From: Lentilactobacillus rapi DSM 19907 = JCM 15042
Lineage (GTDB): Bacteria > Bacillota > Bacilli > Lactobacillales > Lactobacillaceae
Direction: 5' to 3'
DNA: 39,162 nt
NCBI RefSeq assembly: GCF_001436255.1
Contig: NZ_AZEI01000032.1
Span: forward strand, 1-39,162
In this document: one piece after another, positions 1 through 39,162 of the stretch
Position numbering within the stretch: the first letter of the stretch is position 1
How the letters are laid out: each line of letters begins with the position of its first letter
Translations under genes and position numbers: made by a program
Notes under the pieces: model-generated
Databases searched by the model: none
What the model saw: only the letters and a program-made list of their open reading frames with translations
Told to the model about the DNA's origin: nothing

Positions 1-78
1 TTATGTGCCTGAAAATTATTAAATATTATCTCCAACTATTGGGGTTCACTTCAAAAACGTTCATCAATGACTTTTTTA

Positions 79-103
79 GCTTATGCTCCGGGGTCAAACC
101 GGG
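79..103 (-). repeat. Family A hairpin remnant (left-arm motif only) 3' of gnd
   Basis: Read on the minus strand, this segment matches 21 of 22 positions of the left arm of the family A element behind adhE (from about 17978). It lies 13 nt past the gnd stop codon. The pairing right arm is not recognisable towards the window edge, so this is either a decayed copy or one whose partner has diverged. No good intrinsic terminator is evident in the first 115 bases. Confidence 0.45.
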
Positions 104-115
104 TTTCGTCGCTCA

Positions 116-1549
116 CTATTGTTCTTCATACCAAGTATAATGGAAGTTTCCTGGGCGGTCGACACGTTCATATGTGTGAGCACCGAAGTAGTCACGTTGT
201 GCTTGCAACAAGTTTGCAGGAACAACTTCTGAACGATATGAATCGTAGTAAGAAACGGCAGCAGCCAATGATGGAACTGGTACGCCGGCCTTTGTAGCCA
301 AGGCAACCACGTCACGAGCTGATTCTTGATACTTCTTGCAGATATCTGTGAAGTAAGGGTCAAGCAACAAGTTTTGAAGGTCTGGGTTCTTGTCGTAAGC
401 ATCGGTGATGTTTTGCAAGAAACGAGCTCGGATGATACAACCGGCTCTCCAAATCTTTGCCATTTCGCCTAACTTGATATCCCACTTGTATTGGTCTGAA
501 GCAGCCTTTAATTGGTCAAAGCCTTGAGCATAACTCATTACTTTACCAAAGTAGAGGGCTTCACGAACCTTTTCAACGATTTCTTTCTTATCAAAATCAA
601 CGTCAGCTTTAGGCTTTGGAAGTACTTTAGAAGCAGCAACCCGATCCTTCTTGAACATTGAAATGAATCGTGCGTAAACGGCTTCAGTAATCACTGATTG
701 ATCGATACCGATTTCAAGGGCATCTTGTGAACTCCACTTACCAGTACCTTTGTTGGCACCACGGTCAAGGATCATATCAACGATTGGCTTGCTCTTGTCG
801 TCACCCAAGTCATCTTTGTGAGTCAAGATGTCAGCGGTGATTTCGATTAAGTAACTGTCAAGTTCGCCCTTGTTCCAGTCTTTGTAAATGTCAGCTAATT
901 CGTCAACATTGTAACCAGCAAGGTTTCTCAAAATGTTGTAACTTTCATCGATTAACTCTTCATCACCATATTCAATACCATTGTGGACCATCTTGACATA
1001 GTGACCAGCACCGTTAGGGCCGATGTAAGTAACACATGGTTCGCCGTCAGCAGGGGCCTTAGCAGCGATTTGCTTCAAAATTGGTTCAACCAAATCGTAG
1101 GCTTCTTTTTGGCCACCTGGCATTAGTGAAGGACCTTGTAAGGCACCAAGTTCACCACCGGAAACACCCATGCCGATAAAGTTGATTCCTGATTTATCAA
1201 GGCGGGCGTTACGAGCCATCGTATCGTGGAAGTTAGTGTTACCACCATCAATAAGGACATCGCCCTTATCAAGTAATGGAAGTAATTCGTCAATCACAGC
1301 ATCAGTTGGTTTCCCAGCTTTAACCATCATGACAATTCGACGAGGGGTTTCAAGTGACTTAACAAAATCCTCAATCGTATAACTAGGAACAAGTTTCTTG
1401 TCTCCATGATCCTTCATAACTTCTTCGGTCTTAGCGCCGGTACGGTTGAAAATTCCAACGGTATAACCGCGACTTTCGATATTAAGGGCTAAGTTCTTGC
1501 CCATAACGGCCATTCCGACAACGCCGATATTTGCTTTTTGATCAGACAT
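116..1549 (-). CDS. gnd: 6-phosphogluconate dehydrogenase (decarboxylating)
   Basis: A 477-aa cytoplasmic enzyme that converts 6-phosphogluconate to ribulose-5-phosphate and CO2 and produces NADPH. It is the second dehydrogenase of the phosphoketolase/pentose-phosphate pathway. The N-terminal Rossmann motif ([20 protein letters not shown], about residues 9-28) is followed by a FNRT segment typical of NADP preference. The substrate loop [19 protein letters not shown] and the catalytic region with [13 protein letters not shown] are both intact. Length is normal for the family, including the C-terminal helical domain ending near FHYTWYEEQ. The ATG is preceded by an AAGGATGG SD. It follows zwf on the same strand after a 158-nt gap that contains a TATAAT-like -10, so it may have its own promoter as well as read-through from zwf. 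Confidence 0.97.
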
Positions 1550-1707
1550 TTAAAAACCATCCTTTTCTTTTTAAGAATTACTACACAGTTAGTGTACCAT
1601 CTCACAATTATAAAGTGAATAAAAAAGCACGCTAGAGTAGGAATTTGTTCAAGTAATTGCAAAGATTGTGAAAACACTCATACAAATTTTGAAAATGTTT
1701 TTCATAA

Positions 1708-3186
1708 TTACTTATTCAATTTGTAAACCCATTCTCGGTGATCTCTTGCCAACAGTTCATCTGCAGAAACTGGTCCCATTGATCCTGGAATGTAATTAGG
1801 GAACATTGGTTGTTGAATATCCCATACCCGACGAATTTGGTCAACGAACTTCCATGCACTGGCAACTTCAGGCCAGCTGGCAAAGTTGGTACCATCACCC
1901 TTCAACACATCATGGATCAAACGTTCGTAAGGTTGTGGCGTTTCTTTGGTTCGCTTGGAATCTTCAAGGAATTGCAGGTTAACGGGTTCAGTATGGAATC
2001 CTTGTTCACTGTTTTTCGCATTAACCATCAATGAGAAGCCTTGATTTGGTTCGATGAAGATCGTTAAAACGTTGGCGTTTAATGGGGTACTGCCACTTTG
2101 TGGGAATGAGAAGATGTCCACGAGCGGCTTCTTGAAGACAACGTCCACACGAGTAAACTTGTCGGCCAATTTCTTACCAGTTCTGATATAGAACGGTGTT
2201 CCTGACCAACGATAGTTATCAAATAATAACTTGCCGGCAACAAAAGTTTCGGTATTAGAATCCTTTGGAACCCCGTCTTCTTGACGATATTCCTTAGAGT
2301 TACCAACACCACCATATTGGCCACGGACAAAGTTGGTTGATGCTTCAGCAACGTTGTATACCCGGAGACTTCGCAAAGCCTTCACTTTTTCTTGCCGAAT
2401 ATCGGTATCTTTAAATGCAACCGGTTGCTCCATCGCGAGCAAACTGACAATCTGCATAATGTGGTTTTGAACCATATCACGTAGCGCACCTGAGTTATCG
2501 TAATAACCGGCCCGCTCTTCAACACCAAGGTTTTCAGCCAAGGTAACTTGAATGTTGTCGATGTATCGGTTGTTCCAAAGGGCTTCGAAAATAGTGTTGC
2601 CAAAGCGAATGGCTTCAATATTTTGGATCATTTCTTTACCAAGATAATGGTCGATTCGGAAAATTTGATTTTCTTCAAATGCAGCACTCAATTCGTCGTT
2701 CAACTGTTTAGCTGATTCAAAATCACGACCAAATGGCTTTTCAATCACGAGTCGGTTGAAACCGCCATTTTCTGAGAGTAGGTGCTGAGTCTTGAGGTTC
2801 TTGGCAACGGTTCCAAAAAAGTTCGGGGCCATTGAGATATAAAAGACTCGGTTTCCACCTAAAGCATATTTCTTGTCCAATTCTGCTGATTTATCTTTTA
2901 AGTTTGCGTAATGACTAACGTTAGTCACATCATGGGTGACAAAGTAGAAATGACTGGCAAAATCACTGACCATCTTTTTGTTACTTGTTTCTTTAGCTAC
3001 CGATTTTTCAACGATTTCTCGGTATTTTTCATCATCTATCTTGTGACGGGAAGTTCCAATCACGGCAAAATGTTCACGAATGTTTCCTTTTTCGTAAAGC
3101 TTTAACATCGCTGGATAAAGTTTACGAGTGGCAAGGTCACCAGTTGCTCCGAAGAGTACAATCAAAGAACGTCTTTCAGTTGGCAA
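1708..3186 (-). CDS. zwf: glucose-6-phosphate 1-dehydrogenase
   Basis: Oxidises glucose-6-phosphate to 6-phosphogluconolactone with NAD(P)+ and so commits hexose to the phosphoketolase route. The coenzyme motif GATGDLATRKLYPAML is near the N-terminus, the substrate/active-site motif RIDHYLGKE is near residue 180, and the VxxVLGG-type C-terminal domain is present. I place the start at TTG 3186 (492 aa). AGGAG lies 7 nt upstream of this TTG (inside codons 2-4 of a possible upstream ATG at 3204), and the protein then begins MPTERRSLIVLFGATGD, as expected for the family. An ATG at 3204 would place the SD inside the coding region. gnd follows in the same direction, so the two oxidative steps are adjacent. 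Confidence 0.95.
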   Translation of the reverse strand: MPTERRSLIVLFGATGDLATRKLYPAMLKLYEKGNIREHFAVIGTSRHKIDDEKYREIVEKSVAKETSNKKMVSDFASHFYFVTHDVTNVSHYANLKDKSAELDKKYALGGNRVFYISMAPNFFGTVAKNLKTQHLLSENGGFNRLVIEKPFGRDFESAKQLNDELSAAFEENQIFRIDHYLGKEMIQNIEAIRFGNTIFEALWNNRYIDNIQVTLAENLGVEERAGYYDNSGALRDMVQNHIMQIVSLLAMEQPVAFKDTDIRQEKVKALRSLRVYNVAEASTNFVRGQYGGVGNSKEYRQEDGVPKDSNTETFVAGKLLFDNYRWSGTPFYIRTGKKLADKFTRVDVVFKKPLVDIFSFPQSGSTPLNANVLTIFIEPNQGFSLMVNAKNSEQGFHTEPVNLQFLEDSKRTKETPQPYERLIHDVLKGDGTNFASWPEVASAWKFVDQIRRVWDIQQPMFPNYIPGSMGPVSADELLARDHREWVYKLNK

Positions 3187-3408
3187 AATGTTCACTCCTA
3201 TCATTAAGTTAACTAAGTAATCTGATATGTCTATACCAGTTCGCTAACATTATATAACACAAATCTGCACAACAAAAGCGTATTGACGATGTAAATGAAT
3301 ATTATTTTCATAATGTGGCTTTTCAATTTTTGAATGGCTCTGTAGCAATGGTTTATTAAGAAATATATAAATGGGATTGACATTCCAGCACAATTTTTTT
3401 GAACCCGT

Positions 3409-3414
3409 TATAAT
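3409..3414 (+). promoter_or_regulatory. Putative -10 of the secreted-protein gene
   Basis: A perfect TATAAT lies 35 nt upstream of the ATG at 3449, with a TTAGGAG SD in between. No good -35 sits 16-18 nt upstream; a TTGACA at 3377 is 26 nt away, too far to be its partner. Confidence 0.4.
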
Positions 3415-3448
3415 GAAGTTTGCAAATTAAAGATTAGGAGTAAACAAG

Positions 3449-4183
3449 ATGAAAAAATTTAAAATTATTGCCTTCTTTGCGGTTGTATTTTCAGTTTTAG
3501 TGGGGTTTGGCACTCAAGCTTCAGCGAGCAGCTCTCCTTCACTAAAGGTCAACAACGTCTATACGACTTCAAAGAGTGTTAGCGGAACGGCTACCAAGGG
3601 CGTTTCAATTATCGTGAGGACTCCCAGCAAAAAGGTGTTAACAACCACCACAGCGAATAGCCAAACTGGAAAGTTTAGCGCACCTCTGCATACAAGTGTC
3701 AAAGCAAATCAGAAACTTTATGTATATGCCCGTAAGTCTTCAACCTCATATTTCTATCGAATTATGATTGTTAAAGCTGCCAAATCAGCAGCCACGACTT
3801 CTTCAACTGCCAGCACCAGTAAAAGTTCCTCAAGCAACAAGATTACAATTGGTGAACCAACTGGTACTTGGAAGTCAGGTAACAACAATGGCTACACTGT
3901 CGTTACCAAGTTCAGTCAAGCAGGTGGATTAAACCAAGGCTTGTACAAGAATGGTCAATTCCAAAAGAAATTAATCAACTATGCAAATTACAAAGTGACA
4001 ACTTATAGCAAGTCATTTTGGGGAATTACCTACCGGCAACGCGGCCACAAGAACTATGAAAAGTTCTACTTGAGATTTACTGACAACACCCATTTCATTA
4101 TTGTTAATAAATCCAACAAGGCTGTCAAAGTTCAATATGGCAACTCACCAGTTCATTATTACAAGTTCGGATTGGAAAAATAA
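3449..4183 (+). CDS. Secreted protein with N-terminal Ig-like domain
   Basis: A 244-aa exported protein of unknown function. Residues 1-27 form a Sec signal peptide: a positive MKKFK start, a hydrophobic core, and an AxA-type cleavage site around QASAS. Residues about 31-109 look like a bacterial Ig-like (Big) beta-sandwich of the kind found in lactobacillar surface proteins (SVSGTATKG..., TGKFSAPL...). A Ser/Thr/Lys linker (about 112-130) leads to a C-terminal domain of about 110 residues with alternating beta-strands and many Tyr, Lys and Asn. There is no LPXTG motif or C-terminal membrane anchor, so it is probably released or held by charge. It is monocistronic, and a family A element follows closely. 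I do not recognise a specific family for the C-terminal domain. Confidence 0.8.
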   Translation: MKKFKIIAFFAVVFSVLVGFGTQASASSSPSLKVNNVYTTSKSVSGTATKGVSIIVRTPSKKVLTTTTANSQTGKFSAPLHTSVKANQKLYVYARKSSTSYFYRIMIVKAAKSAATTSSTASTSKSSSSNKITIGEPTGTWKSGNNNGYTVVTKFSQAGGLNQGLYKNGQFQKKLINYANYKVTTYSKSFWGITYRQRGHKNYEKFYLRFTDNTHFIIVNKSNKAVKVQYGNSPVHYYKFGLEK

Positions 4184-4204
4184 ATCACTCATTAGCTATT
4201 TGAG

Positions 4205-4395
4205 GAAATTGGGACGAATGGCGATTTGATCTCAGAATTTAAGCGAAAAAAGTAATGCATTCGAGTTTTTGAATGCATTATTTTTTTGGGCTTAAATGGC
4301 CGGTCTTTTTCGTATGCAGAATCGACTGTATAAGCGAGTGGGGCAAAAATTCCAATACAGGATATTTGAAGCAGTCGCTCATACAAGCTAATTGA
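4205..4395 (+). repeat. Family A hairpin element (A1), diverged
   Basis: Begins about 20 nt after the stop of the secreted-protein gene and fills most of the 302-nt gap to the MFS gene. The conserved flank TTTGATCTCAGAATTTAA is present. The stem pairs AATTTAAGC (4236-4244) with GCTTAAAT (4290-4297), then an A-run with a T-run, then TAATGCATTC with GAATGCATTA. A second inverted repeat follows: TGTATAAGCGA (from 4328) against TCGCTCATACA (to 4385), 10 of 11 paired. The T-rich descending arm may also terminate transcription. Confidence 0.6.
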
Positions 4396-4485
4396 CTCAT
4401 AATAGTTGTTCTTTTCCCTCATAATATGCGAGAATAGTTAGGGATGTTGATACGATTATTGAATACTGTTGAAGGGACTGATTAA

Positions 4486-5655
4486 TTGTTTAAGAAAAGG
4501 AGCGAAATACGATTTAATTCCGTCATTATTTATTCCCTTATCCTAAACGCTGGCGCCTCATTCATGTGGCCGCTTGTCACTGTTTACATGCATAACTACT
4601 TACATAAGTCACTCACTTTGGCTGGGTTTACGTTGTTGGCAATGTCGGGCTTTATGATGCTTGGAAATTATTTAGGTGGGTATTTATTCGACCGGTGGTC
4701 CCCATATCTATCGACGATCATCAGCGTGTTAATTTCAACTTCAGCAATTGTTGCCTTGATCTTCTTCCATGACTGGCCGATGTTTTCGATCTTGCTGTTA
4801 TTTGTGGGCTTCGGGGATGGTTCGTGCATGACCTTGTTGAACTCCTACGCCGCAAGTATCAAAAGTCGGTCAACCCGAGCGATTTTTAATATTCTGTATA
4901 TCGGGCAAAATGTCGGGATTGTGATTGGAACATTGATGGTCGGGTTCCTGCTGAAGCACGGCGTGACGGTTGTGTTTATGGTGACGTCGTTATTTTACGC
5001 GGCACTATTGATCATTACCTTGATTGATTTCAACGTTGAAGTTGATCGGAGAATTCCTGATAAGGCAATCACCCGCGGGGCACCGCCAGAGATCAATGTG
5101 AATAAAATGGTGCTGGCCATTTGTGGGGTTGTCCTGGCAGTCTACTTAGCATACGCATTGTGGGAAAGTGTTGTGCCAGTTCATATGACGAATCTGCACA
5201 TTCCATTTGAAAATTATAGTTTGCTATGGACATTAAACGGCTTGATGATCGTTTTTGGTCAGCCATTTGTCAATCGGGTTAGTACCCGGATTAAATTGAG
5301 TACCCAGACATACGTTGGTTCAATGGTGTTCGCTGCCTCATTTATCTGTTTAATATTTGCCAAGACTTATCCGGCATTCATTTTAGTGATGGTGATTACC
5401 ACGTTGGGCGAAATGATTGGATTCCCGGGAATCCCAGCCTGGATTGATAGCCTGTCGACCCCTCAGCAGCGGGGAAAATTCCAAGGCATGTATAATTTGT
5501 TCATGTCTTGTGGTCGGGCAGTCGGGCCATTGTTTGGTGGCTTGATTCTTGACTTTGCTTCTTACCGAGGTTTGTTCATGCTGGCGGCGGGGTTGATTAT
5601 TATCTTTATGGTGATTCTGATGGTTGTTAATCGAAGTCGGGAATTGACGAAATGA
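4486..5655 (+). CDS. MFS transporter (drug:H+ antiporter-like)
   Basis: A 389-aa integral membrane protein of the major facilitator superfamily with 12 predicted TM segments. The loop 2-3 signature appears as GNYLGGYLFDRWSP (about residues 64-77), close to motif A. A G-rich TM5 region (NVGIVIGTLMVGFLL) resembles antiporter motif C. These features suggest proton-coupled efflux of small molecules; the substrate cannot be read from sequence. The start is TTG 4486, supported by a GAAGGGA SD 8 nt upstream; no better ATG lies nearby. The gene appears monocistronic. Its stop codon lies inside the outer arm of family A element A2. Confidence 0.85.
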   Translation: MFKKRSEIRFNSVIIYSLILNAGASFMWPLVTVYMHNYLHKSLTLAGFTLLAMSGFMMLGNYLGGYLFDRWSPYLSTIISVLISTSAIVALIFFHDWPMFSILLLFVGFGDGSCMTLLNSYAASIKSRSTRAIFNILYIGQNVGIVIGTLMVGFLLKHGVTVVFMVTSLFYAALLIITLIDFNVEVDRRIPDKAITRGAPPEINVNKMVLAICGVVLAVYLAYALWESVVPVHMTNLHIPFENYSLLWTLNGLMIVFGQPFVNRVSTRIKLSTQTYVGSMVFAASFICLIFAKTYPAFILVMVITTLGEMIGFPGIPAWIDSLSTPQQRGKFQGMYNLFMSCGRAVGPLFGGLILDFASYRGLFMLAAGLIIIFMVILMVVNRSRELTK

Positions 5656-5845
5656 GACTGGAACAATCGGCGTTTTGATCCCAGAATTTAACGAAAATAA
5701 CCAATTATTCCTAGTGTCGGAATAATTGGTTATTTTCGTTAAATGGCCGGAATTAGCCGTTTGGTGCAGCTTTTATCCAAGTGTCGGGGGCTCTACGCTA
5801 AGAATTACCGATTGGAAATTAACATAGATCTCAGTCTCATTTTTA
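5651..5845 (+). repeat. Family A hairpin element (A2), best full-length copy
   Basis: Starts over the MFS stop codon and ends 6 nt before the nrdI stop, so it separates two convergent genes. A perfect 26-bp stem pairs 5686-5711 with 5719-5744 around a 7-nt loop. Outside it are GATCC/GGAAT, then CAATCGGC with GCCGTTTG (one mismatch), then CTG/CAG. The outermost arms AATGAGACTG (5651-5660) and CAGTCTCATT (5832-5841) pair perfectly and run into TTTT. It could act as a bidirectional terminator. Confidence 0.75.
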
Positions 5846-5851
5846 TAAATA

Positions 5852-6301
5852 TTAACTTTGCTTGAGCAAGTCGTAAATCCGTTCAACATCCCGCCCAGTT
5901 CCACGTAATTCGTAATCTGCGAGGAACGGGACGTTGAATTCAGATGCGTATCGTTTGGCGGTGAGACAATATTGTTCGTTGAAATTTTTATTGCCGCTGC
6001 CGACAATTCCGTGACACAACGACGCATTTTTTGCGTAACCGATGTATTCCCCCAGGGCATTGGTCATGAGCTCCTTAACGCCGTTGTCGATGCCATTGCC
6101 ACCATCCAAGTAGGTTGGGACAAAAGCAAAATATGGGTCGGATTCATCGGCAAAATCCGTTTGTTCAGAAATTTCTTTTAACTGAACGACGGGATTTTGA
6201 CTGTCCTGATCGTGCATTCCCGCCGCATAATCAGCCAGTTTCTTAACAAATGAACGGGTATTTCCCTCAATTGAAATAAATAAAATTTTGATTGGACTCA
6301 A
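5852..6301 (-). CDS. nrdI: NrdI-type flavodoxin (ribonucleotide reductase auxiliary protein)
   Basis: A 149-aa FMN-binding protein of the NrdI family. In other bacteria NrdI supplies the oxidant that assembles the manganese tyrosyl-radical cofactor of class Ib ribonucleotide reductase. Recognisable parts are the N-terminal strand and phosphate-binding loop (ILFISIEGNTRSFVKKL), the FVPTYLDGG segment, and the family hallmark VGSGNKNFNEQYCLTAKRYA followed by P.LADYELRGT near the C-terminus. The start is TTG 6301, preceded by GAGGAGGG with 5-nt spacing. No nrdE, nrdF or nrdH is adjacent, so this is a stand-alone copy. It lies downstream of the YfhO-like gene on the same strand, separated by a decayed family B hairpin that ends only about 8 nt from its SD. 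Confidence 0.85.
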   Translation of the reverse strand: MSPIKILFISIEGNTRSFVKKLADYAAGMHDQDSQNPVVQLKEISEQTDFADESDPYFAFVPTYLDGGNGIDNGVKELMTNALGEYIGYAKNASLCHGIVGSGNKNFNEQYCLTAKRYASEFNVPFLADYELRGTGRDVERIYDLLKQS

Positions 6302-6319
6302 GATGTCCCTCCTCAATAT

Positions 6320-6430
6320 ATGTGAGCGGATCCAAGCGATTAAAGCTGAAAGGGGTTACTCTCCCAAAATCCTGACTTTGAAAATTCGGGGACGATTCAG
6401 GCTGGTTGCTTAGAACAGCTATCCTAAAAT
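6320..6430 (+). repeat. Family B hairpin element (B0), decayed
   Basis: It retains the family ends (GTGAGCGGATCCAAGCG on the left, CAGCTATCCTAAAAT on the right) and the spacing of about 110 nt. The internal helices are largely eroded; only short AAGC/GCTT and CCC/GGGG type pairings remain. It lies between the YfhO-like gene and nrdI, directly upstream of the nrdI SD. Confidence 0.55.
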
Positions 6431-6478
6431 TCATATGCCTCACAATAACTGTACCGATTGTTGAACAAGTTGGCAAGT

Positions 6479-9400
6479 TCAATCTTTTCGATGACCTTTT
6501 AAATGACTAGATGCGTGTTTTGCGGGTTCCCTTTCTTGGGGGAACAGCTTCATAAAGCCGGCACCGATGATTAGCAATAGGACAATGAGCGAACTGCCAA
6601 TTGACAGCCAGGTACCGAGTTTTAAGCCAGGAGTCGTGTAGTGGAAATGAATGCGGTGAACGCCAGCTGGGAGTTTTGCACCCACAAATCCCTTATTAAC
6701 AACGAAGGTTTTGGCTTGATTGCCGTCAATGGTCAGTTTCCAACCACTTGAGTAAGGGATGGAGGTGACTAAAGTCGTGGCTTGGCGATTATTCGCGGTT
6801 CCAGTGACATTATTTTGATGGACATTCAGATGTTTTAATCCCGTTTGTTTGAGGTGGGCCATCTGCTTGTCGTATGACTGGTTATATGGCATTGCGATCA
6901 GCTTAACTGACTTGAACTTGATGTTTTTAATCTGATTAAAGTTCAACTTGATCGTCTTTCGGGCACTCTTGGAATAGCCCAAGTTCAAGACCATGCTGTG
7001 AATTTGACGATAGTTGGAAAGGTTATCTTTGTCATATTGAGCATAGCCGTTATGGAACCCTTTCGCTCGGGCATCGAATAGGTACCCGCCAAACGTTGGC
7101 TTTAACAAGTCGTGACGGGCAGCGTTAACTTTGGCAAGCCTTGAATAGAGCTTGTTTTGTAATAGAAATTCATTTTCGTACCATTTGTTGTGGTCCGCAA
7201 CGGTTCCATCAGTTTGTTTAATGCCATCGAGAACGAGAAACAGTTCTGCATTCTTAGTTTGCTTGGGTTTATTGATTGTCAGGGAATAATCGAAAGGCTT
7301 GCCGGTCACATCGGAAGTCATCTTTTTCAAGCCGTTCTTGTTTTCATATTCATTGTTTTCAAGAATCATTTTGTTGGTTTCCAATAGTGCCTTCGTTTTT
7401 TGAAGGTTGGCTGATAAGCTCACTTGTGCGTGGGGCTGGTCAATGACTTTATCGGCATCTTGATCGCCTAAAATTCCTAATCGATACTTAGTTAATTGCC
7501 GGCCAGAATCAATCACCTTGGTTTCATCGACCTGCACTTTATATTTTAGATGATGACTTGGAGATTTGTACGTGAGTGGATTGGTGTTGTATTGATCCTT
7601 GTTAACCACTGCACCTTGAGTCATCACCCGCTCCCGATCAACTGCGTTTAACCGGTTGAATTGGCTTGGTGAGACCGTTTTAGTTTGTGAGTAGACCAGC
7701 GGTAGCGCATTATTAGTTTTATAGATGGCTGTTCCATCCATATTCTCAATCGCTGGCACGGCGTTCACTCTTGGCTTAGCCTCAAACGTCTTGATTTTTC
7801 CGTTTTTATCGCGGACAGGCTTGTAGCCATAGGGGAGCGTCGGTGCTTTTTTGGTATTTGCTTTAGCAAAAATGTATTTGACACCCAGCAGATCGTTGAA
7901 GGCGGTTCGATAATCGCCTTGGGCAATGGGCGTGTTCATTGAGAATTGACTGTTGCCAACGGCTTGAGAGAATTTGCCAAGGTAACCATTTTGAAGCGTT
8001 AGATAAACAGACTCGTCATTGACCCCGGTGTTCATCGAAAGGTCGGTGTTTGTATTGGTGTAGTTAGCTAAGTTCTGTAGATGCTCATTGTAATGGTATC
8101 GGGGTGCTTTAGATGTTCGGAAGAAACCTGGTTGGTCTTTCAGGTAGTTGTTGGCGCCATTAAAATAATCTTGTTCAAATCTGGTGGGCAAGTCACGGTT
8201 CATTTGCTGAATCGCTAAATTACTGGCGTTAGGACTATAGATCCCGATAATGTTACTACCGATATTGAGCATGAAAACACTTAGGATGACCAATTTCTTG
8301 GTCGAACTGCTCCAGTTGAAGAAGAAGGCACACAGAACGACAATAACGGTTGCTAATAAAAATCCGTAGGTTACAAAGTCGTGCCGCTGAAGGTTCATTA
8401 AGAAACCATTTGATGCCCAAACCAAAACAATCAATAAGGCACCTGCACCTGTGAACCAGCCGACATCTCTTCTGGTGAAGTGATCCAAGTTATCCATGAA
8501 AATGACTGTTGCGATCCCGAAAATAATATTTCCTAGTAAGACCCACCGGTTCGATGGTGTCGACAAAGCGTTCATGACCGCCCCGAATGCGGGAATGAGA
8601 ATCCCAATGCAAACGATGACTAAGCCAATGTTATTCCAGAGATAGGTTTTGAAGTGACGGAGCATGTAGACGAGGCCGAGAAATGAAACTGACGAGATGC
8701 CGATGACCAGCCAGAAGTTCATCGCCCGCCCAGTTGGTAAGATTGAATCGATGATATTTAAGTAATATTCCGGTGGAAAGACTTTTAAGCCATTAGCAAA
8801 ATTGTCCGTGATTCGAGTTGAACCAGTAGCGAGAATAATTGTCGGGATGAAGACAATTGCTGACATTCCAAGCCCGAGGACAACTGAGACAATGAGCTTG
8901 CCAAGGGATTTGAAGAAATGAAAGTCAGGATGCTTCCACAGGCTGGCGCCCTTGATAAGGGTGTAGAAGATGGCACCAATTCCTAAAATCCAGGCGAAGT
9001 AAAAGTTACCTAAGAAAACAAGGAAGACAGCAAAAATCAGTGGCAGCCATGATTTGTTAGTTAAGACCCGATCGATGCCGTAGCAGAGTAACGGGAAGAA
9101 AATTAGCGGCAGAATAAAGAAGGGATGATGAAGGCCGGTTGCCAGGGCATAACCGTTAAAAGTGTAAGCTATGGCCCCGACGACCTTACTGAACTTTTTG
9201 AATTTATACGTTGACGCGTAAAGCAGAAAGGCTAAGCCAGATGCATACATGCGTAAGAATACGAGAAAGGCAAAACCGGTTTCGATCTGGCTCTTGGGGA
9301 ATAGGATGATCAAGTAGTTGAATAGGTCACCAACCACATAGTAGGAAAAATTGGTTAATTGATCGGATCCTAGGCTGATGTTCCAAGCCCAGTGAGTAAA

Positions 9401-9601
9401 GCCACCACCAGGGTTATTCAGGAACGAGGCAATCATATGCCTGAACTGAACCAAAATGGGATAGTGTTGTGCTAACCCGTCCAGTTCCCAAATCATTGAG
9501 CGGCCAGTCATGAATAAGCACCCAACAAGAACACAAATCAGTGCGACAAATAGCACCGAATAGGTGATCCATGCGGGTGTTTTTTGCCAAACTTTTTTCA
9601 A
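6479..9601 (-). CDS. YfhO-family polytopic membrane protein (probable cell-envelope glycosylation)
   Basis: A 1040-aa protein whose first 460 residues hold about 12-13 TM helices in a GT-C-like arrangement. A large extracytoplasmic region (about 470-1000) follows, then a final TM helix near 1005-1025 and a basic tail rich in Lys and His. The opening segment with GRSMIWELDGLAQHYPILVQF, and later FNYLIILFPKS and FNGYALATGLHHP, fit the YfhO family (PF09586). Members act in glycosylation of teichoic or lipoteichoic acids in Firmicutes; the acceptor here is inference. The start is TTG 9601, chosen because AGGAGGG lies 6 nt upstream. The SD borders the tandem family B repeats (9622-9870), so its promoter must lie within or beyond those repeats. 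Confidence 0.85.
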   Translation of the reverse strand: MKKVWQKTPAWITYSVLFVALICVLVGCLFMTGRSMIWELDGLAQHYPILVQFRHMIASFLNNPGGGFTHWAWNISLGSDQLTNFSYYVVGDLFNYLIILFPKSQIETGFAFLVFLRMYASGLAFLLYASTYKFKKFSKVVGAIAYTFNGYALATGLHHPFFILPLIFFPLLCYGIDRVLTNKSWLPLIFAVFLVFLGNFYFAWILGIGAIFYTLIKGASLWKHPDFHFFKSLGKLIVSVVLGLGMSAIVFIPTIILATGSTRITDNFANGLKVFPPEYYLNIIDSILPTGRAMNFWLVIGISSVSFLGLVYMLRHFKTYLWNNIGLVIVCIGILIPAFGAVMNALSTPSNRWVLLGNIIFGIATVIFMDNLDHFTRRDVGWFTGAGALLIVLVWASNGFLMNLQRHDFVTYGFLLATVIVVLCAFFFNWSSSTKKLVILSVFMLNIGSNIIGIYSPNASNLAIQQMNRDLPTRFEQDYFNGANNYLKDQPGFFRTSKAPRYHYNEHLQNLANYTNTNTDLSMNTGVNDESVYLTLQNGYLGKFSQAVGNSQFSMNTPIAQGDYRTAFNDLLGVKYIFAKANTKKAPTLPYGYKPVRDKNGKIKTFEAKPRVNAVPAIENMDGTAIYKTNNALPLVYSQTKTVSPSQFNRLNAVDRERVMTQGAVVNKDQYNTNPLTYKSPSHHLKYKVQVDETKVIDSGRQLTKYRLGILGDQDADKVIDQPHAQVSLSANLQKTKALLETNKMILENNEYENKNGLKKMTSDVTGKPFDYSLTINKPKQTKNAELFLVLDGIKQTDGTVADHNKWYENEFLLQNKLYSRLAKVNAARHDLLKPTFGGYLFDARAKGFHNGYAQYDKDNLSNYRQIHSMVLNLGYSKSARKTIKLNFNQIKNIKFKSVKLIAMPYNQSYDKQMAHLKQTGLKHLNVHQNNVTGTANNRQATTLVTSIPYSSGWKLTIDGNQAKTFVVNKGFVGAKLPAGVHRIHFHYTTPGLKLGTWLSIGSSLIVLLLIIGAGFMKLFPQEREPAKHASSHLKGHRKD

Positions 9602-9621
9602 GTGAAACCCTCCTAAAAAAT

Positions 9622-9746
9622 AAGTGAGTGAAGTAAAGCGGTTAGAAACTGGAGCCTAAGTCTCCTTCTGCGGAAATCCCTGGTTTTGGGATTTTTGCAG
9701 AAGGTGCTTAGGTGGAAGTTTCTGCTTTACGGAGCTGTCCTAAAAT
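9622..9746 (+). repeat. Family B hairpin unit B1
   Basis: The nested helices pair in order as GTAAAGC/GCTTTAC, AGAAACT/AGTTTCT, CCTAAG/CTTAGG, CCTTCTGC/GCAGAAGG and ATCCC/GGGAT. The loops GGTT, GGA and TCT/TG are the same as in other units. It is the first of two tandem units with a 125-nt period and touches the SD of the YfhO-like gene. Confidence 0.85.
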
Positions 9747-9870
9747 AAGTGAGTGAAGTAAAGCGGTTAGAAGTCGGAGTGTAAGTTTCCGCCGAGAGAA
9801 ATTCCCGATTCCGGAATTTTTCTCGGTGGTGCTTACATGCAGGTTGCTGCCGAAGGTGCCCCCTCACCCA
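9747..9870 (+). repeat. Family B hairpin unit B2
   Basis: Second tandem unit. Helix 2 is AGAAGTC against GGTTGCT (six of seven pairs, two of them G-U). Helix 3 is GTGTAAG/CTTACAT, helix 4 is CCGCCGAG/CTCGGTGG, and the tip is ATTCC/GGAAT. The outermost helix is lost because the right flank has diverged. Confidence 0.75.
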
Positions 9871-9886
9871 AGCAGAAATAATATGT

Positions 9887-9925
9887 AAAAAGGCTGACCA
9901 GAAGTCTATGTCTTGGTACAGCCTT
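9887..9925 (-). terminator. Intrinsic terminator of the CorC/HlyC gene
   Basis: On the minus strand, AAGGCTG and CAGCCTT pair around a partly paired ACCA...TGGT inner stem and are followed by a run of T. It sits 12 nt past the stop at 9937. Confidence 0.8.
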
Positions 9926-9936
9926 ATCAGATTGGA

Positions 9937-11316
9937 CTATTTGGATTCATCCTCATCGTTTGTTTTTGCTGGTTGATGCTTGGTAACTTCAAACCAGTTG
10001 ATAAACGAATTTTCATAATCAATAATTTTAAAGTCAAAGTTCTCAAATGAGATGATATCGCCTGCCTTGATATCAGGATAATTATCAAGGAAGTATCCGG
10101 CAAGGGTAACAGCGTCCGAAGTCGTAAACTCAGGGAAATCAGCGTCAAAGTAGCGTTCAAAATCATGGGTTGTCAACTTACCATTGACTTGATAGGTTCC
10201 GTTAGGCTGTTTGAAAATGTACTCAGTAAATGAAGGATCGATTTCATCCCTGACAGTTCCAAATAGTTCTTCGTAGATATCTTTGTCAGTGATAATTCCA
10301 GACGTGCCACCGTATTCATCGACAACAACGACGATTGGCGTCCGTTTATCGATCATTTGATGCAAAACATCCGTAATAGGTGTCATCTCAGGAGTCGTCG
10401 AAATATCTCGAAGTAACCGGTCAACTTTAATTGTTGAATCCACTTGGGATTGGCGAATTAAATCATAGACATAAACATAACCTAAAATCTTATCTTTGTT
10501 ATTATCAGCAACAACTGGAATTCGGCTGAATTTCTTTTGTAGGTAAACTTGAACGGCTTGCTTGACGGTTGTTGTAATATCAATGACAACCAGTTGAGTT
10601 CGGTCGATCATGATGTCTCTGGCAACCTTATCGTTTAATTGGAATGCCCGTTGCATATATAGGTAGTCATTTTGTTCCAATTGACCACTTTTAACGGCGT
10701 TCCGAGATAAATTAAGGATTTCTGCCTGTGAGAAGGATTCGTCATTTTCGTTGGCAACCTGCAAGCCCAACATCTTCACGATTCCGTTGGCCGAAATGTT
10801 GAGCAACCAAACGAATGGGTAAAAGATGACATGGAAATAGTGAAGGGGCGTTGAAATAAAACTCAACACTTTAAGGGGCATATCAATACTGATGTTCTTA
10901 GGAACAATTTCAGTTAAAACAACTTCCAAATAAGTTAAAATAATAATTCCAAGGACCGCCCCGACCGCATGAGCAGTGGTTGGATCAATCGGTGAGTTGT
11001 GGATCTCCATGACGTCGACTAAAATTGTGACGACAAATGACTCACCCAAATAACCTAAAATGATCCCGGCTAAACTAACCCCAACCTGTGTCGTTGACAA
11101 GTATTCATTGAGATTGGTAACCATGTGGATTTCTCTGTCTAGTTTTTTGATTCCCTTGGCTTTTTTGCCTTTACTTTGAATCAGATCTTTTTTGCGTTCC
11201 TCCAATGCACTTGCTCTTGTTTGAACCAGCGCAAATTCACTGGCCACGAAGAATGCCGCAAAGAAGAAGGTGACAATTACAATCAATAGGTTAGTCAGTA
11301 TCTGGCTATCTCCCAA
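9937..11316 (-). CDS. CorC/HlyC-type membrane protein (DUF21 + CBS pair + CorC domain)
   Basis: A 459-aa protein with the standard four-part layout of this family. Residues 1-190 form the DUF21/CNNM transmembrane domain with four hydrophobic segments, including FFVASEFALV and LTYLEVVLTEIVPKNI. Residues about 220-340 hold a tandem CBS domain (IDRTQLVVIDI..., TPIVVVVDEYGGTSGIITDKD). The last 85 residues form the CorC_HlyC domain. Related proteins are linked to Mg2+ or Na+ export and sometimes annotated hemolysins; ion specificity is not readable here. The start is TTG 11316 with GAGGA 8-9 nt upstream; a nearby ATG (11323) is out of frame. It is monocistronic with its own terminator. Confidence 0.88.
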   Translation of the reverse strand: MGDSQILTNLLIVIVTFFFAAFFVASEFALVQTRASALEERKKDLIQSKGKKAKGIKKLDREIHMVTNLNEYLSTTQVGVSLAGIILGYLGESFVVTILVDVMEIHNSPIDPTTAHAVGAVLGIIILTYLEVVLTEIVPKNISIDMPLKVLSFISTPLHYFHVIFYPFVWLLNISANGIVKMLGLQVANENDESFSQAEILNLSRNAVKSGQLEQNDYLYMQRAFQLNDKVARDIMIDRTQLVVIDITTTVKQAVQVYLQKKFSRIPVVADNNKDKILGYVYVYDLIRQSQVDSTIKVDRLLRDISTTPEMTPITDVLHQMIDKRTPIVVVVDEYGGTSGIITDKDIYEELFGTVRDEIDPSFTEYIFKQPNGTYQVNGKLTTHDFERYFDADFPEFTTSDAVTLAGYFLDNYPDIKAGDIISFENFDFKIIDYENSFINWFEVTKHQPAKTNDEDESK

Positions 11317-11510
11317 AATTCATTTCCTCATTTCAAATAATAATAGTAATACACATCTTGTAGCTTACAGATTAACTCTAATTATACGCCCGAACAAGAG
11401 AATTTTTAAGTGGTTTGAGGATTATTGAAAATTCTCTGGAACTTTTTTCTTAATATTCCCGTGAAACAGTGCTAGGCTAGTAATAGATACAAAATAAGGG
11501 GATGTAGGTT

Positions 11511-11876
11511 ATGGCTGAAAAGGTCAAAGAAAGTGCAGCAGAGAAAAAAGCCGATGAAGCAGAACGTGAAACCGACAAGAAGTTTGAGTATTCGGATGAC
11601 GATGTCAAAAAAGCGGTCGACCTTATTGAACAAAAAGGCTATGTCACTAAAAAAGATTTCGCAAAGATGGATGACGACGATTGGACAAAGGGATTTGCCG
11701 ACCGAATCGATAAAGTCTTCCAAAAGAGCGATGAAGATCCTTATATTTACTTTGAAAAATTTGACTTCGCAGGCGGCGACATTGACTCCATTATTTGGAA
11801 CATGGACGTCATCAAGTCACGTGATGAAGCTTTAAAGAAGTTGTCAGAAATTTTGAATAAAAAAATTGTTAGATAG
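11511..11876 (+). CDS. Small acidic hypothetical protein
   Basis: A 121-aa soluble protein of unknown function. The first 30 residues are a charged, probably helical segment rich in Lys, Glu and Ala. The rest contains an acidic run (KMDDDDWTKG) and an amphipathic C-terminal helix (SRDEALKKLSEILNKK). There is no signal peptide, Cys residue or recognised catalytic motif. AAGGGG and a nearer TAGG provide an SD-like region before the ATG. It is monocistronic, divergent from the CorC-like gene and followed by a strong terminator. I do not recognise the family. Confidence 0.75.
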   Translation: MAEKVKESAAEKKADEAERETDKKFEYSDDDVKKAVDLIEQKGYVTKKDFAKMDDDDWTKGFADRIDKVFQKSDEDPYIYFEKFDFAGGDIDSIIWNMDVIKSRDEALKKLSEILNKKIVR

Positions 11877-11902
11877 TTACAAATAGATGTAATTATGTAA
11901 AG

Positions 11903-11945
11903 GCTCCACCATCAAGATCTTTGGATTTTGATGGTGGAGCTTTTT
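11903..11945 (+). terminator. Intrinsic terminator after the small acidic protein gene
   Basis: Stem GCTCCACCATCA (11903-11914) with TGATGGTGGAGC (11929-11940), perfectly paired, followed by TTTTT. Confidence 0.92.
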
Positions 11946-12098
11946 GGATCACTGGGTTATTGGGGCCCGTTTGATTCTTTAATGGTAAATAGGCTACTTT
12001 AAATGCCGAATAACCTTAAAATTCCTTCAAACCATACAAAAAAATGTGTTTTTACACAGTTATTTTGTACAATTAAAATAAAGTGAGGTGTTGATCAG

Positions 12099-14468
12099 AT
12101 GGCCGAGATTAATTTAGCCGAGGTGAGTTCCGAACATGGGCTTAGCGACGCGCAAGTCAAGCAGCAAATCCAAGCTAATCATAAGAATACAGCCGAACAA
12201 TCGCTTACTCGAAGCGTCAAAGAGATTTTTCGCGACAATATTTTGACACTATTTAACCTGATCAACGTTATTTTAGGTACCCTGGTATTTTATACCGGCA
12301 GCTACAAAAATTTGTTATTTCTCGGTATTGCGATCTTTAACACCGCAATCGGGATTATCCAAGAAATCCGTTCTAAGCGCCAAGTTGATAAGATGGTGCT
12401 GCTCGCTGAGGGCAAAATCAATGTGATTCGAAATTCAAAACCAGTTCCGATTCTACCAGAAGACATTGTCCTTGGAGACGTCATCTCCCTTGGCCGTGGC
12501 GACCAAATCCCTGTCGATGGCAAAGTGCTGGCCAGCCGCGGAATGGAGATTGACGAATCTCCCATTACCGGTGAATCCGAAACGATTGTCAAACAGCCGG
12601 GTGATCGACTGACCTCAGGAACTTTTTTGGTTGGCGGATCTGGCAAAATGCTAGTCACCAAAGTTGGCGCCGATACATTTGTTAATCACATTTCTAATGA
12701 AGCCAAAAAGGGTGAAGACACTTCAAGCATTCTCTTAAACACAATTAACCGGATCATCAAAGTGTTAACTTATGTCATCATTCCACTTGGAATTATTCTC
12801 TTTGTGGCTAAATTATATGGTGGCACTGGCGTTAACCGAGCGATCCTCGGCTCAGTTGCCGCGATGATTGGCATGATTCCGGAGGGGTTGGTGCTGTTAA
12901 CGTCAATGACTCTAGCAGTTTCTGCGATGCATTTGGCAAGAAAGAAGACGCTGGTGCGAGACTTGCCGGCAATTGAAACCTTGGCGCGAGTTGACGTGAT
13001 TTGTTTAGACAAGACGGGAACCATCACCAGTGGAGATTTGAAATTCGTTGACGCCATCCCGACGGCGGAAGTTACTGCTGACCAGCTGAAACAAATGATT
13101 GCCGGGATCACATACAGTACCGGCGATAATAACGAAACGGCCCGGGCGATTACCAATGCGTTAACTGATCCTGGATGGCAGGCCGAAGAGATCGTGCCCT
13201 TTTCTTCAGAACGAAAATGGAGTGGGGTGGGCTTTGAAGATGGTCATCACTATGTATTTGGAGCCCCACAGTTTATTTTCAAAGACTTATCAAACAGCTT
13301 AAAAGCAAAAGTGACCGGCTATGCCAAAGAGGGCTATCGAGTACTGGCAGTTGCTCAAGTCGACGAATTGGCAGCTGACAAGCCATTAGCTGATCCTCAA
13401 CTAATGGGATTGGTACTGATATCTGATGTCATCCGGCCCAATGCGGCCAACACGTTTCAGTACTTTCGGAATCAAGACGTGGAGATCAAAGTGATTTCTG
13501 GGGACGATCCGACAACCGTGTCAACAATTGCCCAAACCGCGGATATTCGCAATGCTGAACACGCAATTGACATGTCGACTGTTAACGACGAGGCTGATTT
13601 TGGTAAAATCGCTCAAGAAAATACGGTGTTCGGCCGGGTAACGCCTGACCAGAAGAAACGGTTAATTAGTGCCCTGCAAGCCCAAAAACATACGGTTGCG
13701 ATGACTGGTGACGGTGTTAACGACCTGCTGGCACTTCGCCAAGCTGATTGTGGGATTGCAATGGCTTCCGGGAGCGAAAGTACGAAGAGTATCGCTGACT
13801 TCGTGTTGATCAATTCTAATTTTGACGCAATGATCGATGTGTTGAAGGAAGGCCGACGGGTCATTAATAACATTGAACGGGTTGCCTCAATGTATCTCAT
13901 CAAGACAATGTATTCTGTTGCACTCTCGTTTATTTTCCTGTTTATGACGATGGGCTATCCGTTTGAACCGATTCAGCTGACCCCGATTACGTCGCTCATG
14001 GTTGGTATTCCATCCTTCTTCTTGGCGCTGGAGCCTAATTTTTCCAGAATTACAAATCAATTTATGAAACAAGTGCTGATTATTTCGACGCCAGCCGCAA
14101 TTTGTATTGTTGGCTATATTTTGGTGATTGAAATTGTTGGGTCATTCTTTGGCCTGCAGTATGAATTCACGTCAACACTCTGCGTTCTTTTGACGGGGGC
14201 CATTTGCTGGTTGGCGTTGGTGATGGTTTCCCGTCCATTGAATCGGCTTAAAGTGGGGATGGACGTACTCGTTCTGGCCGCATTTTTAGCCATCATTGTC
14301 TTCTTCAACAACATATTCTCCCTGGTTTCATTCTTTGATAAGGATATTTGGCTGTACGCGGTTCCGCTGATTGCGACAGCCTACCCACTGTATATGTTCT
14401 TACAAGGGGTCATTTCAACCTTCCTAACGCAACGGGAAAAGCGAAGAGCTCGGAAAAAGAGATCCTAA
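12099..14468 (+). CDS. P-type (E1-E2) cation-transporting ATPase, CtpE-like
   Basis: A 789-aa ATP-driven cation pump in the cytoplasmic membrane. The actuator motif TGES starts at residue 157. The TM4 motif PEGLVLLTS starts near 261, the phosphorylation site DKTGT has its Asp at 304, and the hinge motif TGDGVND starts at 536. The C-terminal half has six hydrophobic segments. There is no N-terminal heavy-metal-binding Cys motif and no CPC in TM4, which excludes a Cu/Cd-type pump. PEGLVLLTS is typical of CtpE-like P2-type pumps, some of which move Ca2+, so Ca2+ is the most likely substrate (inference). The ATG has a GTGAGGTG SD. It is monocistronic, with a terminator 33 nt downstream. Confidence 0.9.
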   Translation: MAEINLAEVSSEHGLSDAQVKQQIQANHKNTAEQSLTRSVKEIFRDNILTLFNLINVILGTLVFYTGSYKNLLFLGIAIFNTAIGIIQEIRSKRQVDKMVLLAEGKINVIRNSKPVPILPEDIVLGDVISLGRGDQIPVDGKVLASRGMEIDESPITGESETIVKQPGDRLTSGTFLVGGSGKMLVTKVGADTFVNHISNEAKKGEDTSSILLNTINRIIKVLTYVIIPLGIILFVAKLYGGTGVNRAILGSVAAMIGMIPEGLVLLTSMTLAVSAMHLARKKTLVRDLPAIETLARVDVICLDKTGTITSGDLKFVDAIPTAEVTADQLKQMIAGITYSTGDNNETARAITNALTDPGWQAEEIVPFSSERKWSGVGFEDGHHYVFGAPQFIFKDLSNSLKAKVTGYAKEGYRVLAVAQVDELAADKPLADPQLMGLVLISDVIRPNAANTFQYFRNQDVEIKVISGDDPTTVSTIAQTADIRNAEHAIDMSTVNDEADFGKIAQENTVFGRVTPDQKKRLISALQAQKHTVAMTGDGVNDLLALRQADCGIAMASGSESTKSIADFVLINSNFDAMIDVLKEGRRVINNIERVASMYLIKTMYSVALSFIFLFMTMGYPFEPIQLTPITSLMVGIPSFFLALEPNFSRITNQFMKQVLIISTPAAICIVGYILVIEIVGSFFGLQYEFTSTLCVLLTGAICWLALVMVSRPLNRLKVGMDVLVLAAFLAIIVFFNNIFSLVSFFDKDIWLYAVPLIATAYPLYMFLQGVISTFLTQREKRRARKKRS

Positions 14469-14500
14469 TGTTGGCGGCGCAGTTCAGGCCAGTTTTGGTT

Positions 14501-14542
14501 AAGCAAGCTTAGCAGGTTACCATTTAGTGAAGCTTGTTTTTT
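14501..14542 (+). terminator. Intrinsic terminator after the P-type ATPase
   Basis: CAAGCTT (14504-14510) pairs with AAGCTTG around a loop of about 20 nt and is followed by six Ts. Confidence 0.7.
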
Positions 14543-14606
14543 ATTTGCTTCCAGCTAGTCTTTAAAACTAGATAATATGGTATAATAAAACCAAGGGAGT
14601 GATTTC

Positions 14607-15137
14607 ATGAGCTACGACGCAGAACAATATGAACAATGGGAACAGAAACTAAAGAAGGTGGAGTTGCCATTATGGTCAGAATTGCCTAATTTCTCGCTGT
14701 ACATGGATCAGGTGACTGCTCTGGTGAATGACACACTGGGACCGATTGGAATTGATCAGGTGACCCCAGCAATGATTAATAATTACGTCAAGCACAAGGC
14801 GATCATGGCACCCGTTAAGAAAAAGTATCAAACCATGCAGATTGCGGACGTAATTTTAATTAGCTTATTGAAGCCGGCCTTTTCACTGGCAACCATTCGT
14901 CACGGGATTGATCAAGTAACCGCCAATATTTATCCGCAACAAGCCTACGATAGCTTCGTTAAGCGGCTGATGTTCTCATTTAAGAACATCGATGGCAGAA
15001 ATAACGGCCGGGCGATTGAAGAAAAAAATTTGAACGATAAATTAATGCAAGTTGCTGTAAATGTCATCATTGATCGGGTTCAATCAGAAAAACTGTTGGA
15101 AATTATTGAAAAACCATTAACTAAAATCGAAAAGTAG
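14607..15137 (+). CDS. DUF1836 family protein
   Basis: A 176-aa cytoplasmic protein of the DUF1836 family found in Firmicutes. The segment VTPAMINNYVKHKAIMAPVKKKYQTMQIADVILISLLKPAFSLATI is the family core. It looks like a MerR-type winged helix-turn-helix, which suggests but does not prove DNA binding. The C-terminal third is helical with no clear motif. The ATG at 14607 is preceded by AGGGAGTGAT. It is monocistronic, with a terminator at 15178-15210; two cre-like sites lie between its stop codon and that terminator. Confidence 0.8.
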   Translation: MSYDAEQYEQWEQKLKKVELPLWSELPNFSLYMDQVTALVNDTLGPIGIDQVTPAMINNYVKHKAIMAPVKKKYQTMQIADVILISLLKPAFSLATIRHGIDQVTANIYPQQAYDSFVKRLMFSFKNIDGRNNGRAIEEKNLNDKLMQVAVNVIIDRVQSEKLLEIIEKPLTKIEK

Positions 15138-15151
15138 TGAAAGCGTTCACA
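15138..15151 (+). promoter_or_regulatory. cre-like site 1 upstream of adhE
   Basis: TGAAAGCGTTCACA matches every fixed position of the CcpA consensus TGWNANCGNTNWCA. It begins one base after the DUF1836 stop codon. Confidence 0.65.
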
Positions 15152-15161
15152 TGTTAATTTG

Positions 15162-15175
15162 TGTAATCGTTTTCA
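15162..15175 (+). promoter_or_regulatory. cre-like site 2 upstream of adhE
   Basis: TGTAATCGTTTTCA also matches TGWNANCGNTNWCA fully and lies 24 bp downstream of site 1. Both sites lie more than 100 nt before the adhE -35 and before a terminator. Confidence 0.6.
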
Positions 15176-15177
15176 TT

Positions 15178-15210
15178 AAGGAGGGGCCTGAATTAAGGAC
15201 TCCTCCTTTT
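15178..15210 (+). terminator. Intrinsic terminator between DUF1836 and adhE
   Basis: AAGGAGG (15178-15184) pairs with CCTCCTT (15202-15208), with a further GGCCT/AGG inner pairing, and ends in TTTT. Confidence 0.8.
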
Positions 15211-15276
15211 ACTTTCCCTGTTACCATAGGGTTTGAACGCTTACTGAAAACTTTTGTGATTTTTTGAACAAAACTA

Positions 15277-15327
15277 TTTACAATTCAAAAAATCGTGATA
15301 GTATTGTAATTGTGAAATTGATAACAA
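15277..15327 (+). promoter_or_regulatory. adhE promoter with Rex-like operator
   Basis: A -35 TTTACA (15277-15282) and a -10 within TAGTATTGT (best TAGTAT at 15299, 16-nt spacer) are followed directly by TTGTGAA-ATTG-ATAACAA (15310-15327). That 18-mer matches the Gram-positive Rex operator TTGTGAANNNNTTCACAA well in its left half and keeps ACAA at the right end. Rex control of adhE by the NADH/NAD+ ratio is established in other Firmicutes. Its position at or just past the transcription start would give repression. Confidence 0.65.
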
Positions 15328-15351
15328 ACATATTTTCATTGGAGGCAAGCA

Positions 15352-17976
15352 ATGATTGAAAACAAAGTAGCAGAAAAGAAAGCACCAAAAACTGAAGGCA
15401 AGACTGACGTTGATACAATGATTAACGGTTTAGTTTCAAAGGCGCAAAAAGCACTTAAAATCATGGACTCATTTGATCAAGAGAAAGTTGATCACATCAC
15501 TCACGAAATGGTGATGGCTGGTCAAGATAAGCACATGGAATTAGCTCAGATGGCTTATGACGAAACCGGCCGTGGGGTTGCTGAAGACAAAGCAATTAAG
15601 AATATGTATGCCACCGAAGAAATCTGGCACAGCATCCGTAACCACAAGACCGTTGGCGTTATCAAGGATGATAAGGAGCGCCAATTAATTACCGTTGCTG
15701 AACCTCTTGGTGTCCTTGCAGGAATCACGCCTGTAACCAACCCAACTTCAACTGCATTGTTTAAATCAATTATCTCGATGAAAACCCGAAACCCAATTAT
15801 CTTTAGTTTCCATCCCCAAGCATTGAAATCATCAATTGCAGCAGCCAAAGTTGTTCGCGATGCCGCAATTGCCGCCGGCGCTCCTGAGGGCTGTATCCAA
15901 TGGATCACTGAACCAAGTATTGAAGCAACTGATAAGTTAATTAATAACCCAGGAGTTGCCAGCACGTTAGCTACTGGTGGTCCCGGCATGGTGAAGGCCG
16001 CTTATTCTACTGGTAAACCAGCCCTTGGTGTTGGTCCTGGTAATGGCCCGGTTTATATTGAAAAAACGGCTAATATTCTACGGGCAGTCAACGATTTGGT
16101 TCTTTCAAAGACCTTTGATAACGGGATGATCTGTGCGACTGAAAACAGTGCCGTTATTGATACTGAGATCTACGATGAAGTGAAGGCCCAACTCGTTAAG
16201 AACGGTGTTTACTTTGTTCCAAAGAATGAGCACCAAAAATTATCTGACGCCATGTTTGATCCAAAGCGTGGCAGTGTTCGTGGTCCAATCGCTGGTAAAT
16301 CAGCCAAAGGGATCGCAAAGCTGGCAGGGATTAAAGTGCCAGCTAACACGAAGGTATTGGCTGCAGAAATTACTGGCGTTGGCCCAAAGCACCCACTTTC
16401 AGCTGAAAAATTAAGTCCAGTGATTAGTGTGTACCGGGCAAAAACGCAGCAAGATGCATTTGATATTTGTGAAAAGCTGCTCAACTTTGGTGGCCTTGGC
16501 CATACTGCTGGGATTCAAACATTGGATGACGATGTTGCCCTCAAGTTTGGTATCAAGATGAAAGCGGCCCGAGTCCTTGTTAACACACCAGGTGGCCTTG
16601 GTGGGGTTGGTAACTTGTACAACGAAATGACGCCATCATTGACATTGGGAACTGGCTCATGGGGCGCAAACTCAATTTCTCACAATGTGACCGATTACGA
16701 CTTATTGAACATCAAAACTATCGCAAAGAGACGAAATAATATGCAATGGATTAAGTTACCACGGGTTTACTTCGAAAAGACTTCTATCAGATACCTCGAC
16801 GACATGCCAGGTATCAACAAAGTGTTCATCGTAACCACCCCAGGAATGGTTGAACATGGCTACGTTGATACGGTCTTAGATGAATTGAAGCGACGACCAA
16901 ATGAAATCGAATATTCATTGTTCTCAGATGTTGAAACGGACCCAACCACCGATACAGTCGAAAAAGGGGTTCGTCAAATGCGGGCATTCCAACCTGATAC
17001 CATCATTGCTTTAGGTGGTGGGTCACCACTTGATGCCGCTAAGAATATGTGGTTGTTCTACGAAGACCCTAAGACAAGTTTCTTCGGTGCCAAGCAGAAG
17101 TTTATTGATATCAGAAAACGGGCCTATCGTTTCCAGAAGCCTCGTAAGGCGCAAATGATTGCTATTCCAACCACCTCAGGGACTGGTTCGGAAGTTACCC
17201 CATTCGCGGTTATCACCGATTCAAAGACTCACGTTAAGTACCCATTGGCCGATTATGCGTTGACACCAGATGTTGCCATCGTTGACTCACAATTTGTGGA
17301 AACTGTACCAAAGGGAACGGTTGCTGCATCAGGTCTTGACACACTTTGCCATGGAATTGAATCATATGTTTCAACAATGGCTTCTGATTACACACGACCA
17401 TTGTCATTGCAAGCAATCAAGCTGGTATTTGAGAATTTAACTAAGTCCTATAATGGTGACACGCATGCCCGTGAAGAAATGCACAATGCAGCTACTTTAG
17501 CAGGGATGGCCTTTGGAAATGCCTTCCTGGGAATCACTCATTCAGTTGCTCACAAGCTTGGTGGTGAATTTGGCATTACCCACGGAATTGCAATTGCAAT
17601 CACGGTACCGCACGTTATCCGCTTCAATGCCAAGTTGCCAGAAAAGATTGCCGTATGGCCTAAGTACGAGTATTTCCGGGCTAACAAAGACTATGCCGAT
17701 ATTGCCCGATACATTGGCATTCAAGGGAAAAATGATGAAGAATTGATCGAAGGATTAGTTCAGAAATTTATCGAATTGGCTCATTCAGTTGGTGTCACTC
17801 TGAGCTTAAAGGCTCAAGGCGTTGACAAGGCCAAGTTCGAAGCATCATTGGACCGCCTTGCAACACTCGCATACGAAGATCAATGCACCACAGCTAATCC
17901 AAAGGAACCATTGATTGCTGATCTCAAGCAGATTATGATTGATGATTATGATGGAAAAGATGTAGAGCGTGACTAA
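15352..17976 (+). CDS. adhE: Bifunctional acetaldehyde-CoA/alcohol dehydrogenase
   Basis: An 874-aa fusion enzyme that reduces acetyl-CoA to acetaldehyde and then ethanol, using two NADH. Residues 1 to about 440 form the CoA-acylating aldehyde dehydrogenase, with the catalytic Cys at 261 in GMICATENS. Residues about 465-874 form the iron-dependent alcohol dehydrogenase, with GGGSPLDAAK near 555 and the metal-binding region at His730, His734 and His744 (HSVAHKLGG...GITHGIA). Length is that of full AdhE, and no motif is missing. In a heterofermenter this step re-oxidises the NADH made by zwf and gnd. The SD is TTGGAGGC. A Rex-like operator and tandem cre-like sites lie upstream. A family A hairpin starts exactly at the stop codon. 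Confidence 0.97.
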   Translation: MIENKVAEKKAPKTEGKTDVDTMINGLVSKAQKALKIMDSFDQEKVDHITHEMVMAGQDKHMELAQMAYDETGRGVAEDKAIKNMYATEEIWHSIRNHKTVGVIKDDKERQLITVAEPLGVLAGITPVTNPTSTALFKSIISMKTRNPIIFSFHPQALKSSIAAAKVVRDAAIAAGAPEGCIQWITEPSIEATDKLINNPGVASTLATGGPGMVKAAYSTGKPALGVGPGNGPVYIEKTANILRAVNDLVLSKTFDNGMICATENSAVIDTEIYDEVKAQLVKNGVYFVPKNEHQKLSDAMFDPKRGSVRGPIAGKSAKGIAKLAGIKVPANTKVLAAEITGVGPKHPLSAEKLSPVISVYRAKTQQDAFDICEKLLNFGGLGHTAGIQTLDDDVALKFGIKMKAARVLVNTPGGLGGVGNLYNEMTPSLTLGTGSWGANSISHNVTDYDLLNIKTIAKRRNNMQWIKLPRVYFEKTSIRYLDDMPGINKVFIVTTPGMVEHGYVDTVLDELKRRPNEIEYSLFSDVETDPTTDTVEKGVRQMRAFQPDTIIALGGGSPLDAAKNMWLFYEDPKTSFFGAKQKFIDIRKRAYRFQKPRKAQMIAIPTTSGTGSEVTPFAVITDSKTHVKYPLADYALTPDVAIVDSQFVETVPKGTVAASGLDTLCHGIESYVSTMASDYTRPLSLQAIKLVFENLTKSYNGDTHAREEMHNAATLAGMAFGNAFLGITHSVAHKLGGEFGITHGIAIAITVPHVIRFNAKLPEKIAVWPKYEYFRANKDYADIARYIGIQGKNDEELIEGLVQKFIELAHSVGVTLSLKAQGVDKAKFEASLDRLATLAYEDQCTTANPKEPLIADLKQIMIDDYDGKDVERD

Positions 17977-18071
17977 GCCGGTTTGATCCCGGAGCATAAA
18001 TAACGTCCCCAATAATGAACGGTCTTTGTTCATTGTTGGGGACGTTGTTTATGTAGTAGGGATCAGGCTTA
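17974..18071 (+). repeat. Family A hairpin element (A5)
   Basis: The outer arm TAAGCC begins with the adhE stop codon and pairs with GGCTTA (18066-18071). TTGATCCC pairs with GGGATCA. The inner stem 17995-18020 pairs with 18028-18053 over all 26 positions (24 Watson-Crick, 2 G-U) around a 7-nt loop. No U-run follows, so it is not a classical terminator. Confidence 0.75.
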
Positions 18072-18072
18072 T

Positions 18073-18116
18073 GGGAACGTGTTTATTCTAGATAAGGGAG
18101 AAATAAACGCGTTCCC
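18073..18116. repeat. 15-bp inverted repeat downstream of element A5
   Basis: GGGAACGTGTTTATT (18073-18087) pairs with AATAAACGCGTTCCC (18102-18116) with a single G-U pair and a 14-nt loop. It begins two bases after A5 and lacks a T-run. Nothing else supported lies between here and the HD-domain gene apart from a TATAAT-like -10 at about 18230. Confidence 0.7.
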
Positions 18117-18271
18117 ACAAACCCACTTCTGCAATATTGCGAAATTTCGGGTGATCTCAGGACGCCACAGACAATCTTGGAGTGGTCCATTCTTCCAGAT
18201 GACGGGAAATCAACTTTTTAAAAAATAGATTATAATGAAATAACGATAACAGCTAACAAGGGAGCGAGCAC

Positions 18272-18913
18272 ATGATATCCGGACTAAGACAAATCAGAGA
18301 ATTCGTTCAACAACAGCTTGGTTATGAAACCACCGGTCACGACTATACGCATATTGAGCGGGTGGTGAGTTTGGCCAAGCTCATTTTAAAGGGTGAGGAT
18401 GCCGATGAATCGTTGGTGGTGATTGCTGCCTATTTACATGATGTGAGTGATGACAAAGTGACTACTAACCCTGAGGCTAAACGTCAGGCGATTGTTGCCC
18501 AGCTCAAGAATGTTGGTTATGATGACCCATTTATTGAAAAAGTGTTTGAAATTATCGATAACATGTCCTACAGTGCTAATTTGAAAACACATCATCAATT
18601 ATCACTGGAAGGCCAAATTGTACAAGATGCCGATCGTTTGGACGCCATTGGGGCAATTGGGATTGCCCGCACGTTCTACTTTGGCGGTCATTTTGGCGAG
18701 ACGATGTACAACCCACGAATAATGCCGCGAAAAGGCATGGATAAAGCTGAGTATCGCAAGCAGGGGACGGTCATTAATCATTTTTACGAGAAATTATTCA
18801 AACTCAAAGACCAAATGAACACGCCGACCGCCAAACAAATTGCGGAACATCGTCAACAAGTCATGCAAGCCTTTGTCAATGAGTTTGTCGATGAATGGAA
18901 CGGAACTAAATGA
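18272..18913 (+). CDS. HD-domain phosphohydrolase
   Basis: A 213-aa cytoplasmic metal-dependent phosphohydrolase. The HD-superfamily ligands are visible as His in TGHDYTHIERV (about residues 24-33), the HD pair in AAYLHDVSDDK (about 52-62), and a later Asp in QDADRLDAIGAIGIAR. It resembles the YpgQ/YedJ group, members of which hydrolyse nucleotides; the substrate here is unknown. The ATG is preceded by AAGGGAG. Its last 8 bases overlap the 3' end of the convergent peptidase gene, so the two transcripts must overlap. Confidence 0.85.
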   Translation: MISGLRQIREFVQQQLGYETTGHDYTHIERVVSLAKLILKGEDADESLVVIAAYLHDVSDDKVTTNPEAKRQAIVAQLKNVGYDDPFIEKVFEIIDNMSYSANLKTHHQLSLEGQIVQDADRLDAIGAIGIARTFYFGGHFGETMYNPRIMPRKGMDKAEYRKQGTVINHFYEKLFKLKDQMNTPTAKQIAEHRQQVMQAFVNEFVDEWNGTK

Positions 18914-19640
18914 TCCGGAAAATGAAATTCATGAGGCTTGAAATTAACAGATTAAACAGTGAAATAACCAGTACAATCATCGTGAAATGGCTTAGCAGCG
19001 CAGAAAAACCCGCTGCTAATGGGGTGACTGAAATAATAATTGTCAGGCTAACTAGGGAAACGACTGCCTGCAAAAGCCCCTGGCTGGCGTTTTCATAATC
19101 GGCTGGGCTCAGGTCAAAGCCGCCAATACAAATGTTAGCTGCGATGACCAGAAAAACTAGCATTGAGACCCAGCTGAATTCTGGTACGGTAAAGTTTAGT
19201 TGATTGAATGACTGCTGGGCCGTGACAATGAGCGATTGGTAAACTTCTGGAATTGTGTATCTTGCAAGCCCTAAAGTTGCCAAGCAACATCCAAATATGG
19301 GGGCAACCCCAATAAACAGGTTGCCCATATTTTGGTAAAAGTTGCGCTGGTTCCACGTATGGTGAACGTACCCCAATGCAGGATTATCACTGGTAGGAAT
19401 GCGAATTAACCGGAATTGATCGATGTGATGACCAAAAACCAGTGCCATCAGCAGGTGGCTGGCTTCATGAATGATGACGCCAAGAAAGCCAAAGCCAATC
19501 TGGCCAGGAGTCCCAAAATGGTTGGCAATCTGTTGCTTGGTGTTACGATTAATTGCCGAAAGCAGATAGATAAAAAGAAATGGCACTCCGATCAATAATC
19601 CGAGTACCAAACAAATATTGATTAAAATTGCATTGATCAT
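18906..19640 (-). CDS. M50-like membrane metalloprotease
   Basis: A 244-aa polytopic membrane protein with about six hydrophobic segments. Segment two carries the zinc motif HEASH (residues 58-62, form HExxH) in GFLGVIIHEASHLLMALVFGHH. Later NICIGGFDLSPADYENA resembles the second-site ligand region of site-2-type proteases, with Asp in FDLSPAD. This suggests intramembrane or membrane-proximal proteolysis; the substrate is unknown. It starts 3 nt after the YbaK-like stop, and its SD (AAAGGA) overlaps the last codons of that gene, so the two are almost certainly cotranscribed. It could be an inactive relative if the Asp is not a ligand. Confidence 0.7.
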   Translation of the reverse strand: MINAILINICLVLGLLIGVPFLFIYLLSAINRNTKQQIANHFGTPGQIGFGFLGVIIHEASHLLMALVFGHHIDQFRLIRIPTSDNPALGYVHHTWNQRNFYQNMGNLFIGVAPIFGCCLATLGLARYTIPEVYQSLIVTAQQSFNQLNFTVPEFSWVSMLVFLVIAANICIGGFDLSPADYENASQGLLQAVVSLVSLTIIISVTPLAAGFSALLSHFTMIVLVISLFNLLISSLMNFIFRII

Positions 19641-19643
19641 GAG

Positions 19644-20144
19644 CTATTCCTTTATGTCAGCAAACTTGCCGCCAACTAAATCGACCAGTTGCTGAGCATC
19701 GACTTTGACAGAACGACCAATTTGACCGGATGAAACAATGATTTCACCCATTTCTTTGGCTTCTTGGTCAATGTAAATGGGATAGTGAAACTTCTCCCAA
19801 ATACCAATTGGCGTGTTGGCACCATGCTGATAACCGGTTGTCTTGAGTAGATCCTTGAGCGGGACCATGTTGACTTTCTTATTGCCGGAAACTTTGGCGA
19901 GCTTCTTTTCGTCAAGATGTTCGTCAACGGGTACCACCCCAACAACTGGCCCAGTTTTCTTACCTTCCAACACGAGGGTTTTAAAAATTTGGTGTTCATT
20001 TTGATCGACGTGGTCCACGCTGATCTGTTCAACATCGCCCTCTTTGTGAGTTGGAAATTCCATCTGCACAAACGGAATTTGATGCTTATCCAGAATTTGT
20101 TCGACTAATGTTTTGTGAACTTTTTTATTTTTCTTTTTTGCCAT
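19644..20144 (-). CDS. ebsC: YbaK/EbsC-type aminoacyl-tRNA deacylase
   Basis: A 166-aa protein of the YbaK/EbsC family. Family members hydrolyse mischarged Cys-tRNA(Pro) and protect translation fidelity. Recognisable elements are the KTLVLEG strand, VVPVDEHLDEKKLAKVSGNKKV, and the loop around GYQHGANTPIGI that shapes the active site. The usual family pattern GxxSPxG is replaced by HGANTPIGI, a common EbsC variation. The N-terminus is very lysine-rich (MAKKKNKKVHK). It is first in a two-gene unit with the M50-like gene and divergent from gntR. The symbol is by family resemblance. Confidence 0.8.
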   Translation of the reverse strand: MAKKKNKKVHKTLVEQILDKHQIPFVQMEFPTHKEGDVEQISVDHVDQNEHQIFKTLVLEGKKTGPVVGVVPVDEHLDEKKLAKVSGNKKVNMVPLKDLLKTTGYQHGANTPIGIWEKFHYPIYIDQEAKEMGEIIVSSGQIGRSVKVDAQQLVDLVGGKFADIKE

Positions 20145-20211
20145 TTTAGACCCACCTCACGAATAGTTTATCACATCAGAATATCGAATTCTGTCTGAAC
20201 GGATTGAAAAT

Positions 20212-20238
20212 ATCTGTTATACTCTTAAGATAACAGAT
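20212..20238 (+). promoter_or_regulatory. Palindromic operator over the gntR -10
   Basis: ATCTGTTAT (20212-20220) and ATAACAGAT (20230-20238) form a perfect 9-bp inverted repeat with a 9-nt spacer. The left arm overlaps a TATACT -10 (20218-20223), 17 nt after a weak CTGAAC -35. This layout suits autorepression by the adjacent GntR protein. Confidence 0.65.
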
Positions 20239-20265
20239 CAATTGGACGATTTATAAGGAGCAGCA

Positions 20266-20997
20266 ATGACTGATTTAGTGTATCGCACCATCATGAAAGA
20301 CTTAAAGGACAGGATTCAGGCCAACGAATTCGAATCCAAACGATTGCCTGATGAGCGCAGCCTGAGTGAATCTTATGGTGTCAGCAGAAGCTCGATTAAG
20401 CGGGCCTTAAATGTTTTAGCAAATCAAGGCATTATCTTTAAGAAGCGGGGATCCGGCACGTTTATTAACCCACTGTATCAGAAGAATCAGACAATCTTTC
20501 AATATGAAGGATCAAATTTGGGGGTTACGGACAGCTTTAAGAGCAATGGCAAAGTTCCCCAAATTAAACTGCTGGATTTTAAGGTCATTCCAGCCAGTGA
20601 GGAATTGCAGACAGAATTATTTTTGGATCCGGGCGAGTTTGTCTATCAAATCAAGCGATTACGTTCGTTTGATAATAAGCCGTTCATGATTGAAATGGGC
20701 TATATCCCGATTAGGGTAGCGCCAGAGTTGAACAGCGAAAGAGTGGAAGGTTCAATCTTCAATTATTTTGAGGATACAACTGGCAAGTCGGTTACAAAGT
20801 CATTTATGACAATTACGGCAGATCCGTCAAGTGAAGAGGACCAAAAGCTATTGGCCTTAAAACCGATAGAACCGGTGGGCGTTATGGAAGGCATTTTCTT
20901 CTTGGATGATGGAACGCCATTTGAGGTTTCAAATATGCGAATTCATTACAAGTACTTGAATTATAATACGTTTGTGAGCTTGGATGAAAATAGTTAG
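20266..20997 (+). CDS. GntR-family transcriptional regulator (HutC/UTRA type)
   Basis: A 243-aa repressor-type protein. Residues 1-70 form the GntR winged helix, with the recognition-helix region SLSESYGVSRSSIKRALNVLANQG and the wing GIIFKKRGSGTFI. Residues about 85-235 form a UTRA effector domain (EFVYQIKRLRSFDNKPFMIEMGYIP...), which in relatives binds sugar phosphates or similar ligands. The ATG has a TAAGGAG SD. A perfect palindrome covers its promoter, suggesting autoregulation. The next gene on the strand is xpk, 675 nt away, with hairpin repeats between. It could control xpk or a distant sugar operon; neither is shown. Its stop codon abuts family B element B7. Confidence 0.88.
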   Translation: MTDLVYRTIMKDLKDRIQANEFESKRLPDERSLSESYGVSRSSIKRALNVLANQGIIFKKRGSGTFINPLYQKNQTIFQYEGSNLGVTDSFKSNGKVPQIKLLDFKVIPASEELQTELFLDPGEFVYQIKRLRSFDNKPFMIEMGYIPIRVAPELNSERVEGSIFNYFEDTTGKSVTKSFMTITADPSSEEDQKLLALKPIEPVGVMEGIFFLDDGTPFEVSNMRIHYKYLNYNTFVSLDENS

Positions 20998-21114
20998 TGT
21001 GCGGAGCGAAACGCTTAGGTGCGGCAATATAAGGTCTCCCCACCAATAATCCTGATTTTGGGATTATTGGTGGGGAGACCTTATATTTTTAGCACCTGTT
21101 TCGCGGAGCACAAT
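20996..21114 (+). repeat. Family B hairpin element (B7)
   Basis: It begins at the gntR stop codon. The helices are GCGAAAC/GTTTCGC, AGGTGC/GCACCT, AATATAAG/CTTATATT and a perfect 17-bp top stem (CCCCACCAATAATCC and flanks against its complement) around TGATTTTG. Every helix sequence differs from the 28-kb array, while the loops stay similar. It is the most perfectly paired copy in the window. Confidence 0.8.
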
Positions 21115-21304
21115 TCGTCTACATATCGGAGACCGATTACATTGAGCAACTGGGACATTTAGCAATGAATTTTATTAATGGATCCTTTATGTTTACGGCC
21201 TGCTTCGCGGAGCACAATTCAACTATATAGCGGAGACCAATTACACGAATCAACTGGACTTTATCATTGGATTCTTTAGGTGTGAGCACCTGTTTCGCGG
21301 AGCA
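21091..21304 (+). repeat. Tandem partial copies of the B7 right arm
   Basis: The 20 bases 21091-21110 (right arm of B7) recur, identical except for the first base, at about 21285-21304 and in diverged form at about 21196-21213. The sequence after the first two copies is also related (CACAATTC, TATATAGCGGAGACC, CAACTGG, TTGGATTCTTTA-like), so this is a repeat of about 90-105 bp. The rest of 21305-21540 holds no gene I can support. Confidence 0.65.
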
Positions 21305-21551
21305 TAACGCCGCAACAAGGAAGCAACTCATTGATGCGCGCTAACAAGTTCCAAATCACATATCGGTTTTTTCATGATGACGAAATTTCCACGCCGATTT
21401 TGGAATTCAACTTAGTTTTCAAACCTGACCGGAAAAAATATATTACAATTTCAAAATAGGAGTAGACTAATATTTTCAAATCGTTCATAATGGCTTTAAT
21501 GTATAGGGGTTCAAGATCCAAAATATTGGACCGTATCAATTTGCAAAAAGG

Positions 21552-21579
21552 TTGACTTTTCACAAATATCGTTTAGTAT
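21552..21579 (+). promoter_or_regulatory. Promoter of xpk
   Basis: TTGACT (21552-21557), a 16-nt spacer and TAGTAT (21574-21579). The transcript would start near 21586, giving an 87-nt leader. Confidence 0.6.
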
Positions 21580-21589
21580 TAGGGATGTG

Positions 21590-21620
21590 AATTGACCAGA
21601 TGTAAGTCTGTCAATTTTTC
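21590..21620 (+). promoter_or_regulatory. Leader hairpin with U-run before xpk (attenuator-like)
   Basis: AATTGAC (21590-21596) and GTCAATT (21610-21616) pair perfectly, AGA/TCT extend the stem inside after a one-base bulge, and the loop is TGTAAG. A T-rich tract follows. In shape it is a small intrinsic terminator lying between the promoter and the coding start. Confidence 0.55.
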
Positions 21621-21672
21621 GAACATTCTATACAGAAGCTTTGTTGTTAAATCGAAGAAGGAGTGTTAATTA

Positions 21673-24060
21673 ATGACAGTAGATTACGATTCCAAAGAAT
21701 ATTTGGAACTTGTTGATAAGTACTGGCGTGCCGCTAATTACCTTTCAGTAGGTCAATTGTTCTTGCGCGACAATCCATTACTTAAGAAGCCCCTTGAATC
21801 CAAGGACGTTAAAGTTAAGCCTATTGGACACTGGGGAACTATCGTATCCCAAAACTTGATCTATGCAGAATTAAACCGTGTTATTAACAAATACGATTTG
21901 AACATGTTCTACATTGAAGGATCAGGTCATGGTGGACAAGTTATGGTTTCTAACTCATACCTTGATGGTAGTTATTCAGATATCTATCCAAACATCAGCC
22001 AAGACGAAAAAGGTATGGCTAAATTGTTCAAGCAATTCTCATTCCCAGGTGGAGTTGCTTCTCATGCCGCACCAGAAACTCCAGGTTCAATCCACGAAGG
22101 TGGCGAACTTGGTTACTCACTTTCACATGGTACCGGTGCTATCTTAGACAACCCAGATGTAATCGCTGCTGTTGAAATTGGTGATGGTGAATCAGAAACT
22201 GGCCCATTGGCTGCATCATGGTTCTCTGACAAGTTCATCAACCCAATCACTGATGGTGCTGTTCTTCCTATTATCAACATGAACGGCTTCAAGATTTCTA
22301 ACCCTACTATCCTTTCACGAATGAGTGACGAAGACTTAACAAGTTACTTTAAAGGAATGGGCTGGGATCCATACTTCGTTGAAGCTACTGCTGATACAGA
22401 TCATGCTAAGGTTGAAGCAGACTTTGCTAAGACCCTTGATCACGTTATTGAAGAAATCAAGTCAATTCAAAAGAATGCTCGTGAAAACGAAACTCCTGAT
22501 AACGTTAAGTTACCTAACTGGCCAATGATTATCTTCCGTTCACCTAAAGGCTGGACTGGTCCTAAGAAGGATCTCGATGGTAATCCTATCGAAGGTTCAT
22601 TCCGTGCTCACCAAGTTCCAATTCCTGTTGCTGCAGGTTCAATGGAACATAAAGACTTGCTTATCAACTGGTTGAAGTCATACAAGCCAGAAGAATTATT
22701 CGATGAAAATGGTACTGTTAAACCAGAAATCCGTGCTGTTGCTCCTAAGGGTGACAAGCGGATGTCAGTTAACCCAATCACTAACGGTGGTATCAAGCCA
22801 GAACCATTGAAGCTCCCTGATGTTCGCGACTTCGAAGTTAAATTCGATCGTGGTGTTACTCAGAAGCAAGATATGATTGAGTGGTCAAACTGGTTGGAAA
22901 AGGTTGCTGAACTTAACCCAACTAGCTTCCGTGGATTCGGTCCTGATGAAACTAAGTCAAACCGTCTTTACAGCTTGCTTGATGATTCTAAGCGTCAATG
23001 GATGGAAGATATTCACGAACCATTCGATGAAGATCTTTCAAACCACGGCCGAGTTATTGATTCACAACTTTCAGAACACCAAGCAGAAGGTTGGCTTGAA
23101 GGTTATGTATTGACTGGTCGTCACGGATTCTTTGCTACTTACGAATCATTCGGTCGAGTAGTCGACTCAATGTTGACTCAACACTTCAAGTGGTTACGTA
23201 AAGCTTCAGAACAATACTGGAGAAAGCAATATCCTTCATTGAACTTTGTTGATACTTCAACAGTATTCCAGCAAGATCACAATGGTTATACCCACCAAGA
23301 TCCAGGTATGTTAACTCACTTAGCTGAGAAGAAGCCTGAATTCATCCGTGAGTATCTCCCAGCTGATGCAAACGAATTGTTAGCTGTTGGTGATTCTGCA
23401 TTCAGAACTTACGAAAAGATCAACTTAATCGTTACTTCAAAGCACCCACGTCGTCAATGGTACACAATGGATGAAGCTCAAAACCTCGTTAAGAATGGTC
23501 TTGGCTACATCGATTGGGCATCAACTGACCAAGGTCAAGAACCAGATGTTGTCTTTGCTGCCGCAGGTTCAGAACCTAACTTGGAAGCATTGGCTGCTAT
23601 CTCAATCTTGAACAAGGAATTCCCAGAAATGAAGATTCGTTATATCAACGTTGTTGACCTATTGAAGCTTCGTTCACCTAAGGTTGACCCTCGTGGCTTG
23701 AGTGATGAAGAATTTGACAACTTGTTCACTACTGACAAGCCAGTTATCTTCGCATTCCATGGCTTCGAAGGATTGATCAAAGATATCTTCTTCGATCGTC
23801 ACAACCACAATCTTCATGTTCATGGCTATCGTGAGAATGGTGATATCACAACACCATTTGACATGCGTGTCTTGAACCAATTGGATCGTTTCGATCTTGC
23901 TAAGGAAGCTGTTCAAGATATTCCAGCTTACTCAGTTAAGGGTAGTTACTTCATCCAACGCATGAATGATACGATTGATAAGCACAATGCTTACATTCGT
24001 CAAGAAGGTACTGATCTTCCAGAAGTTGTTAACTGGAAGTGGGAAGGCCTCAAGAAGTAA
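21673..24060 (+). CDS. xpkA: Xylulose-5-phosphate/fructose-6-phosphate phosphoketolase
   Basis: A 795-aa thiamine-diphosphate enzyme that cleaves xylulose-5-phosphate with phosphate into acetyl phosphate and glyceraldehyde-3-phosphate. It is the defining step of heterolactic fermentation. The N-terminal PP domain has [10 protein letters not shown], the active-site loop EGSGHGGQ, the family signature [18 protein letters not shown], and the ThDP/Mg motif GDGESETG...N (about residues 172-207). The Pyr domain and C-terminal domain follow, with [11 protein letters not shown] near 535. Full length for the family. Codons are visibly biased compared with neighbours (many CGT, GGT and GCT), consistent with very high expression. 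The SD is GAAGGAG. A terminator follows directly. Confidence 0.98.
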
Positions 24061-24083
24061 TTTAATTCAAAATTAAATCACTA

Positions 24084-24146
24084 AAACTAAAGAATCGAGG
24101 AATTCATTAAATTGAGTTCCTCGATTCTTTAGTTTGGGCTTTTTTA
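24084..24146 (+). terminator. Intrinsic terminator of xpk
   Basis: AAACTAAAGAATCGAGGAA pairs perfectly with TTCCTCGATTCTTTAGTTT around a loop of about 13 nt, followed by a T-run. Confidence 0.9.
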
Positions 24147-24204
24147 ATGTCGATTACGACTAAATCTACTATAATAACGATACAAGGGAGGTTTGATTAA
24201 GACG

Positions 24205-24441
24205 ATGGAAATTACACAAACGGATTTTGATATTTTAGATGCGATTCAAACTGGCCGAGTTGGGTCAGGGACACTCATTAATCATTTCGTTGATTATTGT
24301 GACAACGCAATTGGTGGCCATCCACAACCACTTATTGATGCTGGCTTAATTAAAAGTGACGGCAAAACGGTTGATGGATTAACTGATACGGGTTTGGCAG
24401 CTTGGAAAAAATATAAAAGTGAGCATGAAACTGATGATTAG
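24205..24441 (+). CDS. Small hypothetical protein, possibly winged-helix
   Basis: A 78-aa cytoplasmic protein. The predicted pattern is helix (DFDILDAIQTGR), helix (GTLINHFVDYC), helix (HPQPLIDAGLIKSD), a short strand turn, and a final helix (TDTGLAAWKKYKSE). This resembles a mini winged-helix such as those of MarR/PadR-like proteins, but no specific family is recognised. I use the ATG at 24205. A TTG at 24193 would sit only one base from the GGAGG SD, whereas the ATG is about 13 nt from it, which is long but workable. It is monocistronic. Confidence 0.6.
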   Translation: MEITQTDFDILDAIQTGRVGSGTLINHFVDYCDNAIGGHPQPLIDAGLIKSDGKTVDGLTDTGLAAWKKYKSEHETDD

Positions 24442-24466
24442 GGCACGTTATTAGGCCTTACATGGA

Positions 24467-24700
24467 CAGAGTGGGACTAAAGGCGAACTGGTCCCACAAT
24501 CAAATAGGCCGGAACAATAGACGCTTTGATCCTATAATTTAACGAGAAAAACCAGTTATTCCTGATATTGGGATAACTGGTTTTTCTCGTTAAATGACCG
24601 GGATCAGCCGTTTGTTGCGCCCTTTATCTGAGCATCAGTGGCGATCCAATGAAGATCACCATTAGGAAATCGGGGTATCTCCTCACTTTGATAGCTGTAT
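24467..24700 (+). repeat. Family A hairpin element (A3)
   Basis: Occupies the gap between the small gene and the convergent amidase gene. The stem 24537-24562 pairs with 24570-24595 over 26 positions (one G-U). Outside it TTTGATCC pairs with GGATCA, and CAATAGACG pairs fully with CGTTTGTTG. The right-hand tail shares ATCAGTGGCGATCCAA-like words with A4. Confidence 0.75.
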
Positions 24701-24723
24701 ATTTAAAGAAATCACGCTTTTTA

Positions 24724-26190
24724 CTAATGCTTCAGCTTGAATTGTTGTTGGTCCTCAAATAGTTTCCCAACTTGAAGGAGCAAGTCTTCTCGACCTTTTC
24801 GGGCCATGAACTGAATTCCTAACGGCAAGCCGTTTTTCCCGACATAGGTTGGCAAACTAATTGCTGGTTCACCGGAAATGTTGGCTAATTGAGTGAATGG
24901 CGATAAGGTCAGTGCGGGTAGCCATTGATCCCAAATGATCTGAAGCTGCTCTGCAGGACTGTAGCTTTCAATTGCTTTCATTTTGGCCATATTTTCGTCA
25001 GAAACCAGTTGCTGATCAATTCGAGGGGCTTGGTGGGCTGTTGTCGGTGTCAGGTATAAATCAAACGCCTGTTGGAATTCGTCCAGATCACTGGCAACAT
25101 TATCCCAGAAGCTCAATGCTTGACTATATTGAACAGCCGTGATTGAACGGCCAGTGACAGCCAATGCCCAAGTCAATGGTTCAACATTCTGTTTAATTGT
25201 TTCGTCCGACAAGTGCATGTTATCGAATAGGGTGGCCGTTTCGCCCGCATTCATCACATAATAGCTCTTCATTAACTCAATGCCGTCGATCGGAGCGTCA
25301 GCACTTTCCACACTGAAACCAGCGGCTCGGAGGAATTTAACAGCATTTAAAACGGCTTGCTCTGCTTCATCGGAGACCGGTGTTCCAACCGGTGATTGAG
25401 TGGAGTAGGCAATGTGTAAATTTTTCGGTAATTGGTTGATTGACTCAGCAAATGGTTGAGCTGGTTTAGGGACTTGAAAAGGGGCAGCCATTTGAACCGT
25501 TGTTAACGCGTCTAATAAATTAGCGGTATCGGTGATCGTTCTCGTAATTGCAAAATTGATCGAAGCACCCTGCCAGCCTCGCCATTCAATCGGACCAGTG
25601 GGCACTCTCCCTCGGGTTGGCTTCAAGCCAATGGTTCCAGAAAATGAAGATGGAATTCGAATAGAACCGCCACCATCATTGCCAGCAGCGATTGGCAGCC
25701 AGTTTGCCCCAACGGCTGCAGCCGAGCCACCAGAAGAGCCCCCGGGTTGAAAATCAGTATTCCAAGGATTGTGGGCATTCCCATAAAGCTTGGAGTCAGT
25801 AACATTCTTAAAGCCAAATTCGGGCGCGTTGGTGGCCCCAACTGGGATTAAGCCGGCGTTAATTAACGATTTGACAAAATTGTTTGTCAGGGTTGCCTTG
25901 TGGTCCCTCAATAGTTCAGAACTCCCCGTATCCGGTTCATCTTTGAAATATTGGCCGAGACCTTTCAACAGGATCGGAATCCCCGCGAACTTTTGGCCAG
26001 TATCATGGAACTGGGTTGCCATCTTTCGGGCTCGATCCGGCCAGATACTGGTAACCGCATTTAAACGATCATTATCTGCACTAATAGTGTTGATTAGTTG
26101 ATTGACCAAATCCAGTCGATCGAGTTGCCCAGCTCGGATCATCTTTGACAAATCAGTTGCGGAATAGTTTGATAAATCAGCATTTGCCAT
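24724..26190 (-). CDS. Amidase (amidase-signature family)
   Basis: A 488-aa enzyme of the amidase-signature superfamily that hydrolyses a carboxamide. The catalytic triad region is visible: a Lys in PILLKGLGQYFKDEP (about residue 75), the Ser-rich signature GGSSGGSAAAVGANWLPIAAGNDGGGSIRIPSSFSG (about 153-188, holding both catalytic Ser residues), and the KPTRGRVP segment after it. The family includes GatA, but gatC and gatB are absent and the C-terminus lacks GatA character, so a stand-alone amidase or 6-aminohexanoate-type hydrolase fits better. The substrate is unknown. AAAGGAG precedes the ATG. It is the second gene after the pseudouridine synthase, 35 nt away and probably cotranscribed. 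Confidence 0.87.
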   Translation of the reverse strand: MANADLSNYSATDLSKMIRAGQLDRLDLVNQLINTISADNDRLNAVTSIWPDRARKMATQFHDTGQKFAGIPILLKGLGQYFKDEPDTGSSELLRDHKATLTNNFVKSLINAGLIPVGATNAPEFGFKNVTDSKLYGNAHNPWNTDFQPGGSSGGSAAAVGANWLPIAAGNDGGGSIRIPSSFSGTIGLKPTRGRVPTGPIEWRGWQGASINFAITRTITDTANLLDALTTVQMAAPFQVPKPAQPFAESINQLPKNLHIAYSTQSPVGTPVSDEAEQAVLNAVKFLRAAGFSVESADAPIDGIELMKSYYVMNAGETATLFDNMHLSDETIKQNVEPLTWALAVTGRSITAVQYSQALSFWDNVASDLDEFQQAFDLYLTPTTAHQAPRIDQQLVSDENMAKMKAIESYSPAEQLQIIWDQWLPALTLSPFTQLANISGEPAISLPTYVGKNGLPLGIQFMARKGREDLLLQVGKLFEDQQQFKLKH

Positions 26191-26225
26191 TTGCGACTCC
26201 TTTCTGCGTTGTTAGCGCGACTCAA

Positions 26226-27137
26226 TTAAGCCAAATGAGTTTCAAAATCAATGAAATCTTGTGGGATGGGTGCAACGATTGTTTTAAGTTCTTTCGTAAA
26301 TGGAAGTGGTAGTTCAACTTGCCACGAGTGTAACATCAAGCCAGTACTGCCATCATTTGCATTATACAGCGGATCTCCGACCAAGGGGTGACCAAGCGCC
26401 TCAAAATGGACGCGAATCTGGTGAGTGCGCCCGGTTTCTAGCTGAATTTGGACCATTGAGTAATCGCCCAATTGTTTGATGAGGTGATAGTGGGTGATCG
26501 CCCGAGCACTACCTGGACCACCAACTTTTCGCTTTCGTTGATCGTCGGGATCACGGCCGATCGGGAGATTAATAGTTCCTTTGGATGGAAGCCCGGTTCC
26601 TTCCACCCATGCCAAATACGTCCGCTTAATCGTCTTTTCGCGGATGTTCGCGACCAAGATAGGCACCACCACGGGATTTTTTGCAAAGAGAATGGCTCCA
26701 CTGGTTTGCTGGTCCAATCGGTGAATTATGTAGGGCACGGTTTCTTTGGTCTGCAGGTAAGCTGCTAAATGATTGATTGTCGCGCCAATTTCCCCAGGCT
26801 GATTGGGATGCGTTTTATCTCCCCGGTGTTTATTGACGACAAGCAAGTTGGCGTCTTCATAGACAATTTCAACGCTGGCAGCTGAATCTGGTTGAACGTG
26901 AGGAAATGGATTGGCAAAATCGGCTGGTGTAAAAGTGAGCTGAATTTGATCGCCAGCATTAACCGGGAAATTGACGGGTAAATACTCGCCATTAACCAGC
27001 ACCCGTTCAGCGTGGCGGATGCTATAAACAAGATGTTTGGGCAATTGCCAATAATCACTTAATAATGTTTTGAGAGCTTGACCGTTCATAACTGGGGGAA
27101 CGGTTTGCTTAAAGGTCCAATATTTTTTATGACTCAT
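26226..27137 (-). CDS. RluA-family pseudouridine synthase
   Basis: A 303-aa RNA-modifying enzyme that isomerises uridine to pseudouridine in rRNA or tRNA. Residues about 15-75 resemble the S4-like N-terminal region (LVNGEYLPVNFPVNAGDQIQL). The catalytic motif HRLDQQTSGAILFAKNP carries the Asp (about residue 143). The later GRTHQIRVHFEALGHPLVGDPLY motif is the RluA-subfamily signature. It is similar in layout to YhcT/YjbO-type RluD-like enzymes of bacilli; the target base cannot be assigned. The ATG has a GAGGAAA SD. It heads a two-gene unit with the amidase. Confidence 0.9.
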   Translation of the reverse strand: MSHKKYWTFKQTVPPVMNGQALKTLLSDYWQLPKHLVYSIRHAERVLVNGEYLPVNFPVNAGDQIQLTFTPADFANPFPHVQPDSAASVEIVYEDANLLVVNKHRGDKTHPNQPGEIGATINHLAAYLQTKETVPYIIHRLDQQTSGAILFAKNPVVVPILVANIREKTIKRTYLAWVEGTGLPSKGTINLPIGRDPDDQRKRKVGGPGSARAITHYHLIKQLGDYSMVQIQLETGRTHQIRVHFEALGHPLVGDPLYNANDGSTGLMLHSWQVELPLPFTKELKTIVAPIPQDFIDFETHLA

Positions 27138-27160
27138 GGTTTTCCTCTTCTAAACAAAAA

Positions 27161-27345
27161 GGCTGGGGCAAGCGGCGTTTTGATCCTAGAATTTAATGAA
27201 AAGAACCAATTATTCCGGATTTGTTGGAATAGTTGGTTCTTTCTATATATATGGCTGGGATCAGTTGTTTGGTACAGCCCAATCCAAATATCAGCAATGA
27301 TCCAAGCAAAAGGGTACTGGTTAGAAATCAATAGCTGTCCCAGTT
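27161..27345 (+). repeat. Family A hairpin element (A4)
   Basis: Ends 12 nt before the usp stop codon and starts 24 nt upstream of the pseudouridine synthase start. Outermost arms CTGGGGCA (27163) and TGTCCCAG (27336) pair at all 8 positions. CAAGCGGC pairs with GTTGTTTG, largely by G-U. TTGATCC pairs with GGGATCA. The tip stem AGAACCAATTATTCC pairs with GGAATAGTTGGTTCT. The lower half of the tip stem is eroded. Confidence 0.75.
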
Positions 27346-27356
27346 CTGATACTCAT

Positions 27357-27830
27357 TTATTTGCTGGCTTGTTTCTTTTGATTCTTTGATCGTACAATCA
27401 AGACGTCACACTTTGATGTTCGAGTGACATAGCTGGTGACTGAACCGATAATTAATCGTTCAACGGCACTTAACCCGGTTGATCCCATCACGATCACATC
27501 AGTGTTATGATCAGTGGGAAATTCGCGGGCAATAATTGGCTTTGGATTTCCAAATCGAATATGGATATCCACGTCTTTAACGCCGGCGTCCTCAGCCTGT
27601 TTTTTCAATTCTTTGAGTTTGTTTTCTGTATTTTCAGTTAACTTGAAAACGACGTCGCCGCTTACGGCACTCCCATAAGTCTGGTTAAATTGGTTAACTT
27701 CCAAGATGTTCAGGATATCTAAATGAGCGTTGTTAACTTTGGCTACTTCAATTGCACGCTGAAGCACATTTTCAGTAACAGCTGAACCATCAACTGGTAC
27801 TAAGACGTTCTGATAATTTTGTTCTTGCAT
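27357..27830 (-). CDS. Universal stress protein (UspA family)
   Basis: A 157-aa cytoplasmic protein of the UspA superfamily. The N-terminal strand with NVLVPVDGS and the ATP-binding motif GSTGLSAVERLIIGSVTSYVTRTSKCDVLIVR (form G-2x-G-9x-G(S/T)) near the C-terminus are intact, so it is probably an ATP-binding Usp that acts as a dimer in stress survival. I choose ATG 27830 because GGGGTGAT lies 4 nt upstream; an in-frame ATG (27836) and GTG (27839) would overlap the SD. A promoter of form CTTACA-N17-TATAGT is at 27894-27866. The four-unit family B array begins 6 bp beyond its -35. Confidence 0.9.
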   Translation of the reverse strand: MQEQNYQNVLVPVDGSAVTENVLQRAIEVAKVNNAHLDILNILEVNQFNQTYGSAVSGDVVFKLTENTENKLKELKKQAEDAGVKDVDIHIRFGNPKPIIAREFPTDHNTDVIVMGSTGLSAVERLIIGSVTSYVTRTSKCDVLIVRSKNQKKQASK

Positions 27831-27865
27831 GTTCATCACCCCATAATCGATTTGCTTCCATCTAA

Positions 27866-27894
27866 ACTATAACATTCTCAGGTGGAATTGTAAG
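27866..27894 (-). promoter_or_regulatory. usp promoter
   Basis: On the minus strand CTTACA (27894-27889), a 17-nt spacer and TATAGT (27871-27866), 36 nt before the chosen ATG. Confidence 0.6.
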
Positions 27895-27900
27895 CAAAAA

Positions 27901-28025
27901 AGTGAGCGGAGCTAGGCGCTTAGAAATTGGAACATAAGTTTCCTCAATCGTAAATCCTGGTTCTGAGGATTTACGATTGAGGTGCTTATGTGGAAATTTC
28001 TGCCTAGAGGAGCTGTCCTAAAACA
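27901..28025 (+). repeat. Family B hairpin unit B3 (array unit 1)
   Basis: The helices are CTAGGC/GCCTAG, AGAAATT/AATTTCT, ACATAAG/CTTATGT, CCTCAATCG/CGATTGAGG and AATCC/GGATT, all paired. The internal loops GCTT, GGA/GGA and TTT/TG match the family. Confidence 0.88.
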
Positions 28026-28150
28026 AGTGTGCGGATCCAGGCGGTTAGCAACCGGAGCGTAAGTCTCCGCAAGCAGAAATTCCGGTTTTGGGAATTTTTG
28101 ATTGTGGTGCTTACGTGTAGGTTGCTGCCTGGAGGAGCTGTCCTAAGAGA
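28026..28150 (+). repeat. Family B hairpin unit B4 (array unit 2)
   Basis: The helices are CCAGGC/GCCTGG, AGCAACC/GGTTGCT, GCGTAAG/CTTACGT, CCGCAA/TTGTGG and ATTCC/GGAAT. Compared with B3 many paired positions have changed on both sides. The period to B3 is 125 nt. Confidence 0.88.
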
Positions 28151-28274
28151 AGTGAGCGGAGTAAAGCGGTTAGAAACTGGAGTCTAAGTCTCCTTTTTCA
28201 GAAATCCCCGGATTTGGGATTTTTGAAAAAGGTGCTAGGTGTAAGTTTCTGCTTTGCGCAGCTGTCCTAAGAGA
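28151..28274 (+). repeat. Family B hairpin unit B5 (array unit 3)
   Basis: The helices are GTAAAGC/GCTTTGC, AGAAACT/AGTTTCT (the right side reads AAGTTTCT), CCTTTTTC/GAAAAAGG and ATCCC/GGGAT. Helix 3 has lost one base on the right (GTCTAAG against CTAGGT). It is closest to B1 at 9.6 kb. Confidence 0.85.
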
Positions 28275-28399
28275 AGTGAGCTAAGTAAATCAGTTAGAAG
28301 TCGGAGTGTAAGTCGCCGCCGTGGGAAATTCCCGGTTCTGGAATTTTTCGCAGTGGTGCTTACATGCAGACTTCTGCTTGAAGAAGGTAGCTTAAAATA
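28275..28399 (+). repeat. Family B hairpin unit B6 (array unit 4)
   Basis: The helices are AGAAGTC/GACTTCT, GTGTAAG/CTTACAT and ATTCC/GGAAT, with a weaker helix 4. The outermost helix is degraded. The unit ends 20 bp before the lplA -35. Confidence 0.8.
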
Positions 28400-28418
28400 G
28401 TAAAGGGCTTGCATGTGA

Positions 28419-28447
28419 TTGTAATCGCTTACGGTTGGTGCTACCAT
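28419..28447 (+). promoter_or_regulatory. lplA promoter overlapped by a cre-like site
   Basis: TTGTAA (28419-28424), a 17-nt spacer and TACCAT (28442-28447). TGTAATCGCTTACG (28420-28433) matches the CcpA consensus TGWNANCGNTNWCA at all but the last base and covers the -35, which predicts glucose repression. Confidence 0.55.
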
Positions 28448-28484
28448 TCTTATGAGTCATAAAATGAAAAGAGGGTTTTTGAAT

Positions 28485-29498
28485 ATGTATTATTACGTCA
28501 TGAAGTCAAACGATATTCGGCGCAACCTTGCCACTGAACAGTATCTAATGAATGAAATTGAATTTGATGAGCCGTTGCTGCTATTTTACATTGAAGGTCC
28601 ATGTATCATTGTTGGTCGTAATCAGAACACTCTTGAAGAAATTAATAAAAAATATGTTGATGAACATGGCATTATCGTGACCCGTCGGCTTTCTGGCGGG
28701 GGCGCGGTCTACCAAGACCTCGGGAATCTGTGCTTTAGCTTTGTGGTTGATAGTGACAGTGAAGAATTTGGTGACTTTAAATCATTCGTTCAACCAATCG
28801 TTGACGCGTTGCATGACATGGGGGCAACCACTGCTGAAGTCAGTGGTCGAAACGATATCTTAGTCGATGGCAAGAAGTTCTCCGGGAATGCCATGTATAC
28901 CAAGAACGGCAAAACATTCTCTCACGGGACATTGATGCTTGACGTTGACCTTTCTGTGATTCCAAAAGCATTGGATGTCCCAGAGGATAAGATCAAGTCT
29001 AAAGGAATTAAATCAGTGCGGTCCAGAGTAACCAACTTGAAGCCCTATCTGGCCGCAAAGTATCAAAACTTAACGACCCCAGAGTTCCGTGATCGCTTGT
29101 TAAAAGAGTTGTTCCATGTGGATGACCTCGCTCAGATCAAGGATAAGGAATACCAGTTGACCGACAAAGATCAAGACGGTATCGATAAGATTTTTGATGA
29201 TTATTATAATAATTGGAATTGGGTATATGGTAATTCACCTGAATTTACCGTTAAAAAACGCCAGCACTTTACGAACGGAACCATCGATGCCCGATTGCAG
29301 GTAGATGATGGTAAAATTACCAACATTAAGTTCTATGGTGATTTCTTTGGCCCTCAGGATGCAGGCGAAGTGGCTGATAAGCTCAAAGGCGTGCGATATG
29401 AACGTCAGGATATTGAAGATGCCTTCAGTGGGATTGATACCGATCAGTACTTCACGGGTATTCCAAAGCAGGATATTGTAAACATGTTACTGGATTAA
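28485..29498 (+). CDS. lplA: Lipoate-protein ligase
   Basis: A 337-aa enzyme that activates lipoate with ATP and attaches it to a lysine of acceptor proteins such as 2-oxoacid dehydrogenase E2 or GcvH. The lipoate-binding loop RRLSGGGAVYQDLGNLCFSFV (about residues 65-85) is intact. So is the segment GRNDILVDGKKFSGNA, which holds the catalytic Lys. The C-terminal domain is the LplA-type accessory domain. I choose the ATG at 28485 (MYYYVMKSND) because GAGGG lies 9 nt upstream; the upstream ATG at 28452 is near the expected transcription start. No lipoylated acceptor gene is adjacent. It is divergent from usp, with four hairpin repeats between. Confidence 0.93.
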   Translation: MYYYVMKSNDIRRNLATEQYLMNEIEFDEPLLLFYIEGPCIIVGRNQNTLEEINKKYVDEHGIIVTRRLSGGGAVYQDLGNLCFSFVVDSDSEEFGDFKSFVQPIVDALHDMGATTAEVSGRNDILVDGKKFSGNAMYTKNGKTFSHGTLMLDVDLSVIPKALDVPEDKIKSKGIKSVRSRVTNLKPYLAAKYQNLTTPEFRDRLLKELFHVDDLAQIKDKEYQLTDKDQDGIDKIFDDYYNNWNWVYGNSPEFTVKKRQHFTNGTIDARLQVDDGKITNIKFYGDFFGPQDAGEVADKLKGVRYERQDIEDAFSGIDTDQYFTGIPKQDIVNMLLD

Positions 29499-29579
29499 TC
29501 CGCTCAAATGCAATCTGTTAAAGTTTTCTCAACTTTGCTTTCCTAACGTTACCAAATAAGTTAAACTAATATTGTTAAG

Positions 29580-29616
29580 TAAAAGGATAAAATTAATCAT
29601 AATTGTATCCTTTTTC
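29580..29616 (+). terminator. Intrinsic terminator after lplA
   Basis: AAAAGGATA pairs with TATCCTTTT around a 15-nt loop, followed by a T-rich tract, 80 nt past the lplA stop. Confidence 0.75.
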
Positions 29617-29645
29617 TTTTAGTTATCGAAAGAATAGGGGATCAA

Positions 29646-30083
29646 ATGAAAGCAGAAGAGAAAAAAGTGGTTTGGTGGGCGATTGTTTCACTAGGGCTGT
29701 TTCTAGTCGTGAATTGGCTGATGGTCCTGCCGATTATGAAGTTGCATCAATCAGTTCCAATATCAGAAGCACTTCAAGTGACTTACATCGCGATTACATT
29801 TTATGCCGCAACGATTATTCTAGCTGTGTTGAAAGTTCGGATCAGCTATTATCTGCTGGCAGCAGTAGTGGCAATTTACACCGTTGGCCTGGTTGGGATG
29901 GTTGTTACCATGATGAATGGCAGCATGGCTAACATTGTGATTAGATTATTGATGGCTGCACTAGGTGCTTTTGGCATTTTCATCAATATTTATTGGTTTA
30001 TGATTGCTTATAAAATGCGGGTGGTTCTTCAGAAGGGCCATCGAGAAAAGCAAGCTGAGAAACTCAAGAATTTCAAAAAGTAG
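29646..30083 (+). CDS. Small integral membrane protein of unknown function
   Basis: A 145-aa protein with four predicted TM helices: about residues 9-31, 42-63, 66-88 and 95-120. The tail is short, basic and cytoplasmic (KGHREKQAEKLKNFKK). A single acidic/Lys N-terminus (MKAEEKK) precedes TM1. I see no catalytic motif and do not recognise a family. AGGGG lies 5 nt before the ATG. The next gene starts 10 nt after its stop, so the two form a pair that is probably cotranslated. Confidence 0.75.
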   Translation: MKAEEKKVVWWAIVSLGLFLVVNWLMVLPIMKLHQSVPISEALQVTYIAITFYAATIILAVLKVRISYYLLAAVVAIYTVGLVGMVVTMMNGSMANIVIRLLMAALGAFGIFINIYWFMIAYKMRVVLQKGHREKQAEKLKNFKK

Positions 30084-30093
30084 GTGAAAATAG

Positions 30094-30633
30094 TTGGAAA
30101 AAGATGTTGCAAGTTTCATTGAAGATATGACTAATGAGAAGATTGAAGGCAAAACGGTTAGTTCAAAGTTGGCAACGGTTGCCAAAGATCCTGCAAAGGC
30201 CATGCAGCCAGTGTATGATTTTGTTGAAGAGCAGCTTAACCTTGGAAAGCTTGGGTATGGTGAATTGACAATTGATGATGCAGATGCGGTTATCCGGCTG
30301 GAAACCAATCTCATTAATCTGCCACTCCAAGAACCAACTCGCATTTCAAAGATGATATCCGATCAAGACAAATTACCGGTTAACGTTTATTTGGTTATTA
30401 GTTCGCCTTTTGTTAATCAGTCGGGATTGCGAATCGATGAAGTTTCTAGCGCTGATGACTTTATTGGCCACTTGGCGGATTATTCGAAGACAATGAATGA
30501 GTGGGTCGCCGAGAAACTGGCCGCTGTTCAAGAAAATAAGGCTAAGAAGGCGGAAGAAGCTGCTCATGAGGCTGAAAATAAGCCCCAAGGGACTAAACCG
30601 ACGAAGGCAAAGACGACTAAATCTAAGAAATGA
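30094..30633 (+). CDS. Soluble hypothetical protein with charged C-terminal tail
   Basis: A 179-aa protein. Residues 1 to about 140 appear to be a mixed alpha/beta domain with KIEGKTVSSKLATVAKDPAKAMQPVYDFVEEQL and NVYLVISSPFVNQSGLRIDEV. Residues about 140-179 form a Lys/Ala/Glu helix ending in a disordered KTTKSKK tail, as in proteins that touch nucleic acid or membrane. There is no recognised motif. The start is TTG 30094, supported by an AGGTGA SD 7 nt upstream. It is the second gene of a pair with the membrane protein and is followed at once by the promoter of a putative small RNA. Confidence 0.7.
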   Translation: MEKDVASFIEDMTNEKIEGKTVSSKLATVAKDPAKAMQPVYDFVEEQLNLGKLGYGELTIDDADAVIRLETNLINLPLQEPTRISKMISDQDKLPVNVYLVISSPFVNQSGLRIDEVSSADDFIGHLADYSKTMNEWVAEKLAAVQENKAKKAEEAAHEAENKPQGTKPTKAKTTKSKK

Positions 30634-30662
30634 TTGAAATGACACTGAAAATGTGGCATACT
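30634..30662 (+). promoter_or_regulatory. Promoter of putative small RNA
   Basis: TTGAAA (30634-30639), exactly 17 nt, CATACT (30657-30662). It begins one base after the stop of the preceding gene; a start near 30669 is expected. Confidence 0.6.
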
Positions 30663-30668
30663 GTTCAC

Positions 30669-30866
30669 ATGCGATGAGTCGAGAGACCACGCAGCATTTA
30701 TGCTGTTCGCGCAAGCGACTAAGGTGGTATTTTGAGCGGGACACATTTTAAGCACGGATTTGTGGTGTCTGACTTCAGCGGATTGTGGAGTCCAAGAAGT
30801 CCATTTATATTAATATAAGTGCCGCAGAAAAGGATTAGCTGAATTTCAGCTAATCCTTTTTTCAAT
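30669..30866 (+). ncRNA. Putative structured small RNA of about 195 nt
   Basis: A promoter precedes it and a strong terminator ends it, with no gene between on either strand. Several pairings can be drawn by eye. ACCAC (about 30686) pairs with GTGGT (about 30725) and encloses CAGCAT-TT-ATGCTG and TCGC-GCAA-GCGA, a stem capped by a GNRA tetraloop. GACAC...GTGTC and GACTTC...GAAGTC hairpins follow. I do not recognise it as SRP RNA, tmRNA, RNase P, 6S RNA or a named riboswitch. No downstream gene is read in this direction, so a cis-acting leader is unlikely. A 25-codon ORF inside it lacks an SD. Confidence 0.5.
30828..30866. terminator. Bidirectional intrinsic terminator
   Basis: AAAAGGATTAGCT pairs with AGCTAATCCTTTT around a short loop, with T-runs on both strands. 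It would end the putative small RNA on the plus strand and the oxidoreductase transcript on the minus strand. Confidence 0.88.
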
Positions 30867-30870
30867 ACAA

Positions 30871-31827
30871 TTAAACGTTCAATATCAATTTACCAACCAC
30901 ATGGCCGGTCTCACTCTGTCGATGCATTGCTTGGACATTCTCAACGGTAAACGGTAATTGTTTGGCAATCTTAATCTTCAATTTACCAGCTCCCAGTTGG
31001 GCGCTTAGCTGGGAAATGACTTCATGTCTTGGGGCAGCATTGATCTTCTCAAAATAGACCTCGTGTTGTTTCCCTAATTCAGTTGTTTCGGGCAAAGTCT
31101 CCACAATCGAGATGATTCTGCCACCTGGTTTGACGACTTTAAATGCGTCAAGCTGGTTTTGACCGCCGAGCGTATCAAACACCAAATCAACATTTTTGAC
31201 ATGATCTGCAAAATTGGCTTGAGTGTAATCAATGACCTTGTCGGCGCCTAATTGAGTCACAAAACTGACATTTGGGCTGCTGGTGGTCGTTAGCACGTGG
31301 GCACCGGCATTCTTAGCCAATTGAATCGCCATCCCACCTACGCCACCAGAACCTGCCAAAATGAGGACTGTCTGGCCGCGTTTGAGTTGACCGGCGTCAA
31401 ACAGGGCTTCCCAAGCAGTTGTTCCAGCTAAGGACAGTCCAGCCGCAGTTTGGAAAGACACCGTGATTGGTTTATGGGCGAGCTTATCGGCGTCAACGGC
31501 ATAAAATTCTGCGTAAGTGCCCCGATTACTTGGCGTGCCATAACCAACAACCGCATCCCCAGGTTTAAATCCCGAGACTTGGCTGCCAACTTGTGAAACG
31601 ATGCCGGCCATTTCTTGCCCTAAGACGATCGGAAACTTGAATGGATAGCGTTCTTGGCGCAAACCACTGCGAGTTTTCCAATCAATTGGATTGACCCCAA
31701 TGCTGACAACTTTCACCAATACTTGATCAGGGTGGATATCAGGCACTGGAATGGACTGTTCAGTTAATTTTGATTCATCACCGTATTCATTGATGACGAT
31801 TGCGTTCATGTTATCTGAGTTTGTCAT
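30871..31827 (-). CDS. Zinc-independent NADPH:quinone oxidoreductase-like protein (MDR family)
   Basis: A 318-aa medium-chain dehydrogenase/reductase. The N-terminal GroES-like domain has PIDWKTRSGLRQERYPFKFPIVLGQEMAGIV. The Rossmann domain has the nucleotide motif LAGSGGVGGMAIQLAKNAGAHV (about residues 155-176) and TTTSS after strand two, which fits NADPH. The zinc-ligand Cys and His residues of alcohol dehydrogenases are absent, so it belongs with the quinone reductases/enoyl reductases. The substrate is probably a small alpha,beta-unsaturated carbonyl or quinone (inference). The SD GAGGTGAT lies 3 nt before the first ATG. It is divergent from the HesB-fold gene. Confidence 0.87.
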   Translation of the reverse strand: MTNSDNMNAIVINEYGDESKLTEQSIPVPDIHPDQVLVKVVSIGVNPIDWKTRSGLRQERYPFKFPIVLGQEMAGIVSQVGSQVSGFKPGDAVVGYGTPSNRGTYAEFYAVDADKLAHKPITVSFQTAAGLSLAGTTAWEALFDAGQLKRGQTVLILAGSGGVGGMAIQLAKNAGAHVLTTTSSPNVSFVTQLGADKVIDYTQANFADHVKNVDLVFDTLGGQNQLDAFKVVKPGGRIISIVETLPETTELGKQHEVYFEKINAAPRHEVISQLSAQLGAGKLKIKIAKQLPFTVENVQAMHRQSETGHVVGKLILNV

Positions 31828-31950
31828 TTAATCACCTCGCACACATTATACCCGTGAAACGGAAAAGTGAAAACCAACAGATAAGTTGTGCACAATCTAA
31901 TTGACTTTGATTGGAAAAAGCGTAACCTTAATAACTGAGGAGCTGATAAA

Positions 31951-32307
31951 ATGAAATTAACCATTACAGATGATGCATTAACCCATTTAATGTCGGTGTT
32001 TCCAGCAACCAGCAAGTTTTTATTAAGCTTTGACGATGGGGTTGGCCCCTTTTCCAAAGTGGGTATCTGCTCACTAGACGTTAGCTTTGATGTGATTGCC
32101 GTTGATCAAGATGCTCAAGTATCTGACTATCAGGCAAAGCTGACCACGAATGTCGGTGACTGGTACTATAAGGGATATTCCAAGCGATATTTAGATGATA
32201 ATATGAAGCTTGATTATGTTAATAATCGATTTAAGTTATCTGGTGATAGCGGTATTTTGGACGGAAATGTTGATTTAAAAAATCTAACGACCCAAAAAAC
32301 ATCATAA
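31951..32307 (+). CDS. HesB/IscA-fold protein lacking the cluster-binding Cys set
   Basis: A 118-aa protein related to the Fe-S biogenesis domain (HesB/IscA, PF01521) as found widely in lactobacilli. It starts MKLTITDDALTHLMSVF, the usual first strand and helix. True A-type carriers have three Cys, one mid-domain and a C-terminal Cys-x-Cys. Here there is only one Cys, in VGICSLDV, and the C-terminus (SGILDGNVDLKNL) has none. It is therefore unlikely to carry a cluster in the known way. The SD is GAGGAG. It is monocistronic and divergent from the oxidoreductase. Confidence 0.75.
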   Translation: MKLTITDDALTHLMSVFPATSKFLLSFDDGVGPFSKVGICSLDVSFDVIAVDQDAQVSDYQAKLTTNVGDWYYKGYSKRYLDDNMKLDYVNNRFKLSGDSGILDGNVDLKNLTTQKTS

Positions 32308-32313
32308 CTAAAC

Positions 32314-32367
32314 AAAAAGATTCAGACAAAGTTCAGCTTTACGCCAACTTTGTCTGAATCTTTTTTT
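32314..32367. terminator. Bidirectional terminator between HesB-fold and add genes
   Basis: AAAGATTCAGACAAAGTT pairs perfectly with AACTTTGTCTGAATCTTT around a 12-nt loop. A-runs and T-runs flank it, so it works for both convergent genes. Confidence 0.92.
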
Positions 32368-32382
32368 GATATAGGCTAGTGA

Positions 32383-33399
32383 TTAATGTGAGGCAACATA
32401 ATCATTTAATTGTTGAAGGTATAGAGCTTTTTTCTCATCGCTAATCCAAGAAGTTTCAAAGGAATTGCGGGCAAGCGTGACAATTTGATCCTTGGTGAGG
32501 TTGAATTTATCAGCTATCGCATAGTAATTATCACTGATGTAGCCACCAAAGTACGCAGGATCATCTGAATGGATGGAAACTTTCACGTTCTTTGAAAGTA
32601 ACTCCAGAACTTCCTTGCCTTTCATCTCAGGAGAAACAAAACTATTGGAAAGGGGACAAGAGGTCATCCCGATTTTCTTTTTGGCAACGAAATCAACCAA
32701 ATCAGGGTCTTCGACAATGTTGGTACCATGATCCAGCCGTTCAACGCCCATAATTTCGAGGGCTTGGCGAATATGTTCAATCGAATCCTTTTGATCGATG
32801 TCACAGTGGGTGGTCAAGTGAAGGCCCGCAGCGGCTGCGTCCTCAAATTGACGAGCAAACTTCAATGGTGGATTGTTGTGCTCATCAGAATCAAGGCCGA
32901 TACCGACGATCATATCCTTGTAATTCATTGCTTCTAATAAAGTCTTTCGAGCGGATTCTTTTGAGAAGTCGCGGAGGAAGCACATGATGAGTGACGCATC
33001 AACGTTCAATGCCCGTGCGTCAACAACTGCTCGGTGAAGGCCATGAATCACTGTTTCAAATGCAATGCCCCGGCTGGTATGAGCTTGGGGGTCAAAGAAA
33101 ATTTCTACATGGCGGACGTTGTTTGCGGCCGCTCTTTTAAGGTAGGCAAACGCTAAGTCATAAAAATCCTGTTCATGTTGGAGGACATTCATCGCTGGAT
33201 AATAAACAGCTAGAAATGAAGCCAAGTCATCATATTGATATGTTTTTTGAACTTCTTCGATTGTTGATTGGCCAATATCGATATGGTTACGCTTGGCTAA
33301 TTTTAATTTTAAATCGGGCTCAAGGGTTCCTTCAATATGTAAGTGTAGTTCGGCTTTTGGTAGATTCTTAGTAAATTCTGGGGTGATTTCAGTAGACAT
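32383..33399 (-). CDS. Adenosine/adenine deaminase-family hydrolase (variant active site)
   Basis: A 338-aa amidohydrolase of the adenosine deaminase family. The zinc ligands are present: HLHIEG (about residues 18-23), the His of TTHCD, and SIHSDDP with two Asp residues. The catalytic His of ERLDHGTN is also present. The motif FFDPQAHTSRG places it near the adenine-deaminase branch (Aah1/PA0148-like) rather than classical adenosine deaminases. The usual HAGE motif, whose Glu is the proton shuttle, reads HCDI here, so either an Asp takes over or the chemistry differs. ATG 33399 is chosen because GGAGG lies 7-8 nt upstream. It is divergent from a purine permease and adenine deaminase operon with a shared control region. 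Confidence 0.85.
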   Translation of the reverse strand: MSTEITPEFTKNLPKAELHLHIEGTLEPDLKLKLAKRNHIDIGQSTIEEVQKTYQYDDLASFLAVYYPAMNVLQHEQDFYDLAFAYLKRAAANNVRHVEIFFDPQAHTSRGIAFETVIHGLHRAVVDARALNVDASLIMCFLRDFSKESARKTLLEAMNYKDMIVGIGLDSDEHNNPPLKFARQFEDAAAAGLHLTTHCDIDQKDSIEHIRQALEIMGVERLDHGTNIVEDPDLVDFVAKKKIGMTSCPLSNSFVSPEMKGKEVLELLSKNVKVSIHSDDPAYFGGYISDNYYAIADKFNLTKDQIVTLARNSFETSWISDEKKALYLQQLNDYVASH

Positions 33400-33442
33400 T
33401 GTGTATTCCTCCAAAAATGTTCGTGTTTTAGCTACAATCCAT

Positions 33443-33470
33443 AGTTTAACATATTATATAGAATCGTCAA
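33443..33470 (-). promoter_or_regulatory. Promoter of the adenosine-deaminase-family gene
   Basis: Minus-strand TTGACG (33470-33465), a 16-nt spacer and TAAACT (33448-33443). Confidence 0.6.
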
Positions 33471-33499
33471 TACAATAAAATCCGAATGATGCTATTGTA
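33471..33499. promoter_or_regulatory. Inverted repeat between divergent purine promoters
   Basis: TACAATA (33471-33477) and TATTGTA (33493-33499) are perfectly inverted, with 15 nt between. The spacer holds AAATCCGAATGAT, 11 of 13 positions of the PurR box AWWWCCGAACWWT known from lactococci. The left arm touches the -35 of the minus-strand gene. The right arm overlaps the likely -35 of the permease (TTGTAA, 33495; -10 TAATAC at 33520, a long 19-nt spacer). Confidence 0.5.
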
Positions 33500-33564
33500 A
33501 TTTGAACGGAAATGTGGAATAATACGAAGCATAAATTATTTATTGGAAAGGGATTTTAGCAATT

Positions 33565-34917
33565 ATGCAAAAGACGAGTGACAGTACAATGGTGAACACA
33601 GGCCTACTGGACCGCACCTTTCATCTCACTGAACAGAATACGACCGTTAGGCGGGAGTTATTAGCCGGATTAACAACATTTGTTTCGATGGCGTACATTT
33701 TGTTCGTGAATCCAAGTGTTCTGGGTGCTGCTGGAATGAATAAAGGAGCCGTTTTTACCGTTACCGCGGTAACTTCTATTCTTGGCTGTTTATTAATGGC
33801 ATTCTTAGCTAATTACCCAATTGCAATTGCCCCTGGATTGGGTGACAATGCGTTCTTTACATTTTCAGTTGTATTAGGGATGGGAATCCCGTGGCCAAAA
33901 GCAATGGCTGGGGTTTTCGTTGCGTCGGTATTGTTTACAATCTTATCTTTCTTAAAAGTCCGGGAAATTGTCATTGATGCAATTCCTAAGGATCTCAAGC
34001 TCGCCATGGCCGCAGGAATTGGGATATTTATTGCCTTTGTTGGCTTGCAGGGTGGCGGGATCATCGTTGCCAGCAAAACTTCTTTGGTTGCCATTGGTTC
34101 CTTAACGGTTCCCACAACCTGGTTAACAATTTTTGGTATCTTTGTAATTGCGATCTTGATGGCTCGAAAAGTGCCTGGGGCAATCTTTATTGGTTTGGTT
34201 GCCACTACCGTTCTTGGCCTAGTAACTGGTTTGATTGCAATGCCAACCCATATTATTTCTCTGGCTCCAAGCATGGCACCAACCTTTGGCGTCGGCGTTA
34301 CGCATTTATCATCCATTGTGGATCCGCAAATGTGGGCAGTTGTGCTGATCTTCCTATTAGTTGCCTTCTTTGATACAGCTGGTACGTTAATTGGTTTGGC
34401 ACAACAAGCTGGAATCATGAAAAATAACAAGATGCCCCGAATTGGTCGGGCATTGATGTCAGATTCGATTTCAATGTTGGCTGGTTCCGTCATGGGAACA
34501 ACCCCAACTGCTGCTTACGTTGAATCATCAGCCGGAATTGCTGTTGGTGGCCGGACCGGGTTAACTTCATTAACAGTTGGAATCTTGTTTGCATTTAGTA
34601 TGTTATTCTCACCACTGTTGACGGTTGTGACCGACCAAGTAACCGCGCCAGCATTGATCATTGTTGGTGTCTTGATGGTTTCAGCGCTAAAAGAAATTCA
34701 CTGGGACAAATTTGAAGTTGCCATGCCTGTATTTTTGACCGTTGTTGGCATGCCACTGACTTATAATATTTCTTACGGAATTGCCTTTGGTTTCCTCACA
34801 TATCCAATCTTGATGACCGTTGCCGGCCGTCGTAAAGAAGTTAATTACATTATGTGGATCCTGTTCTTCATATTTATTCTGTTGCTTTATGTATTAAATA
34901 TCGTACCTAAATCATAA
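33565..34917 (+). CDS. Purine (adenine/hypoxanthine/guanine) permease, NCS2 AzgA-like
   Basis: A 450-aa membrane transporter with about 12-14 TM segments that imports purine bases with protons. It belongs to the AzgA-like branch of the NCS2 family (PbuG/PbuO group), shown by RRELLAGLTTFVSMAYILFVNP near the start, the substrate-site region IAPGLGDNAFFTFSVVLG, and later FFDTAGTLIGLAQQAG and GTTPTAAYVESSAGIAVGGRTGLTS. The SD is AAAGGG, rather far (12 nt) from the ATG at 33565; an internal ATG at 33589 has a weaker SD, so the exact start is uncertain. It is followed 32 nt later by adenine deaminase, so the two form an uptake-and-deamination operon. Confidence 0.92.
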   Translation: MQKTSDSTMVNTGLLDRTFHLTEQNTTVRRELLAGLTTFVSMAYILFVNPSVLGAAGMNKGAVFTVTAVTSILGCLLMAFLANYPIAIAPGLGDNAFFTFSVVLGMGIPWPKAMAGVFVASVLFTILSFLKVREIVIDAIPKDLKLAMAAGIGIFIAFVGLQGGGIIVASKTSLVAIGSLTVPTTWLTIFGIFVIAILMARKVPGAIFIGLVATTVLGLVTGLIAMPTHIISLAPSMAPTFGVGVTHLSSIVDPQMWAVVLIFLLVAFFDTAGTLIGLAQQAGIMKNNKMPRIGRALMSDSISMLAGSVMGTTPTAAYVESSAGIAVGGRTGLTSLTVGILFAFSMLFSPLLTVVTDQVTAPALIIVGVLMVSALKEIHWDKFEVAMPVFLTVVGMPLTYNISYGIAFGFLTYPILMTVAGRRKEVNYIMWILFFIFILLLYVLNIVPKS

Positions 34918-34949
34918 GTTAATAACCCTTAAATGACTGGAGAAAATTC

Positions 34950-36740
34950 ATGACGACGATTGAAGAACTTGAACAATATATTGATGCTGGTGCTGCCAAG
35001 ATTCCCGCTGATACAGTCATTGAGCACGGAACGTTGGTGAACGTTGACACCGCCGAATATTATCCAGCTGACGTTGCCATTTATAACGGTAAAATTGTTG
35101 CGGTCGATGAGGATATCAACGATTACATTGGCCCAAATACCAAGCATATTGATGCCACTGGCAAATACCTGGTTCCGGGCATGATTGATGGTCACATCCA
35201 CGTTGAATGCAGCAAGATGAGCATGACCAGATTTGCCCAGGCAGTAGTGCCTCACGGAACGACCAGTATTGTTTCTGGATTGGATGAATATATTTCAACC
35301 ATTGGCATCAAAGGCCTGGACGAGATTTTTGCCGAAATCGATCAGAGCCCGTTAAAGGTATTCTGGGGGCTGCCATACAAAACACCGTACACAATCCCCA
35401 AGTCAACGATCAGTTATGACGTGTCTGCCAAGGACCATGAAGCAATTCAACCGAATGAAAACTGCTATGGTGTTTGGGAAACGGTTCGTGAAGCAGTTGA
35501 AATGAAGGATCCTGATGCCCTCAAAGCAATCTTGACGGCCCAAAAGTATCACAAACCAATCTTTGGCTGTTCTCCCATGGCGACTGGCAAGGCGTTAAAC
35601 CAATTTTTGATGAGTGGCGTTCATGTTGATCACGAAAGCTATTCTCATGAAGAATTTTTAGAAAAAGCCCGTAAAGGCATCCATGTGGTGATTCGGGAAT
35701 CTTCAGTCACTAAATTTTTAAAAGAAAATATTCGTGCCATTACAGAAGGAGCGGCCGGAGTTGCGCGTCATACCAGTTTCTGTACCGATGATGTCAACGC
35801 CAGGGACATTTTAAATCATGGCCACCTTGATCATATGGTTCGATTAGCGATTAAAGCAGGCGTTTCTCCAATGACTGCCATTCAGATGGCAACCGTTAAC
35901 GGCGCCGAAGCTTACCATATTGATGATCGGGTCGGCTCAATCGCCCCAGGAAAGGATGCCGATATTCTTCTGATCGACCAACCTGGTTCATTTACCGTTG
36001 AAACAGTCGTCAGCAAGGGGCAGTTGGTTTCTGAAAACCAAACCGAAGCGATGAGCTTCAATCCACCCAAACGATCTGCTCAAATCCAAGGTCAACTGAA
36101 GCACGCCCCAATGCAGCCAACAGATTTTGACTATCGAGTTGACCAATCTGCTGGAACGGCATTGGTTCGAACCATTCACAGCGTTGGGCCATTTGTGCGT
36201 AAGGCTCAAGATATTGAATTAACGATTAAAAATGGTGTTGTGATTCCGGATCCTGAAAAGGATATCGCTGCCGTCTCAGTCATTGAACGATACGGCGTTA
36301 ATGGTAACCAGTCGCACGGTTTCATTTCCGGCTGGTCGTTTAAACGGGGCGCGATTGCGACTTCCGCTTCTCCAGATGATAATAATTTGGTGGTTGCCGG
36401 TGTGAATACCAGTGATATGGCGTTAGCTATCAATACACTGATTGAGTGTGGCGGCGGTCAAGTTGTTGTGGTTGATGGCAAGGTGGTTGCTTTGCTGGAA
36501 TTACCAATCGCAGGGATTACAGCTGATTTAACCCCAACTCAACTCGCGCAAAAAGAAATTGAATTAAAACACGCTGCCGAACAACTTGGCAGCACTTTAC
36601 CCGACCCATTATTCTACCTGTCGTTCCTGCCGATTACCGCTATCCCGGATTTGGCAATTACGGACAGTGGCAATGTGGATTATCCAAAATTAGCATATTT
36701 CGATCCTATTTTGAAAGTTACCAGCAATGACAATGCATAA
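34950..36740 (+). CDS. ade: Adenine deaminase (AdeC/YerA family)
   Basis: A 596-aa amidohydrolase that converts adenine to hypoxanthine and ammonia. The metal-binding motif GMIDGHIHVECSKM is at about residues 75-88. The region GCSPMATGKAL...GVHVDHESYSHEE carries further ligands, and RHTSFCTDDVNARDIL holds the conserved Asp pair. The C-terminal adenine-deaminase domain follows, with GGGQVVVVDGKVVALLELPIAGI. Length is normal for AdeC. The SD GGAG is well placed. As the second gene after the purine permease it takes imported adenine into the hypoxanthine pool. A family A hairpin starts 3 nt after the stop. Confidence 0.93.
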   Translation: MTTIEELEQYIDAGAAKIPADTVIEHGTLVNVDTAEYYPADVAIYNGKIVAVDEDINDYIGPNTKHIDATGKYLVPGMIDGHIHVECSKMSMTRFAQAVVPHGTTSIVSGLDEYISTIGIKGLDEIFAEIDQSPLKVFWGLPYKTPYTIPKSTISYDVSAKDHEAIQPNENCYGVWETVREAVEMKDPDALKAILTAQKYHKPIFGCSPMATGKALNQFLMSGVHVDHESYSHEEFLEKARKGIHVVIRESSVTKFLKENIRAITEGAAGVARHTSFCTDDVNARDILNHGHLDHMVRLAIKAGVSPMTAIQMATVNGAEAYHIDDRVGSIAPGKDADILLIDQPGSFTVETVVSKGQLVSENQTEAMSFNPPKRSAQIQGQLKHAPMQPTDFDYRVDQSAGTALVRTIHSVGPFVRKAQDIELTIKNGVVIPDPEKDIAAVSVIERYGVNGNQSHGFISGWSFKRGAIATSASPDDNNLVVAGVNTSDMALAINTLIECGGGQVVVVDGKVVALLELPIAGITADLTPTQLAQKEIELKHAAEQLGSTLPDPLFYLSFLPITAIPDLAITDSGNVDYPKLAYFDPILKVTSNDNA

Positions 36741-36742
36741 GA

Positions 36743-36853
36743 AGGATCAAAACAGTTGATTTGATCTCAGAGTTTATATAAGAAGGGCAACCATTCCGCA
36801 GATTCAGGAATGGCTGCCCTTCTTTGTTAAAAAAATCGGAATTTTAAGACAGG
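36743..36853 (+). repeat. Family A hairpin element (A6) / terminator of ade
   Basis: It keeps TTTGATCTCAGAGTTTA. The stem AGAAGGGCAACCATTCC (36781-36797) pairs with 36807-36823 except for one A-C mismatch. TTTGTTAA follows. It is shorter than A2-A4. It lies between ade and the convergent channel gene. Confidence 0.65.
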
Positions 36854-36904
36854 AGAATAACGCACAATTAAATATCATTTGTGAATGCCTTTTACTCCTT
36901 CACA

Positions 36905-37483
36905 TCATAAACGACGCATGGCCTTTTCAATACTTTGATAAGGCATAATCCAAAGCATCATCACCAAGAACGTGCCGATCATCCCAAATTCATGCCAGAA
37001 GTATGTCAGGCAGAAAACGGCCACGAACGCGGCTAAGGTGATCAAGCTCTTAGGCTCATGCTTTAAGGTATCAATCAACAGCTGGCTGTTGCGGTTTGCC
37101 CTCAACAGGCTGACTCGCAAGAAGTTCCATGCCAAATTGATGAAGATAAATAATAGTGTGTACAACTGAGAACCAAACAGACTGTGGGGGTCATCATTCA
37201 CAATTGCGGTGGCAAATGGCACGAATGATAAGAAGAACATCAAGCTGGTGTTCGCCCAAATTACCAGACCGTCAATTTTCTCGACCACTTGGAACATATG
37301 ATGGTGGTTGCCCCAAACAATTGCCAGCAGAAAGAATGAAATTGCGTAGGCGAGTAATTCTTCGTGCATATTCCACAGTCCATTCCAAGAATAACGCTTT
37401 GGTTCGCCAAGTTCCAGAACCAAGACAGTCATGATAATTGGAATGATTGCATCGGTAAACGCTTCAAGTCGATTTTTAGGCAT
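36905..37483 (-). CDS. TMEM175-family (DUF1211) potassium-channel-like membrane protein
   Basis: A 192-aa protein with six predicted TM helices. The N-terminal signature RLEAFTDAIIPIIMTVLVLELGEP corresponds to the RxxxFSDxxxxIxxTLxxLEL pattern of bacterial TMEM175 (here FTD instead of FSD). These proteins form tetrameric K+-permeable channels without the classic selectivity filter. TM2 has a His cluster (WGNHHHMFQVV). I take ATG 37483 as the start because AAAGGAG lies 9-10 nt upstream; an ATG 21 nt earlier would overlap the SD. It is monocistronic and divergent from the APC permease. Confidence 0.85.
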   Translation of the reverse strand: MPKNRLEAFTDAIIPIIMTVLVLELGEPKRYSWNGLWNMHEELLAYAISFFLLAIVWGNHHHMFQVVEKIDGLVIWANTSLMFFLSFVPFATAIVNDDPHSLFGSQLYTLLFIFINLAWNFLRVSLLRANRNSQLLIDTLKHEPKSLITLAAFVAVFCLTYFWHEFGMIGTFLVMMLWIMPYQSIEKAMRRL

Positions 37484-37566
37484 CAGGTCATACTCCTTTC
37501 GCATACTCTACATAACAAGGATACAATATTTTTCTTAGAAATTTGCAGATAACGACTTTGCTTGTC

Positions 37567-37624
37567 TGTAATCGTTTCCAAGGCTGTGAGCCAATTGACT
37601 TTTATGATGAGGAAAAGTTAAAAT
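37567..37624 (+). promoter_or_regulatory. APC permease promoter with upstream cre-like site
   Basis: TTGACT (37595-37600), an 18-nt spacer and TAAAAT (37619-37624). TGTAATCGTTTCCA (37567-37580) matches the CcpA consensus at all but one position and lies 14 bp upstream of the -35, a position compatible with activation rather than repression. Confidence 0.5.
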
Positions 37625-37675
37625 AGACTAATAATTCTAATCAGGAGTTAATTTTCCATCTGGAGGTTACAGATT

Positions 37676-39079
37676 ATGTCATTAGGTTCACGAATTTTTA
37701 AACGGGAGAAATTGGATCGTTACCTTGAAACTGACAAAAAATTTATTAAAACGATGTCAACTTTTGATCTGATTGCCCTAGGGATTGGGGCGGTGATTGG
37801 TACTGGTATCTTTATTCTGCCAGGAACCGTTGCTGCCACCAAAGCTGGCCCGGGAATTATTCTTTCATTCATTGTGGCGGCCATTGTGTGTTCAACTTCA
37901 GCCATGTGTTACGCCGAATTTGCCTCGGCGTTACCAGTTGCTGGAAGTGCCTATTCATATGGAAACCTGGTGTTCGGCGAGATCATCGGCTGGGTATTGG
38001 GCTGGGCATTGATTTTGGAGTACGTTCTGGCTGTTGCGGCGGTTTCTAGTGCGTGGGGCGCTTACTTTCAATCGTTCTTAGCCGGTTTTCATATTGGTTT
38101 TCCAAAGGCCATTTCCGGTCCGTTTGTACCGAGTCAGGGAACCTATGGTAATGTGATTGCAATTATTATTGTTATTTTGATTTCCTGGATGTTAAATCAT
38201 GGGATGCGCTCGTCAGTTCGATTAAACAACTTAATTGTTGTTGTCAAAATTGGGATTATTTTGCTATTTATTCTAGTGGGCGCCTTTTATGTAAAACCAA
38301 CTAATTGGCATCCATTCTTACCCTACGGTTGGATGGGTGGCAGCCACGGCGGTGTCTTGGGCGGCGCTGCTGCGGTATTCTTTGCCTATTTGGGCTTTGA
38401 CGCGGTTTCGAGTTCAGCTGCCGAAGTTAAGAATCCCAAACGAAACATGCCGATTGGAATTATTGGGACGTTGATTGTTGCCACCATTTTGTACGTTGGC
38501 GTTTCGATCGTCTTAACGGGAATGGTTTCGTACACCAAGCTGGACGTTGCGGATCCGGTTGCCTTTGCCTTGCAATTTGTGAAGCTGAATTGGGTTGCTG
38601 GTATCATTTCGCTAGGAGCGTTGGCCGGAATGTTTACGATGATGGTCACAATGACTTACAGTTCTTCAAGATTAATTTATTCGATTGGTCGAGATGGGTT
38701 GCTGCCAAAATTCCTTGGTAAGTTGGATAAAAAGGGCAGTCCAAGAAACAGCCTGATAACGATTACGATTGTGATTGCTTTTATGGGTGGCTTTGTTCCC
38801 TTGGATCAATTGACCAACTTGGTTAATATTGGCACGTTGATTGCCTTTCTCTTCGTGTCATTTGGGATTATCCCATTGAGAAATAATAAAGAAATTCAAA
38901 ATCACCACGGATATCAGGTTCCCTGGTATCCAGTATTGCCGATAGTTTCTGGCTTGTTATGTATGGTGATGCTGTCACAATTGCAAGCAGAAACCTGGAT
39001 TGCATCAGGAATTTGGTTCGTGTTTGGCCTTATTCTTTACTTCGGGTATGGAATGAGACATAGCCGGATAAGTGCATAG
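37676..39079 (+). CDS. APC-family amino acid permease (cationic amino acid transporter-like)
   Basis: A 467-aa integral membrane transporter with 12 predicted TM helices. The N-terminus LGIGAVIGTGIFILPGTVAA is the TM1 unwound substrate-binding region (GxGIF) of the APC superfamily. The loop CYAEFASALPVAGSAYSYGNLVFGEIIGW is the family consensus, and FFAYLGFDAVSSSAAEVKNPKRNMP is TM6 and the following loop. It is closest in appearance to YfnA-like/CAT-type permeases; the amino acid is not assignable. The ATG has a TGGAGG SD. A cre-like site lies before the promoter. The stop codon abuts a family B element cut by the window end. Confidence 0.9.
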   Translation: MSLGSRIFKREKLDRYLETDKKFIKTMSTFDLIALGIGAVIGTGIFILPGTVAATKAGPGIILSFIVAAIVCSTSAMCYAEFASALPVAGSAYSYGNLVFGEIIGWVLGWALILEYVLAVAAVSSAWGAYFQSFLAGFHIGFPKAISGPFVPSQGTYGNVIAIIIVILISWMLNHGMRSSVRLNNLIVVVKIGIILLFILVGAFYVKPTNWHPFLPYGWMGGSHGGVLGGAAAVFFAYLGFDAVSSSAAEVKNPKRNMPIGIIGTLIVATILYVGVSIVLTGMVSYTKLDVADPVAFALQFVKLNWVAGIISLGALAGMFTMMVTMTYSSSRLIYSIGRDGLLPKFLGKLDKKGSPRNSLITITIVIAFMGGFVPLDQLTNLVNIGTLIAFLFVSFGIIPLRNNKEIQNHHGYQVPWYPVLPIVSGLLCMVMLSQLQAETWIASGIWFVFGLILYFGYGMRHSRISA

Positions 39080-39162
39080 AGCGCAAAAAGTAGCGGTTTG
39101 ACTCATTCATATAAGCCGACCCCCAGTGAAAGCCCGTTTCTGGCTTTCACTGGGGGTCGGCT
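39078..39162 (+). repeat. Family B hairpin element (B8), truncated by the window end
   Basis: It begins at the permease stop codon. The left strand shows the family order GAGCG, GCGGTT, helix 2 (TGACTCA-like), helix 3 ATATAAG, then a perfect top stem (CCGACCCCCAGTGAAAGCC region against its complement) around a 7-nt loop. The last two bases, CT, are the expected start of helix 3's right side (CTTATAT). Confidence 0.65.

Follow-up and report, generated by a model that had tools for sequence, protein, structure and literature searches.

The window analysed here, the whole of a 39,162-nt contig of Lentilactobacillus rapi, contains several members of a family of ~121-nt multi-helix hairpins, most of which begin with AGTG. 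In our view, these units are rather probably non-autonomous mobile elements, similar to REPs or MITEs, which would be mobilized by an enzyme in trans and would build arrays by insertion at landmarks.

On the forward strand at 27901-28395, TRF recovers the four tandem units with a period of 124-125 nt that an earlier sequence-only reading of this DNA had described. Each of the four folds as a multi-helix hairpin, as was claimed there (z from -4.2 to -8.1; for every unit, 0 of 200 shuffles are as stable), and the helix 2 and helix 3 sequences are those given in that reading; the third unit has a deletion in helix 3. The 5'-most unit, u1 (27901-28021; 131.4 bits with covariance model R1; fold z -8.07), shares 95% identity with a unit from another array of the same genome. 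It is followed by u2 (28026-28146; 134.8 bits), which is 90% identical to unit 1 of L. dabitei, its orthologue at the same site, by u3 (28151-28270; 121.2 bits), and by the 3'-most unit u4 (28275-28395; 89 bits), whose 3' end is eroded and which is 83% identical to the orthologous unit 2 of L. dabitei. The units are separated by 4-nt linkers at 28022-28025, 28147-28150, and 28271-28274, the last two of which are both GAGA.

The other units of the contig also lie on the forward strand. Using the covariance model and folding, we find the copies proposed at 9.6, 9.7, and 21.0 kb to be genuine. The 9.6-kb array begins with a unit at 9623-9743 (132.9 bits), whose start adjoins the anti-Shine-Dalgarno of the gene at 9601 (flank CCCTCCTAAAAAATA), and continues with a 3'-truncated unit at 9748-9864 (80.5 bits). 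The 21.0-kb unit (20996-21109; 88.1 bits; fold z -13) has the other type of 3' end (GAGCAC...) and sits flush against the stop codon of an ORF that ends at 20997; reading the sequence by eye, we take this ORF to encode a GntR-type regulator. A diverged unit that the earlier list had omitted (17964-18086; 63.5 bits) overlaps the 3' end of the ORF ending at 17976, presumably adhE-like as read by eye from the sequence, and the 171-nt stretch at 17940-18110 folds with -70.6 kcal/mol. The 6.3-kb copy, said to follow the same plan, turns out to be a degenerate relic (6322-6427, with the model match starting at 6321; 37.6 bits; fold z -0.02). The copy announced at 39.1 kb is a match to the family (39078-39162; 34.5 bits) but an incomplete one, since the contig ends inside the unit and its 3' part is lost; the assembly was probably interrupted by this palindrome. 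The window also contains another family of dispersed palindromes, repeat D2 (4206-4262, 5655-5711, 24506-24562, and 27160-27216), two of its copies having 26-nt arms that are 100% and 96% complementary.

The hairpin is subject to a strand-specific structural constraint. In a 64-unit alignment, 33 of the 39 pairs vary on both sides, the fraction of paired cells is 95.2% compared with 78.3% after shuffling and 38.6-47.1% when the 3' partners are slid, and the covariation score is 0.530 compared with 0.205 after shuffling, with 0 of 500 shuffles reaching the observed value; the alignment used for this test is also the one that yielded the structure, and the controls leave some relatedness. Despite the shared alignment and relatedness, the gap over the controls is very large. 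The alignment (A2) holds 64 of 135 units, of which 72 passed a redundancy filter and 71 were at least 100 nt long, minus seven odd or degenerate units removed by hand, the window's own u4 among them. Among units that are 90-95% identical, whose pairwise comparisons are not independent of one another, 215 stem pairs differ on both sides where 29 would be expected if the changes were independent, and one-sided differences from a Watson-Crick pair to another state yield G-U in 194 cases versus A-C in 64. Even the closest units show eight both-sided changes where 0.7 are expected. Across 212 units, and restricted to 32 predominantly Watson-Crick pairs out of 38, G-U outnumbers A-C by 178 to 91 (ratio 1.95; 1.42-2.83 by bootstrap over arrays). 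The bias points the same way whether arrays lie at stop codons (51:31), at Shine-Dalgarno-like motifs (64:37), or elsewhere (63:23). The ~2:1 excess of G-U over A-C indicates that the fold of one strand is selected, as RNA or single-stranded DNA, and since its direction is equal across array classes, it is a property of the element and not of the neighbouring mRNA. The covariation and the G-U excess thus bear out the earlier proposal of selection for a single-stranded structure (RNA or single-stranded DNA) with conserved loops. In all seven units chosen from other genera and families, the lower stem and a 4-nt one-sided bulge, which we read as GNTT, are present in the fold, and the plan is kept across families with little sequence left. 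Units are also found in Secundilactobacillus species just after lplA, at the same place and on the same strand (L132-L136, L140, L145, L147, 7010-7251), with many paired changes visible by eye; they are a good orthologous set for a covariation test.

The family is large and widely distributed. In this Lentilactobacillus genome, a consensus query gives 111 matches and R1, which was built from 64 units, gives at least 150 at E<=0.01. From 74 loci taken around matches, together with the window, we read 245 copies, none counted twice (215 full, 23 3'-only, and 7 5'-only), in 116 arrays of one (45), two (39), three (15), four (10), five (6), or seven (1) copies. The covariance model scan of related genomes recommended by the sequence-only reading places copies well outside this genome: R1 matches occur in 145 of 397 sampled Lactobacillaceae genomes, representing 23 of 40 genera, and in 35 of 395 genomes sampled at the order level, nine of these 35 lying outside Lactobacillaceae. 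Neither of the two outcomes that had been named as speaking against the family, a lack of covariation and restriction to this genome, was found. In at least one of the nine genomes outside the family (G498), the score is the same as that of the copper-island copy. A near-identical unit is common to nine loci of different genomes (L074-L082), and in the two of these with ORFs listed (L074 and L076) it is located at the called start of a copper-ATPase-like gene; some copies shared across genomes are hitchhikers. Units match 82 plasmid records, 16 of them from Listeria, and a sequence search of phage records gave no unit match, so that a phage origin is rejected. The closest named relative among the matches, from which the records of the window's own genome were possibly excluded, is L. 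dabitei (lplA 99%). At the gathering score, no Rfam 15 family matches the array, the region 27850-28450 giving only sub-threshold matches (best E 0.015). The sole match at that score in the window lies elsewhere than the array, namely Ref68 / Lacto-3 RNA (RF02840) at 30670-30793 with 88 bits. The hairpin family is likewise not described among the literature matches listed, from a search that most subscription journals lie outside.

At their 5' ends, arrays show a preference for landmarks. Using simple ORF calls as gene calls and the 111 of 116 arrays whose first unit is 5'-complete, we find a 5' landmark in 77: in 36 of the 111 arrays, the first unit starts within -4 to +13 nt of an upstream co-directional gene's stop codon, part of which the unit often contributes, and in 41 a CTCC on the array strand, i.e., a Shine-Dalgarno motif on the opposite strand, lies 4-12 nt off. 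The called 5' neighbour is divergent in 39 of these 41 arrays, and its called start is at most 30 nt away in 33. The classes were defined from the same arrays on which they were tested, with two controls as a safeguard: the background, taken from every intergenic position in these loci, is 3.5% for stop codons and 2.1% for Shine-Dalgarno motifs, and the mirror control at the 3' ends gives four and three arrays, respectively. The window array 27901-28395 belongs to neither class and lies 62 nt from the usp start. Decay within arrays is polar, with partial copies making up none of the 71 first, 8 of the 58 middle, and 14 of the 71 last positions in multi-unit arrays; partial copies are predominantly 3'-only, many of them in arrays of 3' halves, and first units exceed last units slightly in their similarity to other copies (0.928 vs 0.902, p 0.075, 56 arrays). 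In L035, L040, L044, L055, and the window (21077-21257), repeated 3' halves with a common tail (CTATGTA...) follow a full unit.

Comparison of relatives reveals both filled and empty orthologous sites. The usp-lplA site holds four units here, two in L. dabitei, and one in L. kisonensis; a 5' remnant is visible by eye in L. fungorum and L. raoultii, and no unit is present in six further relatives among the matches listed. At the 9.6-kb site, two units here correspond to five in the relative G249. There, the first linker is the same as the 5' flank, and the two additional units on the 5' side have counterparts of 97-98% identity elsewhere in this genome; at the L043 site, five units here correspond to two in G249. 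One clear filled/empty pair is provided by G316, with two units flanked by AGTA/AAGTA at a site that is empty in this genome, and L. fungorum carries two units at a site that is empty in the window (34925-34955). No flank duplication is found at the empty site L183. The three-unit array A of L040 has, within the 420 nt read, no counterpart in any of the 20 alignable relatives (the probe could not be aligned in three of the 23); the closest of the 20 reaches 94% identity along the probe. The L038 site is occupied in several species by differing units that share one plan and follow the same gene, and is empty in others.

Near-identical units are common to different arrays. Using 212 of the 215 full units (three were dropped for containing more than 3 N), we find that 164 of the 175 members of multi-unit arrays are closest to a unit of a different array, and that unit pairs at or above 95% identity join different arrays in 86 of 91 cases. 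For 11 of the 175, the closest relative lies in the same array, compared with 1.6 expected, which implies some tandem duplication. Over 135 units, identity averages 75% between adjacent units and 70% between units of different arrays, and chimeric units seen by eye point to recombination between units. The linkers, 3-5 nt long in 61 of 72 cases, are array-specific and repeat the 5' flank of their own array: over 104 linkers, the mean match to the 5' flank suffix is 2.28 compared with 0.73 after shuffling (maximum of 5000 shuffles, 1.43), and 28 of the 104 share at least 4 nt with the 5' flank where 4.0 are expected. A match of at least 4 nt between the two outer ends occurs in 12 of 74 arrays (4.4 expected), the 74 being those among the 111 that begin with AG and end with TCCT; after removal of 12 arrays whose tail runs into an additional, degenerate unit, an outer duplication is seen in 8 of 62 (3.1 expected, p 0.006). 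The linkers thus resemble target duplications, with a weaker signal at the outer ends.

Profile searches of 17 unit-bearing members of the genus, most of them drafts, gave no match to Y1_Tnp in 11, none to RVT_1 in 12, and none to either in nine (mostly drafts, in which transposases can escape). On the basis of the 11 and 12 genomes, respectively, a RAYT transposase and a reverse transcriptase are each rejected as a necessary partner. G217, assembled in two contigs and free of both profiles, has 92 R1 matches, a few of which are the same place on the other strand. In this genome, PF01797 has one match, beside an ORF that we take by eye to be tnpB. The one RVT_1 match of this genome is a 349-aa ORF in L235 (G000:C29:7058-7606), whose neighbours are a small ORF and another of 312 aa that, read by eye, is presumably a lectin-like target; the locus looks like a diversity-generating retroelement (DGR). 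The one IS200/IS605-type locus examined contains no unit profile match, a weak match (E 0.09) lying beyond it. We also looked among the 245 copies for a master element whose two halves flank a gene and found none, the only half-pair being ~165 nt apart.

Several known systems share part of this organization. The EFAR elements of Enterococcus faecalis are palindromic miniature insertion sequences of the Lactobacillales, like the units described here; they are modular, about 170 bp long, and insert into stem-loops, unlike the ~121-nt hairpin units. CRISPR arrays are similar in their polarity, decayed 3' end, and short repeated segment between larger units, whereas here the larger unit itself is the repeat and the short segment is locus-specific. 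According to one source (PMC3733652), REP/BIME sequences are small, palindromic, clustered intergenic repeats whose termini often supply the stop codons of flanking ORFs. These palindromic clusters and terminal stop codons are shared by our family, but the REPs, which are associated with the RAYT (Y1) transposase, are 20-40 bp long according to the same source (PMC3733652), compared with ~121 nt, several helices, and a one-sided bulge here, and the Y1 transposase match is missing from 11 of the 17 genus members that bear units. A second source (PMC3049150) presents the BOX elements of Streptococcus pneumoniae as dispersed, structured, thought to be mobile, and having a tandem variable part, all of which recalls our units; in BOX as described there, however, only boxB is tandem, between boxA and boxC, whereas here the whole element is the unit and short array-specific linkers occur, the comparison with BOX being one of descriptions. 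The definition of MITEs in the same source (non-autonomous, highly base-paired, target duplicated; PMC3049150) also applies in these respects, but no match to IS terminal inverted repeats was found at the one IS locus examined, and the hairpin sequence turns over while its fold stays. The hairpin works like a REP or a MITE, but it fails the tested features of REPs.

Because units are shared between arrays, linkers resemble duplicated flanks, and most arrays start at landmarks, our data favour a transposable hairpin over a housekeeping RNA, and they suggest a small mobile element, so far undescribed, whose fold serves for its recognition. As a plausible mechanism, an enzyme supplied in trans would probably recognise one folded strand via the multi-helix plan and the 4-nt GNTT bulge. 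A new copy would be placed 3' of a short flank X, of which ~4-6 nt would be duplicated; the preferred insertion points would be the very end of a reading frame, the position immediately 5' of a Shine-Dalgarno site, and the place beside an existing copy, and repeated insertion would give rise to (X-unit)n arrays. We infer that the arrays grow as single units insert and not by gene conversion, that recognition depends on the fold, and that the enzyme acts in trans. A more specific version, a fold-defined transposon of Lactobacillales whose folded strand is recognised nearly independently of sequence and delivered to stop codons, Shine-Dalgarno edges, or earlier copies, is offered tentatively, and we hold it to be somewhat doubtful. 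Measured against these results, the sequence-only reading stands on structural selection and wide spread and fails for the 6.3-kb copy; mobility, linker duplications, and landmarks formed no part of it.

The strand-specific pairing with its tolerance of G-U, the conserved loops, the persistence of the plan across families with little sequence left (in the seven chosen units), and the 36 arrays placed in the sense direction at stop codons would also be explained if the units were functional RNAs, acting as 3'-UTR or independent hairpins that stabilise or attenuate transcripts, with arrays kept by selection. We regard this as unlikely: the 41 arrays by Shine-Dalgarno-like motifs are antisense, 33 of them at most 30 nt from a called divergent start, and since the G-U bias has the same direction in these antisense arrays, the fold does not track the neighbouring mRNA; moreover, presence and unit number differ between close relatives, and there is no Rfam match. 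Satellite-like DNA, arising without selection by slippage at TCCTA repeats, gene conversion between loci, and hairpin-templated correction of the arms, is less likely still. Arm correction could account for the excess of both-sided changes that persists even in the closest units (8 vs 0.7), but it does not predict the preference for G-U over A-C (194 vs 64 at 90-95% identity), and the asymmetric loops are conserved. Similarly, TCCTA is present in many 5' flanks and at unit ends, chimeric units are seen by eye, and same-array closest relatives exceed expectation (11 of 175 vs 1.6), all as slippage and conversion would have it; yet adjacent units are scarcely more similar than units of different arrays (0.75 vs 0.70), whole units are shared while linkers stay array-specific, and empty sites exist.

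A strand-specific fold with a one-sided bulge, variable sequence, and polar arrays are further reminiscent of attC-like substrates, in which case a recombinase would shuffle the units as folded single strands. This we consider very improbable, as repeated linkers are unexpected from conservative recombination, no cassettes lie between units, and attC core motifs are not seen by eye in the units.

In the transposable-hairpin reading that we favour, a constraint on structure over sequence is, we think, a rare property in mobile DNA. Comparing the many genomes that carry units with those that lack them could be a way to search for the enzyme. The covariance model permits annotation of these repeats, within one of which at least one assembly breaks (at this contig end). 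The hairpin is an abundant repeat in many lactic acid bacteria, and the fact that it sits at stop codons and Shine-Dalgarno sites poses the testable question of how such an element finds translation landmarks.
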